Shown in pieces: positions 1 through 64,000 of a stretch of DNA of 64,000 nt. The position numbers and the translations under genes were made by a program. Under the pieces are notes generated by a model. That model did not search any database, was not told the origin of the DNA, and saw only the letters and a program-made list of their open reading frames with translations. The stretch covers positions 2,743,631-2,807,630 of the forward strand of contig NZ_CP119787.1 in the NCBI RefSeq assembly GCF_029338255.1. The letters run 5' to 3'. The stretch comes from Haloarcula halobia (GTDB lineage: Archaea; Halobacteriota; Halobacteria; Halobacteriales; Haloarculaceae). The stretch's first letter is position 1, and every line of letters starts with the position of its first letter.

Positions 1-639
1 CATGTCTGCGATCTGGCCGTGCATGTGGGCCATCCGGGCCTCGAACATGTGGCTGTCGGCGGCCTCCTCGTGGGCCGCTTCGGTCTCCTTGTACGACGGG
101 ACCATCCCGGCGACGATTCGCAGCTCCGCCTCGAGGTCGGTCTCGATGCGTTCGCTCCGGCAGTCCCGGTCGTTCATGCCCGTCCGGAGGTGCGAGAACG
201 CGCCCGTGACGGCCCGGGCCGCCGAGGACGAGCCGCGGCGAGCGACCGTCGAGATCTCGGGTCGCATCATGTCGAGGCCGGCGGCCTCGACGAGCGCCAT
301 CGCCGCGGCGGCAAAGCCCGAGGACGACGAGCCAAAGCCGATGTTCGTCGGGAAGTTGTTGGCCGACTCGAAGCGGACGCCGTGGTCGATGCCTGCCAGG
401 TCGCGGACGTGGTCGACGACGGCGTCGATGCGCTCGGCACCGCGACCCTCGACCGGCTCGCCGTCGATGACGTAGACGTCCGCCTCGCGGTCCGGGTCGA
501 ACTCGACGGTCGTCTTCGAGTGGCTCGGGGCCGTACAGACCGAGATGCTGTCATGGTACGGGAGGCGCAGCTCCTCGTCGCGCATCCCGTGGTACTTCAC
601 GAGTCCCTGGATGGGGTGGGCCTTCGCGGTCGCTTTCAT
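1..639 (-). CDS. mvaD: Phosphomevalonate decarboxylase (partial, C-terminus off the window)
   Basis: GHMP-kinase-fold enzyme of the haloarchaeal mevalonate route, decarboxylating mevalonate phosphate to isopentenyl phosphate for lipid synthesis. The visible 213 codons begin MKATAKAHPIQGLVKYHG, with an ATG at 639 on the minus strand. They contain the glycine/serine-rich nucleotide loop (NIGFGSSSSGFAAAA) near residues 97-111 and the conserved RRGSSSAARAVTG stretch. The frame stays open to base 1, so the C-terminal third is missing. Haloarchaeal enzymes of this group are usually annotated as diphosphomevalonate decarboxylase, but the family acts on the monophosphate. Bacterial-type MvaD is a less likely reading. 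Confidence 0.88.
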   Translation of the reverse strand, partial: MKATAKAHPIQGLVKYHGMRDEELRLPYHDSISVCTAPSHSKTTVEFDPDREADVYVIDGEPVEGRGAERIDAVVDHVRDLAGIDHGVRFESANNFPTNIGFGSSSSGFAAAAMALVEAAGLDMMRPEISTVARRGSSSAARAVTGAFSHLRTGMNDRDCRSERIETDLEAELRIVAGMVPSYKETEAAHEEAADSHMFEARMAHMHGQIADM

Positions 640-693
640 ACCTGACCCTTCCGGGCTGCCCACTTTGCTATTGCGAACCGCGGACGGCTCGGC

Positions 694-873
694 TCAGATC
701 TCCTCGATGGCCGCCTCAGGTGCGTTGGTCTTGACGCTCTCGATGCCCTGCTTTGCCTTGGCCTTGCTCGCGTACCCCTCGCCGCTGTCGGCGATGATGT
801 TCCCGTTCGCGTGGCGGAGCCGCCAGCGCCACTGATCGGCGGTGTCGGTGTACAGTTCGAAAGTCGCAGCCAT
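694..873 (-). CDS. DUF1508 (YegP-like) small protein
   Basis: A 59-residue protein starting MAATFELYTDTADQWRWRL and ending EAAIEEI. It matches the single-repeat DUF1508/HVO_2922-type family, with the ExYxDxxxxWRWRLRxxNGxIIADSGEGY core and the C-terminal IESVKxNAP segment. The start is an ATG at 873 and the stop is at 694. The gene is too short for a 60-codon cutoff but is a clean haloarchaeal homologue. It lies between mvaD and the adenosyltransferase on the same strand. The function of the family is unknown. A structural role in a small alpha/beta homodimer is known for relatives, but nothing here shows an active site. Confidence 0.85.
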   Translation of the reverse strand: MAATFELYTDTADQWRWRLRHANGNIIADSGEGYASKAKAKQGIESVKTNAPEAAIEEI

Positions 874-928
874 GTTCGTCTCGCTTCACTCGACAGACAC
901 ATAAGAAACCTGGGGCCGACGGTCTGGG

Positions 929-1465
929 TCAGTACGTCGGGCTCTCCTCGCGGACCCCCTCGCGCTTGTTGACCAGGCGGGCGAGCGTGAACAGGGCGTC
1001 AGAGAGACGGTTGAGGTAGACGATGGCCGTCTCGTTGACCCCGGCCTCCTCGGCCGCGAGCGACACAGCCCGACGCTCGGCCCGGCGACAGACGGCCCGC
1101 GCGTGGTGGAGTTTCGCGCCCGGTGCCGACCCCGACGGGAGGATAAAGGACTCCAGCGGGTCCAGTTCCGCGTCGGCCGCGTCGATGATAGCCTCGATCT
1201 CCTCGACGTGGTCCCCGGTGAGTCGCGGGTCGCCCGGCTCCGGCGAGGGGTTCGCGAAGTCGGCCTGGACGATGTGGAGGTGGTTCTGGACGTCCCGGAG
1301 GTGGCCGTCGATGTCGTCGTGCCCGGTGGGGCGGACGACGCCGACCAGCGCGTTCACCTCGTCGACGGTCCCGTAAGCCTCGATACGCCGGGAGTCTTTC
1401 GAGACACGCTCCATGGTCCGCAGGTCGGTCTGTCCCTTGTCGCCGCGGCCGGTGTAGATGGTCAT
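929..1465 (-). CDS. pduO: ATP:cob(I)alamin adenosyltransferase (PduO type)
   Basis: Transfers the adenosyl group of ATP to cob(I)alamin or cob(I)yrinic acid diamide, giving the B12 coenzyme. The 178-residue product starts at the ATG at 1465 (MTIYTGRGDKGQTDL), which is preferred over the upstream GTG at 1486 because TxxGDxG begins the family. It carries the N-terminal P-loop-like TGRGDKG, the VDEVNALVG helix, and the C-terminal RRAERRAVSL and LNRLSDALF motifs that form the ATP and corrin pocket of PduO/MMAB trimers. Length is normal. It stands alone here, not in a cobalamin cluster. Confidence 0.93.
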   Translation of the reverse strand: MTIYTGRGDKGQTDLRTMERVSKDSRRIEAYGTVDEVNALVGVVRPTGHDDIDGHLRDVQNHLHIVQADFANPSPEPGDPRLTGDHVEEIEAIIDAADAELDPLESFILPSGSAPGAKLHHARAVCRRAERRAVSLAAEEAGVNETAIVYLNRLSDALFTLARLVNKREGVREESPTY

Positions 1466-1521
1466 ACCCGGGAGTGGGGGTGCCACGGTCTTATACCCGC
1501 GCCCGGTGCAGGCGACAGCGG

Positions 1522-2190
1522 TCAGAGCCGCCGGTGGACCTCCGAGAGCACGGTCGGTGGCAGGTCCAGGGCGGCCAGCAGCGCCTCGCGCTGGTCTGTG
1601 TCACCGTGGCCGGCGACGAAGCCGTTGAGCCGCGCCGCCACCGTCGAGTCGACGAACCCGTCGCCGAGGAGAGCCTCGAGTTCGTCCGAGACGACCGGCG
1701 TCGATCGGAGTTCGTACTTCTGGTGGTAGTCCTCGGCCAGCGTGAACCTCGAGAGCGTCTCGACGGCCGTCGCGACTGACTTGCCCGTCCGCGCGGCCAG
1801 GTCGTCTCGGGTGCGTTCGGCGGCCGCTCGCTGGGCCGCGTCGTGGACCAGCACCACGCCGCGGTACTGGCGTTTGTGGGCCGACGAGAACGGGTCGTGG
1901 TTCGCCCAGACCACCGAAAGCAGGGCCTCGTAGGTCAGTTCGTCCGGGTCGTACTCGACCTGGACGACCTCGGTGTGGTCGCCCAGCGCGTCGTACGTCG
2001 GGTCGGGGTCGGTCCCGCCCGCGTATCCCACCCGCGTGCGGACGACGCCCGGCATCGCCCCGAACCGGGCGTCGGGCCCCCAGAAACAGCCCATGCCGAA
2101 CGTCGCAGTCTCGGTCGCGTCCGGCGGCGGCGCCCCGGCGTCGAGCGACGGCGGCGAGCGGGTCCCGGCATCCGCGTCCGTCCGTTCCAT
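1522..2190 (-). CDS. msrA: Peptide methionine-S-sulfoxide reductase MsrA
   Basis: Reduces methionine-S-sulfoxide in proteins using thioredoxin. The catalytic GCFWG motif lies near residue 34, followed by VxVGYAGG and the HxEVVQVEYDP segment typical of MsrA. A further recognised stretch is HDPFSSAHKRQYRGVV. The ATG at 2190 gives 222 residues with a short haloarchaeal N-terminal extension rich in Asp and Pro. The larger open frame upstream has no family similarity. No resolving cysteine pair is obvious at the C-terminus, so recycling chemistry may differ. MsrB is not adjacent. Confidence 0.93.
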   Translation of the reverse strand: MERTDADAGTRSPPSLDAGAPPPDATETATFGMGCFWGPDARFGAMPGVVRTRVGYAGGTDPDPTYDALGDHTEVVQVEYDPDELTYEALLSVVWANHDPFSSAHKRQYRGVVLVHDAAQRAAAERTRDDLAARTGKSVATAVETLSRFTLAEDYHQKYELRSTPVVSDELEALLGDGFVDSTVAARLNGFVAGHGDTDQREALLAALDLPPTVLSEVHRRL

Positions 2191-2280
2191 GGAGACACCA
2201 GGTGCCCCCGGGGCTTGCCTCCTTCGCCCCTGGGGGCGGGAACCGGGAGTTTCAACTAGTCGGACCCGCAACCTCGCCAC

Positions 2281-2451
2281 ATGAGCCTGGAACTTGAGCA
2301 CTACTGTCCCGTCTGCGAGGAGTATCGCGACTTCTGGAAGGTCGCCAGTACGACGATGCACCTCGGCGAGAAGATCAAGTGGCACTGCCCCGAGTGTGAC
2401 TACGGCTTCGTCCGCATCGACAACGAGGTCGACACCAGCCAGGTTGCATAG
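2281..2451 (+). CDS. Small double-CxxC zinc-ribbon protein
   Basis: A 56-residue protein beginning MSLELEHYCPVCEEY, with a second knuckle HCPECDYGF near residue 35 and ending DTSQVA. Two CxxC pairs about 26 residues apart form a zinc ribbon. Such tiny zinc-finger proteins are abundant and conserved in haloarchaea, and most lack a known job, though some affect motility or biofilms. The ATG is at 2281. It is divergent from msrA and followed by another small gene. The role cannot be told from sequence. Confidence 0.82.
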   Translation: MSLELEHYCPVCEEYRDFWKVASTTMHLGEKIKWHCPECDYGFVRIDNEVDTSQVA

Positions 2452-2519
2452 GGCTCGGTAGCGGTACGGAGCATACATAGCAATTCTTTTACAATAGCGA
2501 CGACGTCTCTCGAACGAGC

Positions 2520-2723
2520 ATGAGTGTCGACCCCCGGAGCGTCCCCGAGGCGTCCACGTCTGCCCGCCGGCCCGACCGTCACCTCTCGATGCACGTCGTC
2601 GAATACAGCGACGGCGCGGACCGCTGTACAGTCTTTCCGCCCGGCCTCTCGGGCGACGCCCGCATGTCGACGTGGCTCTCGGCCGACCGATCGGCGTTCG
2701 TCTCCCTCTCCGAGAGAGAATAA
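2520..2723 (+). CDS. DUF7511-type haloarchaeal small protein
   Basis: A 67-residue protein starting at the ATG at 2520. The central part reads HVVEYSDGADRCTVFPPGL and then MSTWLSADRSAFVSL. It matches a short haloarchaeal family whose members share the YxDGxDRCTVxP and TxWLSAD signature. No metal site or membrane segment is visible. A T-rich TATA-like element (TTTTACAATAG) sits about 30 bases upstream of the ATG, suggesting a nearly leaderless transcript. Function is unknown. The gene precedes the response regulator by 38 bases. Confidence 0.7.
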   Translation: MSVDPRSVPEASTSARRPDRHLSMHVVEYSDGADRCTVFPPGLSGDARMSTWLSADRSAFVSLSERE

Positions 2724-2761
2724 CAGAGCGTTTTTACAGCTGTGAGTCCGATTGTAATCTA

Positions 2762-3130
2762 ATGACTATCGAGGTGCTGCTGGTCGACGAGGATCCTGAC
2801 GTCCTCGACGTCGTGGCCACGTTCCTCGAGCGGGAGGACGGCCTGTCGGTCACTACCCAGCGCGACCCGGCGACGGCCCTCGAGGAGGCACGGAGCGGTG
2901 CGTACGACGCTATCGTCAGCGACTACACGATGCCCGGGATGGACGGCCTCGAGCTGTGCCGGGCCGTCCGCGACGAGGACGGCTCGACGCCGTTTTTCCT
3001 CTTTAGCGCCCGCGAACCCGAGGACGTGGAGCCGGACGCCTCGGCGGCCGGCGTCACGAAGTTCGTCCAGAAGGGGACCGGCACGGAGCAGTACGGCACC
3101 CTCGCCGACCACATCAGGGACGCGGTCTAG
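2762..3130 (+). CDS. Single-domain response regulator
   Basis: A 122-residue stand-alone receiver domain: MTIEVLLVDEDPDV supplies the acidic pocket. The phosphoacceptor aspartate is in VSDYTMPGMDG near residue 59, the switch Ser is in FLFSAR, and the conserved Lys is in KFVQKG. The ATG at 2762 sits about 30 bases after a TATA-like TTTTTACA. There is no output domain, so it would act by protein contact or as a phosphate shuttle. It faces the large hybrid sensor kinase tail to tail, with the two stop codons overlapping, and a functional pairing is plausible. Confidence 0.92.
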   Translation: MTIEVLLVDEDPDVLDVVATFLEREDGLSVTTQRDPATALEEARSGAYDAIVSDYTMPGMDGLELCRAVRDEDGSTPFFLFSAREPEDVEPDASAAGVTKFVQKGTGTEQYGTLADHIRDAV

Positions 3131-6100
3131 GTGTCGGTCCGGGGCAGCGTCAGCGTGACCGCCGCACCGCCCGCGGCGGACTCCTCGAAGTCGACCGTCC
3201 CGCCGTAAGACTCGGTCACCCAGACGACGAGCCACAGCCCCAGGCCGCTCCCGTGGCTCAGCTGGGTGATGGGTTCGCGACCGGTCACCACGGCGAGCTC
3301 GTGCTCGGGTAGTCCCGGCCCGTCGTCGGCGACGGTGACCGACACCGTCTCGGGCGAGACGTCGACGTCGACTTCCACCGTCGGTGACTCGCCGGCGTGA
3401 GTCTTCGCGTTCTCGACCAGCTCGTCGAGAATCCGCCGGAAGCGGCCGTCGGCGGCCGCCGCGGCCGTCTCGGGAACGTCGGTGACGATGTCCCCGTCGA
3501 ACTCGCGGCGGCTGACCGCGACCAGGTCTTCGACGACCGTCGGCACGTCGACCGGTTTCCGGCCGGCCTCCTCGCGGCGGGCCGACTGCTCGATCTGCCG
3601 GGCCCGGTCGCTGAGTTCGGCCACCTCGCTCGCCTTGCGCTGGAGTCGTTCGAGCAGTTCCAGCCGTCGCTCGTCGTCGATTCGCGACTGCAACTCGTCT
3701 GCCAGACCGAGCACGACGGTCAGATCGTTGCGGAGGTTGTGCCGCAGGACCCGGTTGAGCACCTGCAGGCGCCGCTCGCGGTCGCGCTGTTCGGTGATGT
3801 CGGAGTAGATACCGAAGCTCCAGACCTGCTCGTCGTCGCGGCTGTAGGGCACCTCCCGGTAGAGGAAGTCCCGGATGCCCTCCTCGGTCTGTCGGCGGAC
3901 CTCGGTCTTGACCGTCTCGCCCCGGGCCGCCGTCGCGTCGATGCGAGCCGCCTCGGCCCGGGCGTCCTCGGTCAGGGGGAGCACGAAGTCGTTCAGCGGT
4001 TCCTCGACGACGTCGTCGGCCTCGAAGCCGAACACCTCGGTGAACGCGGCGTTGACCGACTTGACGACGGGCTCGCCGTTGCCGAGTTCTGTCTCGACGA
4101 CCGCGTCCGGGAGGTTGTCAAAGAGGTACGAGAAGCGGTCCCGCTCGTCCTCGAGTTCCGCCTGGGCCTCCCGGAGGTCGGTCAGGTCCCGTACCACGCC
4201 GACGGTCCCGCGGAAGACGTCGTCGTCGAGGACGGAGATCTCCACCTCCGCCGGTCGCTCGGTGCCCTCGGCGGTCTCGAGGGTCGTCTCCACCTTGAAC
4301 GTCTCGTCGGTCTCCGAGGACGGCAGCGCCGAGATCTGGTCCTCGAAGACCGAGAGCGACTCGGCGTCGAGGACGGCCTCGGGGTGCTCGCCGAGCAGCG
4401 CCTCGCGCTCGAACCCGAGCCACGTCGCGAGCGGGTCGGTCACGAGCTGGAAGCGGCCCTCGTCGTCGAGGACGTAGACCATGTCACGGACGTTCTCGAC
4501 GACCGTCTCGTACTCCAGCAGGTGCTGTTCTCGCTCGACGCGGTCCAGCGCGGCGGCCGCGTTCGAGGCGAGGATCTCGGCGACCGAGACGTCCGCGTCG
4601 TCGAACGCGCCGGGGTCGGGTGAGGCGATGCTGACGACGCCGTGGCCGCCGAGCGGGATGTACATCGCGGCGCGGGCGTGCTCGTTGTCGTAGTCCTCGC
4701 CGGCATCCGCGAGGTCGTCGACGCGTATCGTCTCGCCGCGCTGGAACGCCTCGCCGGGGAACGCCTCGTCGTCGTCGTAGACGGACCGCGGCGGGACGTC
4801 GGCCGTCGCCGCCGTCGGGACGAGCGTCCCCGCATCGGGGTCGTGCAGGCGGACGAGCGCCAGGTCGAAGCCCAGTTGCTCGCTTGCGGCCTCGATGACC
4901 GTCTCAGCGACGGCCTCGGACGTCCGCGCGTCCATCAGCGACCGCGAGGTGTCGAGCAGGCCGGACAGCTTCCGGTCGTGTTCCTTGTGGTCGGTGATGT
5001 CGTGGAAGTACACCGAGAGCCCGCCCTCGGAGGGATAGGCGCTCACGCGGAACCACCTCTCGACGGGCGGGTAGTACTCCTCGAAGGACACCATCTCCTG
5101 GGTGTCCATCGCGTGGTGGTAGGCGTCGTGGAACTGCGACCCGACGGTATCGGGGAACATCGACCAGAGGTTCTCGCCGAGCACCTCGTCGGCGGGTCGC
5201 CCGAACACCTCCTCTGCCCGGGTATTCCAGTACGTTATCTCCCAGGTGTCGTCGACGGCGAAGAAGGCGTCGCCGATGCGTTCGAGTATCTGCTCGATGC
5301 GCCGGTGGGCCTCGCGCAGTTCCAGCTCCCGCTCCTTGCGTTCGGTGATGTCCCGGATGATGCCCGCGGTACCCTCGAACCACTCCCCGGCGTCGTCCCA
5401 CAGCAGCGTCATATGGTCCTCGGCGGGGAACGAGATGCCGTCCGCGCGCTGTATCTCCAGGTCGAAGGTCTCCTCGTCCTCGCGGTCCTCGAATATCATC
5501 TCCCGGACGATTGACTCGGCCCGTTCGACCACCTCGTCGGACTTGATGGCGCTCGTGTGCGAGCCAAGCAGCGCGGACTCCTCGTAGCCGGTGAGGTCGG
5601 TCATCGCGTCGTTGACCAGTTCGAAGTGGCCCGTCTCGTCGAGGGCGTAGACGCCGTCGTCGACGGCCTCGATGACGTCCTCGTAGCGCTCCAGGTCGGC
5701 CTCGCGCTGGCGCCGTTCGAGTTCGCGGCTCACCCACTGGGCCAGCAGTTCGATGTACGTCTTCTCGGCGTCGGAAAAGGGCACCTCACGGGGCTCCTCG
5801 TCGGCGAAGCAGAGCGTCCCGTACAGCTCCCCGTCGACGACCACCGTGCCGCCCAGATAGCAGGCGATACCGGACATCGGGTAGGCCACGTCGTCCTCCC
5901 AGCCCTCCGCGGCGGCGTCCCGGACGCCGTAGCTGTCCCCGTCGTCGACGATGCGTCGACAGTACGTGTTCGCCAGGTCGGTCTCGATGCCCGACTGGAC
6001 GACGTCGTGGTCGCCGACGGCCGTCACCACGTCGTAGTCGGTCCCCTCGATGCGACTCAGGTAGCCAAGCGAGAGGTCGAGGCGGTCCCTGCCGAGCTCG

Positions 6101-7323
6101 AGGACCCGCTCGACGGTCGCCTCCTGGGAGTGAGCGTCGGCCGCGGCCAGTTCCGTCAACCGCTGGAGCGATTCGTTGTTCCGTTCGAGCTCGAGTTCGC
6201 GTTCTTTCTGGTCGGTGACGTCGGTCGCGATGGCGACCAGCCGCGGCCCGGCCGCCTCCGGGGTCTCGATGACGCCGCTCGTGTATATCCACCGCGTCTC
6301 GCCGTCGAGGAGCGCCCGGAACTCGGCCTCGAACGGGGCCTCGTCGGCCAGCGCCTGCTCGAAGGCCGCCTCGAGCGACGAGCGGTCCTCCGGGTGGAGG
6401 TACTCGCGGAAGGCCTCGACGGTGCCCTCGAAGTCCTCGAGCGTCGTGTCGAACAGGTCTGCCGTCGCCTCGTCCCAGACGACTTCGCCGGTCTCGACCC
6501 GCCACTCGTAGACGCCGGTCTCCGTGCCCTCCAGGGCGAGATCGAGTCGGCGGTTGGTCTCCTCGAGTTCCCGTTCGCGCTCTTTGCGGTCGGAGATGTC
6601 CCTGACGATGCCGGTACAGTACCACTCGCCGTCGATCTCGAAGTCCCCGAAGGAGATAGAGACGGTCAGTCGCCCACCCTCGGCGGTGCGCAGCGGGAAC
6701 TCGAGGTCCGACCAGTCGACAGATCGCTCGCCGGTCCGGAGGTAACGGGCCACCCCGTCGAGGGGTTGCTGTCGGAAGTCCTCGGGTACCAGCGTCGTGA
6801 AATCGGCCCCCACCAGGTCGCCGGGGTCGTGGCCCGTCAGGTCCGCGAGGTGGTCGTTGACGTAGACGATGCGACTCTCGGCGTCGATGGTCACGATTGC
6901 GTCGGCGATGCTCCCCGCGAGCGCGTCGAACGACGCCGGGAGGTCGGCGGCAACGTTCGATTGCCCCGCCGGTGCCTCGCCGTCGATCAGGTCCGCCAGG
7001 CGCGCCTCGAGAGACACCTCGCTTCGCGGGACGTACTCGGTGACGCCCAGCTGGGTCGCCCGTGCGGCGACCCCGCCGTCCGGGTCGTCGGTACAGAGGA
7101 CGACCGGCAGGTCGGCGTTCCGTTCGCGGATCGATTCGAGCAGGTCGAGGCCAGTGTCGGGCCCGTCGAGGGTCTGGTCGCAGACGACTGCGTCCGGAGT
7201 CGTCTCTGAGAGGACGGCGAGCGCCTCGTCGCGCGTCGTCGCCGTCCGCACCGTCGCCCCTCCCGTCTGGAGAGACCCGTCGCCGTCGGCACGCACGTAC
7301 AGCAGGAGTGGCGACCCGGTCAT
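3127..7323 (-). CDS. Multi-PAS/GAF sensor histidine kinase with N-terminal receiver-like domain
   Basis: A 1398-residue soluble sensor kinase starting at the ATG at 7323. Rough order: receiver-like 1-120, PAS 150-265, PAS 275-395, GAF 405-570, PAS 585-700, PAS 710-830, GAF 840-985, PAS 990-1105, PAS 1115-1230, HisKA about 1235-1300 with the phosphorylated His in RVLRHNLRNDL, and HATPase_c with N-box LVENAKTH and G-boxes DDGPGLP and GSGLGLWLV. The receiver-like domain keeps an Asp (VVCDQTLDG) but lacks the usual acidic pair after strand 1 (YVRADG) and has Arg where Lys is expected, so it is probably degenerate. No membrane segment is seen, so signals are likely cytosolic (redox, light or small ligands). 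It lies just downstream of the gcv operon on the same strand. Confidence 0.92.
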   Translation of the reverse strand: MTGSPLLLYVRADGDGSLQTGGATVRTATTRDEALAVLSETTPDAVVCDQTLDGPDTGLDLLESIRERNADLPVVLCTDDPDGGVAARATQLGVTEYVPRSEVSLEARLADLIDGEAPAGQSNVAADLPASFDALAGSIADAIVTIDAESRIVYVNDHLADLTGHDPGDLVGADFTTLVPEDFRQQPLDGVARYLRTGERSVDWSDLEFPLRTAEGGRLTVSISFGDFEIDGEWYCTGIVRDISDRKERERELEETNRRLDLALEGTETGVYEWRVETGEVVWDEATADLFDTTLEDFEGTVEAFREYLHPEDRSSLEAAFEQALADEAPFEAEFRALLDGETRWIYTSGVIETPEAAGPRLVAIATDVTDQKERELELERNNESLQRLTELAAADAHSQEATVERVLELGRDRLDLSLGYLSRIEGTDYDVVTAVGDHDVVQSGIETDLANTYCRRIVDDGDSYGVRDAAAEGWEDDVAYPMSGIACYLGGTVVVDGELYGTLCFADEEPREVPFSDAEKTYIELLAQWVSRELERRQREADLERYEDVIEAVDDGVYALDETGHFELVNDAMTDLTGYEESALLGSHTSAIKSDEVVERAESIVREMIFEDREDEETFDLEIQRADGISFPAEDHMTLLWDDAGEWFEGTAGIIRDITERKERELELREAHRRIEQILERIGDAFFAVDDTWEITYWNTRAEEVFGRPADEVLGENLWSMFPDTVGSQFHDAYHHAMDTQEMVSFEEYYPPVERWFRVSAYPSEGGLSVYFHDITDHKEHDRKLSGLLDTSRSLMDARTSEAVAETVIEAASEQLGFDLALVRLHDPDAGTLVPTAATADVPPRSVYDDDEAFPGEAFQRGETIRVDDLADAGEDYDNEHARAAMYIPLGGHGVVSIASPDPGAFDDADVSVAEILASNAAAALDRVEREQHLLEYETVVENVRDMVYVLDDEGRFQLVTDPLATWLGFEREALLGEHPEAVLDAESLSVFEDQISALPSSETDETFKVETTLETAEGTERPAEVEISVLDDDVFRGTVGVVRDLTDLREAQAELEDERDRFSYLFDNLPDAVVETELGNGEPVVKSVNAAFTEVFGFEADDVVEEPLNDFVLPLTEDARAEAARIDATAARGETVKTEVRRQTEEGIRDFLYREVPYSRDDEQVWSFGIYSDITEQRDRERRLQVLNRVLRHNLRNDLTVVLGLADELQSRIDDERRLELLERLQRKASEVAELSDRARQIEQSARREEAGRKPVDVPTVVEDLVAVSRREFDGDIVTDVPETAAAAADGRFRRILDELVENAKTHAGESPTVEVDVDVSPETVSVTVADDGPGLPEHELAVVTGREPITQLSHGSGLGLWLVVWVTESYGGTVDFEESAAGGAAVTLTLPRTDT

Positions 7324-7376
7324 TGAGTTCGTATGGAACCCCGCACTTGGCGAGTATATATCGAACGGTGCGGCTA

Positions 7377-8834
7377 TCAGTTGCCGAAATCGGAGCGGTC
7401 GAGCCGCTGCCAGCACAGCTGTGGGTCGCGTGCGGCACCGACCTGGTCGATGCGGCGGGCGGTCGACCGGGTCGGCGCGTCGGCGAGGGTGCCGTCGGCC
7501 TCGCCCGCGACGGCATCGAAGGCCGCGGCGAGGTGGTCGAGCGACCGCTTGCTCTCGGATTCGGTCGGCTCCGTCATCAGCGCCTCGTCGACGATCTCGG
7601 GCCACTTCGTCGTCGGGGGGTGGACGCCGTGGTCGAGCATCCCCTTGGCGACGTCGGCGGCGTCCTGGTCGCCCGCGCTGGCGACGAACTCGTGGTGGAA
7701 CGGCCCGAACGGCACGTCGTAGGGAATCTGCTCGGCGAGGTAGTTGGCGTTCAACACGGCCTTGGCGCTGGTGTCTCTGAGCCCCGAATCGCCCAGTCGA
7801 GCGATGTACGCGAAGGCCTTCACGAGGACCGGCCAGTTGCCGTAGAACCCGTGGACCTTGCCGATGGAGTGTGCGGGGTCGTAGTACTCGAAGCCGGTGG
7901 TGCCGGCGCCCGCCTCGCCCTCGGCACCGGTCTCCCTGCGGACGTGGGGCCGGGGCAGGAACGAGGCAAGCTCCTCGGTGACGCCGACGGGGCCCGCCCC
8001 CGGCCCACCGCCGCCGTGGGGCGTCGCGAACGTCTTGTGGACGTTGTAGTGCATCACGTCGAAGCCCATGTCACCGGGGCGTGCCCGGCCCAGGAGCGCG
8101 TTGAGGTTCGCCCCGTCGTAGTAGAGCAGGCCGCCGGCGTCGTGGACCACGTCGGCGATGGCCTCGATGTCGCGCTCGAACAGCCCCAGCGTGTTCGGGT
8201 TCGTGAGCATCAGCGCGGCGGTGTCCTCGTCGACGGCGGCCTCGAGCGCGTCGACGTCCACCCGGCCGTCGTCGTCGCTGGGGAGTTCGACCACGTGGTA
8301 GCCGGCCATCGCCGCCGTCGCGAAGTTCGTCCCGTGGGCCGAGTCGGGGATGACCACCGACGAGCGGTCCGCACCGTTGTGTTCGTGGTAGGCCTTGGCG
8401 ATCTGGATGCCCGTGAACTCGCCGGCCGCACCCGCCGGCGGCTGGAGCGTGACGGCGTCCATCCCGCCGATACGGGCGAGGTAGTCCTGCAGGCGGTGAC
8501 ACAGCTCGAGGGTCCCCTGGACGGACTGGTCCGGCCGGTCCGGGTGGACCGCCGCCTTCGGGTGGGCCGCGACGTCCTCGGTGAACGACGGGTTGTACTT
8601 CATCGTACAGGAGCCAAGCGGGATGGGGCCGCTCTCGACCCCGTAGTTCATCTGCGCGAGGCGCGTGTAGTGGCGGGCCAGTTCCGGTTCCGAGAGGTCG
8701 GGCAACTCCAGCGAGTCCCGCGTCAGGTCGTCGGGCAGGGGTCCGTCCGCTACGTCGACCTCGCAGGTCGACTTCTCGGCCAGCAGGGGCTCGTAGCGGG
8801 CCCCCTCGGTCCAGCGGGCCTGGTCGTAGTCCAT
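7377..8834 (-). CDS. gcvPB: Glycine dehydrogenase (decarboxylating) subunit 2
   Basis: Pyridoxal-phosphate half of the P-protein of the glycine cleavage system. It decarboxylates glycine and passes the aminomethyl group to lipoylated GcvH. The 485-residue product starts at the ATG at 8834. The PLP lysine is in HYNVHKTFATPHGGGGPG, and the PLP-contacting segments MKYNP and YYDGANLNAL are present. The start shares one base with the stop of gcvPA (TGATG), so translation is coupled. It is the last gene of the T-H-PA-PB operon. Confidence 0.97.
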   Translation of the reverse strand: MDYDQARWTEGARYEPLLAEKSTCEVDVADGPLPDDLTRDSLELPDLSEPELARHYTRLAQMNYGVESGPIPLGSCTMKYNPSFTEDVAAHPKAAVHPDRPDQSVQGTLELCHRLQDYLARIGGMDAVTLQPPAGAAGEFTGIQIAKAYHEHNGADRSSVVIPDSAHGTNFATAAMAGYHVVELPSDDDGRVDVDALEAAVDEDTAALMLTNPNTLGLFERDIEAIADVVHDAGGLLYYDGANLNALLGRARPGDMGFDVMHYNVHKTFATPHGGGGPGAGPVGVTEELASFLPRPHVRRETGAEGEAGAGTTGFEYYDPAHSIGKVHGFYGNWPVLVKAFAYIARLGDSGLRDTSAKAVLNANYLAEQIPYDVPFGPFHHEFVASAGDQDAADVAKGMLDHGVHPPTTKWPEIVDEALMTEPTESESKRSLDHLAAAFDAVAGEADGTLADAPTRSTARRIDQVGAARDPQLCWQRLDRSDFGN

Positions 8835-10174
8835 CAGGCCACCTCCGCGATGGTCTCGACGAACCCCGCCTCGCGCTGGGGCGGCTGGGCGGTCGCACAG
8901 ACCTGTATCCGGTGGTCGCCGACCGCGTGGACGCCGTAGCCCTCCCTCGCCAGATCCTCGACGACCACCCGCGCGGGCTGGTCGACGTGGGCGACGAACT
9001 CCCGGAAGTGGTGCCGGTCGTGGACCGGCGCCTGGAGCCCGACCACCTCGTCCAGTCTCGCCGCGAGATCGCGGGGTCGAGTCACGCAGTCCTCGGCCAG
9101 GTCGACCAGGCCGTCGGGTCCGAGCCAGGCCGCGTGCATCGCGGCCCGCAGGGCGACCCACGCCTGGTTCGTACAGATGTTCGAGGTCGCCCGCTCCTTG
9201 CGGATGTGTTGCTCGCGGGTCTGCAGGGTCAGCGTGTAGGCCCGCTGGCCCGCGGCGTCCTCGCTGGCGCCGACGAGTCGGCCGGGCACCTGCCGGAGGT
9301 ACTCCTCGCGCGTGGCAAACAGGCCCAGGCCGAAGCCGTAGGCCGTGCCCGTCCCGAGCGTGGCGGCGTCGCCGACGACGACGTCCGCGCCCACGTCGGC
9401 GGGACGCTCGAGCAGCGCCATCGCGACGGGGTCGGTGCCGAGACAGAACAGCGCGTCGTGCTCGTCGGCGAGGTCACCGACGGCACCGGCCCGTTCTTCC
9501 ACGACGCCGCGGGCGGTCGGGGTCTCGGCGTAGACCATCGCGACGTCTTCCGCCATGGCCGCCGCGAGCGCCTCGACGTCGACGCAGCCGTCGTCCATCG
9601 GATAGGACGCGACCGAACAGCCGGGGCCGTCGACGTAGTTCTCGAGGACGGCACGCTTGCCGTCACGGAGGTGCTCCGGGACCAGTATCCGGTCGCCCGA
9701 GACGGACCGGACCCGCTGGGAGAGCGTCGCCGCCTCCCCCAGCGCCGTCGCGTCGTCGTACATCGAGCAGTTGGCGACGTCGAGGCCGGTCAGCTCGACC
9801 AGGAGCGACTGGTACTCGAACAGCGCCTGGAGGAACCCCTGGTCGACCTCCGGCTGGTACTGAGTGTAGGAAGTCAGGAACTCCGAGCGCCGCGAGAGGT
9901 CCTCGACCAGCGACGGGACGTAGTGGCCGTAGTGCCCCCGACCGAGGAACTCGGTGAGGTCGGCGTTGTGCCCGAGCAGGGCGGCGATCTCGGTCCGAAC
10001 CGCCTGTTCGCTTCGCGCGTCGATGCCGAGGTCCCCGTCGAAGGCGACCGAGTCGGGGACGTCGAACAGCGCCTCGACGTCGTCGACACCGACGGCATCG
10101 AGCATCGCCTGCGTCTCGGCGGGCGAGTGCGGTACGTATGGACTGCCGGTCGTGGGTGGGCCACTGTCGCTCAT
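8834..10174 (-). CDS. gcvPA: Glycine dehydrogenase (decarboxylating) subunit 1
   Basis: The 446-residue partner subunit of the two-part P-protein, forming an alpha2beta2 enzyme with GcvPB. The ATG at 10174 ([18 protein letters not shown]) is preferred to the GTG at 10186. Recognised segments are the [13 protein letters not shown] region, [20 protein letters not shown] and the [11 protein letters not shown] motif. It has the PLP-transferase fold, but the catalytic lysine resides in GcvPB, as usual for split P-proteins. An 85-base gap separates it from gcvH. Confidence 0.96.
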
Positions 10175-10259
10175 CGCGGCTGGCACCCTGCCGCACGGAC
10201 AGACATGATACGAAGGCCTACCGGTGTCAGCTACATTAGCGTAGCCATCCGAACGGTGC

Positions 10260-10643
10260 TCACTCGATCTGGTCGCGGTAGTCCGCTGGCGAGAGGAGGT
10301 CCTCGAGTTCGGCCCCGTCGGCGAGGTCGAGTTCGAGGAGCCAGCCCTCGCCGAAGGGGTCCTCGTTGACGAGTTCGGGCTCGTCGCGCAGTCGCTCGTT
10401 GACGGCGGTGACCGTCCCCCCGACGGGCGCGTAGATGTCCGAGACGGCCTTGATCGACTCGACGATGCCGAAATCGTCTCCGGTGGCCAGTTCGTCGCCC
10501 ACCGCCGGCAGTTCGACGAAGACGACGTCGCCCAGCTCGTCCTGTGCGAAGTCGGTGATGCCGACGCGGGCGATGCCGTCGGTGGTGCGGACCCATTCGT
10601 GTGACTCCCTGTACCGGCAGTCCGCGGGAACGTCGAAGCTCAT
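10260..10643 (-). CDS. gcvH: Glycine cleavage system H protein
   Basis: Lipoyl carrier that shuttles the aminomethyl and reducing equivalents between P, T and L proteins. The 127-residue product has the lipoylation lysine in [15 protein letters not shown] near residue 64, and the family start [10 protein letters not shown]. The ATG at 10643 overlaps the gcvT stop by four bases (ATGA). The acidic C-terminus ADYRDQIE and the length are normal. Confidence 0.97.
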
Positions 10644-11731
10644 CTGTCGAGGAATGGCGTGGCCCTGGTACGTGCCTTCTTCGGTTCGCCGCGGACGACG
10701 ACCCGGACGGACCGGTCCGGCGCTGCGTACGCCGTCGGCAGGTACGCGAGCGCGATGGGGGTTCCGAGTGTCGGACTCATCGTGCCGCTGGTGACCGTCC
10801 CGAGGTGGTCCCCGTCGGGGGTCGTCACCTCGTAGCCGTGACGCGGAACCCCGCGCTCGACGAGTTCGAGGCCGACGAGTTTCTCGTCGACGCCCTCCTC
10901 GTCGACGCCCTCCAGCGCGTCGCGACCGACGAACTCGGTGTCGAGCTCTACGGTCCACCCGATGCCGGCCGCGTATGGCGTGCGCGGGTTCTCCTCGGGG
11001 TGGAAGTCCTGGCCGGAGAGGAGAAAGCCCATCTCGAGCCTGAGCGTGTCACGCGCCCCGAGCCCGCAGGGCTGGCAGTCCAGGGCCGTCCACACCGTCT
11101 CGGCCGCGTCCCACGGACAGAGGACTTCGAACCCCTGCTCGCCGGTGTACCCCGTCCGGGCGACCAGTGCCTCGACGCCGGCGACGGTCCCGCCGGCGAT
11201 CTCGAACCGCGAGAGGTCCGCGAGCGCGACGTCCGATTCGGCCGCCAGGAGTGCACGTGCGTCGGGACCCTGGACTGCCAGCATCGCGTACTCCTCGGTG
11301 CGGTCGGTCACCGTCGCCGTCAGCCCCCATGCCTCCCGATGTGACTCCCAGCGGTCGGTCATCTGTACGTCGTGGCCCGCGTTGGGCACGAAGAGGTAGT
11401 CCTCGGTCTCGCGCTCGGGCAGGCGGTAGACGACGGTGTCGTCGAGGATAACGCCGTCCGCGTCGGTGATAGCCGAGTACTGTGCCTCGCCGGGGTCCAG
11501 CGCGGTGACGTCGTTGGTCGTCAACCGCTGTGTCAGCTGGGCCGCGTCCGGCCCCGACACCGTGACCTGTCCCATGTGCGAGACGTCGAACCTGCCGACC
11601 GTCTCGCGGACCGCCGCGTGCTCCTCGCGTATCGAGTCGAACGCCACGGGCATCTCCCAGCCGCCGAAGTCGGTGAACCGGGCACCCGACTCCTCGTGGC
11701 GTTCCGCGAGCGGGGGCGTTCGGAGTGTCAT
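10640..11731 (-). CDS. gcvT: Glycine cleavage system T protein (aminomethyltransferase)
   Basis: Transfers the methylene carbon from the aminomethyl-lipoyl arm of GcvH to the cell's tetrahydrofolate-type C1 carrier and releases ammonia. The 363-residue product shows the family start [22 protein letters not shown], the pterin-site DVSHMGQV, and the [12 protein letters not shown] motif. It is the first gene of the operon. The ATG at 11731 has a TATA-like element and a strong palindrome upstream, described separately. Mch, encoded at 55.6 kb, belongs to the same one-carbon network. Confidence 0.97.
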
Positions 11732-11790
11732 GTCGGCTGCGAGGGGGCGGACCGCCTTACCGTTTGCTTCCCGACACGAACGTGGGCCAC

Positions 11791-11827
11791 TTCATAAACT
11801 GTATAGCGCGATAGCAAATTGCTATCG
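11791..11827 (-). promoter_or_regulatory. Promoter and palindromic site upstream of the gcv operon
   Basis: Read on the minus strand, a TATA-like GTTTATGAA lies at 11791-11799, about 60-70 bases before the gcvT ATG. Directly upstream is a perfect 9+1+9 palindrome at 11809-11827 (CGATAGCAA, A, TTGCTATCG). The position just behind BRE/TATA is where haloarchaeal activators and some repressors bind. The site could control glycine cleavage genes. It might instead belong to the island edge that begins here. No bound factor can be named. Confidence 0.5.
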
Positions 11828-12027
11828 TGAAGTTGCCACAGTTTCGGAGGATAACCAAATACTACGGCTACTCTGGAGAGGATACCGTGAAAATTGCTTA
11901 GATTCTATTCTAAAACACCGTCTGATTATGATACTATTCTATATCCGTCAGAAACTGTGGCGTCAAACGGCCGTTCAGATAGCGTCGCCACTCACACCGA
12001 TTACGAGCGTTCGATGTCGGTCTCGTT

Positions 12028-13629
12028 CTAATCGTCCGGTATGAGGTCTGCGGACACCAATTCCACAACCTCGCCGGCAGTCAAGACGGGTGCGTAGTCC
12101 ATCGGTCCGTCGACGGCAGCCTTCAACAGAAAGTCGGTGAGTCGCCAGATGTTGTGTAGCAGGACCGCGAACACGAGTAAAACAGCCTCACGCGGTAATC
12201 CTTCGAGGAAGTTTTCGCGAGGAAGTCGTTCTTGATGGACTTATACTCGTTTTCGATCTGCCAACGGCGACTATACCGGTGACAGAACGTCTCTGCCTCG
12301 TCTGGGCCTACCTTCAGATTCGTTGCGAATACGGCAGTTCCGTCTGTCTTCGTCGATGGCACGTGCAGAAACCGCATTGAGTGCGACCTCCACGTCAACT
12401 GATGTCCGTTCGACGGCCACATCACGGCCGTCTGCCTTCATCGTCTCAATAGCGTCCCGTTCAGAACTTGTGACACGCTTCGGAATGAGGTAGTTCACAT
12501 CGAGATTCGAGAGTGTCTGGTACACGTCCATCGAGTCGAACTCTCGGTCGCAGAGTACCGTCTCGATGGGGACGTGTTCGTTCGCTCGCCGGACCATCCG
12601 CCGGATGACGCGGTGAACCTGATTAGACTGGTTGTCGTCCCAGGCCGAACTCTCTCGGATGGGTTCGACGGCCAATACCAGTGGGATATTCTCGCCGACA
12701 ATCGAGAGCGTCGCGAACTTGAACGCCCGTTCCTCCTCAGCCTGAACCCCACTGACCATCGGCATTGCCTCGACCTCCCCGTGGTAAGGGACGGTCGTGA
12801 TGTCAATCGCTACGGTGACTGACCGTCGAAACGACGCTTCTTCGGCGAGTACTGCGCGCAACTGCTCACTAGCGCAGTCGAACCCCTCGATCGGGTCTTC
12901 GGGCTCGAACCGTTTGATCGCCCGTAAGTGCGTGTCACCGTGTGGACCGTATTCCTCGCCGCGTCTGTATTGGAAGCGAGCCGCACCCTGTGGTGTCCCA
13001 CAGCCGACCATTCCCATGAACGTCTGCAGTTCGAAAAACTGTGTATCGTCGTAGGAGGCGTTCTCTGCCCGTCCGGAATCAAACCTGTCGAAACCGTGGT
13101 CACGAGCTAAGCGTGTCGTCTGCTGGATCTGCTCGTCAGTGAAACCATCCTCTGACTCGTCTTCGTCCGGTTCGTCGGGGAACGAACTCGGGTCTCGCTG
13201 TGGCGTTACCACCTCGCCTTTCGGCCGAGCCTCGGGCACATTCAGATCCCGATCGTGGATTTCCTTGACGACGTAGTGGGAAGCCGTGGTGACGAACTCC
13301 CGGGTTGTCTCATCGAATCGGTTACGCCAAGTCCGCGAGAGCACCGATTCATCGGGGATTTTCTCCAAGTGGAAGGCAACTGCGAGTTCAGGATACTGGG
13401 CGAGCGAACGGTAACTCTCACCGGTGAGTTCGCGGTAGAGAAACAAGCGTACCATCCCCTCGAACGAGTGCGGTGCTGGATGCCACTCAGGGTAGCCGTC
13501 ATTGAGCGAATTGAACGACCCCTCCAGAGTTCGAAGAGCCGTGCAGAGTGACTGATCGGCTTTGAGTGCCTCTGTGAGTGTCACCCCGACGAGGTAGGCG
13601 TCGGTCAACCGTCGCTCCTGACAAGCCAT
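12028..13629 (-). pseudogene. IS4-family transposase (ISH8-like), two frameshifts
   Basis: The first 400-odd residues read intact from the ATG at 13629 (MACQERRLTDAYLVGVTLTEAL), including the DDE aspartates in VTVAIDITTVPY and ETVLCDREFDS. Near base 12385, after SVDVEV, the reading shifts by an extra base into the frame HSMRFLHVPSTKTDG. Near 12178 a missing base shifts it again, into the frame ending VFAVLLHNIWRLTDF and stopping at 12028. The YREK signature YSRRWQIENEYKSIK survives in the second frame. Restoring two bases gives a normal-length transposase, so this is a recently decayed copy. I could not place its terminal inverted repeats with confidence. Confidence 0.88.
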
Positions 13630-14031
13630 GTGAGCTATCCCACCAGCCAGTCACACAAGCGACGCGATGCCACTCTCTTTGCGCAGGAACCGCTGCTGTT
13701 GAATCGGTCAGCAGAAACAAGTACTCTGCAAGTCTCGCAGCTACGCTTCGTTCACCCATAGCTAACACCTTCATTGATGGTGACTCAATCACCCTGCTCG
13801 ACGTTGAGGGCGAGAAACTGGTCGAGAGATTCTGGAACCAACTATGCTGAGATAACTCGTGTGAGGACAACAAGCTTCTCAAGAAGAGGCGCGGCGTGAG
13901 TGGGAAAACTGGCATCTATAACCCGTGAAATCGGTCTGCAGAGTGCCGTCCATCCAAACTGCACCGATTCTCTGATTCCGGATACCACCGTATGCAACCG
14001 AAGAAACCTCCTAAAGCGATTAGGAAGAGTT
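13630..14031. other. Gap between transposase and copper ATPase, no clear gene
   Basis: About 400 bases between the transposase start and the stop of the CopB-like ATPase gene. The plus frame at 13,690-13,850 ends in a protein-like run (SITLLDVEGEKLVERFWNQLC) and the minus frame in the same place also stays open. Neither has a recognisable family or a good start. This could be the scrap of a gene cut by the insertion sequence. The rest is AT-richer, island-like DNA with no tRNA or clear terminator. Confidence 0.4.
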
Positions 14032-16170
14032 TCAGTCTGCTGTTTGGGTACCGGTGGGTGGCGTCACTCCCGAAAGTTCGGGGATGGATAGATCTACCCG
14101 GCGGAGCAGTTGCGCGTTGATGGCGACGATCACCGTACTCAGCGACATCAGGAGCGCGCCCACTGCGGGCGACAGCAGAATCCCGATCGGAGCCAATACG
14201 CCCGCTGCAAGCGGAAGTGCAAAGACGTTGTACCCGGCTGCCCAGACGATGTTTTCTTGCATTTTCCGGTAGCTCGCCTTGCTGAGTTTCACAAGGCGAA
14301 CCACGTCCATCGGGTTGTTCTGGACCAGGATGACGTCGGCCGACTGGACCGCGACATCGGTTCCACTTCCAATAGCGATTCCGACGTCTGCCCGTGTCAA
14401 CGCGGGCGCGTCATTGACGCCGTCGCCAACCATCCCCACGAGCTTGCCCTGATCCTGAAGTTCCTGTACTTTTTTGTCCTTGTCCTCAGGAAGCACCTCC
14501 GCGAACACAGTGTCGATGCCCAATTCGTCAGCCACCGCATCGGCGACATTCTGAGAATCACCGGTGAGCATTGCCACCTCGACACCCAGATCGTGCAGAG
14601 CATCGACGACGCGGTAACTCTCCTCGCGGATGACGTCGGCCATCGCGAACGCGGCGATCAACTCTCTGTCACGAACGAGATACACTACGGTCTGTGCGTT
14701 CTGCCCGGCTTCATCAGCGAAGCGCTGGAGGTGATCGGGAACTTCTCTATCGAGTTGGGTCAACAGGTTCGGGCCGCCGACGTACACTTCGTCCCCCTTG
14801 ACATTCGCGCGGACGCCACGGCCTTTGATCGCCTCGAAATCGCTCGCGTCAGGTGCAGTGAGGTCTTGCTCCGTGGCAGCCTCGCGGATGGCTCGCGCGA
14901 TCATGTGCTCGGAATCGCTCTCGACAGCCGCGGCCAGCGCAAGCGCGTCGTCCTCGTCAACATCGTCGACGGTTGCTATGTCGACAACACCGTGCTCGCC
15001 TTCGGTGAGTGTGCCTGTCTTGTCAAAGATGATGGCGTCCAGATTCCGTGCCTCTTCCATCGCGATTCGGTCGCGAACGAGCATTCCGTTCCGAGCGGCG
15101 AGTGACGTGTTGATTGCGACGACTAGCGGGATGGCGAGTCCAAGCGCGTGAGGGCAGGCGATGACGAGAACCGTGACGACGCGCTCGATAACCGTTGCAT
15201 TGAACGAGACCGCGAGCGTCCACGCGATTGCGGTTACGACTGCCGCCCCGAGCGCGACGTAGAACAGCCAGCCGGCAGCGCGGTCGGCCAGCACTTGAGT
15301 TTGAGACTTGCTCTGCTGGGCTTCCTCGACGAGTCGCATGATGCCCGCGAGCGTTGTCTTCTCGCCTGTCGCACCGACGCGCACGCGGAGACTGCCGTCG
15401 CCGTTGATCGTCCCACCGATGACTTCGTCGTCGGGCTCTTTCGAGACCGGTTTCGACTCACCCGTGATCATCGACTCGTTGACGTCCGAATCACCCTCCT
15501 CAACGATGCCATCAGCAGGGACGCTCGCTCCTGGACGGACGAGAACCAAGTCACCCTTGGCAAGTTCGTTCACTGGGATCTCCTCGGTGTCGCCGTCGTC
15601 GGTGATCCGCTCAGCAGTATCAGGCATCAACTTCGCCAACTCGTCGACAGCACTCGAGGCACGGCGTACCGATCGCATCTCGATCCAGTGCCCCAGCAGC
15701 ATAATATCGATAAGCGTGACGAGCTCCCAGAAAAACGCCGATTGCGTTGGGAAGACCACGCTCGCGAGGCTGTAGACGAATGCGACCGAAATGGCCATTG
15801 AGATGAGTGTCATCATCCCCGGTGACCGGTCTTTCAGCTCCGGCACTGCCATCTGGAGGAACGGAATCCCACCGTACGCGAAGACGACGACCGCGAAGAC
15901 GGGGTTGATCCACTCGCTGCCCGCAAATGCTGGGACGGAGAAGCCGAGCCACTCCTGCAGCGTCTCGCTGTACAGAAGCACTGGAATCGACAGAAGCGTT
16001 GAGACAAAAAAGCGCCGCCGAAACATCTGCTCGTGGCCCTCGTGCATCCCACCGTGCCCATCTTGTCCATCGTGCTGACTGTGTTCGCCGTGAGGCTGAG
16101 ATTCAGCCTCCGTTTCGTCGGGATGCGTATGGTCGGTCTCGTTAGCCTCCCTTTGGGGTTCGTCGTCCAT
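14032..16170 (-). CDS. copB: Copper-translocating P-type ATPase, CPH (CopB/P1B-3) type
   Basis: A 712-residue heavy-metal pump in the cell membrane. Residues 1-50 form a His/Glu-rich cytosolic tail ([21 protein letters not shown]) in place of an HMA domain. Other features are eight predicted membrane segments, the actuator motif TGES, the ion-site CPH motif in [14 protein letters not shown], the phosphorylation motif DKTGTLT, an HP-like SEH in [10 protein letters not shown], and hinge [13 protein letters not shown] pumps export Cu(II) or Cu(I). The ATG at 16170 is preferred to the TTG two codons upstream. It lies first inside the island next to the IS element. It is probably expressed on its own. 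Confidence 0.93.
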
Positions 16171-16287
16171 TACCAAACAATTGGCTCCGAGGGTGCTTCA
16201 ACGTGGAGGTTACTGTAAATTGACACGCCTTCTGAGCAGGCTGGTGCCTACCGGATGTTTACGAGACCGATATGGCCGGAGATGATC

Positions 16288-16683
16288 CTACGGCTCCTTG
16301 CGGTGGTCTCGATACGTTTTGGCCGCAAGAATGACGTAGACTGCGCCGATAATCCGTACACCTGCCGTAAATCGTTCGTTCCATTCGATAGCGTCTGGAC
16401 TTTCAAAGAGGAACGTGGTGGCTAATTCGCGATACAGGTCGGGGAACACAAAGACAACTGCACCAAACGCTCCGGTGAGATTCATCATCCACGCATAGAA
16501 CCGGCCGCCGAGGAGGGAGATCACGGCTACCAGAATCCCTTCCGATCGGATGGCTGGATTGACCCATGTTCTAAGAGTGCCTTCACCGGGATTGGCAATC
16601 GCGGATTTCTCAAAGAACGCAACAATCTCGTCAGGGAACAGGGCCGTAACGGCCCCGAGGGTGCTGATGAGTATCCGGATCAT
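16288..16683 (-). CDS. Small multi-pass membrane protein, unknown
   Basis: A 131-residue protein starting MIRILISTLGAVTALFPDEIV, with an ATG at 16683. Hydrophobic runs suggest three or four membrane segments: about residues 1-20, 47-62, 65-80 and 108-122. The ends are charged (TYRDHRKEP), so the C-terminus is probably cytosolic. No metal-binding motif or known domain is apparent. It sits on the same strand as, and 117 bases upstream of, the CopB-like gene, but that spacing does not prove an operon. Similar small DUF-type membrane proteins occur widely in haloarchaeal genomes. Confidence 0.65.
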   Translation of the reverse strand: MIRILISTLGAVTALFPDEIVAFFEKSAIANPGEGTLRTWVNPAIRSEGILVAVISLLGGRFYAWMMNLTGAFGAVVFVFPDLYRELATTFLFESPDAIEWNERFTAGVRIIGAVYVILAAKTYRDHRKEP

Positions 16684-16800
16684 ACGCTATTGTACGACTG
16701 ATTCGGAGTTAATGGTCTTCACTAATCTACACCTCTGAGAACGGTATCTACACGTAGTCGTCCAGAAGTCCAATAATACATAACAGGTAGAGATGCAGAA

Positions 16801-19437
16801 TTACTGTGTAAGGAGTTGTCTAAGGACGTAGTGGAGGATGCCGCCGTGTTCGATGTACGTTACGGCGGCCGGCGTGCCGACCTGTGCCGTGACTGGGAAC
16901 TCGACGGTCGAACCGTCATTACGCTCGGCGATGACGGTCAGCTCATCCATCACGTCGAGTCCGTCATCGAGGCCGTGGATAGTGAAGACCTCCGATCCAT
17001 CTAGCCCGAGAGATTCCCACGAATCGCCGTCATCGAACTGCAAGGGGAGCACACCCATACCGACGAGGTTGTCGCGGTAGATACGCTCGTAACTCTCGCC
17101 GATGGTTGCGCGGACACCGAGCAGGTCCGTTCCTTTCGCCGCCCAGTCACGACTTGACCCTGTCCCGAGCTCCTCGCCCGCCATCACGATGAGTGGGGTA
17201 CCCTCATCGCGGTAGCGCTGGCTGGCCTCGAAGACGGTTGTCTGCTCATCAGTCGGGTGATGAATCGTGTAGCCGCCCTCGATGTCGTCGAGCATCTCGT
17301 TCTCGATGCGAACGTTGGCGAACGTCCCCCGCATCATCACCTCGTGGTTTCCCCGGCGCGCGCCGTATGTGTTGAACTCGTGGGGCTCGACGCCGTGATC
17401 GAGCAGCCACTGACCCGCGGGGAGGTCAGGTCCGAAGGGGCCAGCAGGGCTGATGTGGTCGGTCGTAACGGTATCGCCAAGTGCCAGCAGGTAGCGGGCG
17501 TCCTCAATATCGGCGACGCCGGGTTTCTCGAGGGGGAAGTCCTGGAAGAATGGCGGCTCTCGGATGTACGTCGACTCGTCGTCCCACTCGTAGACGTCAC
17601 CACTTGGCGCGTCGAGAGCAGCCCACCGCTCGTCACCCTCGAACACGGAGGCGTACTTCTCCTCGAACATCTCCGGAGAGACGTTCTCGTGGATTGCTGC
17701 CTGCACGTCCGCTGCATCGGGCCAGATGTCCACCAGATACACCGGTTCACCCTCCTCGTCGGTGCCCAGCGGCTCGTTCTCGAGATCGACGTCCATCCGT
17801 CCTGCCAGTCCGTAGGCAACCACGAGCGGCGGGCTCACGAGGTAGTTTGCGCGAATCTTCGGGTGGATACGCGCCTCGAAGTTCCGGTTCCCCGAGAGGA
17901 CGCTCGTCGTCCAGAGGTCGTGGTCGTCGATCGCTTGCTCGATGGGATCGGGAAGCGGTCCGGCGTTGCCGATACAAGTGGTACAGCCGTAGCCGACGAC
18001 GGCGTACCCGAGTTCTTCGAGATATGGAAGCAGCCCCGATTCTTCGAGATACTGCGTGACGACGCGGCTACCGGGTGCGAGACTTGTCTTGACGTACGGC
18101 GGGACATCCAAACCTTTCTCGACGGCGTTCTGGGCGAGCAGTCCAGCAGCGATCATCACCGAGGGGTTCGACGTGTTCGTACAGCTCGTGATGGCGCTGA
18201 CTAAGACATCACCATGCCCGATTTCGACCGTTTCCCCGTCGAGGTCGACCTCGACGCGTTTGGTTAACGGATGCAGTTCGGATTCGGGTTCGACCTGAAC
18301 GCCGCCGTCGGTTTCCGCATTAGCTGTACCACCCTCACCGAGCCACCGCTGTAGAGCGTCCTCGTCAACGTCGTCGAGGTCGTCCTCGAACTCCCCGTGG
18401 AGAAGTCCCCGGAAGCTCTGTTTCACGTCCCCCATAGGAATCCTGTCCTGTGGCCGCTTGTGTCCGGCCAGACTCGGTTCGACTGTCGAGAGGTCGAATT
18501 CGACGACCTCAGTATATTCTGATTCCTGTTCCCCGAACAGCCCTTGGGCTTCGAGGTACTCGCGAACGAGGTCGATGTGGTCGGGGTCACGCCCGGTGAG
18601 TTCGAGATACTCGAGCGTCTGTTCGTCGACCGGGAACATACTGATCGTCGAACCCTGTTCGGGCGCCATATTGGCGATCGTGGCCCGGTCGGGGACTGTG
18701 AGATTCGCCACACCAGGACCGAAGAACTCCACGAACCGGTCGACGACGCCGACCTCGCGGAGTCGTTCGGTGATGTGGAGGACGAGATCCGTCGCCGTCG
18801 CGCCTTCGGGTAATTCGCCTTCGAGACGGACGCCGACGACCTCGGGGAGTTTCATCGTGACCGGCTGACCGAGCATCGCCGCTTCCGCTTCGATGCCGCC
18901 GACGCCCCACCCGACCACACCGATGCCACCGATCATCGGAGTGTGGCTGTCCGTGCCGACGAGTGTGTCCGGCAGGAGCCAGTTCTCGCCGTCTTGCTCG
19001 CGGGCGTGGACGACCCGACCCAGATGCTCGAGGTTCACCTGGTGGACGATACCGGTGCCTGGCGGGACGACATTGAAGTTCTCGAAGGCGTTCTGCGCCC
19101 ATTTGATCGCGCGATACCGTTCGGCGTTGCGCTCGTACTCCAGTTCGACGTTCTTCTCGTAGGCGTCCTCGGAGTCGAAGTAGTCGACCTGGACGCTGTG
19201 GTCGATGACGAGATCAATAGGAATCTCCGGTTCGACCAGGGTCGGGTCCCGATCTTTTCGGTCGACTTCGGATCGAAGGGCCGCCAGGTCGACGACTGCG
19301 GGCACGCCGGTGAGATCCTGGAGGACGACTCGTGATGGAGAGAACGGAACCTCCGCGTCCGGTACGTCTGGCTCCCAGCCAGCAGCATTCCTGACGTCCG
19401 CCGCAGTAACAGTTTCGCCGTCGGCGTTCCGGAGCAC
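16801..19437 (-). pseudogene. acnA: Aconitate hydratase, main part, separated from its N-terminus by an insertion
   Basis: The remaining frame (about 878 residues from a chance GTG at 19437) holds nearly all of an AcnA/IRP-type aconitase: TDSHTPM, the iron-sulfur cysteines in SCTNTSNPS and GCTTCIGNAG, and the swivel domain with GSSRDWAAKG. It begins at VLRNADGETV, which in intact homologues directly follows an N-terminal block that here lies beyond an inserted 80-bp palindrome. The intact gene would turn citrate into isocitrate in the TCA cycle. A truncated product could start inside, but it would lack about 45 N-terminal residues that pack against domain 1. A second aconitase elsewhere in the genome is likely but not visible. 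Confidence 0.85.
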
Positions 19438-19444
19438 CGACTCA

Positions 19445-19524
19445 TAGTGATTGCTGTGACTGTTTACCGGTACGGCCGCACGTAGTCGTGCGGTTGGTAC
19501 CGAAATGACTCACAGCAGTCACTA
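19445..19524. mobile_element. 80-bp palindromic mini-element (MITE-like) with TCA target duplication
   Basis: The element runs from TAGTGATTGCTGTGA to TCACAGCAGTCACTA: 15-base terminal inverted repeats with one mismatch. The interior is also palindromic (CCGCACG, loop, CGTGCGG and GGTAC/GTACC arms), so the whole unit can fold into one hairpin. TCA flanks both sides (19442-19444 and 19525-19527). Removing the element and one TCA restores the reading frame as RILLESVLRN, the expected aconitase sequence. It carries no gene, so it must have been moved in trans. The three-base TNA-type duplication is reminiscent of some IS5-family elements, which is inference only. Confidence 0.85.
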
Positions 19525-19667
19525 TCAAGCAGAATACGGATGCTCACCGGGAGCGTGTCGAGGTCACAGAGTCCCTGTTCTTCGAGTGCTCGAAGATCGG
19601 CCATCTTGTACGTCGTCCCGTCGACGTCGAGCTCGCGGACGGCATCGAACGGAAGTGTATCAGTCAT
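19464..19667 (-). pseudogene. acnA: N-terminal fragment of the disrupted aconitase
   Basis: From the ATG at 19667 the frame reads MTDTLPFDAVRELDVDG, then TYKMADLRALEEQGL and LPVSIRILLD, matching the N-terminus of AcnA. It then runs into the mini-element as SDCCESFRYQPHDYV and stops at 19464. The piece is too short to fold or act alone. Its presence in the right order and spacing with the downstream part shows that a single gene was split. If transcribed, translation would end inside the insertion. Confidence 0.85.
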
Positions 19668-19738
19668 AGTATCTACACCTGGGATTGGCAGTCGTATCAA
19701 TCACTCCCCGAATCTGATTCGACGAGAATCGGGGTTTG

Positions 19739-19936
19739 TTACGCAGAGGCATCGTATCCAGCGGCTTCGACCACAGTCACGAGTTCATCCTGTTCAGCGG
19801 ATCCCTCAACCGTCGCGGATTCTGAATCGCGATCCGCAGTTGCGGAAGTAACCCCCTCAACCTCTTCGAGTGCCTCTTCGACGGTCTGCTCGCAATGTTC
19901 ACAGGTCATTCCTTCGACGGTAATTGTCTGAGTCAT
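19739..19936 (-). CDS. HMA-domain metal chaperone (CopZ-like)
   Basis: A 65-residue heavy-metal-associated domain starting MTQTITVEGMTCEHCEQTVEEAL. The CxxC pair in MTCEHCE at about residue 10 binds Cu(I), and AGYDA at the end is the loop that packs on the metal site. An alternative ATG two codons upstream (19942) is possible. It is divergent from the Lrp/TRASH regulator with 134 bases between them, and close to copA, so it is the likely cytosolic copper donor to CopA. A shared GAATCCAA box lies in the promoter gap. Confidence 0.9.
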   Translation of the reverse strand: MTQTITVEGMTCEHCEQTVEEALEEVEGVTSATADRDSESATVEGSAEQDELVTVVEAAGYDASA

Positions 19937-19979
19937 ATCCATTCGTAGTTAGGGGTGAGTATTCTATGTGGTTTTCTGC

Positions 19980-19989
19980 TTAGAATCCA
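19980..19989. promoter_or_regulatory. Candidate metalloregulator box between chaperone and regulator
   Basis: TTAGAATCCAA lies between the divergent HMA chaperone and Lrp/TRASH genes. The eight-base core GAATCCAA recurs in the copA leader at 20673-20680, there as half of a perfect palindrome. Its placement in both copper promoters makes it a candidate operator for the Lrp/TRASH protein. Confidence 0.35.
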
Positions 19990-20070
19990 ATGTAATCGCA
20001 GCCCTGAATCACCGATTTCGAAGGTGTATCGTGGACAACAATAATGTATCCTGCGAGACGAAGCGGTCGT

Positions 20071-20661
20071 ATGCGCAATCTGGATGAAACCGACTTGGAA
20101 ATCCTCTCGTTGCTCGCCGATGACGCTCGCCGCCCGTTCAGCGATATTGGCGAGGAGGTTGGTCTGTCGGGGCCAGCCGTTTCTGACCGGGTCAAACGAT
20201 TACAGGAAGCTGGCATCATTAACAACTTCACGATTGACGTCAACCGGGCTCATCTCCGAGCTGGTGTTCCGGTATTTATTCAGGCCGAAATCGGCACAGG
20301 GTCGTTGGAGGCCGCCCGCAATCGAGTTCGGGAATCCGATGGCGTTGAACACGTCTTCACGACCTCAGAAGGTGATCTTTGGTTCTATGCCCGTGTCGAA
20401 GCCCAGAACGTTCGTCAGTGGGTAGATGGGCTCTTTAACGAGATAGATGTAGCGGATTACACCGTCACGCTAATTGACGAGATTGAATGGACACCGTCCG
20501 TTGATGGCGTCGAATTTGCACTCACCTGTGCCGAATGTAACAATACCGTCGATAATGAGGGTGAGACGACGCGAATCGACGGCGAGATCTATCACTTCTG
20601 TTGCCCGTCCTGTCTCACACGCTTCGAAGATCGGTATCAGCGACTCGAAGAGGGTACGTAA
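20071..20661 (+). CDS. Lrp/AsnC-type metalloregulator with C-terminal TRASH domain
   Basis: A 196-residue regulator. Residues 1-55 are an AsnC-type helix-turn-helix (LDETDLEILSLLADDARRPFSDIGEEVGLS), residues 60-140 an Lrp ligand/oligomer-like region, and residues 150-196 a TRASH metal-sensing domain with CAECNN and FCCPSC. Halobacterium salinarum has a TRASH-containing Lrp-type regulator that controls a copper ATPase, and this gene stands 93 bases before copA, supporting the same role. The ATG at 20071 is chosen because MRNLDETDLEIL begins the family. A TATA-like CAATAATG lies about 30 bases upstream. Confidence 0.9.
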   Translation: MRNLDETDLEILSLLADDARRPFSDIGEEVGLSGPAVSDRVKRLQEAGIINNFTIDVNRAHLRAGVPVFIQAEIGTGSLEAARNRVRESDGVEHVFTTSEGDLWFYARVEAQNVRQWVDGLFNEIDVADYTVTLIDEIEWTPSVDGVEFALTCAECNNTVDNEGETTRIDGEIYHFCCPSCLTRFEDRYQRLEEGT

Positions 20662-20668
20662 CGCAGTC

Positions 20669-20681
20669 TTTGGAATCCAAA
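20669..20681 (+). promoter_or_regulatory. Perfect 13-base palindrome in the copA leader
   Basis: TTTGGA-A-TCCAAA (6+1+6) sits 8 bases after the regulator stop and about 75 bases before the copA ATG. It contains the GAATCCAA core found upstream of the chaperone and regulator. Lrp-type proteins bind short imperfect palindromes, so this is a plausible operator for copper control of copA. Confidence 0.45.
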
Positions 20682-20754
20682 TTTCCTGCGGTCGAAAACC
20701 CACCTCTCGAAGCAGCAAGTGGCCTAAACCTAGACCCCGTACAATAGACTAAGC

Positions 20755-23361
20755 ATGACAAGCCAAACAATCCGTCTCGATATCACGGGGATGTCCTGCG
20801 CCAACTGTTCGGCGACGATTCAGGACACTCTCGAATCTCTCGACGGGGTATCGGAGGCGAATGCGAATTTCGCCACCGACGAGGGTTCCGTAACCTACGA
20901 CCCCGAAGAGGTATCGCTCCAAGAGATCTACGACGCGATTGACGAGTCCGGGTACGGTGCGGTCTCGGAGACGGTGACGATTGCCATCTCCGATATGACC
21001 TGTGCCAACTGCGCCGAGACCAACGAAACCGCTCTTGAGAGTACACCGGGTGTCGTTAACGCGAAGGTCAACTACGCGACCGATGAAGGGCAGGTCACCT
21101 ACAATCCGGCAGAGGTGTCGCTCGATGCGCTGTACGATGCTATCGAGGACGCCGGCTACTCGCCCGTCCGCGAAGATGGGGACGACGAAGAGTCGGGCCA
21201 AGACGCACGAGATGCCGCCAGACAGGCTGAGACCCGGAAGCAACTCAGGCTGACCCTCTTTGGGGCAATGTTGTCGGCACCGTTGCTCTTCTTCCTTATC
21301 GACAATTATCTGCTCGGTGGCACGATCGTCCCTGAAGCCGTCTTCGGCGTGGAACTCGGCTGGATTGAGTTCCTCCTTGCCACGCCGGTGCAGGCGATCC
21401 TCGGCTGGCCGTTCTACAAGAACTCGTACAAGGCGATCGTGAAGAACGGCCGCGCCAATATGGACGTGCTGATTGCGATCGGTTCAACAACGGCTTATCT
21501 ATACTCTGTGGCAGTCCTGTCTGGACTCATCGCGGGTGGGGTCTACTTCGACACGGCAGCCCTCATCCTCGTGTTCATTACGCTCGGTAACTACCTCGAA
21601 GCTCGGTCGAAGGGTCAAGCGGGTGAGGCCCTCCGGAAGCTCCTCGAAATGGAAGCCGAAACGGCGACCATTGTCCACGAGGACGGCAGTGAAGAAGAAA
21701 TTCCGCTTGAAGAGGTCACAACGGGTGACCGGATGAAAATCCGTCCGGGCGAGAAGATCCCCACAGACGGTGTTGTTGTCGACGGTCAGTCCGCCGTCGA
21801 CGAGTCGATGGTCACTGGCGAATCTGTCCCTGTAGAGAAAGAAGAGGGCGATGAGGTCGTCGGCTCGACGATCAACGAGAACGGCGTCCTCGTTGTGGAG
21901 GCGACGAAGGTCGGCGAGGACACGGCCCTCCAGCAGATCGTTCAGACTGTCAAGGAAGCCCAGTCGCGCCAGCCTGACATCCAGAACCTCGCGGACCGCA
22001 TCTCCGCGTACTTCGTGCCGGCGGTCATCGCGAATGCCCTATTCTGGGGTGTTGTCTGGTTCCTATTCCCCGAGGCTCTCGCCGGCTTCGTCGACTGGCT
22101 CCCGTTGTGGGGTCAGGTCGCTGGCGGCCCTGCTCCAGTCGGTGGGACCGTTTCGGTCTTCGAGTTCGCGATTATTGTCTTCGCGTCCTCGATCCTCATC
22201 GCCTGTCCCTGTGCACTAGGGCTGGCGACGCCCGCAGCCACGATGGTCGGGACGACTATCGGGGCCCAGAACGGCGTCCTGTTCAAGGGCGGTGACATCC
22301 TCGAGCGCGCGAAAGACGTCGATACAGTCGTCTTCGACAAGACGGGCACCCTCACGGAGGGTGAAATGGAACTCACCGACGTGGTCGTCTTCGATAGCGA
22401 TGGAAATGCGGTGACTGACGGTGGCGAGCCGACACCGGATGGTGGACAGCTCGGCACTCGTGAGCGCCTCTCAGAGGATGACGTGCTTCGGCTGGCGGCG
22501 ATAGCCGAAAGCGGGAGCGAACACCCCCTCGCCCGGGCAATCGTCGATGGGGCTGAAGAACGCGGGCTGGACGTGACTGAGCCTGACGACTTCGAGAACG
22601 TTCCGGGCCACGGCATCAAAGCGGTCATTGGTGACAGTGAGGTGCTGGTCGGCAACCGCAAGTTGCTGCGGGACAACGGCATCGAACCCTCGCCCGCCAA
22701 AGAGACGATGGAACGTCTCGAGAACGAGGGGAAGACAGCGATGCTGGTCGCCTACGAGGGTGAGCTCGTAGGTGTGGTCGCGGACGCCGACACAGTGAAA
22801 GAAAGCTCCAAGCAGGCTGTCACGGCCCTCCAAGGGCGGGGCGTTGACGTGATGATGATTACGGGCGACAATGAACGAACTGCCCGTGCGGTCGCTAAAC
22901 AGGTTGGTATCGACCCGAAGAACGTCCGCGCAGGAGTCCTTCCTGAGGACAAGTCTAACGCGGTCGACAGTATTCAAGATGAGGGGCGGCAGGCGATGAT
23001 GGTGGGCGACGGCGTCAACGACGCGCCGGCGCTCGCGGTGGCCCACGTCGGGACAGCAATCGGCTCCGGCACCGATGTCGCCATCGAGGCTGCGGACGTC
23101 ACGCTGATGCGAGACGACCCGCTCGACGTGGTAAAGGCGATCCGCATCTCGGACGCGACACTCCAGAAGATCAAGCAGAACCTCGTGTGGGCGCTCGGGT
23201 ACAACACGGCGATGATTCCGTTAGCGTCGCTCGGCCTCCTACAGCCCGTGCTCGCTGCAGCAGCAATGGCGTTCTCGTCGGTGTCGGTGCTGACGAACAG
23301 CCTGCTGTTCCGCCGATACACCCCCGATCACGACTACAAGCTCTTCGGATTCCTTCGCTAA
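20755..23361 (+). CDS. copA: Copper-exporting P-type ATPase CopA (P1B-1)
   Basis: An 868-residue membrane pump for Cu(I). Two N-terminal HMA domains carry [10 protein letters not shown] (about residue 10) and [10 protein letters not shown] (about residue 80). These are followed by eight membrane segments, the actuator [11 protein letters not shown], the ion-site motif in [14 protein letters not shown], phosphorylation site [16 protein letters not shown] and [10 protein letters not shown]. The conserved NxxxxP and MxxS-like residues of P1B-1 pumps occur in the last membrane pair ([24 protein letters not shown]). The ATG is at 20755. It follows its probable regulator and is the main copper efflux gene of the island. 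Confidence 0.96.
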
Positions 23362-23378
23362 TCGTCGTCTCTATATCA

Positions 23379-23603
23379 ATGTCGAATATTTCCCGCCAAA
23401 CGGTTCAGAGGTACCTCGTCGAGACAGCCAGTAGCGAACCGATATACCTCCGGGCTCGCGAGATTGCCAGCGACCTTGACGGATCTCCCAAGGCAGTCGC
23501 GCAGTACCTCAGCCAGCTCCAGGACGGACTCACGATCGTTTCACTCGAACAGTGGGGGCGCTCGAAAAGCACGACGTGGCGATTGGAGGTGAACGAGTCG
23601 TGA
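23379..23603 (+). CDS. DUF7123-type small winged-helix-like protein
   Basis: A 74-residue protein starting MSNISRQTVQRYLVETASSEP, with a helical core (REIASDLDGSPKAVAQYLSQLQ) and the end WGRSKSTTWRLEVNES. It fits a haloarchaeal DUF7123-like family of tiny helix-turn-helix-like proteins. The ATG is at 23379, 17 bases after copA. The stop overlaps the GTG of the next gene (GTGA). It may be co-transcribed with copA. Its function is unknown, and nucleic-acid binding is only inferred from the fold-like pattern. Confidence 0.68.
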   Translation: MSNISRQTVQRYLVETASSEPIYLRAREIASDLDGSPKAVAQYLSQLQDGLTIVSLEQWGRSKSTTWRLEVNES

Positions 23604-24601
23604 GTACTGTCACCCGACGCGTCGAGACTGCCCTTCCGGAGACCGGCTCACGCGAGTGGTGGGCGCTGTACCTGCTGGCCCCGCTCGTCCTCATCGGTGG
23701 GGGCCTCCCCGTGTTCCCGACGCTGGTCTACGACCGGTTCATCTGGCAGTATCTCTGGGGACCAGTCGTCGCCGATGCGGCCGGTCAGTCAGTCACGCAC
23801 GAGGGGATTCGTGCTGTCCAGGGCTACAACGCGGTGAACACGATAATCTACCTCGCAGCAGTCGTGTACAGCCTCCCCGGACTACGAGCGTATCTCGACC
23901 AACTCGACGTCACGTTCGACGCACGACTGGCCTACGGGTTCGCTCCGATCATCATCGCTGGTGGGGCGATGCGCGCCCTCGAGGATATCGGACTGCTCGG
24001 CGACTACGCGGTGTGGTTCATCACGCCATCGATTTACATCGTCGTGACCGCTGTCACCATCCTCGCGCTCGGTGTCGGTGCACTCGTGCGTGACCAAAGT
24101 ATCGGATCTATCCCGCTAACAGTCGAGCTTGTCGGGTCGGTGTGGGCTGTCGGGGCCGTCGGGTGGGCTGTTTGGCACGGCCTCTCGACGTCGACCCCAC
24201 TCCGCCTATGGGTTCCTGTCGCGACAACGGGGATAGCGCTCGGCGTGACCGGACTCTACTACTGGGGCGCGAGTTTCGCCACTATCGCCCACCTTCGACA
24301 TCCGATAGTCCTGCTGGCTGTCTTCGGGCAAACGTGGGACGCTGCGCAGAATCTCATCGGTGTGACGTTCCTCGGCTACTCCCCCAAGTTGTTCGTCACG
24401 AATCTCGTGTACCAGGCGACTGGATTCTCCGGGTCGACGTTCGTCCTCAAACTGCTCGTGACTCTCGGCATCGTGTGGTATCTCGCTGCTGCGAAAGAGG
24501 AGTTGAATCATACGTGGTGGTGGATGATAGCGTTCTTCATCGGGGCTATCGGGCTTCCGATGGGTGTCAGAGGGTCACTCCGAATGATGCTTGGTATCTA
24601 A
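23600..24601 (+). CDS. DUF63 family membrane protein
   Basis: A 333-residue protein, probably starting at the GTG at 23600 (STVTRRVETALPETG), which overlaps the preceding stop. About eight hydrophobic segments are visible. Family marks are LxVYDRFIWQYLWGPVVADA near the N-terminus, YGFAPIIIAGGAMRALEDIGLL, and FGQTWDAAQNLIGVTFLGY. DUF63 is an archaeal integral membrane family with unproven function. It meets the cystathionine enzyme gene tail to tail, with one base between the stops. Its place behind copA may be accidental. Confidence 0.82.
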   Translation: MSTVTRRVETALPETGSREWWALYLLAPLVLIGGGLPVFPTLVYDRFIWQYLWGPVVADAAGQSVTHEGIRAVQGYNAVNTIIYLAAVVYSLPGLRAYLDQLDVTFDARLAYGFAPIIIAGGAMRALEDIGLLGDYAVWFITPSIYIVVTAVTILALGVGALVRDQSIGSIPLTVELVGSVWAVGAVGWAVWHGLSTSTPLRLWVPVATTGIALGVTGLYYWGASFATIAHLRHPIVLLAVFGQTWDAAQNLIGVTFLGYSPKLFVTNLVYQATGFSGSTFVLKLLVTLGIVWYLAAAKEELNHTWWWMIAFFIGAIGLPMGVRGSLRMMLGI

Positions 24602-24602
24602 C

Positions 24603-25790
24603 TTAGGACTGCATCGCAGCTGTCAGTGCTCGGTCGAGATCTGCGCGGAGGTCTGCCACGTCTTCGAGACCGACACTCACACGGATGAGCCCGTCGGTGA
24701 TTCCTGCTTCCTGTCGCACTTCACGAGGGACCGACGCGTGGGTCATCGTTGCAGGCTGTTCGATAAGACTCTCGACGCCCCCGAGGCTTTCCGCCAGCGT
24801 GAACACCTCGGTCGCGGAAACGAGTGTCTCCGCCATCTCCAGCGTACCGTCGAGTTCGAAGCTCAACATCCCCCCGAAGTCGTCCATCTGCGTGGCGGCC
24901 AGGTCGTGTTGTGGATGGGAATCCAGTCCCGGATAGTACACTCGGTCGACAGCCGGATGATCGTCGAGCCACGCCGCCAGGTCGCGGGCGTTCTCACTGT
25001 GTCGATCCATCCGGACGGGGAGCGTCTTCGTTCCCCGGAGGACGAGGAAGCACACGAACGGATCCGGCGTCGCCCCCACGCTGTTCTGGTAGAACCCCAA
25101 CTGCTCGTCGAGACCTTCGTCGTGGGTAACGAGAGCACCGCCGACGACATCGGAGTGACCGCCGAGGTACTTCGTCAGCGAATGGGCGACGATGTCAGCG
25201 CCCAACTCCAGGGGGCGCTGGAGATACGGCGTTGCAAACGTGTTGTCCACGGCACAGAGAGCGCCGCGATCGTGGGAAATTTCCGCGATGTCCGCGATAT
25301 CGACGACCTGCATCAGTGGATTCGTGGGCGTCTCGAGCCACACGAGTTCCGTCTCCGGAGAGACTGCCGCCAGGACCGCGTCGCGGTCGGTCGTGTCGAC
25401 GAAGTCGAACGCGAGGTCGTAATCCTTGTAGACCTGCGTGAATAGCCGATGGGTCCCGCCGTAGACATCTTCACCGACCACGACGTGATCGCCTGCTTCG
25501 AGCAGATTCAGGACCGTGTTGATCGCGGCCATCCCGCTGGCGAAGGCCCGTCCGTACGCTCCGCTTTCGAGGCTGGCGAGGTTCGCTTCCAGCGCTGCAC
25601 GCGTTGGATTACCGGTCCGCGAGTACTCGTAGCCACGGTGATCGCCGGGCGCGTCCTGGGCGAACGTCGAGGAGGCGTAGATGGGCGTCATGACTGCGCC
25701 GGTATCCGGATCCGGGCGTTGGCCGCCGTGGATCGCCCGCGTGTCGAACCGGCCAGCGTCGTGCGTCTCGTCTCGCTGGTCGTCGCTCAT
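24603..25790 (-). CDS. metB: Cystathionine gamma-lyase/synthase-type PLP enzyme
   Basis: A 395-residue Cys/Met-metabolism enzyme. The N-terminal TRAIHGGQRPD and YEYSRTGNPTR motifs bind PLP phosphate from the neighbouring subunit, and the PLP lysine lies in IVAHSLTKYLGGHSDV near residue 205. The family mixes gamma-synthases and gamma-lyases, and sequence alone does not decide between them. Coupling by a four-base overlap (ATGA) with an upstream cysteine/cystathionine beta-synthase favours a reverse transsulfuration pair making cysteine from homocysteine. The ATG is at 25790. In a copper island, extra cysteine could feed thiol and Fe-S repair, which is inference. Confidence 0.88.
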   Translation of the reverse strand: MSDDQRDETHDAGRFDTRAIHGGQRPDPDTGAVMTPIYASSTFAQDAPGDHRGYEYSRTGNPTRAALEANLASLESGAYGRAFASGMAAINTVLNLLEAGDHVVVGEDVYGGTHRLFTQVYKDYDLAFDFVDTTDRDAVLAAVSPETELVWLETPTNPLMQVVDIADIAEISHDRGALCAVDNTFATPYLQRPLELGADIVAHSLTKYLGGHSDVVGGALVTHDEGLDEQLGFYQNSVGATPDPFVCFLVLRGTKTLPVRMDRHSENARDLAAWLDDHPAVDRVYYPGLDSHPQHDLAATQMDDFGGMLSFELDGTLEMAETLVSATEVFTLAESLGGVESLIEQPATMTHASVPREVRQEAGITDGLIRVSVGLEDVADLRADLDRALTAAMQS

Positions 25791-26773
25791 GCTTTCCCCT
25801 CCCAGGTCTCGAAGGAACCGTAGATGTTCTTCGAGAGGTACCGTTCGCTGCCATCGGGAAACACCGTAACGACGGCAGGTGCTGGGAGATCAAGTTCACC
25901 AGCCGCGGCCTCTTCAGCGACCTCGCGTGCAGCGACGCTCGCCGCACCCGAACTGGAGCCGACGAGATGCCCCTCCTCAGCGGCGAGACGGGTCACTTCG
26001 GCGTGTGTGTCCCGGTCGCTAACCGTCCGAATGTCGTCTATCGCGGCTGGATCGAGCAGCTCGGTCACGTCCGGGTCGTGTGTGCCGATGCCTTCGGTCT
26101 TGTAGGGCGCCTCTTCGCGTTCTCGGTTCAGGAGTTCGCCAAACGTCGAGCCCTCCGGTTCGACGGCTACGACGTGGACGTTGGGGACATGCTCGCGCAC
26201 GGCCCGGGTGATGCCCATCAGCGTCCCGCCGGAACCGACGCCCGCAACGATTGCGCCGACGTGCTCGCCGAGGGTGTTGAGAATCTCCTGGCCCGTTGTC
26301 TCGTAGTGGGCTTCGACGTTCAACGGCGTCCCAAACTGCTGTGGAACGACGGCGTCGTCGCGCCGGTCGGCGATCTCGTGGGCCGTTTCGGCAGCCTCGC
26401 TCATCCCCGCGTCACCGGAGACATGAACGATCTCCGCACCGAGCGCGGCCATCAGTCGTTCTTTCTCCTCGCTGAATCCGCGGGGAACGACGAAGACCGT
26501 CTCCAGCCCGAGTCGATTGGCGGCAATCGCCATTCCGATGCCAGTGTTTCCGGCGGTCGGTTCGACGATCGTGCCGCCGGGCGGAACGTCGCCGCGTTCG
26601 AGGAGTCGTTCGAGGATGTGCTTGCCGATTCGGTCTTTCACGCTGCCGCCGGGATTGAACCTCTCCAGTTTCGCGTAGACGGAAACGTCGCTAGGCGTCG
26701 CGTCGAGTTCGACGATCGGTGTATTACCGATTGTTCCGAGGAGCGATGCGTCGGAGTCGTTGTGACGAGTCAT
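25787..26773 (-). CDS. cysK: Cysteine synthase / cystathionine beta-synthase type enzyme
   Basis: A 328-residue fold-type II PLP enzyme. The PLP lysine is in FNPGGSVKDRIGK near residue 46, the substrate loop is PTAGNTGIG, and the phosphate loop is GVGSGGTLMG. The ATG is at 26773. It lacks the C-terminal CBS pair of eukaryotic enzymes. Whether it uses O-acetylserine/O-phosphoserine with sulfide or serine with homocysteine cannot be told. The translationally coupled metB-like gene suggests the second. The 346-base leader has two palindromes. Confidence 0.9.
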   Translation of the reverse strand: MTRHNDSDASLLGTIGNTPIVELDATPSDVSVYAKLERFNPGGSVKDRIGKHILERLLERGDVPPGGTIVEPTAGNTGIGMAIAANRLGLETVFVVPRGFSEEKERLMAALGAEIVHVSGDAGMSEAAETAHEIADRRDDAVVPQQFGTPLNVEAHYETTGQEILNTLGEHVGAIVAGVGSGGTLMGITRAVREHVPNVHVVAVEPEGSTFGELLNREREEAPYKTEGIGTHDPDVTELLDPAAIDDIRTVSDRDTHAEVTRLAAEEGHLVGSSSGAASVAAREVAEEAAAGELDLPAPAVVTVFPDGSERYLSKNIYGSFETWEGKA

Positions 26774-27119
26774 ATCTCTGGGTCATATGGGGGCAATCTG
26801 TGGCCGGTACGCTCGTTGACGGGAATCCGTCAACAACAGCGACAGCCCGAAGACCCAGCGCAGAAACAGTCCGCGAGGATAGCAGTGCGGGAGTGCAGTC
26901 GGTGTGTCACCCGCCGCTGCCGGCGGGACGCCGAGCCGTGATCGCGGGCACGCCGTGATGGAACCGTCACGGCAGTTCCCTCAACCGAGGGGGCTCGCCT
27001 CATACGAAGACCTATGAGACGCTGTCTTTTGTGGTTTCCTCTTTGGAACTGAAAGTCAGCACCGACGTCCTACCCGAATCCGTTCTCGATACGCAGGAAA
27101 ATGGGGCGTTTCACCCGTT
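26774..27119. other. Leader region of the cysK-metB pair with two inverted repeats
   Basis: This gap separates the halocyanin gene stop from the cysK ATG, both on the minus strand. Two features stand out. One is a perfect 8-base stem with GAAT loop at 26815-26834 (GTTGACGG/CCGTCAAC). The other is a 10-base arm palindrome at 26952-26973 (GCCGTGATGG, AA, CCGTCACGGC, one mismatch). No coding frame with family similarity is seen. Either palindrome could be an operator or an RNA stem in the leader. Confidence 0.4.
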
Positions 27120-27845
27120 CTACAGCCGTTCACGACGCTTCTGGAACTCTTCTTCGTCGATTTCTCCTCGTGCGTAACGGCGTTGGAGGGTTTCCATCGC
27201 GGAATCGTCACTCTCTGAAGGTGCATCCCCTCGAGCCGTTGCCCAGTAGAGGAGTCCGCCCACCAATCCCAGCATTCCGAGTGCCCCGCCGACGAACGGG
27301 ACACCGCCCCACCCGCCCCTCGAGCCACCCATCATGCCCCCTCCGCCGGGCCCCATCATGCCACCATCGGTGCTCCCGCTTCCGTCGACGTCCGAGCCGA
27401 CGGCCACGGCGCCGTTCTGGACGATCGTATCGCTATCGGGAACCTCGCCGTCGGGGATCGAGCTCTCTTCGGCCGGTCCCCCGGGGTTTCCGACGACGAT
27501 GCGGCCGACCATGCCGACCGACTTGTGTGGGATGCAATAATAGTCGTACGTGCCGGGGGCCTCGAACGTGTACTCGAAGCTCCCCTGCGAGATTGTGCCG
27601 CTATCGAAGGCCGTCCCGTCGGCGGGAACGCGGTCCGGATAGGCCGTCGCCGAGTGTGCACCGGCTGCTATCTCGAAGCGGACGGTCGTGCCGGGTTCGA
27701 CGTGGAGTCCGATCGGGTCAAAGTAGTTGTTGCCCATCTTCACGACGGGCGTCTCCTGTGCGCTCACTGGCTGAGAGAGGCCTGCGCTGGCGACTGCGCC
27801 GCCACCGAGCACTCCCAGAAACTGACGTCGATTATAGTTCGTCAT
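27120..27845 (-). CDS. Halocyanin (type 1 copper) with C-terminal membrane helix and SHOCT domain
   Basis: A 241-residue exported copper protein. Residues 1-30 are a Tat signal (NRRQFLGVLGGGAVASAG). Residues 35-120 form a plastocyanin-like domain with copper ligands His in GAHSATAY and Cys, His, Met in YYCIPHKSVGMVG. A linker with GGMMGPGGGGMMGG follows, then one membrane segment (about 185-210) and a SHOCT-like tail (METLQRRYARGEIDEEEFQKRRERL). Ordinary halocyanins lack the Met-rich linker and SHOCT tail. The tail would be cytosolic. The ATG is at 27845. It heads a group of metal-linked membrane genes read leftward. Confidence 0.9.
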   Translation of the reverse strand: MTNYNRRQFLGVLGGGAVASAGLSQPVSAQETPVVKMGNNYFDPIGLHVEPGTTVRFEIAAGAHSATAYPDRVPADGTAFDSGTISQGSFEYTFEAPGTYDYYCIPHKSVGMVGRIVVGNPGGPAEESSIPDGEVPDSDTIVQNGAVAVGSDVDGSGSTDGGMMGPGGGGMMGGSRGGWGGVPFVGGALGMLGLVGGLLYWATARGDAPSESDDSAMETLQRRYARGEIDEEEFQKRRERL

Positions 27846-27870
27846 GTGGTTTGAATTGGTCTGGTGGTCG

Positions 27871-28179
27871 TTATGTTCGCACGACATCGACGAGACGTTG
27901 GGCGAGTCCAGACGACTGCTGGGTCGCGCTCTCGATAGCTGACTCCAAGTCGTTCCGCTCGACGATGCCGATGAACTCGGCGGTCTGTTTACCGCTCGCG
28001 TAGACGAGTGTCGTCGGCGTCTTCCGGACGCCGTATTCCTCGGCCGTTTCCAGATCTTTCTGGATGTCGACCTCCCGGAACTCCACATCCGGATACGTGT
28101 CCTCGAGGCCGTCGTTTTTCTCCCGCTGTGTTGCGCATGCCCCACACGTCTGTTGGGTGAAGAGGATGACTTCGGTCAC
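27871..28179 (-). CDS. Thioredoxin-like protein (CGAC active site)
   Basis: A 102-residue thioredoxin-fold protein. It starts at a GTG at 28179 (TEVILFTQQTCGACATQREK), since the nearby ATG at 28181 is out of frame. The active site CGAC lies near residue 12, and the cis-proline loop is in VRKTPTTLVY. There is no signal peptide, so it is cytosolic. It is 25 bases upstream of the halocyanin gene on the same strand. A role in reducing cysteines for copper delivery or in repair of oxidised thiols is plausible, but general redox duty cannot be excluded. Confidence 0.85.
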   Translation of the reverse strand: MTEVILFTQQTCGACATQREKNDGLEDTYPDVEFREVDIQKDLETAEEYGVRKTPTTLVYASGKQTAEFIGIVERNDLESAIESATQQSSGLAQRLVDVVRT

Positions 28180-28354
28180 ATTGTATACTACGGTCTTGTA
28201 ACTTATTCACATTACTATTCAGAATCGTAAGCTGAGAGTGTCCCAGATATTTGATTCAAAGACGCGCTCACACAGTGGTGATAGGGAATAGCCTGACAAA
28301 TGAAATCGAGTACACAAGCTTGGAGTATCCGCATCGTGGTGAGTACTCGTTGGT

Positions 28355-28690
28355 CTACTCCGACCGTTCGAGTTTGTCGCGGCGGGATTCGAACTCTTCG
28401 TCGGTGAGATCGCCGCGAGCGTACGCCGTGCGGAGTTCCTCCATCGCGGGATTTTGAGACGTCTGGCCTTCATTCGCACGTCGGAAGAGGAGGTAGCCAC
28501 CGCCGAGGAGGATGAGGAAGAAGATGATCTGAACGAGCATCCCGACGAACGGCCACCATCCGCTGTTGGTACCGCCGTAGCCCATCATTCCGCCGAATCC
28601 CATCCCCATCGTGAGCAACGGGAGCACGATGATCGCTCCGAAGATCAGGAGAACGATTGTCGTGGTGTCGAGCTGGTTCGACGAAGACAT
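28355..28690 (-). CDS. Met-rich two-helix membrane protein with SHOCT domain
   Basis: A 111-residue protein with the order membrane helix (about 10-27), Met/Gly-rich turn (LTMGMGFGGMMGYGG), membrane helix (about 48-68), then a charged SHOCT tail (MEELRTAYARGDLTDEEFESRRDKLER). The ATG at 28690 follows the DUF302 gene stop by six bases, so the two are co-transcribed. Both termini are probably cytosolic, with the Met-rich turn outside. SHOCT domains are short helical tails that mediate oligomerisation. Met clusters of this kind commonly bind Cu(I), but a direct role here is inference. Confidence 0.85.
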   Translation of the reverse strand: MSSSNQLDTTTIVLLIFGAIIVLPLLTMGMGFGGMMGYGGTNSGWWPFVGMLVQIIFFLILLGGGYLLFRRANEGQTSQNPAMEELRTAYARGDLTDEEFESRRDKLERSE

Positions 28691-28696
28691 CGAAGA

Positions 28697-29113
28697 TCAG
28701 GCCTCCGGCGTGGATTCGTATTCGTCGCCGACAGCCGAGAGAACACGCTCGAAGCGTTCGGTGACTTCGGTCGCGATGGAGTCGAGCCCATCGTTGTCTG
28801 CGATCCCGACTAATTGCTGCGGATCAACGGCACTCACGACGATATCGCCGTCATCGGTCTCGTAGACAATGACGTTACACGGGAGGAGTGCGCCGAGTTC
28901 GATTTCTTCGGTCAGTCCCTCGTATGCCAGCGGGGGATTGCATGCACCGAGAATGCGATACTGACGGAATTCTTCGCCGAGTTTCTCCTTGAGCGTCGCC
29001 TGGATGTCGATGTCACAGAGGACGCCGAATCCTTCGTCTTTGAGCGCTGCCATTGTCGTGTCGACGACGTCGTCGAACTCGCCGGCTACTTCTGTTTGTA
29101 TTGTATAGTCCAT
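28697..29113 (-). CDS. DUF302 domain protein
   Basis: A 138-residue single-domain protein starting MDYTIQTEVAGEFDDVVDTTMAAL at the ATG at 29113. Family marks are GFGVLCDIDIQATLKEKLG, YRILGACNPPLAYEGL and LLPCNVIVYE. The two conserved cysteines, in ACNPP and LPCNV, face a cavity in known folds. DUF302 genes often lie next to metal or sulfur genes in archaea and bacteria, but the biochemical role is unproven. It is tightly linked to the downstream SHOCT gene, supporting a shared envelope-metal role. Confidence 0.88.
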   Translation of the reverse strand: MDYTIQTEVAGEFDDVVDTTMAALKDEGFGVLCDIDIQATLKEKLGEEFRQYRILGACNPPLAYEGLTEEIELGALLPCNVIVYETDDGDIVVSAVDPQQLVGIADNDGLDSIATEVTERFERVLSAVGDEYESTPEA

Positions 29114-29211
29114 TATGTGCAATACTCATTCTATATGGTTAAGGGTTGGGTTCCAACACAACGGCCGTTGAGTGAGAGTGTGACGTCTCGGCTGAACAGC
29201 AACGGATCCAG

Positions 29212-29568
29212 TCATCCGGTTCGTTCGAGTTCTTTTCGCCGTCGATCGAATTCATCGTCCGAGAGATCACCGCGGGCGTAGCGCTCACGGAGAACCGATA
29301 GCGACTGCTCGTCGCTCCCGCCGGATTCTCTATTGAGGAGCGCATAGACGATGTAGAGCGGGACGGCGAGGAGAATCCCCATCCAAAGCAGTCCCCAGAG
29401 CCCCATCGCTCCGCCGAAGAGGCCCCAGCCGCTCCCGCCCATCATCCCGCCACTGTACCTCCCGCCACCGTGGGCAGCAGCCGTTCCAGTCGCTGCGACC
29501 AGCAGCGGGACGGCGAGTAACGCGAGTCTACGAGCAGTGCGTCCGATGTGAGTGATGAATTGCGTCAT
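29212..29568 (-). CDS. Exported/membrane GMMG-SHOCT protein
   Basis: A 118-residue protein. Residues 10-32 look like a cleavable signal or anchor ending AAAHGGGRYS. Then come a GGMMGGSGWGLFGGAMG segment, one membrane helix (about 58-78) and a SHOCT tail (SVLRERYARGDLSDDEFDRRRKELER). The ATG is at 29568. It parallels the other SHOCT proteins here in layout and motif but has its own signal-like start. A His next to the signal cleavage site (AAHGGG) could bind Cu(II) through an ATCUN-like site, which is inference. Confidence 0.83.
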   Translation of the reverse strand: MTQFITHIGRTARRLALLAVPLLVAATGTAAAHGGGRYSGGMMGGSGWGLFGGAMGLWGLLWMGILLAVPLYIVYALLNRESGGSDEQSLSVLRERYARGDLSDDEFDRRRKELERTG

Positions 29569-29625
29569 TTTCTCGAGCTGGTGAATCGCGGTGTTCGGTT
29601 GAAACGATTGAAACGGTCAGGGCCG

Positions 29626-29970
29626 TCAACAGTGGCCCTGCCCGTACATCCCGCCGTTGTAGTTGCCGTCAGTCCTGTCGTGGTATCTCTTGTCTGCCCC
29701 GTCGTGGTATTCCTCGTCAGCCATGTCCTGGGCCATCTCGTCGACAGTCACACCCATGTGCGACTCCATCCACTCGACGCTACCAGGACCCATGTGTTCG
29801 GTCATCTGCACTTCCATCCGGGTCGCCCAGTCATCTGCGGTGGCATTGTCCGTGGGCGCGTCGTCAGCGGTCGTGTCGTTACCGTGTGCGCTGACAACGG
29901 GTACGGCAAACGCGAGTCCGACGATCGCGAGCGCCACGAACAGCCATCCTCCGAGGTTTCGGTTGGTCAT
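29626..29970 (-). CDS. Secreted Met/His-rich small protein
   Basis: A 114-residue protein starting MTNRNLGGWLFVALAIVGLAF with a signal peptide ending near VVSAHG. The mature part is acidic and full of Met and His (MEVQMTEHMGPGSVEWMESHMG) and ends NYNGGMYGQGHC. No family is recognised. Its composition and place between SHOCT and regulator genes suggest an extracellular metal binder. The terminal cysteine could be a ligand or a crosslink. The ATG at 29970 is preferred to the GTG at 29985. A TATA-like GGTTAAAAG lies about 90 bases upstream. Confidence 0.75.
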   Translation of the reverse strand: MTNRNLGGWLFVALAIVGLAFAVPVVSAHGNDTTADDAPTDNATADDWATRMEVQMTEHMGPGSVEWMESHMGVTVDEMAQDMADEEYHDGADKRYHDRTDGNYNGGMYGQGHC

Positions 29971-30138
29971 TGTCTTTTGCCTCACGTAGTCATACGATGG
30001 GTTCGGGGTTATCCTCGTGGGTGTAAATCCAAACAGCAGACCGTTCGAGAACGTCTATAACCGCTTTTAACCGTTTTGCTCCACGAAGGTCGTTCATACC
30101 TGCAGAATTCGAGAGGGAGAGCGCCCGATAGATAGGGA

Positions 30139-30738
30139 CTATTGTCCCGTGTATTGCTGCCGAAGATCATCACTCGGATATACGCGATAAGTCCGACCTT
30201 GTCGTTCCCGATACAGCAGACCGCGCTCCTCGAGTGAACTCACGGTCTGGCTCACTTTGCTCTTCGAAAACTCAGATCGATCCCGAAGTTCGATCTGTGT
30301 GATTCCGGGAGACTTCAGGACTGGTTCGAGGACGCGTCGTTCATCATCCGGTAAGAGATCGAGCACGCGCGCTTGCGGATTCGATTCTGGGTTGATAGAC
30401 GTCGTTGGTGAAGTTTCCTGATTCATCGATGTAGGTGTTGTCGCCGATGTCTGATCGGAATCGATATGCTCCGCTGAGTTCGCCTCTTCCGAGTCGGTGA
30501 GATTTCCTCGAACCACGTAATAGACGCCACCGATAACACCTGCGACCAGCAGAGTTCCGACCACATACCAGAGAGGGTTTGGACCGTGCATCGCCCCCAT
30601 AGATGAATCCATCATCGAACCCATCGATTGCTCGATAGCCCGACGCTGCTGATAGGCCCGCCAGCTGAGTGCCCCGCCGGCTAGGAGGACGAATCCGAGG
30701 ACCACACCGACGGCAGTATCTGCTCGACGGCGTTTCAT
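30139..30738 (-). CDS. Membrane-tethered winged-helix protein with Met-rich outer loop
   Basis: A 199-residue protein. Two membrane helices (about 9-27 and 56-77) flank a loop containing MGSMMDSSMGAMHG. The N-terminus is positively charged (MKRRR), so the loop should face outside. After a Ser/Thr-rich linker, residues 125-195 form a winged helix (LPDDERRVLEPVLKSPGITQ, SKSKVSQTVSSLEERGL) of the MarR/DUF7343 kind. The natural reading is a one-component sensor that detects an external ligand, perhaps copper at the Met cluster, and binds DNA inside. The ATG is at 30738. The neighbours are metal genes. The sensing role is not proven. Confidence 0.82.
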   Translation of the reverse strand: MKRRRADTAVGVVLGFVLLAGGALSWRAYQQRRAIEQSMGSMMDSSMGAMHGPNPLWYVVGTLLVAGVIGGVYYVVRGNLTDSEEANSAEHIDSDQTSATTPTSMNQETSPTTSINPESNPQARVLDLLPDDERRVLEPVLKSPGITQIELRDRSEFSKSKVSQTVSSLEERGLLYRERQGRTYRVYPSDDLRQQYTGQ

Positions 30739-30863
30739 ATGGCGGCCCCGAATTGCGAGATTTGACTATTCATACCGTCCATTTGGGCGCGTCAGGTGTG
30801 ACAATTGCGGATTGAAACTGTGATGATGAATCCCTTCTCAGCGGAATAACCACAGTGCGATCA

Positions 30864-32258
30864 TCAGTGGTCATGGTCGTGATCGTGACTTGATATCTGC
30901 GGGCTTTGATCAGCAAATTCCGTTGGTTCTTCTTCGAACGTGCGCTTGCAGGTCTTCGAGCAAAAATGGTACGTCGCCCCATCATGGGACGCGCTCGGCC
31001 CCTCATCGTCGGTTCGCATCCCACAGACCGGATCACGATACTGACCCGGTGCACCGAGGCCACGCCGGTACACGTACAGCAGGAACCCGGAGAGCGCGAA
31101 GGCGATGAGGTTGAGGTAGAACGTGTAGTTGAGTTCGAAGTACGTCTGCTCGGTTGCCGTCTCGCCACCCGCGAGGTCCGGGATGATGCCGAAGGCGTCG
31201 AATAGCAGCTCCATTAGGAAGCCGGTGAACGCCATCGTGACGAAGAAGACGCCGAGGATGTACAGCATGATCTTCCAGCCGTAGTACTTCCGGTAGACGT
31301 TCAACACGGGGATCGTGATGAGGTCAGCGTAGACGAACGCGATGATCCCGGCGAAGCTGACGCCACCGCCCCACAGCGCGACGGCGAACGGGACGTTCCC
31401 CATACTACCGACGAAACTGAGCACGGCGATGATGACGCCCATGACGGCGTTCTCGGCAGTCACGAGCAGGCCGTCGCCCTGGATGAACAGGGTGTTCCAG
31501 ACCCACTGCGGGACGAACACGATGACGAACCCGGAGATGAGAAAGCCGGCAACGATGTCCTTCCAGATCATCGACCACTCCTTACGGTACTGATTCCCGA
31601 CCTTGTACCAGCCACCCCACGACAGCAACTCGTCACGCCACCCGCCGCTACTCGACGTCTCCTGGCGGTAGGTTTCCATACAGCCCTCCGAGCAGAATTT
31701 GAGCGTCTCACCGCCGTCGGTCGTGAGCGTGTACTCGTCTTTCCCCTCCATCCCGCAGGTGGGATCTTCCGTGACGCCCGATGCGTGATCACGTTCGTTG
31801 AGCGTTTCTCGGACTTCGTTAAACAGGTTCTCGGGGAGCGTCAGGTGAACGATGACCGCCATGACGGCGATGAGGATCAGGCCGCCGAGCAACTCCGCGA
31901 GGAGGAATTCCCACCCTAGCAGGATCAAGATCATCAGTCCGAGTTCGACGATGAGGTTCGTCGACGCGAACATGAACGCGAGGAAGTTCACCGCGTGCGC
32001 CCCCTTCTTGAACAAGCCCTTCCCGATGGCGAGGGCCCCAAAACTACAGCCACTACTCGCTGCTCCGAACACAGTCGCCTTGGTTAGTCCAGTTAGATCG
32101 CCCTCACCCAGCACCTGTGCCATCCGTTCCTTCGAGACGTAGACTTGAACGAGACTCGTTATCGTGAGCCCCATAATGATCGCCCACGCCGCCGTCCAGA
32201 GAAACCCGACACCGATGCGGAGAGATTCGAGGACACCATCAATTATCGTCGCCTGCAT
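30864..32258 (-). CDS. DUF318-type permease with two YHS/TRASH-like metal modules
   Basis: A 464-residue integral membrane protein. The first permease half (about 1-135) includes FGAASSGCSFGALAIGKGLFKKGA. A cytosolic YHS/TRASH-like module follows (DPTCGMEG to FCSEGCMETY, about 165-200). The second permease half (about 230-420) includes GSMGNVPFAVALWGGGVSFAG. A second module (DPVCGMRT to FCSKTCKRTF) and a HDHDHDH tail end the protein. This family (SO_0444/ArsP-like) exports metals or metalloids, and the Cys and His modules point to soft metals such as copper. The ATG is at 32258, alone on the strand after the tethered regulator. Confidence 0.88.
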   Translation of the reverse strand: MQATIIDGVLESLRIGVGFLWTAAWAIIMGLTITSLVQVYVSKERMAQVLGEGDLTGLTKATVFGAASSGCSFGALAIGKGLFKKGAHAVNFLAFMFASTNLIVELGLMILILLGWEFLLAELLGGLILIAVMAVIVHLTLPENLFNEVRETLNERDHASGVTEDPTCGMEGKDEYTLTTDGGETLKFCSEGCMETYRQETSSSGGWRDELLSWGGWYKVGNQYRKEWSMIWKDIVAGFLISGFVIVFVPQWVWNTLFIQGDGLLVTAENAVMGVIIAVLSFVGSMGNVPFAVALWGGGVSFAGIIAFVYADLITIPVLNVYRKYYGWKIMLYILGVFFVTMAFTGFLMELLFDAFGIIPDLAGGETATEQTYFELNYTFYLNLIAFALSGFLLYVYRRGLGAPGQYRDPVCGMRTDDEGPSASHDGATYHFCSKTCKRTFEEEPTEFADQSPQISSHDHDHDH

Positions 32259-32420
32259 GGTTACATTATCGTAGGAATCATCTATTGCAATTGTCGTTAG
32301 AAAACATCCGCTGCCAGGGTGTCCAAACTATGGAAACAAAAGTATGAACCGGGACGATCTCGCGAAAAGAGAGTGAAAATCAAGCTCTCGCTACCTTCGC
32401 AGACAGAGCGCGCGCTTCGA

Positions 32421-33110
32421 CTATCGTGAGCCGAGGAGCCGACGTGCGAGTGTCGTCGTCTGTTCCCAGAGAAATCCGATTTCAACGCTTTGTCGGGTAG
32501 TTACTACTGGTGCTTCTCGAATATACGAGTCGTTTCTGAGCGTCTCTAACAGAAAGTCAGCGACATCAGCCCGTGAAATCGGCCGGGCACTGGCGTCAAT
32601 ATCGACACCATGGATGTATTCGCCGGTTCGCGGTGCGTCCGTCAATCCACCGGGCCGTACGATCGTCCAGTCGAGGTCGCTTTGCATAACCAGTTCTTCT
32701 TGCCGTGCCTTGTCTGCCATCAGATCGTGGAGAGCGGTTGCGTTTGCAATTCGGACATACCACGGAACGGTTTTAGAGCTTGAACCGAGACCCATCGAAG
32801 TTAAGACGAGTAATCGGCTGACTGGCCGGTCATCCATCGCCTCGATAATGTTCCGAGTCCCCCGCGACACGATATCCGGTGGGTTGTTCGGTGTCCGCCC
32901 AAGGAGACAAACCACGGTGTCTGTATTCTCAACTGTTTCAGAGACTGCCTCTGGATCCAAGACATTTCCTTCGATAGCTGTGATTTGCTCACCTGACGGG
33001 AGTTTAGCCTGGGATCGGGTAAGGGCCCGTACGTCATAATCGGCTGCGAGCGCCTGCGTTATCAAACGTCGACCTGTCCCACCAGTCGCCCCAAACACAG
33101 CGAGTTTCAT
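32421..33110 (-). CDS. NAD(P)-binding (NmrA/SDR-a5-like) oxidoreductase
   Basis: A 229-residue Rossmann protein with the dinucleotide motif GATGGTGR at residues 8-15, NVLDPEAV, and the SDR-a5 marks TSMGLG and DWTIVRPGGLTD. Relatives include flavin reductases and atypical sensors that bind NADP without catalysis. No catalytic YxxxK is obvious. The ATG at 33110 overlaps the stop of the upstream small membrane gene (ATGA), so both are translated together. The substrate is unknown. Confidence 0.85.
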   Translation of the reverse strand: MKLAVFGATGGTGRRLITQALAADYDVRALTRSQAKLPSGEQITAIEGNVLDPEAVSETVENTDTVVCLLGRTPNNPPDIVSRGTRNIIEAMDDRPVSRLLVLTSMGLGSSSKTVPWYVRIANATALHDLMADKARQEELVMQSDLDWTIVRPGGLTDAPRTGEYIHGVDIDASARPISRADVADFLLETLRNDSYIREAPVVTTRQSVEIGFLWEQTTTLARRLLGSR

Positions 33111-33418
33111 GAAAGTGAACCGGTAAAGCGGTTGTACATCTCAGCAAACAGGTAGGTGAATACCCCGGTAATGATCACTGCTTCAAGGATTCCAGCAATA
33201 GTCCCAGCGGGTGTCGGCGTGAAGAACAAATGCCACTGCTCCATCATCTCGACCCCGCCTTCGTAGACTCCGATCGCCCCGAAGAGACCCAGTAGAAGCA
33301 TGATCACAGCCGCGACCGTAGCTGCTGCCGCAGCAAATGGAAGTGGATCAAGACGCGGTGATACCTGACTGGATTCTGGAGTCTCACGAACGCCGGTTTG
33401 CTCAGGTGGTGTATTCAT
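33107..33418 (-). CDS. Small two-helix membrane protein (DUF5676-like)
   Basis: A 103-residue protein from the ATG at 33418 (MNTPPEQTGVRETPESS). A hydrophilic N-terminus is followed by a membrane helix (about 30-50, AAAATVAAVIMLLLGLFGAI), an amphipathic loop and a second helix (about 72-92), ending AEMYNRFTGSLS. The second half resembles DUF5676-type proteins, with their late GxxxGxxxxAxxYNRF pattern. It is translationally coupled to the NAD(P)-binding gene. No metal motif is seen. The function is unknown. Confidence 0.68.
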   Translation of the reverse strand: MNTPPEQTGVRETPESSQVSPRLDPLPFAAAAATVAAVIMLLLGLFGAIGVYEGGVEMMEQWHLFFTPTPAGTIAGILEAVIITGVFTYLFAEMYNRFTGSLS

Positions 33419-33750
33419 ATGAAACACTACGAGTGGGCAATTCACTGAGTTTGTGGATACGATTCGAAACCAGCTATATCGAACTGCTACCAACCACAAT
33501 ATGAAGACAGAAAGGCACCACGTCACGGGTTTGATTCATTACTGAATCTCTATCTTCGCACGATCCGATCCGGTGAGTCAGCGTGACAGCGCGACGGCTC
33601 CCAGAATTAGATTGGATTCGAACGCAAAACTGTCCCAATACCTGGATGTCAAAAGTATCCACGGGATAGATCGCAAGAAGAAAAGACACAATCGCATTGA
33701 ATAGGGAAGCCGTATTGATTACTAGAAATGGATCTCATGGAGGGAAAACT
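33419..33750. other. Divergent promoter region, AT-richer, no gene seen
   Basis: This gap separates the leftward DUF5676-like operon from the rightward SHOCT gene. I see no RNA gene or family-like frame. It should hold both promoters. A GGAGGG run about ten bases before the ATG at 33751 is a plausible ribosome binding site. Confidence 0.4.
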
Positions 33751-34131
33751 ATGCCTGACAAAACAGATGATATCCGACTCATTACGATTGTCCTCATTAT
33801 CATCGGTGCGTTCGTCCTCTTCCCGATGTTCTTCATGGGCTTCGGGATGATGGGAGTTGGCCCGATGATGGGTGGTACTTGGGGCGGCCATATGTGGGGT
33901 GACGGAACGATGTCTGGCTGGATGTACGTCGTCGGCATCGTGATGCAGCTCCTGTTCCTCGCAGCCCTCCTCGTTGGTGGATACCTACTCTACCAAGCAA
34001 TAGCAGGGAACAAGAGCAACTCGAACCAGGCACTCGAAGAACTCCGACTCGCGTACGCTCGTGGCGAATTGACCGACGACGAATACGAACAACGACGAGA
34101 GGCGCTCAAACGCGACACGGAGTCACAGTAA
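33751..34131 (+). CDS. Met/His-rich two-helix membrane SHOCT protein
   Basis: A 126-residue protein with helix 1 (about 8-27, ITIVLIIIGAFVLFPMFF), an outer turn unusually rich in Met, Gly, Trp and His (GFGMMGVGPMMGG and TWGGHMWGDGTM), helix 2 (about 60-82), and the SHOCT tail (LEELRLAYARGELTDDEYEQRREALKR). The ATG at 33751 follows a GGAGGG. It is the fourth protein here with the same YARG tail and the only one read rightward. It is followed 14 bases later by another membrane gene. Confidence 0.85.
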   Translation: MPDKTDDIRLITIVLIIIGAFVLFPMFFMGFGMMGVGPMMGGTWGGHMWGDGTMSGWMYVVGIVMQLLFLAALLVGGYLLYQAIAGNKSNSNQALEELRLAYARGELTDDEYEQRREALKRDTESQ

Positions 34132-34145
34132 GACTGATTCGAGGA

Positions 34146-34790
34146 ATGACGGGCACATCCGATCACCATCCCACAACGGCGTACCCGTCACTCCCGCCTT
34201 GGCTCGACCGATATACAACGTTGGGCCTCTACGCACTACTTGTCGGGACGGGACTCTTTCTGATCGCATTCGTTACGAATCCAGTCCCTGATCCCTCATT
34301 CCCTTGGGCGACGCTACCGGAGTCGCTCCGACTTCCCTTCGAGCAACCACGGATTGAACACTGGCCCGTGACATACACTATCGGCATCTGGCTGTGGATC
34401 CTCGGATTTCCGGCGTTGTTCCTCGCTGGCTACAGACGAGTCGGTGCTCGGACGCCATTCGGGTCGACGACATGGCTCGCAGGACTTCCCACGCTGGCGA
34501 TGCTCGGCTGGACGACGTACTGCCGGTTCTTCTGGCCGAAGCTCCATCCACCGACCTGGAATGCCCCCTCCTACACGTTCGTCTGCTGGCTGTACTGCTC
34601 CTCATATGACGTGGTCTGGAGCAACGCAGCCTATGTGATTGCGCTATTCGGAATTGTCGCGACACTACTCGCAATCCGACACCAGTACGGCGATGGGTAT
34701 GCTCTCCTTGGGTTTGGACTCCTCGCATTCCCGCTCGGATTACCAGCAGTCTACGGAGGATATCGCCGGACGACACGAGCAACGACCTGA
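34146..34790 (+). CDS. Multi-pass membrane protein, unknown
   Basis: A 214-residue protein starting MTGTSDHHPTTAYPSLPPWLDRY. About five hydrophobic segments are visible (near 25-45, 77-97, 108-125, 155-175 and 185-203). A Trp/Cys-rich stretch after segment 3 (YCRFFWPKLHPPTWN, then FVCWLYCSSYDVVW) may lie outside. No known domain is recognised. It follows the SHOCT gene by 14 bases, so the two are probably co-transcribed. A role with that protein is inferred only from linkage. Confidence 0.7.
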   Translation: MTGTSDHHPTTAYPSLPPWLDRYTTLGLYALLVGTGLFLIAFVTNPVPDPSFPWATLPESLRLPFEQPRIEHWPVTYTIGIWLWILGFPALFLAGYRRVGARTPFGSTTWLAGLPTLAMLGWTTYCRFFWPKLHPPTWNAPSYTFVCWLYCSSYDVVWSNAAYVIALFGIVATLLAIRHQYGDGYALLGFGLLAFPLGLPAVYGGYRRTTRATT

Positions 34791-34809
34791 GAACAGAGGA
34801 AGAGCTAGC

Positions 34810-35334
34810 TCAGGGGTCTCGGTGAGCACGTACGAACGCACGTCGCAGGACGGTCAAGAGGACGTACGTCTCGTACTTCTGGGTTCGGCAGTGCTCGCAG
34901 GGCTGCATATCCGCGACTATCTCCTCGATCGAATCGTCGTACTCATCCGTGAGCGTGGTGAGCGCGTCCGTAATCTGGGGCTGGACGGCGTCGATCATCT
35001 CCTCCACGGCGGCGTCAGCCGAATCCGGCAGCGAGTACGAAAGGACGATAGTATTCGCATGATAGTACTTCGTCGTCCCACCGCGCCCCTCTTCGAAGCG
35101 CACGACGTCGACGAGACCGGCGTCCCGGAGCTCGTTGATGTGGTGTCGAACCGTATTTTCCGTCCGGTCGACGCCGCGGTCCTCAAGACGGCTGTGGACC
35201 TCGGTCGCAGTCGAGGCCTCCTCAGACAGAATATCGAGGATCATTGCTCGCATCGGTTCGTCGATGGCGTCCGAAATCCGGGTGTCTCGCACCGCGATGT
35301 CGTCGAGACGGTGGTCGGTATCGGAATTATTCAT
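34810..35334 (-). CDS. ArsR-like winged-helix regulator
   Basis: A 174-residue regulator from the ATG at 35334 (MNNSDTDHRLDDIAVRDTRIS). Residues 20-90 form the winged helix (MRAMILDILSEEASTATEVHSRL, TENTVRHHINELRDAGLVDVV, and wing EGRGGTTKYYHAN). A helical part carries MQPCEHCRTQ near residue 150, whose CxxC could sense metal. It is divergent from the HMA-ATPase pair with about 200 bases between, the common arrangement of ArsR-type repressor and metal pump. Metal identity cannot be read from sequence. Confidence 0.87.
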   Translation of the reverse strand: MNNSDTDHRLDDIAVRDTRISDAIDEPMRAMILDILSEEASTATEVHSRLEDRGVDRTENTVRHHINELRDAGLVDVVRFEEGRGGTTKYYHANTIVLSYSLPDSADAAVEEMIDAVQPQITDALTTLTDEYDDSIEEIVADMQPCEHCRTQKYETYVLLTVLRRAFVRAHRDP

Positions 35335-35492
35335 ATAGGAACTGAGAGTGAGAACGAGGGAAAAGGTAGCGGGACGCGATCGAAGAGGCAACCACCGAGG
35401 AACTAGTCCCGAACGGATCCGTGAGGTCGAAAGCCCTAGACGACCTGTTTGACTATTCCAACAGCTTATTTCCGCATTCAAACATATCATCT

Positions 35493-35506
35493 AAAAAATA
35501 CTTATT
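35493..35506 (+). promoter_or_regulatory. TATA-like element for the HMA-ATPase operon
   Basis: AAAAAATACTTATT sits about 28-40 bases before the HMA gene ATG, a normal haloarchaeal spacing. TTCAAACATATCATC just upstream (35477-35491) is AT-rich and half-palindromic, a fair place for the ArsR-like repressor to bind. Confidence 0.45.
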
Positions 35507-35533
35507 GGGATACGGGCACTACCTCAAACTGTA

Positions 35534-35749
35534 ATGAGCAACACAACCCAGTTCCGCGTCCTCGACTTCGATTGCCCGACCTGTGCAAGCACCGTCGAAC
35601 GCGCCCTCTCAAACGTCGACGGCGTCCAGCACGTCGAAGTCCACTACGCGACCGGCCGCGTCGAGATCGAGTACGACGACAGCGTCGCCGACCCCGACGC
35701 CTTCGCACAGACCATCGAAAACCAGGGGTACACGCCCCAGCCCGCCTAA
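35534..35749 (+). CDS. HMA-domain metal-binding protein
   Basis: A 71-residue heavy-metal-associated domain: MSNTTQFRVLDFDCPTCAST, with metal ligands in DCPTCA near residues 14-17, and the terminal loop IENQGYTPQPA. The aspartate before CxxC (DFDCPTC) is typical of Zn/Cd/Pb-type domains more than of copper ones (which prefer MxCxxC). It ends five bases before the pump gene, which itself lacks an HMA domain, so this is effectively the pump's detached N-terminal domain. Confidence 0.92.
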   Translation: MSNTTQFRVLDFDCPTCASTVERALSNVDGVQHVEVHYATGRVEIEYDDSVADPDAFAQTIENQGYTPQPA

Positions 35750-35753
35750 TACC

Positions 35754-37718
35754 ATGAACACACAATCGGTCATGCAGTACTACCGGAAACACCGGAGGGC
35801 CATCGTCACGGCGACGAGCGGCGTCCTCTACGGCGGTGGCTGGAGTCTCGGCTACCTCACAAGTTTAGAAATGGCAAGCGCCGCCATCCTCGTCCTGGCG
35901 ACGACCGTGGGTGGCTACGACATCGCCAAGACCGCCTACCACGAGGTCACCAACCGGACGCTCGGCATCAAGACGCTGGTGACGCTGGCTGCAATCGGGG
36001 CCATCGTCATCGGGGAGTACTGGGAAGCCGCCGCCGTCGTCTTCCTGTTCAGCCTCGGCAGCTACCTCGAAGGCCGAACGATGCGCAAGACCCGGACAGC
36101 CCTCCAGAAGCTCCTGGAGATGACCCCCGAGACGGCGACCGTCCGTCGCGACGGGGAACTCCAGGAGGTCCCCGCCCGCGAGGTCGAGGAGGGTGAAGTC
36201 GTCATCGTGAAGCCAGGCGGGAAGATTCCGGTCGACGGTGACGTCGTCGACGGCGAGAGCAGCGAGGGGTCGGAGACCCCTCGAGCGAACGGGGAACCCG
36301 TGAGCGCCGTCAACCAAGCACCAGTCACCGGCGAGAGCGCGCCCGTCCACAAGGCCGACGGCGACGAGGTCTACGCCGGGACGGTCAACCAGGAGGGCGC
36401 ACTGGAGATCCGAACGACGGGTGCGGGCTCGGATACGACGCTCGAACGGATCATCCGTCGCGTCGAGGAGGCTCAAGAGGCTCAGTCGCCCACGGAGAGC
36501 CTCATCGACCGGTTCGCGAAGTACTACACGCCAGCCGTCATCGTGCTGGCCATCGGCGCGTATGCAGTCACGCAGAACGCGATCCTGTCGCTGACGCTGC
36601 TGGTCATCGGCTGTCCCGGGGCGCTGGTCATCGGGCCGCCGGTCAGCATCGTCTCCGCCATCGGGAACGCCGCCCGGTCTGGCGTACTGATGAAGGGCGG
36701 CGAACACCTGGAACGCGCCGGCAAGATCGACCTTGTCGCCTTCGACAAGACCGGTACCCTCACGAAGGGCGAGACCACCGTCGCCGACGTCGAGGGGTTC
36801 GGCGTTGCTGATGACGAGGTCCTCTCGCTCGCGGCGACCGCCGAGAAGAAGAGCGAACACCACCTCGCCGATGCCATCGTCGACGCGGCCCGCGAGCGAC
36901 CGACTGCTGCGACGGACGGCGGAACGACGGTCGCCCAGGCGGACGATACGGACGGTGGGCGCAGGTCGGTTCCCGATCCGGGCGACTTCGACGTGGTCGC
37001 TGGCAAGGGCGTCATCGCCCATGCCGATGGCCAGGAAGTTGTTGTCGGCAACCGCGCACTGCTGGACGACCGCGACATCGACATCCCCAGTCGGGTCGCC
37101 GACTACGTCCGCGAGCGTGAGGGGCGCGGCGAGACGGTCGTCCACGTCGTCCGCGATGGGGACATCATCGGTGCAATCGCGCTGCGGGACGAACTCCGGG
37201 AGTCTGCCCCTTGCGTCGTCGCGGCACTCCAAGACGCCGGCATCGAGACGGTGATGCTCACCGGCGACAACAAGCGGACGACCGCCGCCGTCGCCGAGGA
37301 GGTCGGCATCGACGAGTACCGCGCCGAACTGCTCCCCGAGGACAAACAGACGGTCATCGAGGGCTACCAGGCCGACGGGCACGTCGTCGCGATGGTCGGC
37401 GACGGTATTAACGACGCGCCGTCGCTGGCGACCGCCGATGTCGGCATCGCGATGGGTGCTGCGGGAACGGATACCGCCATCGAGACGGCTGACATGGCGT
37501 TGATGGCCGACGACCTCGAACGCATCCCGTACGCGGTCAAACTCAGCAAGGCGACGCGCTGGAACGTCCTCGAGAACGTCGGTCTCGCGGTGCTGACCGT
37601 GACCGTCCTCCTCGCGGGCGTGCTCACCAGCTACGTCACCCTCGCTGCCGGGATGCTGGTCCACGAGGCCAGCGTCCTCCTCGTCATCCTCAACGGGATG
37701 CGACTGCTCCGCTACTGA
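35754..37718 (+). CDS. P1B-type metal ATPase with CPG ion-site motif
   Basis: A 654-residue pump from the ATG at 35754 (MNTQSVMQYYRKHRRAIV) with eight membrane segments, actuator VTGESAPVHK, the ion-site motif in VIGCPGALVIGPPVS (CPG where most have CPC), phosphorylation site DKTGTLT, KSEHHLADAI, and hinge GDGINDAPSL. The overall layout is ZntA-like (Zn, Cd, Pb), as is the partner HMA domain. A 15-residue extra segment (SEGSETPRANGEPVS) sits inside the actuator domain, 8 residues ahead of TGES. It matches a 45-base in-frame insertion. Whether the pump remains active is open. Confidence 0.9.
   Translation: MNTQSVMQYYRKHRRAIVTATSGVLYGGGWSLGYLTSLEMASAAILVLATTVGGYDIAKTAYHEVTNRTLGIKTLVTLAAIGAIVIGEYWEAAAVVFLFSLGSYLEGRTMRKTRTALQKLLEMTPETATVRRDGELQEVPAREVEEGEVVIVKPGGKIPVDGDVVDGESSEGSETPRANGEPVSAVNQAPVTGESAPVHKADGDEVYAGTVNQEGALEIRTTGAGSDTTLERIIRRVEEAQEAQSPTESLIDRFAKYYTPAVIVLAIGAYAVTQNAILSLTLLVIGCPGALVIGPPVSIVSAIGNAARSGVLMKGGEHLERAGKIDLVAFDKTGTLTKGETTVADVEGFGVADDEVLSLAATAEKKSEHHLADAIVDAARERPTAATDGGTTVAQADDTDGGRRSVPDPGDFDVVAGKGVIAHADGQEVVVGNRALLDDRDIDIPSRVADYVREREGRGETVVHVVRDGDIIGAIALRDELRESAPCVVAALQDAGIETVMLTGDNKRTTAAVAEEVGIDEYRAELLPEDKQTVIEGYQADGHVVAMVGDGINDAPSLATADVGIAMGAAGTDTAIETADMALMADDLERIPYAVKLSKATRWNVLENVGLAVLTVTVLLAGVLTSYVTLAAGMLVHEASVLLVILNGMRLLRY
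36261..36305 (+). repeat. 45-base palindrome-rich in-frame insertion in the ATPase gene
   Basis: Between codons for VVDGES and AVNQAPVTGES lie 45 bases made of two small hairpins: AGGGGTC-GGA-GACCCCT (36265-36281), then ACGGG-GAA-CCCGT. AGC flanks the insertion on both sides as a possible target duplication. Homologous pumps go straight from DGES to AVNQAPITGES. The composition resembles short GC-rich hairpin repeats scattered between haloarchaeal genes. Confidence 0.6.
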
Positions 37719-37743
37719 CCACTAGACACTACCACCACCACTC

Positions 37744-38397
37744 ATGACATCGAATTCCACTGCGACTGACACGGCCCAGACTAGAACCAATTGGCAGGTC
37801 GACTACGACGTCGATCCGATCGAAATCCGCGACCCCGTCGCGGAGGCCCTCGGCATCCTCGAACCGGGCGGGCCGTTCGTCATCACCTATAGAGACGCTG
37901 TGAAAGAGGCGGGACACTCCTGTCCGACTGCCTCGGGCGCCTACCGGATCGTCCAGTTCGGACTCGACGCCCTGTATCCCGACGACTATCCAATCCGGAG
38001 CGAAATCGAGGTCCAGGCGGCCGGCCCGCAAGACGATGCTGCGTACGGCGTGATGAGCCGCATCATCTCGTACGTGACTGGCGCGACCGACGACGACGGA
38101 TTCAGCGGACTCGCCGGCGGCTACGGCGGCCGCCGCGATCTCCTCGTCTTCGACGCGTTCGACCCGGACACGGCGGAGCCGACGTTCCGGTTCCGTCGAA
38201 CCGACACTGACGAGACCATCGAAGTGACCTACCACGTCAGCGACGTTCCTGACGGTAGACCCGCAATAGGGAACCTCCAGGGGATTCTCGACGGATCGGC
38301 AAGCGACCAGCAACGGGAGGCCTTCGCTGACGCCTGGCACCGCCGCGTGCAGGTCGTCCTCAGAGACGACTCGCTGTTCTCCGTCGAAGGGGTGTGA
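37744..38397 (+). CDS. FmdE-like domain protein
   Basis: A 217-residue protein starting MTSNSTATDTAQTRTNWQVDYD at the ATG at 37744. The core AVKEAGHSCPTASGAYRIVQFGL carries the GHxCP motif of FmdE-type domains, followed by the conserved YGVMSRIISYVTGAT and FSGLAGGYGGRRDLL. FmdE relatives are linked to formylmethanofuran dehydrogenase or to metal trafficking. Haloarchaea do not make methane, so a metal or cofactor role is more likely. It follows the CPG-type pump by 25 bases and may be in its operon. Confidence 0.75.
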   Translation: MTSNSTATDTAQTRTNWQVDYDVDPIEIRDPVAEALGILEPGGPFVITYRDAVKEAGHSCPTASGAYRIVQFGLDALYPDDYPIRSEIEVQAAGPQDDAAYGVMSRIISYVTGATDDDGFSGLAGGYGGRRDLLVFDAFDPDTAEPTFRFRRTDTDETIEVTYHVSDVPDGRPAIGNLQGILDGSASDQQREAFADAWHRRVQVVLRDDSLFSVEGV

Positions 38398-39051
38398 ACG
38401 CGGCGGTACCCCTCACACTCGTAATGAGAGTTACCACGATATACTGTTGGGCCCTTGAGTGCCTTGGTAGCGCCATCATCTAACTCGCCGACATCGATAT
38501 GAGAGTACCCCACGCAAACCGTCTCCTCAGAGTTGTCCAAGTATCGAGCTGCAACCACGAGCCCAAATACTCAAACAGGAATCTCGCCCATTCCGCGTCA
38601 ACTGCCATATAGAGCAAGGTAATCGTGTTTCCAATGGTCGATATCGATCTTCGCAGCTTCTGAAAGTCGTTGGATGATTGACCGTGCCCCATCAGTCGTA
38701 ATCTACGGCAACGTCTGCGGACACATCTATGCTGTCGTGTGAGCCATCGGAGTACCCCGTCGGTGCCGTCGGTATTGACGGGGTACAAGAGGCCAACTAT
38801 GGCTTATTTCTAGTTCATTTCTCACTGATTCGAAGGCACACATCAAATCTATCCTCCGAGGTTGTGGATCCTCCGAATATGGCTCTATAATGAATAGGCT
38901 TCGCACGTAGAAGTGCTGTAATTATATTTACCGAGTCTCCAAGAGTGTGCTTCTGAGAAACCTATCGAATTTCGGTCACAAAATAGCGATGATAGCCGCG
39001 TTCAGGACAGCGCCACCGCTCACGAATCAATAAGCCCGTGGAACAGCGAGA
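38398..39051. other. Non-coding stretch with decayed fragments and one strong inverted repeat
   Basis: About 650 bases without an intact gene. The minus frame near 38,430-38,560 reads VAARYLDNSEETVCVGYSHID, resembling the C-terminal end of a tyrosine recombinase. A 10-base perfect inverted repeat (GTACCCCGTC at 38753-38762 and GACGGGGTAC at 38778-38787) has a 15-base loop. The remainder is AT-rich and shows nothing else I can support. Confidence 0.5.
38411..38560 (-). pseudogene. Possible tyrosine recombinase C-terminal remnant
   Basis: The minus-strand frame reads ARYLDNSEETVCVGYSHIDVGELDDGATKAL, similar in pattern to the end of XerC/D-like integrases, where the catalytic Tyr lies in an RxxYSHxD-like context after a LGNSxET helix. 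There is no upstream catalytic Arg/His block and the downstream frame runs antisense into the FmdE-like gene, so only a scrap is left. The match is by pattern memory, not alignment. Confidence 0.35.
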
Positions 39052-40251
39052 TTAGTCGGGTGGGTCAAGCCCGTAGCTTTTCTTCGCCAGTGTTAGGAAC
39101 GAGTTCGTCGTGATCGCAGGTTCGTCAGAAACCTCACCGTCCATCTCCATCTGGACCAGGATGTCGACGAGCCGCCAACAGTTGTACAGTACGCAGGCGA
39201 ACGCGAAGTTGAAGTACCGATAGCGGTGGTCTGGTGACTTCGTTTCCGCAAGAAACGTCTTCAGTTTCTTGAAGCCGTTCTCGATTCCCCACCGACGCTT
39301 GTACTTCGACATCAGGCGTCCGATCTGGTGTTTCATCCCCACTTGGTCCAGTGGGTCAGTCTCTACGAACTCCAGATTCGTCTCGAACGGAACTGTCGGT
39401 GCTCCGACCCGGTCCGGTTCCTCGATGTCTTCCTCTTCCCGTATATCATCAAGCAAATTTCCTAATGGCGAGTCACTGTCGCTACCTTCCGAGAAGGGTT
39501 TGGTGTCGCCAACATCACTGAAGTCCTCAAGCAATTCCTGACGAATTGTTATGTCCGGACCATCGGCGTTCTCTTCTTCCCGTTCCCACTCACGTTTAGG
39601 GAGATAGACGGCCTTCCGCGTCGGGCCATCGTCGAGTCGCTCCTGCACAACGACGTCGGAGTCCTTGTCAGCGGCCGCCATGCGTGCAATATTACTCTCA
39701 TGGTCACTACTGGAGCGGACCATACCAGGGTTCAGATACGAGACCGCGTGTTTCTCACAGGCGTCCTTCACGCTGTCGTGAGCGAACTCACGGTCCATCA
39801 TCACGAAATCCAGACCGGGCACGATGTCGGTCGCACCCTCAAGCAGATCGTCAACAAGGTCTGCTCGACTGCAGCCACGCTGGACTGGTACGGCGTCGAG
39901 CATCAATGGAACGTCGTGGCCGACAATTTTGATGACTGCCCACTGGCAGTACGGCCCGTCGTCGCCTTTGTAGCCGAGTATCCACGAGTCGGTATTGTTC
40001 CCGCTGCGGTCGCGCTTGACCTCGCCGTCCCACGGCTGGCCCTTTGTGATGTCAATAGCTGCTGTCACCTCGCGGCCCATCTTGTCCTTGGACTTTGCGC
40101 GGGCGACGAGCGTGCGAGCAGTCTCTCGGAGCATCCGCCGGACGCGAGTCACACCGAGTGTCTTCGTCTGGAGACGGTGGGAGTCACCGGACGGCGTCCG
40201 CTGTCGGGTAGTATCATCCGTGAATGACTGTGCGCCGTCGTTGGCGTGCAT
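39052..40251 (-). CDS. IS4-type transposase, possibly N-terminally shortened
   Basis: A 399-residue DDE transposase starting MHANDGAQSFTDDTTRQRTPSG. The first catalytic Asp is in VTAAIDITKGQPW, the second in DFVMMDREFAHDS, and the YREK signature is YKRRWGIENGFKKLK. Upstream in frame the codons continue as ERFYDTL after a TGA, which suggests the original protein may have been longer. It is unlike the transposase at 12-13.6 kb. An acidic insert (REEEDIEEPDRVG) precedes the YREK part. Terminal repeats were not found. Activity is uncertain. Confidence 0.82.
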   Translation of the reverse strand: MHANDGAQSFTDDTTRQRTPSGDSHRLQTKTLGVTRVRRMLRETARTLVARAKSKDKMGREVTAAIDITKGQPWDGEVKRDRSGNNTDSWILGYKGDDGPYCQWAVIKIVGHDVPLMLDAVPVQRGCSRADLVDDLLEGATDIVPGLDFVMMDREFAHDSVKDACEKHAVSYLNPGMVRSSSDHESNIARMAAADKDSDVVVQERLDDGPTRKAVYLPKREWEREEENADGPDITIRQELLEDFSDVGDTKPFSEGSDSDSPLGNLLDDIREEEDIEEPDRVGAPTVPFETNLEFVETDPLDQVGMKHQIGRLMSKYKRRWGIENGFKKLKTFLAETKSPDHRYRYFNFAFACVLYNCWRLVDILVQMEMDGEVSDEPAITTNSFLTLAKKSYGLDPPD

Positions 40252-40485
40252 GAGAGTGTCATAGAACCGTTCTCACAGCGTGTCTGCTCTCTCTACTACG
40301 TATTCAAACCGGGCGCATAGTCAGATTCCAGATCGCCGGTCGGAGTGGATTACCAGTGGTCAGTACAGTCGAGGTATGTACCGCAGATTGGAGTCGATAT
40401 TCGTGTGAACTCGATAATTATTAAACTATCACACCCACCAATCTTATCACTGGGTTTGTAATAGTGCTAACATGGAGAACTCCGA

Positions 40486-41853
40486 GTGCAAGAACTCAAT
40501 TCACTCTCTCGGACTACTATTCCAAAAGTAGATGACTTCCGAGCGGCCCTCAACGAAACAGATCTAGCGCGGCATCTCGCGTACTTCTACGAAAACCCGA
40601 CGGCACAACTCACTCTCGCCGCCGAATTTATTGACTACGGACTCCAGTCTAACTACCAGTGCCTCTATTTGGCCGATGAGAACAATCTCAAGACGGTCAG
40701 ACGAGCGTTCAGCGTCAATGGGATTGACGTGGCTGAGCGGCGCAAAGATTCGGACTTGTGTATCGATACCGCTTCAGACGTGTACTTGGAGTCTGGGTTT
40801 GCTCCCGACCAAATGGTTGCGCGGCTACAAAAGGCCTGTACCGCCAGCGTCGAGGCTGGCTATGAAGGTCTGTTCGTAGTGGGTGAGAACACGTGGTGCT
40901 TCCACACTGAGCAGTCCTTCGATCATATCGTCAGCTTCGAATCGGACTTCGACGAGGTCTGCCCAACGCTCCCCGTTCACGCACTCTGTCAGTACGACCT
41001 AACGCGGTTCAGTGAGGAGTCGATCGCAAAAGCACTCTGGACCCACAAGCAGGTCATCTATCAAAACACTATCTGCGAGAACCCGTACTATATTCCACCG
41101 AGTGACTATACCGAAACGGAAAACCCGGAACAGAATGCGGGACTGATGCTTGAGCAGATGTATGACCTGGCACAGGCTAGACAAGATATTGAGCAGCGTG
41201 ATCAGCGGCTGTCTGTGCTCAATCGCGTGTTGCGGCACAATATCAGCAATGATCTCACAGTAATCACGGGAACGCTAGAAAGTCTCGCTGAGACGGCTGA
41301 CATAAAAAAACCAAAACAAGAACGGATCCACTCCGCGATCCAACATTGCGAAAAAATTGTGGAAATATCGGAGAAGGCCCGGTATATCCGACAGACGATT
41401 GGCCGGAGTCGAACCGAGCAAATAGAACTTGGATCAGTTATTGATCGAGCCATCGACCAACTACAAATCGACTATCCGGATGCAAACATTACTGTTTCTG
41501 GGCCCTGCGATATCGACGTGTTCGCCGACGAAAACTTCGATATTGCCGTCAATGAGATACTAACGGTCCTCGCCCGGTTGCAGGATGCTGATCAAGCGAC
41601 TGTCTCACTCACTATTTCGACACCGCGCTTGGACACTGCGACATTGACGTTCCACGCGCCGGGCGTCGTAATCCCAGAGCGGGAACAGAAGGCGATTCAA
41701 CAGGAATACGAGACAGAATTAGAACACGGAGACGATATCAGTATCTGGTTAATTAAGTGGATTGTCGAGAATGCCCACGGGAGCCTGAGCTTCCCGACCA
41801 AACAGCCTGAAGATCCGCAGTTCGAGTTACGGATACGCCGACTTACTGAATAA
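40486..41853 (+). CDS. MEDS-domain sensor histidine kinase
   Basis: A 455-residue protein, probably starting at the GTG at 40486 since no in-frame ATG lies nearby. Residues 20-180 form a MEDS sensory domain (HLAYFYENPTAQLTLAAEFIDYGL, YQCLYLADEN). A coiled stretch is followed by a HisKA-like helix with the phospho-His in RVLRHNISNDLTVITG near residue 248. The ATPase part (about 315-453) keeps NEILTVLARLQ as a weak N-box, but G-boxes are poor (FHAPGVVIPE), so kinase activity is doubtful. MEDS domains sense C1 or hydrocarbon-derived signals in bacteria. The AT-richer codons fit the island. Confidence 0.85.
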   Translation: MQELNSLSRTTIPKVDDFRAALNETDLARHLAYFYENPTAQLTLAAEFIDYGLQSNYQCLYLADENNLKTVRRAFSVNGIDVAERRKDSDLCIDTASDVYLESGFAPDQMVARLQKACTASVEAGYEGLFVVGENTWCFHTEQSFDHIVSFESDFDEVCPTLPVHALCQYDLTRFSEESIAKALWTHKQVIYQNTICENPYYIPPSDYTETENPEQNAGLMLEQMYDLAQARQDIEQRDQRLSVLNRVLRHNISNDLTVITGTLESLAETADIKKPKQERIHSAIQHCEKIVEISEKARYIRQTIGRSRTEQIELGSVIDRAIDQLQIDYPDANITVSGPCDIDVFADENFDIAVNEILTVLARLQDADQATVSLTISTPRLDTATLTFHAPGVVIPEREQKAIQQEYETELEHGDDISIWLIKWIVENAHGSLSFPTKQPEDPQFELRIRRLTE

Positions 41854-42282
41854 TACAGCAAATTTCTGCTTGTATCCCATAGTTATTGCCGATCGAATAC
41901 CCTATCTACTCCACGCCCTGTCGATTCCTGTTCTAGAATCTAATCGTTGTAACCGGCTCGAATGACTTCGGTATACTTGTTCCAGTTTGCCCTCGATATG
42001 TCCCAAAATGTCAAATTAAACTCGCTTGTACTGTTGATAATCTTGTAATCAATAAGCAACTCTACTGAGCAGATGTTTCATCGGATGTGTTCTGCATAAA
42101 TAGCCTGATAGCTATTTTCAGATAGCTCCTTAGCGAGATCGCGCTTCTCTATTCCAGGAGCTCATCCAGCTTCGGAACGATTTCGTATCGCGGATACTGG
42201 TTTATCACGGAACGCGGAGTGGTCCACACACGGACCGGGGCGAAGCGCCAGAGATAAACCGGACCACCGGCGAGAGAATTTC
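41854..42282. other. Island right edge, no intact gene
   Basis: The first 270 bases are clearly AT-rich, then the sequence turns GC-rich at about 42,180. On the minus strand, codons near 42,149-42,215 read RSVINQYPRYEIVPKLDELLE and stop at 42149, like the tail of a lost gene. This change of composition marks the likely junction between the island and the core genome. No tRNA or direct repeat was found. Confidence 0.45.
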
Positions 42283-42750
42283 ATGAACCTGTTTCGCCGG
42301 TTTCTGGGCGATCGCGGGGGTGACGGGCCAGACCGGGCGGGCGTGTTCGTCGACGGGCCCAACGTCTTCCGCAGCGAGTTCGACGTCGACCTGGACGACA
42401 TCCGTCGGATCGGCGAGTCCTACGGGTCGCTGGCGGCGACGCGTCTGTACGTCGACGAGAACGCCTCGCCGGGTCTCATCCAGGCCGCGGAGGCCCGGGG
42501 CTTCGAGGTGGTGACGACGAGTGGCGACGTCGACGTGCGCCTGGCCGTCGATGCGACGGAGGCTGTCGTCGCCGACCGCATCGACGTCCTCGTCGTCGCC
42601 TCGCGGGACACGGACTTCAAACCGGTACTGGAGGTGGCCGCCAGGGAGGGCGTCACGACCGTCGCCCTGGCCCCCGGCGAGCACGGGCGCTCGGACGCGC
42701 TCCAGAACGCCGCCCACGACGCGCTCTCGCTGCGGGGCGACGTCGAGTAG
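42283..42750 (+). CDS. NYN-domain (PIN-like) putative nuclease
   Basis: A 155-residue NYN domain with the acidic sites DGPNVFRSEF (about residue 23), the TSGDVDVRLAVDA block and VVASRDTDFKPVLEVA (Asp near 107-109), as in PIN/LabA-type RNases that need divalent metal. A short N-terminal extension (MNLFRRFLGDRGG) precedes it. The ATG is at 42283. It lies 43 bases before the TatD-like gene, so they may share a transcript. The substrate is unknown. Confidence 0.85.
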   Translation: MNLFRRFLGDRGGDGPDRAGVFVDGPNVFRSEFDVDLDDIRRIGESYGSLAATRLYVDENASPGLIQAAEARGFEVVTTSGDVDVRLAVDATEAVVADRIDVLVVASRDTDFKPVLEVAAREGVTTVALAPGEHGRSDALQNAAHDALSLRGDVE

Positions 42751-42793
42751 CCAAACGGGAACGGCTTTTGCCGTGGCTCCCGGTGGGTCGGAC

Positions 42794-43642
42794 ATGGAGA
42801 TCGACGACACGCCGGTGCTCGACAACCACCTGCACCTGGATCCCGTCAACGGTCGGGGCGTCGAAGCCGCCGCGGAGTTCGCCGAGCACGGCGGGACCCA
42901 CCTGCTCGTGTTGAACAAACCCTCGTGGATGCTCGTCGAGACGGCGACTGACGAGAGAACGTTCCGCGAGGGGTTCGACCTCACCGTCGCGGTCACCCGC
43001 GAGGCGTCCGGCGTGCTCCCGGGCCGGGCCTGGCCGGTGCTGGGCGTTCACCCGGCGCTGATTTCGAAACTCGTCGACGAGGGCTACGAGCCCGAGGAGG
43101 CCCGTGACATCATGCAGGCGGGCCTGGACGTCGCCGCCGAGTACGTCGCCGACGGGACGGCGCTGGCCCTCAAGACCGGGCGGCCCCACTACGACGTGGA
43201 CGCGGCCGTCTGGGAGGCCGCGAACGAGGTGATGCGCTACGGGTTCGAACTCGCAGCCGACCGGGGCTGTGCCGTCCAGTTGCACACCGAGGGCGGCGAG
43301 GACTTCGAGACCGTCGCCGAGTGGGGCGAGGCGGCCGGGCTCGACCGGCGACAGGTCGTCAAGCACTACTCGGGCGGTCGTCTGCGTGGCCCGACGAAGT
43401 CGGTGCTCGCAGACAAGGACGAGCTCGAGATAGCCATCGAGGAAGGCGACCCGTTCCTGATGGAGACGGACTACATCGACGACCCCGACCGGCCGGGGGC
43501 GGTGCTCGGCCCGAAGACGGTCCCCCGCCGGGTCCGGTGGCTGCTGGAGGCGGGCCACGGGGGAGCAGTCCGGACGGCCCACGTCGAGACGCCCCGGGAC
43601 GTCTACGGCATCGACACCGAGGCGACCCTGGAGCGCAATTGA
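42794..43642 (+). CDS. TatD-like metal-dependent hydrolase
   Basis: A 282-residue amidohydrolase-type protein beginning MEIDDTPVLDNHLHLDP. The metal-binding HxH is near residue 12, a candidate Lys in ALALKTGRPHYD, the His in VQLHTEGG, and the C-terminal MLMETDYID-type Asp near 235 (FLMETDYIDD). This is the archaeal TatD-related group, whose substrates are unknown; DNase or deaminase roles are guessed for relatives. The ATG is at 42794. It follows the NYN gene closely. Confidence 0.88.
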   Translation: MEIDDTPVLDNHLHLDPVNGRGVEAAAEFAEHGGTHLLVLNKPSWMLVETATDERTFREGFDLTVAVTREASGVLPGRAWPVLGVHPALISKLVDEGYEPEEARDIMQAGLDVAAEYVADGTALALKTGRPHYDVDAAVWEAANEVMRYGFELAADRGCAVQLHTEGGEDFETVAEWGEAAGLDRRQVVKHYSGGRLRGPTKSVLADKDELEIAIEEGDPFLMETDYIDDPDRPGAVLGPKTVPRRVRWLLEAGHGGAVRTAHVETPRDVYGIDTEATLERN

Positions 43643-44009
43643 GCCCCGTCGGGCGATACCCCCCAGTTCGTAGCCGTGCGACAGCGAGGCGCGCGTGACT
43701 CGACGGTGAGATCGGTCGGGCGCAGCCCCCAGAAACTATATAGATTGAAATACTCGAAAGTGAGAGGTTTTGACACGGATAAAGGTACGTTACGCCACGT
43801 GGCTCTGGACAGTACGTGTGGCACGAAAACGACGATATAGCACGTCTTTGCGGCGTTCGTGCCAGTACTGGGGTGGGAAGCGGGAGGCGGATCGATGTCC
43901 ACTGAGTGGCACTGTGCGGTCGTCGAGGAGGGCTGTCTCGCCGGCGAACGGGCCATCCATATATATTTTTAGCCAGATTTATAATCAGAGGGGACTGATA
44001 GTGATTTAC
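43643..44009. other. Intergenic region with palindromes and two TATA-like elements
   Basis: No gene is visible. Palindromes are GCCACGTGGC (43794-43803), CCAGTACTGG (43862-43871), and 9-base arms TGGCACGAA (43819-43827) and TTCGTGCCA (43856-43864). TATA-like elements are CATATATATTTTT (43958-43970) and ATTTATAAT (43977-43985). The second is 25-33 bases before the PhoU-type gene ATG, fitting a leaderless transcript. Confidence 0.5.
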
Positions 44010-45008
44010 ATGGAGACACGCAAGGTCCAGGTCACGGGTGGATCGACGTACACCGTCTCGCTCCCGAAGGAGTGGGCGACCGAGAACGGTGTCAGCGCGG
44101 GGAGCGTCGTCGAGTTCCACGACGAGGAAGATCTCCTGTTGCTGTCGCCGCGCCGCGAGAACGACCGCGTCGAGGGGACCCTCGACGTCGGCGGGATGGA
44201 CGAGGCCCACGAGCTGACGCGGGCCGTGATGACGATGTACGTCAGCGGCTTCGACGTCATCAGGCTCGAAGCCCCGCGAATCACGGCCGAACAGCGCCGG
44301 ACGGTCCGTGACGCCACCCAGGGACTGGTCGGCCTGGAGGTCATCGAGGAGACGGCGGACCACATCGTCCTCCAGGACCTGCTCGACTCCTCGGAGCTGT
44401 CGGTCCACAACGCCATCACCCGGATGCGACTGGTCTCGCTGACGATGCTCGACGACGCCGTCGAGGCACTCGTCGAGGACGACGACGATCTGGCGGAGGA
44501 CGTCATCCACCGCGACGAGGACGTCGACCGCCTCTGGTACATGGTCTCGCGCGTGTTCCGGACGGTCCTCCGGAACCCGACCGCCGCCAACGAGATCGGC
44601 TTCCCTCGCGAGACGGTGTTCGACTACCAGTCCAGCGCGCGCCAGCTCGAGCGCATCGCGGACCACGCGACCAAGATCGCCAACCTCGCGCTGGACGTCG
44701 GGGAGATATCCGGCGACACCGCAGACCTGCTCGACCAGTTGCGAGAGGAGGCCACTGCCGTCCCCGAGACGGCGATGGACGCGCTCCTGGCCGAGGACTC
44801 CGACGAGGCCGTCGAACTTGCCAACAAGGCCCGCGGGAAGATACGCGACGTCGACGACACCGCCCGCGAGGTCGACGGCGAGATCAGGGAGTTCGACCCA
44901 CAGAGCGCCCAGGTACTGGGCCTCGTGGTCGACTCGCTGTCGCGCACCGCCGACTACGGGGGAAACATCGCCGAGAGCGCCCTCCAGAAGGCCGCACCGC
45001 GTCCCTGA
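44010..45008 (+). CDS. AbrB-PhoU phosphate-type regulator
   Basis: A 332-residue protein. Residues 1-45 form an AbrB/SpoVT-like swapped-hairpin DNA-binding domain (METRKVQVTGGSTYTVSLPKEWA). The rest contains two three-helix PhoU domains with the metal-binding D/E patterns (HRDEDVDRLWYMVSRV and ERIADHATKIANL). PhoU proteins control phosphate uptake, and the AbrB fusion suggests the protein acts directly on DNA. The nearby polyphosphate kinase fits phosphate homeostasis. No Pst transporter lies in this window. Confidence 0.9.
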   Translation: METRKVQVTGGSTYTVSLPKEWATENGVSAGSVVEFHDEEDLLLLSPRRENDRVEGTLDVGGMDEAHELTRAVMTMYVSGFDVIRLEAPRITAEQRRTVRDATQGLVGLEVIEETADHIVLQDLLDSSELSVHNAITRMRLVSLTMLDDAVEALVEDDDDLAEDVIHRDEDVDRLWYMVSRVFRTVLRNPTAANEIGFPRETVFDYQSSARQLERIADHATKIANLALDVGEISGDTADLLDQLREEATAVPETAMDALLAEDSDEAVELANKARGKIRDVDDTAREVDGEIREFDPQSAQVLGLVVDSLSRTADYGGNIAESALQKAAPRP

Positions 45009-45033
45009 CCGGGCGCCCGCTCTTTCCCGGCGG

Positions 45034-47463
45034 TCAGCCGTAGTACCGTTTCAGGGCCGCCGCCGCGCCGTCGCTCGTCTTCAGGTACCTTCGGTCGCCG
45101 TCCGGTGTCCGCACCGCGTAGTCGTACGTGTCGCTGTCGGGGACGTACCAGTGCTCGGCGAACCGCTCGAGGGGAGCCTCCGCCGTCCGGCCACCGTTGG
45201 CCGCTGGTTCGTCGGTCCCCGTCCCGTCCGCCGTGCCCGCACCCCCGGCGTCCCCGTCGTCGACTGGTGCAACGAGCAGGTCGCCGTCGACCGGGTAGTC
45301 GCTCGGGACGCCCGTGACCACGTCCTCGTTCCGGTCGGCCTTCATCGCCTCCCGCATCAGAATCGCCTGCGTGTTGACGACGGGGTCGTCCTCGTCGGGC
45401 GTCTGCTGGTGGTACCGACCGTCGCTGCCCATCAGCCAGCGCTTGCTGTTGTCCGCTAAGATGAGCTCGAGGTTGAACTTCAGCTGCCGGCGGATGTCGC
45501 GGTCCTCGACCGGGGCCACCGCCTCGACGCGGCTGTCCAGGTTACGCGTCATCCAGTCGGCGCTACCGATGTAGTACTCGGGGTCGCCGCCGTTCTCGAA
45601 GTAATAGATACGGGAGTGTTCGAGGAACCGCCCGACCAGCGAGTGGACCTCGACGTTCTCGCTGATGCCCTCGAGGTCGGGTCGCAACCGACAGATGTCC
45701 CGCACGACAAGATCGACGTCCACGCCGGCCATCGACGCCCGGTACAGTTCTTCGACGATATCGGGGTCCTCGAGTCCGTTTATCTTCACGACGATTCTGG
45801 CCCGCCTTCCTTCGAGGGCATGCTGCGCTTCGCGGCGGATGAAGCGGGTGAACTCCCGGCGCATGGTCACCGGCGCGATGAGCAGTTTGCGGAACTGCTC
45901 GTCCATTCCCGGCCCGGTAAAGGAGTTAAACAGCGTCACCAGGTCCTGACCGATGTCGCGGTCCTCGGTCAGCAGGCCCAGGTCGACGTAGCCTTTGGCC
46001 GTCTCGGAGTGGTAGTTTCCGGTGCCCACGTGGGAATAGAGATTGACGCCGTCGTCCTCCTCGCGGACGACGAGCGCCGTCTTGGTGTGGGTCTTCAGGC
46101 CGATGGTGCCGTAGGCGACGTGGATGCCGTTCTCCTCGAGTCGCCTGACCCACTCGAGGTTGTTCTGCTCGTCGAAGCGTGCCTTCAGCTCGACCATCAC
46201 CGCGACCTGTTTCCCGTTCTCGGCGGCGTCGATGAGTGACTGGATGACCTGTGAGTCGCTGGCGGTCCGATAGATGGCGGCCTTGACCGCGAGTACGTCG
46301 GGGTCTTCGGCCGCCGCCGAGAGGAACCGCTGGACGGTCTGCCCGAAGTCGTGGTACGGGTGGTGCAGGAGGATGTCGCCGTCGTCGATGTCGTCGAAGA
46401 CGCTGGTCCGGGGACCGTCCTCGTGGTCACCGAAGGGGTCGCCGCTCGACTGCTCGAGCCGCGGGTGGGGCTGTGGCGTCCACGGCTCGAGTTTCAGGTC
46501 CGGGCGCTCCAAGTCGGTCAGCGACATGAACTCGCGGTAATCGAGCGGTCCCGTGAGCGGGTAGATTTCGCGGTCCTCGAGCTCGAGCTGTCGCTGGAGC
46601 GTCTCGCGAATCCGCGGGTGTGTGTCGGCCTCGATTTCCATGCGCACGACCGTGGCAAAGCGGCGCTGTTCGAGCACCTCCTCGATCATGTCGATGAGGT
46701 CCTCGGCGACCTCCTCGTTGCGCCGGACCTCCGCATTGCGCGTGAGGCGAAACAGCGCCGTGTCGATGATATCGACGTTGGGCAACAGCAGGTCGAGGTT
46801 CGCCCTGATGACCTCCTCTAGGAGCACGTAGCGGTGGTCGTCGCCGATCTGGACCAGCCGGGACTGGTTCGGCGGAATCTTCACTCGCGTGAACGTCGGG
46901 TCCTCGGCGTCTGGTCGACGGGTCAGCACGGCGAGCGACAGCGAGCGGTTGGAGATGAACGGGAACGGGTGTGCCGGGTCGAACGAGAGCGGCGTCAGCG
47001 TCGGCAACACCGACTCCTCGAAGTAGTCACGTACCCGGGATTGCTCGCCAGCGTCCAGGTCGTCGTAGTCGAGGACGTAGATGCCCTCGTCGGCAAGTGC
47101 CGGCCGGATCGTCGCCTCGTAACACGCCGTCTGCCGTTCGAGCATCGGCGCCAGCGTGTCGTGGACCTCCTCGAACTGCTCGACCGGCGTCCGACCGTCG
47201 GCCGTCTCCTCGGTCACGCCGGCCTCTATCTGCTGTTTTAGCCCACCGATGCGTTTCATCACGAACTCGTCTAGGTTCCGCGTGACGATGGCCAGGAACC
47301 GGACCCGTTCGAGCAGCGGGTTCCGGTCGTCCAGCGCCTCGTGCAGGACGCGGCGCTGGTAGGCGAGTTCGCTCAGTTCGCGGTTCAGATACAGCGACGG
47401 GTCGTCGAGCGACACGTCTCCCGGGTCGTAGGGTTCGGGAAGCTGCGACTCCTCGTTGTCCAT
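45034..47463 (-). CDS. ppk1: Polyphosphate kinase 1
   Basis: An 809-residue enzyme that polymerises ATP gamma-phosphate into polyphosphate. Domains in order: N-terminal (YLNRELSELAYQRRVLHEALD), head (PLSFDPAHPFPFISNRSLSLAV), and catalytic C1/C2 with KAAIYRTASDS, the candidate phospho-His in YSHVGTGNYH, KINGLEDPDIVEELY, and LVGRFLEHSRIYYF. A C-terminal haloarchaeal extension (about 735-809) ends in a CYTH-independent repeat SDGAAAALKRYYG. The ATG at 47463 follows the phosphatase stop by one base, so they form an operon. Confidence 0.95.
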   Translation of the reverse strand: MDNEESQLPEPYDPGDVSLDDPSLYLNRELSELAYQRRVLHEALDDRNPLLERVRFLAIVTRNLDEFVMKRIGGLKQQIEAGVTEETADGRTPVEQFEEVHDTLAPMLERQTACYEATIRPALADEGIYVLDYDDLDAGEQSRVRDYFEESVLPTLTPLSFDPAHPFPFISNRSLSLAVLTRRPDAEDPTFTRVKIPPNQSRLVQIGDDHRYVLLEEVIRANLDLLLPNVDIIDTALFRLTRNAEVRRNEEVAEDLIDMIEEVLEQRRFATVVRMEIEADTHPRIRETLQRQLELEDREIYPLTGPLDYREFMSLTDLERPDLKLEPWTPQPHPRLEQSSGDPFGDHEDGPRTSVFDDIDDGDILLHHPYHDFGQTVQRFLSAAAEDPDVLAVKAAIYRTASDSQVIQSLIDAAENGKQVAVMVELKARFDEQNNLEWVRRLEENGIHVAYGTIGLKTHTKTALVVREEDDGVNLYSHVGTGNYHSETAKGYVDLGLLTEDRDIGQDLVTLFNSFTGPGMDEQFRKLLIAPVTMRREFTRFIRREAQHALEGRRARIVVKINGLEDPDIVEELYRASMAGVDVDLVVRDICRLRPDLEGISENVEVHSLVGRFLEHSRIYYFENGGDPEYYIGSADWMTRNLDSRVEAVAPVEDRDIRRQLKFNLELILADNSKRWLMGSDGRYHQQTPDEDDPVVNTQAILMREAMKADRNEDVVTGVPSDYPVDGDLLVAPVDDGDAGGAGTADGTGTDEPAANGGRTAEAPLERFAEHWYVPDSDTYDYAVRTPDGDRRYLKTSDGAAAALKRYYG

Positions 47464-47464
47464 G

Positions 47465-48169
47465 CTATGGCAGCGGGACGGGTCGGGGCTCGACGATGCT
47501 GTCCGACGACCGTTCCTCGTAGGTCTCCGGCGGGTCGACGGATATCAGTTTCCGCGCAGCAGTGTCGTAGGCGGTCAGTTGCCCGCCGTAGACACAGCCG
47601 GTGTCCAGGCCGACCGCGTAGTCGGTGACGTGGGGTTCGGCGAGGACGGTGTGACCGAAGAAGACGCGGGGGCCCTCGCGGCGCTCCTCGAACCAGTAGG
47701 GCCGGTCGTAGCTCCCGTCCGGGACGAGCGAACGCATGTTCAGCAGTTCCGTCAGCGAGTGTTCGACGACCGGTTTCCGGTGGTCGACGCCGCCGTGGGC
47801 GACCATGGCGCCGTCCCACGAGACGACCACCGGCATCGACTCGATGAAAGCGAGGTCCTCGTCGGTCAGCGCGTCGATGGACTTGCGCCCGTCGACGAGC
47901 TTTTGTTCGTTGTTCCCGCGGACGCTGAGGAGGTTCGGTCGCTCGCGGACGAGGTCGACGACGCCCTTGCTGTCGGGGCCCTTGCGGACGAGGTCACCGA
48001 CGAAGACGACCAGTTCGTCCTCGCGGGGGTCGAGGTGCCCGAGGAGTCGCTCGAGGGTGTCACGGCACCCGTGAACGTCCCCGACCACGTAGATGTTTTC
48101 CCACTGCGTCGCGTCGATTCGTCGGTGTGATGCATCGACCGTCGGATTGAGCGTAGGTCCAGCGTCCAT
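47465..48169 (-). CDS. PPP-type metallophosphatase
   Basis: A 234-residue serine/threonine-phosphatase-fold enzyme with the metal motifs GDVHGC (about residue 35), GDLVRKGPDS, SVRGNNEQK, a His in VAHGG and GHTVL. The length fits PrpA/PrpE or Ap4A-hydrolase-like members. The ATG at 48169 is chosen over upstream codons with no similarity. With ppk1 directly downstream, the substrate could be polyphosphate or a nucleotide phosphate, which is inference. Confidence 0.88.
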   Translation of the reverse strand: MDAGPTLNPTVDASHRRIDATQWENIYVVGDVHGCRDTLERLLGHLDPREDELVVFVGDLVRKGPDSKGVVDLVRERPNLLSVRGNNEQKLVDGRKSIDALTDEDLAFIESMPVVVSWDGAMVAHGGVDHRKPVVEHSLTELLNMRSLVPDGSYDRPYWFEERREGPRVFFGHTVLAEPHVTDYAVGLDTGCVYGGQLTAYDTAARKLISVDPPETYEERSSDSIVEPRPVPLP

Positions 48170-48230
48170 GTGTGGGTCACCGCCCCGCGAGCGGGGTATG
48201 TAGGGGGAACTAGGACTGGGCATACTTAGG

Positions 48231-48258
48231 CAGTTTATATGTTCGCTATATATCGAAC
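48231..48258 (-). promoter_or_regulatory. Palindromic promoter of the phosphatase-ppk1 operon
   Basis: On the minus strand, ACATATAAAC (TATA-like) follows an 18-base near-palindrome GTTCGATATATAGCGAAC (48241-48258, two mismatched positions). The first 12 bases also occur upstream of the large histidine kinase (GTTCGATATATA, about 7354-7366). A CCCCGC-GA-GCGGGG stem (48183-48196) lies in the leader. Confidence 0.5.
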
Positions 48259-48346
48259 AGTAGGATTATATTCCGCTGGGTGGCGATCCGGCGCGGCACC
48301 GCCGCTGGCGGCGGTCGCCGACAGGAGAAGACCGACTGCGCCGTGT

Positions 48347-48715
48347 CTACTCGAGGACGGCGTTGACCTGGCCGTCCTGGCCGGGTCGGGACGTCACGCG
48401 GGCCGTGCCCTCGGACGTCTCGACGAGCGCGCCCTTCGTGATGATGTTCCGGCGGGCGTAGTTGGGGTTCGAGGGGTTCTCGACGACGTTCTCGATGGTC
48501 GCTTCGACCGTCTCTGCGCCGTCGGCGACGCTCGCGACGTTCGTGGTGACGGCACGCACCTTGCTGGTGTTGCCGCGGGAGTCGACGACCTTCAGCTTCT
48601 GGTCGCCGACCTGGGTCTCGGTGGACTCCTTGCCCAGCTCGTGTTTCTTCTTCTTGTGGTTCGGTCGCCGACGACCGCCAGTCCGCTTGCGAGGGGAGCG
48701 TCCCTGGTCTTTCAT
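48347..48715 (-). CDS. rps8e: 30S ribosomal protein S8e
   Basis: A 122-residue archaeal S8e: basic N-terminus KDQGRSPRKRTGGRRRPNHKKKKHELG, TRVRGG-like part replaced by LKVVDSRGNTSKVRAV, and the conserved NPSNPNYARRNIITKGALVET and VTSRPGQDGQVNAVLE. The ATG is at 48715. The gene stands alone on the minus strand, as usual in archaea. Confidence 0.96.
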   Translation of the reverse strand: MKDQGRSPRKRTGGRRRPNHKKKKHELGKESTETQVGDQKLKVVDSRGNTSKVRAVTTNVASVADGAETVEATIENVVENPSNPNYARRNIITKGALVETSEGTARVTSRPGQDGQVNAVLE

Positions 48716-48815
48716 ACTCCAGGGATGTTCCAGCGGCTACTTGAACCGTTCGATGCCGACCTGCCGGCGGCCACAACCGTAACCGTTAGGCCCGGCCCGC
48801 CCGCTCCCCACAACG

Positions 48816-49256
48816 ATGAGCCTCAAGACGGCCGTGGCCGCGCCGTTCCGCCAGCGCGGCACGGAACGGATGGCCGAAAGCGAGTTCGTCGTCGCGCTCT
48901 CGCTGGACCGGAGCTGGTTCTCGCCCGACCAGGCCAAGACGCTGGTCGACATCGCCGCCAGCGAGGGGCTGGTCGAACGCGACGGCGACGACCTCGTGGC
49001 CGTCTTCGACCCCGGGGGCGTCGACGTGCCGGACGGGTTCGCGCCGGGCGAGGAGATACTCCAGTCGCGGTCGACGTTCGAGCGCGTCCTCGACTCGGTG
49101 CTGGAGACCGGCGTCGAGAAACAGACGGCGGTCGCCGAGATAAACGCCCTCCAGTCCGAGCTCGGACTGACCCTGGAGGCCGCGGCGGTCGTCTACGCCC
49201 GCAGCGAGGGCGTCGACGTCACGGCCGTCGCCGCGGAGGTCCGGGAGGGGTTGTGA
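48816..49256 (+). CDS. DUF2240 family protein
   Basis: A 146-residue protein beginning MSLKTAVAAPFRQRGTERMAESEFVVALSLDR, matching DUF2240, an archaeal family with an N-terminal winged-helix-like part (WFSPDQAKTLVDIAASEGLVER) and a helical end. The stop shares one base with the ATG of the next gene (TGATG). The function is unknown; relatives sit near DNA- or ribosome-linked genes. Confidence 0.88.
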   Translation: MSLKTAVAAPFRQRGTERMAESEFVVALSLDRSWFSPDQAKTLVDIAASEGLVERDGDDLVAVFDPGGVDVPDGFAPGEEILQSRSTFERVLDSVLETGVEKQTAVAEINALQSELGLTLEAAAVVYARSEGVDVTAVAAEVREGL

Positions 49257-49612
49257 TGGTCGGGGACCGCGTCACCGACGGCAGGCGCATCGGCCAGTTG
49301 CTCGCCTCGGAGCTGACGGGGCTAAAACGGGGGCCCCTGGCCGACGTCCGGGTCGTCGACGCGGACCCTGACGTCGAACCGACCGCCGACGGGGCGTTCG
49401 CGTACGCCGTCGAGTACCGCGACGAGCGCGTCGGAACCGTCCACGTCACGCCCGCGACGGCGCGACTGACTATCGCCGCGGCGCCGTCGCTCGCAGTCGA
49501 GCGAGAGGACGTCACCGTCGAGTCGACGGCGAGGGGAACGGTACTGGTCGCACACAGCGGGGCCGCGGTCAAACGACTCGTCGACGAACTTGCTGCCGTC
49601 CTTGAGAGCTAG
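49256..49612 (+). CDS. Haloarchaeal conserved protein, unknown
   Basis: A 118-residue protein from the ATG at 49256 (MVGDRVTDGRRIGQLLASELTG), with YRDERVGTVHVTPATARL and a C-terminal helix AAVKRLVDELAAVLES. It is translationally coupled to the DUF2240 gene. No catalytic or metal motif is seen. The pattern of strands then helix suggests a small alpha/beta domain. Its stop overlaps the stop of the convergent membrane gene. Confidence 0.8.
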   Translation: MVGDRVTDGRRIGQLLASELTGLKRGPLADVRVVDADPDVEPTADGAFAYAVEYRDERVGTVHVTPATARLTIAAAPSLAVEREDVTVESTARGTVLVAHSGAAVKRLVDELAAVLES

Positions 49613-50088
49613 ACCGAGTTCGGTTCGGCGATTGTCTCTGCCGTCCAGGCGATAAAGCCCGTGAGCACGAGCGCCGCGCCCACGAACGCGAGCGTCGCCG
49701 CCGTCACGAGAACTGGCATCGACACGCCGAACGGGATGCCGACGATGACGACGACGGGCGCGAACGTGATGGCCAGGCCACCGGTCGCGACGGCCTGGCG
49801 CTGGTGGTGCGAGAGGTCCACCCCGAACTGGAAGTACGGGTTCTCCGGTTCTGGGGCCGCCAGTCCCACGCAGAACAGCGGCACGCCCAGGAACACGAGC
49901 GTCGCCGCGACGGCGTTGGCCCAGAACGCGAACGAGAGCGCCGGTGGCACGAGCGAGAGCAGCGCGCCGATACCGAGCAGTGTCATCCCCCCGGCGAGTC
50001 CCAGGGGACGGAGTCGGGGGTCGTCCAGTAACCGGCCGAGATCCGGGAGCGTCTCGGCTACGTGTCCGACGTTCAGTGAACGGTCCAT
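49609..50088 (-). CDS. Haloarchaeal four-helix membrane protein, unknown
   Basis: A 159-residue protein from the ATG at 50088 (MDRSLNVGHVAETLPDLGRLL). Four hydrophobic segments occur near 32-48, 52-77, 98-118 and 124-146, and a conserved-looking link PEPENPYFQFGVDLSHHQRQAV lies between 2 and 3. No family name is recalled. It is divergent from pyrF and shares the palindromic promoter gap. Confidence 0.78.
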   Translation of the reverse strand: MDRSLNVGHVAETLPDLGRLLDDPRLRPLGLAGGMTLLGIGALLSLVPPALSFAFWANAVAATLVFLGVPLFCVGLAAPEPENPYFQFGVDLSHHQRQAVATGGLAITFAPVVVIVGIPFGVSMPVLVTAATLAFVGAALVLTGFIAWTAETIAEPNSV

Positions 50089-50131
50089 AGCCCGTCTTTC
50101 CGAGGGAGTGGTTAATAGCCGCCGCTCCAGT

Positions 50132-50145
50132 TATCATATATGATA
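50132..50145. promoter_or_regulatory. 14-base palindromic TATA between divergent genes
   Basis: TATCATATATGATA is a perfect palindrome 44 bases from the membrane gene ATG and 53 bases from the pyrF ATG. It could serve as a TATA element in both directions or as an operator for a small dimeric regulator. Confidence 0.4.
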
Positions 50146-50197
50146 TCGTAGGGTGGAGAGGGAAACGCTTGTGTCGCTGCCACTCGCCGCGCTACCC

Positions 50198-51010
50198 ATG
50201 CACTTCTTCGACCGACTCGCAGACCGTATCTCTGCCGCCGACAGCGTCGTCTCGGTGGGTCTCGACCCCGACCCGGACCGGTTGCCCGAGGCCGTCCGCG
50301 ACGCCGACCTCCCGCGCTGGCAGTTCAACCGCCGTATCATCGATGCGACCCACGAACACGCCGCCTGTTACAAACCGAACGCGGCGTTCTACGAGGACGC
50401 CGACGGCTGGCGGGCGCTCGAGGAGACCATCGCGTACGCCCACGGGCGGGACGTGCCCGTGTTGCTCGACGCGAAGCGGGGCGACATCGGCAACACCGCC
50501 CGCCAGTACGCCCGGATGCTCGACGACGAGGACGGGCCGGCGGCCGACGCCATCACTGTCAACCCGTTCCTCGGGCGCGACTCGCTCGAGCCGTTCCTCA
50601 AACGGGCCGACAGGGGCGTGTTCGTTCTCGGCCGGACCTCCAACCCCGGTGGCGCGGACCTCCAGGACCTCGAACTGGCCACCGGCGAACCGCTGTACGA
50701 ACGGGTGGTCCACCTCGCCGACCTCTGGAACGAGAACGGCAACGTGGGGCTCGTCGTCGGCGCGACCAACCCGGACGAACTCGAGTCCATCCGCGAACTG
50801 GTGCCGGACATCCCGTTCCTCGTCCCCGGGATCGGCGCCCAGGGCGGCGACGCCGAGGCCGCCGTCGAACACGGCCTGGCCGACGGCGTCGGGCTGGTCA
50901 ACTCCTCGCGAGGCATCATCTTCGCCGGCGAGGACGCCCGTGGCGACTTCTTCGACGCCGCCGGCCAGTCGGCAAAACAGCTCAAGCGACGGCTCAACCA
51001 GTTCCGGTAG
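50198..51010 (+). CDS. pyrF: Orotidine 5'-phosphate decarboxylase
   Basis: The last step of UMP synthesis. The 270-residue product is of the long (type 2) group: SVGLDPDPDRLP, the catalytic Asp-Lys-Asp array in VLLDAKRGDIGNTA near residue 95, and the phosphate loop GIGAQGG with NSSRGII. The ATG at 50198 is preferred to the upstream frame start because MHFFDRLADRI begins the family. The gene stands alone. Confidence 0.95.
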   Translation: MHFFDRLADRISAADSVVSVGLDPDPDRLPEAVRDADLPRWQFNRRIIDATHEHAACYKPNAAFYEDADGWRALEETIAYAHGRDVPVLLDAKRGDIGNTARQYARMLDDEDGPAADAITVNPFLGRDSLEPFLKRADRGVFVLGRTSNPGGADLQDLELATGEPLYERVVHLADLWNENGNVGLVVGATNPDELESIRELVPDIPFLVPGIGAQGGDAEAAVEHGLADGVGLVNSSRGIIFAGEDARGDFFDAAGQSAKQLKRRLNQFR

Positions 51011-51217
51011 TCAGAACCGGTAGGTGTCGACGCCGTCCGGCCGGTCGGTCGACTCGGGGTCCCCGCGGCCCCGCGACCGGCCGACCTCCGCCGCGCACTC
51101 GACGCACAGGCCCGTCTCGGCGTCCCAGTGCTCGTCACAGACCAGGCTCCCACACCGGTCGCAGGTGTGTTCTACGTCCGGTGCGTTACAGACCGCACAG
51201 AGTCCCGCGACGCTCAT
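51011..51217 (-). CDS. Small cysteine-rich zinc-finger protein
   Basis: A 68-residue protein from the ATG at 51217 (MSVAGLCAVCNAPDVEHTC). Eight Cys and two His in the pattern CAVC, HTCDRC, LVCDEHW and LCVEC fit a HIT- or B-box-like double zinc site. The tail is acidic and disordered (STDRPDGVDTYRF). Its stop abuts the pyrF stop with no gap. The function is unknown. Confidence 0.82.
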   Translation of the reverse strand: MSVAGLCAVCNAPDVEHTCDRCGSLVCDEHWDAETGLCVECAAEVGRSRGRGDPESTDRPDGVDTYRF

Positions 51218-51303
51218 GCCATCTCGTACCACGCCCAGCGCCTTGAACGCTTGGCCCGCTGACAGGCGAGACGCTTACATTTCTGTGGGCCGAAGGCTGG
51301 TTC

Positions 51304-51858
51304 GTGCAGTACGAGCGGCTCATCACGGGCGTGGCGGCGGTGTTCGCAGTGCTGACGGTCGCACTCACAGCCGTGGGCCTGTTCGCGAACCCGGCCGTGC
51401 TCTTTCTCGCGGCGATGTTCGCGGCCTCGACGTACTTCATGTACTACCACCTCAGCGGGAAGATGGCCGCGAGCGTCTACGAGCGCGTCGAGCGCCGGGC
51501 AGCCACCGGGAACGGACGCGGGGGGTTCGGCGCCGGCCCGCGTGAGGCGTGGCGACCGCCGCGCGACGGCCAGGGTGCGACGGCCCGGGAACGGGCGCGG
51601 GGCGCACGACAGCAGCGCCGACAGCGGAGGACGCGAACCCGCCAGCAGGGCCAGCGCCGCCAGCGCGTCCAGCAGTCACGTGGGCTGTCGACCGCAGAGG
51701 CGTACCGACGACTGGGACTGGACCCGAGTGCCGACCAGCGAGCGGTCAAGCAGGCCTACCGCGAGAAGGTCAAGGAGGTCCACCCGGACACCGAGGCCGG
51801 CAGCGAGTCGGAGTTCAAGCGGGTGAAGGCGGCCTACGAGACGCTGACCGACGACTGA
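51304..51858 (+). CDS. Membrane-anchored J-domain protein
   Basis: A 184-residue protein from the GTG at 51304. Two membrane helices (about 7-28 and 30-48) are followed by a long Arg/Gln-rich linker and a C-terminal J-domain (AEAYRRLGLDPSADQRAVKQAYREKV) with the HPD motif in KEVHPDTEAG. Such proteins recruit Hsp70 (DnaK) at the membrane. The basic linker is unusual for an acidic proteome and may bind nucleic acid or lipid heads. Confidence 0.88.
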   Translation: MQYERLITGVAAVFAVLTVALTAVGLFANPAVLFLAAMFAASTYFMYYHLSGKMAASVYERVERRAATGNGRGGFGAGPREAWRPPRDGQGATARERARGARQQRRQRRTRTRQQGQRRQRVQQSRGLSTAEAYRRLGLDPSADQRAVKQAYREKVKEVHPDTEAGSESEFKRVKAAYETLTDD

Positions 51859-51895
51859 CCGCAACGGGGAAACCACCGGACTCGCAAGGGGGCGT

Positions 51896-52585
51896 ATGGC
51901 CGCCCACAGCGACGTCCCGCCGCTGGTCGTCGACATCGACGGAACGCTGACAGACAGCCACCGCGCCATCGACCCGCGCGTGTTCCCGGTCCTGCGGTCG
52001 TGGCCGGATCGCGTCGTCGTCGCGACGGGGAAGGCCATGCCCTTTTCCGTCGCTCTCTGTGAGTTCCTCGGCGTCGAACGGACCATCGTCGCCGAGAACG
52101 GGGGCGTGGTGTTCGTCGAGGCGACGGACACGCTCACGCTGGAGGGCGACAGGGACGCTGCGCTCGCGGTCACCGACGCCTACCGCGAGGCGGGCCACGA
52201 CCTCGGCTTTGGCCGCGTGGACCTCGCGAACCGCTGGCGCGAGACGGAAGTGATCGTGAACATCGACCAGCCGCTGGCGCCGCTCGAGCGGTTCGCGACC
52301 GGGCGGGGCCTGCGCGTCCTCGATACCGGGTTCGCCTACCACGTCGTCGACCCGAGCGTCGACAAGGGCCGTGGATTGGAGACGGTCTGTGCGGAGCTGG
52401 ACCGGACGCCGGCCGAGTTCCTCGCGGTGGGCGACTCCGAGAACGACGCCGAGCTGTTCGACGTTGCCGGCGAGTCGGTGGCCGTCGCGAACGCCGACGA
52501 GGCGGCGCGGTCACGGGCCGACCGCGTGACCGACGCCGCTTACGCAGACGGATTCCTCGAGGCCGTCGGGCCGTATCGGGGCTGA
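51896..52585 (+). CDS. Phosphoglycolate phosphatase (archaeal HAD type)
   Basis: A 229-residue HAD hydrolase with motif I VDIDGTLTD (about residue 14), motif II VVATGK, motif III Lys in DPSVDKGRGL, and motif IV VGDSENDAELF. It belongs to the archaeal phosphoglycolate phosphatase/SPP-like group. Its main role is removing 2-phosphoglycolate, but related enzymes act on sugar phosphates. The ATG is at 51896. Confidence 0.9.
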   Translation: MAAHSDVPPLVVDIDGTLTDSHRAIDPRVFPVLRSWPDRVVVATGKAMPFSVALCEFLGVERTIVAENGGVVFVEATDTLTLEGDRDAALAVTDAYREAGHDLGFGRVDLANRWRETEVIVNIDQPLAPLERFATGRGLRVLDTGFAYHVVDPSVDKGRGLETVCAELDRTPAEFLAVGDSENDAELFDVAGESVAVANADEAARSRADRVTDAAYADGFLEAVGPYRG

Positions 52586-52595
52586 AAGGCGATGC

Positions 52596-52669
52596 CGCGT
52601 GGCGGCCCACGCGGGGTGGCGTCGCACTCCCGCTAAGTCCCGCGTGGCGGGGGGCGTCCACGTGGCGGA
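52596..52669. repeat. Three short CGTGGCGG repeats between genes
   Basis: CCGCGTGGCGG occurs at 52596-52606 and 52641-52651, and CGTGGCGG again at 52662-52669. The first copy forms a GCGTGG/CCACGC stem. This may be a terminator for the phosphatase gene or a small simple repeat. Confidence 0.35.
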
Positions 52670-52802
52670 GTGGGCCCGGCATCACGGATACATAGTCGCA
52701 CAGGGAGTCGGGTGAGAGAGTGAGTCACCCAGACACCTCAATAGACGGTAGCGGCCCGGAAACCGGGGAAAGCTTTTATCTCGTCCTCCGCTACGGAGGG
52801 AC

Positions 52803-54437
52803 ATGAGCCCCGACCGGGCCGTCCTCAACCGCGCCCTGCAGCGCGGCGAACAGGAGGGTGGCAGCGTCGAGTTCAAAGAACGGCTCACCGAGAACCTCCA
52901 CCTGTCGGAGGGGCGACTTGAGTCCCTCGCGGCCCAGCTGCGCCACCGCATTCTCTCCGGGGACGGGGAAGCGACGTACGTGGTCGGCGTCACCGACGAC
53001 GGCGGCATCGCCGGCATCTCGCCGGCGGCCTTCTCCGAGTCGATGGACGTCCTCAGCCTGCTGGCCGACGAGGCCGGCGCCCACATCGAGGAGGTCCAGA
53101 CCTGGGGCGTCGACGGCGTCGCCGACGCCGCGGTCGACGAGGACGACCCGGAGGGCATCGTCGGTGTGGCCACCATCACCGAGGGGTCGGTCCTGACCGA
53201 CGACGACCACATCGTCGTCGGGACGGCGGGCCACGTCGACCACGGCAAGTCCACGCTCGTGGGGTCGCTGGTGACCGGCGAGGCCGACGACGGCCAGGGC
53301 GACACGCGGAGCTTCCTCGACGTCCAGCCCCACGAGGTCGAACGTGGCCTCTCAGCGGACCTCTCCTACGGCGTCTACGGCTTCGACGCGGACGGCCCGG
53401 TGAGGATGGACAACCCCCACCGGAAGACCGACCGCGCACGCGTAGTGGAGGAGTCGGACCGCCTGGTGTCGTTCGTCGACACCGTCGGTCACGAGCCGTG
53501 GCTCCGGACCACCATCCGCGGGCTGGTCGGGCAGAAGCTGGACTACGGCCTGCTGACCGTCGCCGTCGACGACGGGGTGACCGCGACGACCCGCGAGCAC
53601 CTGGGCATCCTGCTGGCGACGGACCTGCCGACGATCGTCGCGCTCACGAAGGTCGACCTCGTCTCCGACGACCGGGTCGAAGCGGTCGAACGGGAGGTCG
53701 AGAGCGCGCTGCGCGAGGTCGGCAAGACGCCGCTGCGCGTCGAGCGCCACGGCGTCGAGACGGCCATCGAGGAGATATCCGAGACGGTCGTCCCGGTGCT
53801 GAAGACCAGCGCGGTGACCCAGGCGGGCTTTCGCGACCTGGACGCGATGTTCGAGTCGCTCCCGAAGACCGCCGGCGAGGACGGCGAGTTCCGGATGTAC
53901 GTCGACCGGACCTACAACGTCCAGGGCGTGGGCGCGGTGGCCTCGGGAACGATCAAGTCCGGCGAGGTCGAGGCCGGCGACGAGCTCCTGCTGGGCCCGA
54001 TGCAGGACGGGGCCTTCCGCCCGGTTGAGGTGCGCTCCATCGAGATGCACTACCACCGCGTCGACGAGGCCCGCGCCGGTCGCATCGTCGGCATCGCGCT
54101 CAAGGGCGTCCGCGAGGCCGACATCGAGCGCGGGATGGCGCTGCTGCCACGTGACGCCGACCCGACGCCCGTCCGAGAGTTCGAAGCCGAGGTCATGGTT
54201 TTGAACCACCCGACCCGCATCGGCGAGGGATACGAACCGGTCGTCCACCTCGAGACGGTGAGCGAGGCGGCCGTCTTCAGTCCAGACGACGGACAGTTGC
54301 TCCCCGGCGACGCCGGGCGCACTCGCGTCCGGTTCAAGTTCCGGTCGTACCTCGTCGAGGCGGGACAGAAGTTCGTCTTCCGGGAGGGCCGTTCGAAGGG
54401 CGTCGGCACCGTCACCGACGTCTCGCCGGCGGAGTGA
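52803..54437 (+). CDS. GTPBP1-like translational GTPase family protein
   Basis: A 544-residue GTP-binding protein. An N-terminal domain (about 1-135) has KERLTENLHLSEGRLESLA. The G domain has G1 GTAGHVDHGKST, a late Asp-Thr-x-Gly-His-Glu (DTVGHEPWL) and TKVD. Beta-barrel domains follow, with VQGVGAVASGTIKSGEVEAGDEL. This is the archaeal GTPBP1/HBS1-related group, linked to RNA quality control in eukaryotes. The ATG at 52803 follows a T-rich TATA-like TTTTATCTC by about 25 bases. Confidence 0.92.
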   Translation: MSPDRAVLNRALQRGEQEGGSVEFKERLTENLHLSEGRLESLAAQLRHRILSGDGEATYVVGVTDDGGIAGISPAAFSESMDVLSLLADEAGAHIEEVQTWGVDGVADAAVDEDDPEGIVGVATITEGSVLTDDDHIVVGTAGHVDHGKSTLVGSLVTGEADDGQGDTRSFLDVQPHEVERGLSADLSYGVYGFDADGPVRMDNPHRKTDRARVVEESDRLVSFVDTVGHEPWLRTTIRGLVGQKLDYGLLTVAVDDGVTATTREHLGILLATDLPTIVALTKVDLVSDDRVEAVEREVESALREVGKTPLRVERHGVETAIEEISETVVPVLKTSAVTQAGFRDLDAMFESLPKTAGEDGEFRMYVDRTYNVQGVGAVASGTIKSGEVEAGDELLLGPMQDGAFRPVEVRSIEMHYHRVDEARAGRIVGIALKGVREADIERGMALLPRDADPTPVREFEAEVMVLNHPTRIGEGYEPVVHLETVSEAAVFSPDDGQLLPGDAGRTRVRFKFRSYLVEAGQKFVFREGRSKGVGTVTDVSPAE

Positions 54438-54493
54438 CGCCTCGTTAGGTATCCGCTATTTTATTGTCGCGTGCCTTGACGGGAGTAGCCACA

Positions 54494-55108
54494 ATGCACA
54501 TTCTCCTCTTCGGTGCAACCGGCCGGGTCGGGAGCGAGGTCCTCAAGCGGGCCCGGTCCGGGGGGCACGACGTGACCGCGTTCGTCAGGGACCGCCGGTC
54601 GGTGCCCACGGACGTCTCGACCGTCGTCGGCGACGTCCTCGACCCCGAGGCCGTGATGGAGGCCGTGCCGGGTCACGACGCCGTCTGTAGCGCGCTGGGC
54701 CCCGGCGAGGACGACGACGTATCGGTCGTCGACGAGGGGCTGGCGAACGTCGTCCAGGCGATGGAGCGAGCGACCGTCGACCGACTGGTCGCCGTCGGCG
54801 CCGACGGCATCCTCCAGGCCACGCCGGCGCGCCTCAGACTCGAGACACAGGAGTTCCCCGACGAGATGCGCCCGCTGGCGGAGGCCCACTACCGGGCGTT
54901 CGAGGTGGTCCGCGCGTCGTCGCTCGACTGGACGCTGGTCTGCCCGCCGCTGATGCCCGACGGGGCGGTGACGAACCACTACCGGACGGCGACGAACTCC
55001 CTCCCGGACGGCGGCCAGTCGATACGCGTCGGCGACATCGCCGCCTTCGTCTACGAGGAACTGCTCGCGGACGACCACGTCGGCGAGCGGGTCGGCATCG
55101 CCTACTGA
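54494..55108 (+). CDS. NAD(P)-binding (SDR-a5-like) protein
   Basis: A 204-residue Rossmann protein: MHILLFGATGRVGSEVLKRA with GATGRVG, VVGDVLDPEAV and DWTLVCPPLMPDG. It resembles BVR-B/NmrA-like NADPH binders. It is a distant paralogue of the island protein at 32.4 kb. The ATG at 54494 is preferred to codons upstream. Its last seven bases overlap the convergent gene. Confidence 0.87.
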   Translation: MHILLFGATGRVGSEVLKRARSGGHDVTAFVRDRRSVPTDVSTVVGDVLDPEAVMEAVPGHDAVCSALGPGEDDDVSVVDEGLANVVQAMERATVDRLVAVGADGILQATPARLRLETQEFPDEMRPLAEAHYRAFEVVRASSLDWTLVCPPLMPDGAVTNHYRTATNSLPDGGQSIRVGDIAAFVYEELLADDHVGERVGIAY

Positions 55109-55584
55109 GCGGCGAGCGCGTAGCCCTCGCCGCCGGCGGTCAGGACCCCGAACGTGGCCCCCCACTCGAGCAGATGCTCGACCCGTCCGCGCCAGACCGC
55201 CGTCCAGTCGGCGTGCCGGTTGCGCTCCCAGGGCGGAATCGCCTCGCTGACCGCCGCGAACGCGTCGTCGACGTCCAGCGGACCGTCTCCGAGTGCCGCG
55301 ACCAGTTCCTCGACCAGGAAGACCCGCTGTCGGAACGCCGTCCCCACCTGCTCGCGGTCGAGCGAGTGTTGCGTGCGGTAGTAGCCACGCTCGGCCTCGG
55401 CGACGAGGTCCAGCGCCTGGAGGAAGGTAAGCAGCGTGCGGGCCTCGTCACGGGTGGCACAGTCGGTTGCGTCCTGGATCGCCCGACAGCAGTCGGCCTC
55501 GGGTTCGGGCACCAGCGGAATCGCCGCGCGAGCGTCGGCCAGCGCGTCGAGCGGCCGGGCCGGCGGGGCGACCTTGTAGCGCAC
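55102..55584 (-). CDS. Haloarchaeal conserved helical protein, unknown
   Basis: A 160-residue protein from the GTG at 55584 (RYKVAPPARPLDALADARAAIP). It has a CCRAIQDATDCATRDEARTLLTFLQALDLV helical part and the end WGATFGVLTAGGEGYALAAQ, which looks winged-helix-like. It starts two bases after the mch stop, so it is translationally linked to mch. No function is known. Confidence 0.8.
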   Translation of the reverse strand: MRYKVAPPARPLDALADARAAIPLVPEPEADCCRAIQDATDCATRDEARTLLTFLQALDLVAEAERGYYRTQHSLDREQVGTAFRQRVFLVEELVAALGDGPLDVDDAFAAVSEAIPPWERNRHADWTAVWRGRVEHLLEWGATFGVLTAGGEGYALAAQ

Positions 55585-55586
55585 GG

Positions 55587-56519
55587 TTACAGGCCGAAGC
55601 TCTCCGCGAGCACGTCCTCGCTGGTGTCGCCGACGACGTGGGTGTCGCCACCGACGACGTCGACGGTCACCTGCGCGGGCGCGAACAGCTCGACGGGGAG
55701 GTCCTCGAAGGCCCAGTCGACGTCCTCGAAGACGGCCTCAAGCGGGGTGCCGTACTCGCCGGCCGCGACGGAGGCCACCTCGTCGAACCGGTCGAACGGC
55801 TCGTCGACGGTCAGGTGGACCTCGGCGCCGTAGGCCAGCGCGTCGGTGGTCCGGGCCATCGCCGTCGCCTCGTCGCCGGCCACCGGTGCGACCGGCACAC
55901 GGGCGGTGGCCGACAGCACGGAGACGGGGTCGAAACCGAGCTCGGAGAGACGGAAGACGGCGAGTTCGGCGGCCCGCGCGGCCGCGACGACGCTCCCGGT
56001 GAGACTCGCCGTCGAGAACGCCGGGAGGAAGACGCTCGTCTCCGGCACGCCGGTCCGCTCGGCGACCTGTGCGGCGACGTCGCCGTCGGGCAACCGGTCG
56101 GTCTCGAGGGCGAGGACGGCGAAATCCGCCGACTCGCGGTAGCCGACGCGCTGAAAGACGTCCTCCTCGGCGACGAGCGCGCGGGCCGGTCCGCTTCCCA
56201 GGCCCTCGAAGTCGCCGACGCTGAGTTCCCACCCGCCCTTCTGCGAGCACAGCAGCGCGAGCGCGGGGTGGTCGGTCGACAGTTCGACGTGGGTCAGCGG
56301 GGCGCCCGCGACGCCGCCCATCGTCGTCTGGACCGTCGCCAGGCCGGCAGTCTGGATCTCGGTGAGCAACATCCCGGCCTCGACGGCCCCCGGCACCTCG
56401 ACGCCGAAGTCGAGGACGGCCGCGTCGCCCTCCAGCGCGTGGACCCCGATGGTGAGTTCGTCCGCGAAGTCGATGGCCTCGTCGACGAGTTCCGTGGCCA
56501 TGCGGTTGAGACTGTCCAT
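55587..56519 (-). CDS. mch: Methenyl-tetrahydromethanopterin cyclohydrolase-like enzyme
   Basis: A 310-residue Mch. It interconverts methenyl- and formyl-pterin in C1 metabolism. Family marks are MDSLNRMATELVDEAIDFADEL at the ATG at 56519, VQTTMGGVAGAPLTHVELSTDHP, CSQKGGWEL and the end HVVGDTSEDVLAESFGL. Haloarchaea do not make methane, and the enzyme probably serves folate-type one-carbon units, linking with the glycine cleavage operon in this window. Confidence 0.93.
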   Translation of the reverse strand: MDSLNRMATELVDEAIDFADELTIGVHALEGDAAVLDFGVEVPGAVEAGMLLTEIQTAGLATVQTTMGGVAGAPLTHVELSTDHPALALLCSQKGGWELSVGDFEGLGSGPARALVAEEDVFQRVGYRESADFAVLALETDRLPDGDVAAQVAERTGVPETSVFLPAFSTASLTGSVVAAARAAELAVFRLSELGFDPVSVLSATARVPVAPVAGDEATAMARTTDALAYGAEVHLTVDEPFDRFDEVASVAAGEYGTPLEAVFEDVDWAFEDLPVELFAPAQVTVDVVGGDTHVVGDTSEDVLAESFGL

Positions 56520-56738
56520 GTCGCCCGGGTCGGGAGCGACGGATAAACAACTTCGCTTCTCGGGAGTCACCCGAGCTGGTTGCGTGGCTTCGTCGTCGCT
56601 CGTGTGGCGTTCGGCGGCAGGTTGCGCATCGGCGGTGGGAGTCGGTCATCGTGGGGCACGCGCACCGGGGCCGACGGTGTCAGATGGCTACCGCTATGTG
56701 GGGAGCCAGAACCGGAGAACCCACCCCACGGTGCGGGA

Positions 56739-57059
56739 CTACTCGCCCGAACTCCGGGCCTCGCGGCCCAGTTCCGCCGCCACGGCGTCGACTTTCTCGC
56801 TGGCCCGCTGATCGACGCCGCGCTTGTCGTCTATCTTCAGGAACGTCTCGACCCGGTCGGCCTGCACGCCGACCGCCTCGTGGGCGGCGTGGGCGGCCGC
56901 GAAGAGCTCCTCGCTGTCGTCGGCCTCGATGATCGTCCCCATCGGCGTCGTCTCGTACTCGACGTCGAAATCCGCCAGCGCCTCGACGGCGTCGGCGACG
57001 TAGGGGGCCATGCTCTCCTCGACGACCGGTGCGACCGAGAGGAACCCGATGCAGGTCAT
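56739..57059 (-). CDS. MTH1187 family thiamine-binding protein
   Basis: A 106-residue ferredoxin-like-fold protein from the ATG at 57059 (MTCIGFLSVAPVVEESMAPYVADAV), with YETTPMGTIIEADD and the C-terminal DDKRGVDQRASEKVDAV. The family binds thiamine precursors (HMP/YkoF-like) or acts as a small-molecule carrier. The length is normal. Confidence 0.88.
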   Translation of the reverse strand: MTCIGFLSVAPVVEESMAPYVADAVEALADFDVEYETTPMGTIIEADDSEELFAAAHAAHEAVGVQADRVETFLKIDDKRGVDQRASEKVDAVAAELGREARSSGE

Positions 57060-57140
57060 GGTGGGACGTACCGGGCCAACGGGCAAAAGTGGTGGCTGCC
57101 GACAGTCAAGAGCGTTCTTCCGCGTCGGTTCCCACGAGGC

Positions 57141-57512
57141 TCAGTCGTCAGTACCCCGGACGCCGTCGGTGACGTCCGCGACGGCGGCCGGCGGGCGGTA
57201 GTCTCGGTACTCCGAGACGGCAGTCACCACGAGGAACAGCGCCACGAAGGTGCCGGCGACCAGCGCCGAGTCGCCCGGGTCGAGGACGTCCAGGGTCCGG
57301 TGGAACCAGAACAGGTCGGCGACCCACGAGTCGTGGAAGGCCGAGAGCGTCGGGCCGGCGAGCGGCGCTAACTGCTGGAGGTCGGGGAGCAGCGCCATGC
57401 TGCCGCCAAGGAGGACGAGCGTCCGCGGGAACGGAACGCGGGCCCCGAGGAGGACGACGAGCACCGTGGTCAGCGTCGCGCCGAGCGCGAAGTGACCGAT
57501 CGCGAGGGTCAT
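57141..57512 (-). CDS. DUF457-like membrane protein
   Basis: A 123-residue protein from the ATG at 57512 (MTLAIGHFALGATLTTVLVVL). Three or four hydrophobic segments and the motif HFALG with LLPDLQQLAPL and a conserved HDSWVADLFWFHRTLD resemble the metal-dependent membrane hydrolase family YdjM/DUF457. A TATA-like TATAAATCG lies about 30 bases upstream. Confidence 0.75.
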   Translation of the reverse strand: MTLAIGHFALGATLTTVLVVLLGARVPFPRTLVLLGGSMALLPDLQQLAPLAGPTLSAFHDSWVADLFWFHRTLDVLDPGDSALVAGTFVALFLVVTAVSEYRDYRPPAAVADVTDGVRGTDD

Positions 57513-57608
57513 CTACCGGATCTATAGGGCGAACGACGATTTATACTGCCCGCTGTGCACCCTTCGGGCGCCTACCTACGGTGCGGTCGCTCGCGGTGTG
57601 GCAGCGAC

Positions 57609-57635
57609 AGAAGTGCGCTGGCCGGGATTTGAACC
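57609..57635. repeat. Duplicate of the tRNA-Gly 3' end
   Basis: Bases 57609-57635 repeat 57748-57774 with one mismatch over 27 bases. The repeated part covers the discriminator, 3' acceptor strand, T-arm and two flanking bases of tRNA-Gly. The 112 bases between the copies hold no gene. Such copies are hallmarks of integrase attachment sites or their scars. Confidence 0.7.
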
Positions 57636-57752
57636 CGATGCAAATCCTCGCTCCGTTCGGATTTCCGTGATTCAAATCCTAGTGCGAGTTCGCGACTCAC
57701 GAGTGACGAGCACACGCTACGCGGTGCTCGTCGGAATGGTTCGTCGTAGAAG

Positions 57753-57823
57753 TGCGCTGGCTGGGATTTGAACCCAGGTTGTGACCATGGCAAGGTCACG
57801 TGATACCACTACACTACCAGCGC
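57753..57823 (-). tRNA. tRNA-Gly (anticodon GCC)
   Basis: On the minus strand a complete cloverleaf folds: acceptor GCGCTGG/CCAGCGC, D-arm with GTGTAGTGGTATCAC, anticodon stem TGACC/GGTCA with loop TTGCCAT (anticodon GCC), T-arm CTGGG-TTCAAAT-CCCAG, and discriminator A. There is no encoded CCA and no intron. A TATA-like TTTTTACTAT lies about 40 bases upstream. It reads GGC and GGU codons. Confidence 0.97.
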
Positions 57824-58123
57824 GCACGTCGCCTCTCTGCATTCAAATCTGGCGGGGGTGATAGTAAAAAGCCTTCCGTTTTCCGGGGCGAATCGTGGGA
57901 CACGAGGGCATTCACACCGGGTGAGAACGGGTTGCAACCGTGTGGTACGTATCCAGTCCGCAACGTTTCGAAAGCGGCAAATCCCGTGTGAGCGATTCAC
58001 GCCCAGCGGACCCTGACGACCCATGTGAACGCGTCGCACCGCGCGCGTGAAGCGGGGTCTTTTTAAGCCAGGAAGGGGGACGTATCGGCACAGTCTAGTG
58101 GCGCGACGTGGAAGCGTCACGGC
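57824..58123. other. Upstream region of tRNA-Gly and of the ribosomal operon
   Basis: No gene is visible. The tRNA promoter TATA-like element is at about 57861-57870 on the minus strand. The strong ribosomal-operon TATA-like TCTTTTTAAG is at 58059-58068, about 55 bases before the methyltransferase ATG. The rest is unremarkable. Confidence 0.5.
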
Positions 58124-58969
58124 ATGACGACCAGCGTACTCGTGCCGTCTTCCCTCACACGGGAAGCCGAGGACCGACGCGAGGCAACTCGCAAGCTCGG
58201 ATACGTGGCCCGCGCGGCCACCGTCTTCCGGGCGGATCGGCTGACAGTGTTCCCCGACCCAGCGGGCGAGGGAAAGTTCGAAGACGGGTTCGTCGAAACC
58301 GTGCTGCGGTACGCCGCGACGCCCCCGCACCTCCGAAAGGAGATGTGGGATAAGCGGGACGAACTGGAGTACGTCGGCGTCCTGCCGCCGCTCCGCGTGC
58401 GTTCACAGACCGGCTCCGGATCCGAGGGTTCGGGGTCGTTAAGACAGGGAATCGTGACCGAGGTCGGAGCTGATGGGCGCGTTCGGGTCAATTGCGGACT
58501 GCAACACCCGATCTCCCTCCCCGTTCCAGACGGTATGGACGCGGGCGAGGGGGAGCGCGTGACCGTCAGGGTCTCTTCGCGACGGCCGGTCCGGGCGAAA
58601 CTCGTCGACGCACCCGTTCCCGGGTACGACGTAGACGCCGCGGACCTCGATACGGCGCTCTCGCGTGCCGACGCCGGACTCACCATCGCGTCATCGCGGT
58701 ACGGTGAGCCGGTGTCGACGCGCCGACTGGCCCAGGTGGCCACCCGACGTGACTCCGAGGGCGGTATGACAGTCGCCTTCGGCGCACCCGAGCGCGGGTT
58801 GCCGGCGATACTCGACGTGGACCCGGACTCCGTCGCAAGCGACCAGACAGGAGACGAGCCCGCAGGGTTCGACCTCTGGCTGAATACGGTTCCGAACCAG
58901 GGCAGCGAGGTCGTGCGAACCGAAGAAGCGATGTTCGCCTCCCTCGCCTGTCTAACCCTCACGGAGTAA
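58124..58969 (+). CDS. SPOUT-type RNA methyltransferase
   Basis: A 281-residue protein that in haloarchaea heads the L3 operon. The N-terminus MTTSVLVPSSLTREAEDRREAT and PHLRKEMWDKRDELEYVGVLPPL are typical of the archaeal RNA methyltransferase group of the SPOUT class. It has a barrel-like insert (GIVTEVGADGRVRVNCGL) and the knotted C-terminal part VAFGAPERGLP and NTVPNQGSEVVRTEEAM. The target is probably an rRNA uridine, by relatives. Confidence 0.9.
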   Translation: MTTSVLVPSSLTREAEDRREATRKLGYVARAATVFRADRLTVFPDPAGEGKFEDGFVETVLRYAATPPHLRKEMWDKRDELEYVGVLPPLRVRSQTGSGSEGSGSLRQGIVTEVGADGRVRVNCGLQHPISLPVPDGMDAGEGERVTVRVSSRRPVRAKLVDAPVPGYDVDAADLDTALSRADAGLTIASSRYGEPVSTRRLAQVATRRDSEGGMTVAFGAPERGLPAILDVDPDSVASDQTGDEPAGFDLWLNTVPNQGSEVVRTEEAMFASLACLTLTE

Positions 58970-58973
58970 ACGA

Positions 58974-59990
58974 ATGCCACAACCAAGCAGACCACGCAAA
59001 GGCTCGCTGGGCTTTGGCCCGCGCAAGCGCTCGACGAGCGAGACGCCTCGCTTCAACAGCTGGCCCTCTGACGACGGCCAGCCGGGCGTCCAGGGGTTCG
59101 CCGGCTACAAGGCGGGCATGACACACGTCGTGCTCGTCAACGACGAACCCGACTCCCCCCGCGAGGGGATGGAGGAGACCGTCCCCGTGACGGTCGTCGA
59201 GACGCCGCCGATGCGCGCCGTCGCCCTGCGTGCGTACGAAGACACGCCGTACGGTAAGCGTCCGTTGACGGAGGTCTGGACCGACGAGTTCCACGCGGAC
59301 CTCGATCGGACCCTGAACCTGCCGGAGGAACACGACCCGGACGCTGCAGAGGAACAGATCCGCGACGCACTCGCGGCCGGTAATCTGGGAGACGTACGTG
59401 TGATCACTCACACCGTCCCCGACGCCGTCCCGAGCGTCCCGAAGAAGAAGCCCGACGTGATGGAGACTCGCGTCGGCGGTGGGTCCGTCGAGGACCGCCT
59501 CGAGCACGCCCTCGAACTCGTCGCGGAAGGCGGCGAGCACTCGATGAACGACGTCTTCCGCGCCGGCGAGTACGCCGACGTCGCGGGCGTCACCAAGGGC
59601 AAGGGGACGCAGGGTCCCGTCAAGCGATGGGGCGTCCAGAAGCGGAAGGGCAAACACGCCCGCCAGGGCTGGCGCCGACGGATCGGCAACCTCGGTCCGT
59701 GGAACCCATCCCGCGTGCGCTCGACGGTCCCCCAGCAGGGGCAGACGGGGTACCACCAGCGCACCGAGCTGAACAAGCGCCTCGTCGACATCGGCGAGGG
59801 CGACGAGGCCACTGTCGCCGGTGGCTTCGTCAACTACGGCGAGGTCGACGGGCCGTACACGCTCGTGAAGGGTTCGGTGCCCGGCCCGGACAAGCGCCTG
59901 GTGCGCCTCCGGCCCGCGGTGCGTCCGAACGACCAGCCGCGCCTCGACCCCGAGGTGCGCTACGTCTCTACGGAGTCGAACCAGGGATAA
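58974..59990 (+). CDS. rpl3: 50S ribosomal protein L3
   Basis: The 338-residue archaeal uL3: PRKGSLGFGPRKRSTSETPRF, GFAGYKAGMTHVV, KGTQGPVKRWGVQKRKGKHARQG and SVPGPDKRLVRLR. The ATG is four bases after the methyltransferase stop. It binds 23S rRNA near the peptidyl-transferase centre. Confidence 0.98.
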   Translation: MPQPSRPRKGSLGFGPRKRSTSETPRFNSWPSDDGQPGVQGFAGYKAGMTHVVLVNDEPDSPREGMEETVPVTVVETPPMRAVALRAYEDTPYGKRPLTEVWTDEFHADLDRTLNLPEEHDPDAAEEQIRDALAAGNLGDVRVITHTVPDAVPSVPKKKPDVMETRVGGGSVEDRLEHALELVAEGGEHSMNDVFRAGEYADVAGVTKGKGTQGPVKRWGVQKRKGKHARQGWRRRIGNLGPWNPSRVRSTVPQQGQTGYHQRTELNKRLVDIGEGDEATVAGGFVNYGEVDGPYTLVKGSVPGPDKRLVRLRPAVRPNDQPRLDPEVRYVSTESNQG

Positions 59991-59993
59991 CCC

Positions 59994-60734
59994 ATGCAGG
60001 CAACACTATACGACCTGAACGGCGAGGCCGACGGCGAGATCACCCTTCCGGACGTCTTCGAGACGCCGGTTCGGGCCGACCTCGTCGCCAAGGCAGTTCG
60101 CGCCGCCCAGGCAAACCGCAAACAGGACTACGGCGCCGACGAGTACGCCGGCCTCCGCACGCCGGCCGAATCGTTCGGTAGCGGTCGCGGGCAGGCCCAC
60201 GTGCCAAAGCAGAACGGCCGTGGCCGCCGCGTCCCGCAGACGGTGAAGGGGCGACGCGCCCACCCACCGAAAGCCGAGACGGACCGCTCGAAGGACATCA
60301 ACGACAAGGAACGCCAGCTGGCCGTCCGCTCGGCGCTGGCCGCGACGACCGACGCCGAACTCGTCGCCGAACGCGGCCACGAGTTCGACCGCGACGAGGT
60401 GCCCGTCGTCGTCACCGACGACTTCGAGGACCTCGAAAAGACCCAGGAGGTCGTCGACGTCCTGGAGGCGCTGGGCGTCCACGCCGACGTCGAACGCGCC
60501 GACGAGACCAAGATCAAGGCCGGACAGGGGAAGGCCCGCGGGCGCAAGTACCGCCGGCCCTCCTCGATCCTCTTTGTCACCAGCGAGGAACCGTCGCGGG
60601 CCGCCCGCAACCTCGCCGGTGCCGACGTCGCCACCGCCCGGGAGGTCAACGCGGAGGACCTCGCGCCCGGCGGCCAGCCCGGTCGCCTGACCGTGTTCAC
60701 GAAGTCCGCCGCCGTGGAGGTGGCCGACCGATGA
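59994..60734 (+). CDS. rpl4: 50S ribosomal protein L4
   Basis: The 246-residue archaeal uL4 (L1e): MQATLYDLNGEADGEITLPDVF, AAQANRKQDYGADEYAG, the rRNA-penetrating loop GRGQAHVPKQNGRGRRVP, and the C-terminal AEDLAPGGQPGRLTVF. Its start is three bases after the L3 stop and its end overlaps L23 by four. Confidence 0.98.
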   Translation: MQATLYDLNGEADGEITLPDVFETPVRADLVAKAVRAAQANRKQDYGADEYAGLRTPAESFGSGRGQAHVPKQNGRGRRVPQTVKGRRAHPPKAETDRSKDINDKERQLAVRSALAATTDAELVAERGHEFDRDEVPVVVTDDFEDLEKTQEVVDVLEALGVHADVERADETKIKAGQGKARGRKYRRPSSILFVTSEEPSRAARNLAGADVATAREVNAEDLAPGGQPGRLTVFTKSAAVEVADR

Positions 60735-60988
60735 GCGTCGACGTCATCAAGTACCCGTACGTCACGGAGAAGGCCATGAACGACATGGATTTCCAGAACA
60801 AGCTCCAGTTCGTCGTCGCCGACGGGGCCACGAAGGCCGAGGTCGCCGACGCCGTCGAACAGCAGTACGAGGTCACCGTCGACGACGTGAACACGCAGAA
60901 CACGATGGACGGCCTCAAGAAAGCCGTCGTCCGCCTCTCCGAGGACGACGACGCGCAGGAAGTCGCCTCCAGAATCGGGGTGTTCTAA
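60731..60988 (+). CDS. rpl23: 50S ribosomal protein L23
   Basis: The 85-residue archaeal uL23: VIKYPYVTEKAMNDMDFQNKLQFVV and KAEVADAVEQQYEV. It lies by the exit tunnel and is the docking point of SRP. The ATGA overlap with L4 indicates coupled translation. Confidence 0.98.
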   Translation: MSVDVIKYPYVTEKAMNDMDFQNKLQFVVADGATKAEVADAVEQQYEVTVDDVNTQNTMDGLKKAVVRLSEDDDAQEVASRIGVF

Positions 60989-60990
60989 CG

Positions 60991-61713
60991 ATGGGACGAC
61001 GAATCCAAGGACAACGACGCGGCCGCGGCTCGCCCACGTTCCGGGCGCCGTCGCACCGCTACAAGGCAGACCTGGCGCACCGGAAGGTCGAGGACGGCGA
61101 CGTCGTCGCCGGCACGGTGGTCGACATCGAACACGACCCCGCCCGCTCGGCACCGGTCGCCGCCGTCGAGTTCGAAGACGGCGACCGTCGACTCGTGCTG
61201 GCGCCGGAAGGCGTCGGCGTGGGCGACGAACTGCAGGTCGGCGTCAGCGCCGAGATCGCCCCGGGGAACACGCTCCCGCTCGCGGAGATCCCCGAGGGGG
61301 TCCCGGTCTGTAACGTCGAAGCCAGCCCCGGTGACGGCGGCAAGTTCGCCCGCGCGTCGGGCGTCAACGCCACACTGCTCACCCACGACCGGTCGGTTGC
61401 GGTCGTCAAGCTCTCCTCCGGGGAGATGAAACGGCTGGACCCGCAGTGCCGTGCCACCATCGGCGTCGTCGCCGGTGGCGGCCGCACTGACAAACCGATG
61501 GTCAAGGCCGGCAACAAGTACCACAAGATGAAAGCCCGCGGGACGAAGTGGCCGAACGTCCGTGGTGTCGCGATGAACGCCGTCGACCACCCGTTCGGTG
61601 GCGGCGGCCGACAGCACCCCGGCAAGCCCAAGTCCGTCTCGCGCAACACACCGCCGGGTCGCAAGGTCGGGGACATCGCCTCGAAGCGGACCGGTCGAGG
61701 TGGTAACGAATGA
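60991..61713 (+). CDS. rpl2: 50S ribosomal protein L2
   Basis: The 240-residue archaeal uL2: [32 protein letters not shown]-like ([20 protein letters not shown]), and the conserved [21 protein letters not shown] with the histidine near the catalytic core of the ribosome. It overlaps S19 by four bases. Confidence 0.98.
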
Positions 61714-62132
61714 GTTCAGAGTATCAAATCGGCCACGAAGGAGAGTTCTCCTTCCGCGGCCACACGCTCGACGAGCTGCAGGACATGGCGCTCGACGAAG
61801 TCGCGGAACTGCTCCCCGCACGCCAGCGGCGAAGTATCACACGCGGCCTGACCGAGGAGAAACACAAGCTCCTGGAGAAGGCACGCGACGCCGAAGAGGA
61901 GGCGACGGCCAACGACCCCATCCGGACGCACCTGCGCGACATGCCGGTGGTCCCGGAGATGGTCGGGCTGACCTTCGCCGTCCACAACGGCCAGGACTTC
62001 GAGCGCGTCAAGGTCGAGCCGGAGATGCTCGGGCACTACCTCGGTGAGTTCCAGCTCACCCGTACCTCGGTCGAACACGGGCAGGCCGGCATCGGGGCGA
62101 CACGCTCCTCGAAGTTCGTACCGCTCAAATAA
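61710..62132 (+). CDS. rps19: 30S ribosomal protein S19
   Basis: The 140-residue archaeal uS19: [34 protein letters not shown] and the C-terminal [19 protein letters not shown], ending RSSKFVPLK. Overlap with L2 and two-base spacing to L22 show a single transcript. Confidence 0.98.
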
Positions 62133-62134
62133 CT

Positions 62135-62644
62135 ATGGGAATCAGCTACTCAGTCGACGCCGACCCGGAGACCACCGCGAAAGCGATGCTTCGGGAACGG
62201 CAGATGAGCCACAAGCACAGCAAGGCCATCGCCCGGGAGATCAAGGGCAAGACGGCCGGCGAGGCCGTCGAGTTCCTCGAAGCAGTCATCGAGGGCGACC
62301 AGCCGGTCGCGTTCAAGCAGCACAACTCGGGCGTCGGCCACAAGAGCAAGGTCGACGGGTGGGACGCCGGTCGCTACCCGCAGAAGGCCAGCGAGGCCTT
62401 CATCGACCTGCTCGAGAACGCCGTCGGCAACGCCGACCACCAGGGATTCGACGGTGAATCCATGGAGATCATGCACGTCGCCGCCCACAAGGTCGGCGAA
62501 CAGCAGGGTCGCAAACCGCGCGCGATGGGCCGGGCCTCCGCCTGGAACACGCCGCAGGTCGACGTCGAACTCATCCTAGAGGACAGCGAGGCCGCCGAAG
62601 CCTCGAACCGGAGCGGCGGAAGCCGCGAAGGGGGAGAGGAATAA
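62135..62644 (+). CDS. rpl22: 50S ribosomal protein L22
   Basis: The 169-residue archaeal uL22: GISYSVDADPETTAKAMLRERQMSHKHSKAIAREIKG, AVGNADHQGFD and the tunnel-loop GRKPRAMGRASAWNTP. An acidic and Ser/Gly-rich tail (SNRSGGSREGGEE) follows. It shares one base with S3. Confidence 0.98.
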   Translation: MGISYSVDADPETTAKAMLRERQMSHKHSKAIAREIKGKTAGEAVEFLEAVIEGDQPVAFKQHNSGVGHKSKVDGWDAGRYPQKASEAFIDLLENAVGNADHQGFDGESMEIMHVAAHKVGEQQGRKPRAMGRASAWNTPQVDVELILEDSEAAEASNRSGGSREGGEE

Positions 62645-63561
62645 TGGCCGACGAACTCCAGTTCATCGAGGACGGCCTCCAGCGGACCCAGATCGACGAG
62701 TTCTTCGCGGACGAGCTCGGTCGCGCCGGCTACGGCGGCATGGACGTCGCCAAGACGCCGATGGGGACCCAGATCGTCCTGAAAGCCGAGAAGCCAGGGA
62801 TGGTCATCGGCAAGGGCGGGAAGAACATCCGGAAGATCACGACGGAACTCGAGGAGCGGTTCGACCTCGACGACCCGCAGATCGACGTCCAGGAGGTGGA
62901 CGAACCGGACCTCAACGCCCGCATCGTCGCGGACCGACTGGCCAACGCACTCGAGCGTGGCTGGTACTTCCGCAAGGCGGGCCACACCACCATCGACCGC
63001 ATCATGGAGGCCGGCGCGCTGGGTGCCGAGATCGTCCTCTCCGGGAAGGTCACGGGCGCCCGCTCGCGCGTCGAGAAATTCAACCGCGGCTACATCAAGC
63101 ACAACGGTGAGCCGGCCGAGGAAATCGTCGACAGCGGCGTCGGCGTCGCGGTGATGAAGCTGGGCACCATCGGTGTCCGGGTCAAGATCATCCCGCCCAA
63201 CGCCGAGCTGCCCGACGACTTCGAGATCTACGAGGACGTCGAGATCGAGGACTACGTCGCGGACACCGACGGCGAGAGCGTCGAGGAGCTCCTCGAGGGC
63301 GAACCCGAGGACGCCGAGACGACCGAGGTCAGCGGCGAACCCGACGACGGCGTCGAACCCGACGAGGCCGCCGCAGCCGTCGACGAGGAGGTCATCGAGG
63401 AAGACGTCGAGGTCCCGACCGACGAGGACGTCGAGGACGTCGACGTCGACGAGCTCGAGGCCGCCGTCGACGAGGAGCTCAACGAGGACACCGCCGCCGA
63501 GGCGGAGGAACTGATGGACGAGATGGACGAGGCAGACGACGAGGAGGGTGACGACGAATGA
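62644..63561 (+). CDS. rps3: 30S ribosomal protein S3 with long acidic tail
   Basis: The 305-residue archaeal uS3: KH domain (MVIGKGGKNIRKITTELEERF), NALERGWYFRKAGHTTIDRIMEAGALG, and GVAVMKLGTIGVRVKIIPPN. After about residue 210 there is an approximately 95-residue tail of almost only Asp, Glu, Val and Ala (DEDVEDVDVDELEAAVDEEL). Acidic tails on S3 are known in haloarchaea. This one is long and may be a charge-balancing or binding extension. Confidence 0.98.
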   Translation: MADELQFIEDGLQRTQIDEFFADELGRAGYGGMDVAKTPMGTQIVLKAEKPGMVIGKGGKNIRKITTELEERFDLDDPQIDVQEVDEPDLNARIVADRLANALERGWYFRKAGHTTIDRIMEAGALGAEIVLSGKVTGARSRVEKFNRGYIKHNGEPAEEIVDSGVGVAVMKLGTIGVRVKIIPPNAELPDDFEIYEDVEIEDYVADTDGESVEELLEGEPEDAETTEVSGEPDDGVEPDEAAAAVDEEVIEEDVEVPTDEDVEDVDVDELEAAVDEELNEDTAAEAEELMDEMDEADDEEGDDE

Positions 63562-63773
63562 CCGTCCTCCACGTCCAGGAGGTCCGCGACATGACCCCCG
63601 CCGAACGCGAGGCGGAGCTCGAGGACCTCAAGACGGAACTGCTGAACGCCCGCGCCGTGCAGGCGGCGGGTGGCGCCCCGGACAACCCGGGCCGCATCAG
63701 CGAGCTGCGACGAGCCGTCGCCCGCATCAAGACGATCCAGCGGGAAGAAGGCGACCTGCAGGAGGACGAATAA
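63558..63773 (+). CDS. rpl29: 50S ribosomal protein L29
   Basis: The 71-residue uL29: MTVLHVQEVRDMTPAEREAELEDLKTEL and NPGRISELRRAVARIKTIQREE. It overlaps S3 by four bases and its last base is the first of the next ATG. Confidence 0.97.
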   Translation: MTVLHVQEVRDMTPAEREAELEDLKTELLNARAVQAAGGAPDNPGRISELRRAVARIKTIQREEGDLQEDE

Positions 63774-64000
63774 TGCCACTGACACCCGAGACGCTCCCAC
63801 GTCACGAACTCGTCGGCCTCGACGTCGAGGTCGTCGCGGCGTCCAACCCGGACGTCGTCGGCATCAGCGGCCGGGTCGTCGGCGAGACGACCCAGACGCT
63901 GGCCATCGAGGGGGCCGACCGGGTGTGGCACGTGCCGAAGGACAGCGCGACGTTCGCGTTCGAACTCGACTCGGGCGAGATCGTCCGCGTCGAGGGCGAG
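63773..64000 (+). CDS. rnp1: Ribonuclease P protein component 1 (partial)
   Basis: The first 76 codons of an archaeal Rnp1 (Pop4/Rpp29), which supports the RNase P RNA in tRNA 5' processing. It reads MPLTPETLPRHELVGLDVEVV, followed by GISGRVVGETTQTL and VWHVPKDSATFAFEL, the typical Sm-like barrel. The ATG at 63773 overlaps the L29 stop, and this gene normally follows L29 in haloarchaea. It runs off the window. Confidence 0.93.
   Translation, partial: MPLTPETLPRHELVGLDVEVVAASNPDVVGISGRVVGETTQTLAIEGADRVWHVPKDSATFAFELDSGEIVRVEGE

Follow-up and report, generated by a model that had tools for sequence, protein, structure and literature searches.

How a haloarchaeal cell might read copper outside its membrane directly into gene expression is the question raised by a small gene of Haloarcula halobia, located within a stretch of 64,000 nucleotides that was analysed as a whole and is hereafter referred to as the window. 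The original prediction placed at positions 30139-30738 a protein with two helices around a loop of five Met and one His, followed by a disordered linker and a MarR/DUF7343-like winged helix. The ORF, here called MSEN, is present at these positions on the minus strand; it starts with ATG and encodes 199 amino acids, comprising two predicted transmembrane (TM) helices, a 14-residue Met/His loop between them and a C-terminal winged helix (Table 1). Among the plasmid records inspected, MSEN is labelled merely as 'MarR family transcriptional regulator', and the membrane sensor part has thus been overlooked in the existing annotation.

Table 1. Positions in the window of MSEN, its segments, the promoter elements and the genes nearby.
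Feature	Positions	Strand	Basis or remark
MSEN, membrane-anchored MarR/DUF7343 regulator	30139..30738	-	ORF, Pfam, conservation, AlphaFold
MSEN TM helix 1, residues 8-27	30658..30717	-	hydropathy; AlphaFold helix 3-40; KRRR before, on predicted inside
MSEN Met/His outer loop (predicted outside), residues 38-54	30577..30627	-	conservation, alignment
MSEN TM helix 2, residues 55-76	30511..30576	-	hydropathy, AlphaFold
MSEN C-terminal winged helix, residues 131-188, nearly invariant	30175..30348	-	Pfam, Foldseek, conservation
12-codon upstream ORF (MNSQISQFGAAI, then stop)	30735..30773	-	TGA overlaps MSEN ATG (ATGA)
GCAATTGTC box, -33 from upstream-ORF ATG, BRE/TATA position; candidate operator	30800..30808	-	promoter comparison
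ArsP_1 permease, YHS/TRASH-type domains, HDHDHDH tail	30864..32258	-	domain matches
GACAATTGC box, -34 from permease ATG; candidate operator	32287..32295	-	promoter comparison
SECR promoter palindrome ACGTTCTCGAACGGTCT, downstream of TATA-like element	30038..30054	-	promoter conservation
SECR, secreted Met/His-rich protein, conserved WMExxMTEHMGP...EWMESHMG motifs	29626..29970	-	alignment, genome co-occurrence
SHOCT membrane protein, Met-rich N-terminal part	29212..29568	-	Pfam, locus comparison
DUF302 protein	28697..29122	-	Pfam
SHOCT membrane protein (second)	28355..28690	-	Pfam
Thioredoxin family protein	27871..28179	-	annotation of pNG600 relative
Plastocyanin/halocyanin-type copper protein with SHOCT	27120..27850	-	domains; start inside long ORF, approximate
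Soluble HTH_20/ArsR-like regulator adjoining ATPase	34810..35490	-	domain match
CopZ-like HMA chaperone	35534..35749	+	domain match
Heavy-metal P-type ATPase, CPG replacing CPC	35754..37718	+	domains

Hydropathy analysis of MSEN revealed two hydrophobic segments (averaging windows starting at residues 6-10 and 55-59), and an AlphaFold model built on 42 homologues comprises a helix at residues 3-40, the loop, a helix at 55-89, the disordered linker at 80-117 and the winged helix at 123-188, with a mean pLDDT of 66 overall (low to moderate) and of 84-90 in the winged helix. The five Met are at positions 39, 42, 43, 47 and 50 and the His at 51, M39 forming the end of helix 1 in the model. The winged helix expected after the linker was recovered by Pfam above cut-off as DUF7343 (E 1.5e-9, 38 bits, cut-off 27.6) and as MarR_2 (E 1.2e-8, 35.4 bits, cut-off 27), and a Foldseek search with the model matched MexR, HosA, SlyA and SmtB (E 7e-5 to 1e-3), which represent the MarR and ArsR/SmtB folds; the assignment to the MarR/DUF7343 winged helices therefore holds by sequence score and by fold. 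Both ends of the protein are predicted to lie inside and the loop outside, because of the N-terminal Arg/Lys residues and the need for contact with DNA, and topology prediction gave this arrangement and not the opposite one. The positive-inside charges that had been claimed hold as an average over the homologues, with a mean K+R of 2.7 ahead of TM helix 1 versus 1.4 in the loop; the loop of the window protein itself carries three Arg and that of many homologues none. A related protein (L141), in which a long N-terminal region is followed by a single TM helix and the winged helix is C-terminal, is consistent with this orientation.

An alignment of the 42 homologues was examined for the conservation of the putative ligands. 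M42, M43, H51, G52 and P55 are invariant, so that the conserved Met expected of a sensor loop are indeed found, M39 and M47 are conserved in at least 90%, and Cys does not occur in any of the 42 sequences. Column entropy averages 0.59 bit across the loop, compared with 2.25 for the linker and 0.32 for the winged helix; judged from the alignment, the loop is among the best-conserved parts of MSEN and its pattern is not due to chance. An automated loop finder detected at least three Met plus His in the loop of 71 of the 73 members, and one of its two misses (L211) has MMGSMMDGSSTMGG at the loop in its sequence, the finder being in error there. Divergent haloarchaeal loci (20 matches) keep a Met/His loop with changed length and spacing, such as EMMGHGGMGHGFH and GMHASMHG; several of them adjoin a P-type ATPase, and a divergent member with a EMMGHGGMGHGFHP loop adjoins two P-type ATPase ORFs. 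The N-terminal module was detected in 62 of 194 haloarchaeal genomes, and among those of its matches that could be set against the full-length search it belongs to MSEN.

A phylum-wide profile search identified relatives with two TM helices and a winged helix outside the Halobacteria, with the loops SHHYMMMGPYY, THHMMMHSPYY and HGHMGMMGMMG and a mixed gene context. Next to those with HHYMMM-type loops (L187-L197) lie genes for cytochrome c and a SAM methyltransferase, a gene weakly matching CopD and, by eye, a YHS-like ORF and a DUF411-like ORF. In contrast, a Met/His loop is present in none of 11 haloarchaeal paralogues with two TM helices and a winged helix, all 11 loops together containing one Met and one His. 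Such paralogues (L131-L140), which form a family of their own, have the same layout as MSEN (TM, short loop, TM, linker, winged helix), whereas their outer loops, for example NPTPVVVSVGDNG...FRYTEVG, are without Met/His and their winged helix is about 34% identical. Mean winged-helix identity to the haloarchaeal MSEN is 40% for the group outside the Halobacteria versus 34% for the Met-less haloarchaeal paralogues. Since the winged-helix tree has too few columns to fix the deep branching order, the Met/His loops of the Halobacteria and of the other lineage may be convergent.

The genomic context of MSEN is dominated by copper-related functions. As had been noted, the gene lies between a secreted Met/His protein (SECR) downstream and an ArsP_1/YHS permease upstream, all on the same strand. 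Among 110 fetched loci, many of them near-identical copies and some short, the permease lies near MSEN in 85 cases and SECR in 84, while 75 have a SHOCT protein nearby, and the cluster partners further include a multicopper oxidase, cupredoxin, CopZ and P-type ATPases. From its domains, the permease is likely to function in the efflux of copper or other heavy metals; a COG0701 permease of Haloferax alexandrinus, which may be an ortholog, is silver-induced (PMC10694973). Of the 194 genomes, 62 carry MSEN, among them 45 of the 47 with SECR (Fisher p 2e-27, kinship among genomes being ignored). In the window, positions 12000-42000 form a lower-GC stretch with the character of a copper island, which also encodes a P-type ATPase with a CPH motif (14032-16176), an Lrp/TRASH (AsnC/TRASH) regulator (20044-20661), a CopA-like P-type ATPase with two HMA domains (20755-23361) and an ORF that is transposase-like by eye, with no Pfam match (12271-13629). 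The ATPase adjoining the CopZ-like chaperone has GCPGALVIGPP at the expected CPC position.

Between haloarchaeal genera, stretches of the copper cluster as long as 12.6 kb share 99-100% identity (L002-L028), and a match was obtained in 36 plasmid records. The order on one annotated plasmid is permease, MSEN, multicopper oxidase, SECR, SHOCT, DUF302, SHOCT, a cation-transporter/HMA-type gene and a P-type ATPase; pNG600, a related copy, additionally encodes thioredoxin, plastocyanin, an AsnC regulator and YHS and DUF411 proteins. The copy in the window belongs to a long contig, where it lies within the lower-GC stretch. By these sequence comparisons, the MSEN cluster is a recently mobile copper island that has undergone recent horizontal spread.

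The promoters were compared for a DNA motif, which the original prediction had expected upstream of 29970 (SECR), 30738 (MSEN) and 32258 (the permease). This held for two of the three: the MSEN and permease promoters of the window share the same 9-mer in opposite orientation (CAAYTG-type), while the SECR promoter has a different palindrome, and a motif common to all three was looked for and not found. AAYTG at -33 to -35 is present in 74% of the distinct MSEN promoters (counted from the upstream-ORF ATG) and in 38% of the distinct permease promoters, as compared with two of 687 other gene starts, both from one family of membrane proteins encoded in these clusters. It is a short box, and many permease promoters have it in altered form or not at all. 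The haloarchaeal BRE and TATA elements have been given as CGAAA and TTWT (PMC4983044); the box is unlike these yet occupies the same place, and may be either an operator superimposed on the core promoter or an atypical form of the latter.

In the SECR promoter, a AAACGNTTA element, possibly BRE/TATA, is followed by the conserved palindrome, which is absent from the MSEN and permease promoters. The palindrome is near-invariant (ACGTTCTCGAACGNTCT); upstream of it stands a conserved CGAATTC...ATGAACG element, and the roughly 90 bases downstream include a 5' leader that is likewise conserved (TTCACACCCA...GATAACTCC). As a regulon marker it was rejected, a genome scan allowing at most one mismatch having returned three other sites only: two are internal to long ORFs, and the third directly precedes an ORF for a secreted protein.

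A 12-codon upstream ORF precedes MSEN in 58-59 of 65 distinct promoters, and most of the exceptions, of 14, 15, 18 and 28 codons, keep the frame and the overlap. It starts at the position where a leaderless transcript would begin and is probably leaderless. Translational coupling through termination-reinitiation at ATGA overlaps has been reported for archaea (PMC6728339). Since most divergent members are without one, the upstream ORF was rejected as an ancient feature and belongs to the main copper-island clade.

With conserved soft-metal ligands at a predicted outer position and a DNA-binding domain predicted inside, we consider it rather likely that MSEN is a one-component, membrane-anchored, kinase-free regulator responsive to Cu(I) or Ag(I), with the loop sensing outside and the winged helix acting on the promoter boxes. 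As the loop contains the sole conserved soft-metal ligands, Cu(I) or Ag(I) on the outer side of the membrane would be the likely signal. The outward-facing loop, with three to five Met and the His, would bind Cu(I) (or Ag(I)); once bound, the metal would probably affect how the TM helices pack or the state of the dimer, which in turn would alter the binding of the winged helix to the CAAYTG-type boxes of its own and the permease promoters. The position of the box on top of the core promoter makes repression that metal relieves somewhat more likely than activation. Through MSEN, copper beyond the membrane would probably be translated straight into gene expression. Against this reading count the shortness of the box and its frequent loss or change in permease promoters, its possible nature as a core-promoter variant, the different promoter element of SECR, the most constant partner, the mixed gene context outside the Halobacteria, the low to moderate confidence of the structure model and the possible convergence of the Met/His loops of the two groups.

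The strong association with the neighbouring genes also admits a reading in which the loop reports on a partner rather than on free copper outside, taking up copper from SECR or the permease or contacting them, so that efflux load or the copper buffering of the envelope would be monitored. Such a role is in keeping with the very strong co-occurrence and adjacency with SECR, with the adjoining permease and with a small loop whose few ligands suit transfer; relatives that have no detectable SECR or permease nearby nevertheless still carry the Met/His loop, and we regard this role as unlikely. Regulation could, on the other hand, be left to the cytosolic sensors of the island, namely the AsnC/TRASH and HTH_20 proteins, with the MSEN loop merely anchoring or passing copper and the winged helix binding DNA regardless of metal. 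VNG1179C, an Lrp protein with a TRASH domain, is a known copper regulator of Halobacterium (PMC3551603) and a protein of the same type is encoded in the window, but the HTH_20 regulator is near MSEN in only 25 of the 110 loci, some of which are short, and such a division of labour appears quite improbable.

It would be very improbable, too, that the loop senses oxidants through methionine oxidation, for example by hypochlorite or copper-driven radicals, rather than metal. Conserved surface Met at a predicted outer location would suit such a sensor, but the invariant His and the His-His-x-Met-Met-Met loops of the relatives fit a metal site better, the gene context is one of copper, and methionine sulfoxide reductase was not seen among the annotated neighbour families. 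Direct sensing of Cu(I) or Ag(I) by MSEN, if true, would provide the haloarchaea with a second, outward-looking copper sensor that needs no kinase. It would also be a very small model of how DNA binding responds to a ligand held by a hairpin of two helices, and a compact biosensor for copper or silver might be made from it. Chances appear even that MSEN represents an undescribed archaeal family of extracytoplasmic sensors for Cu(I)/Ag(I) that work without a kinase, their sensor being cut down to a Met/His loop of about 14 residues; the family would occur in the Halobacteria and in one or more further lineages of the phylum and would have spread on plasmids together with copper-resistance islands.

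Assignment to the known metalloregulators was also considered. MSEN scores 25 bits against the ArsR/SmtB metalloregulator model (NF033788, cut-off 55) and 13.2 bits against CopY/TcrY (cut-off 121.95) and has no Cys, so that both were rejected; the MarR family proper, of soluble dimers with terminal dimerisation helices, was rejected as well, only the C-terminal winged helix being of this type and the N-terminal half consisting of membrane segments and linker. In a literature collection with few subscription journals, nothing on DUF7343 was found, nor any paper describing an archaeal copper sensor of the one-component type like MSEN. Haloarchaeal copper regulation described so far, among the literature found, is cytosolic (Lrp/TRASH). 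Regulators of the VNG1179C type resemble MSEN, in the role proposed for it, in being haloarchaeal and in controlling efflux genes in response to copper, but are cytoplasmic and sense through the TRASH domain (PMC3551603), whereas MSEN is membrane-bound and without Cys.

Among the systems that read copper outside the membrane, CusS/CusR is comparable to the proposed MSEN loop: CusS senses periplasmic Cu(I)/Ag(I) via His/Met sites near the TM helices and in a flexible loop (PMC10100754). Unlike MSEN, it belongs to a two-component system of histidine kinase and response regulator and has a large sensor domain. ArnR and ArnR1 of Sulfolobus, also archaeal, share with MSEN the build of a one-component regulator in the membrane, in which two TM helices are combined with an HTH domain; however, their HTH is N-terminal and their TM helices C-terminal, they possess HAMP-like and sensor domains, and they control the archaellum and pili, not metals (PMC6396743). 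With the domain order reversed and no HAMP-like or sensor domain, MSEN was not assigned to this type. Transmembrane transcription regulators (TTRs), of which ArnR and ArnR1 are studied archaeal representatives and which are known to be widespread among both bacteria and archaea (Demey et al. 2023, PMC10269533), combine one or more TM regions and a DNA-binding domain in one protein without a kinase, as is predicted for MSEN, but the main text of that survey names neither MarR nor copper. Transmembrane one-component regulators are thus known as a class, and what appears to be new in MSEN is the putative sensor, a short Met/His loop tied to copper genes.
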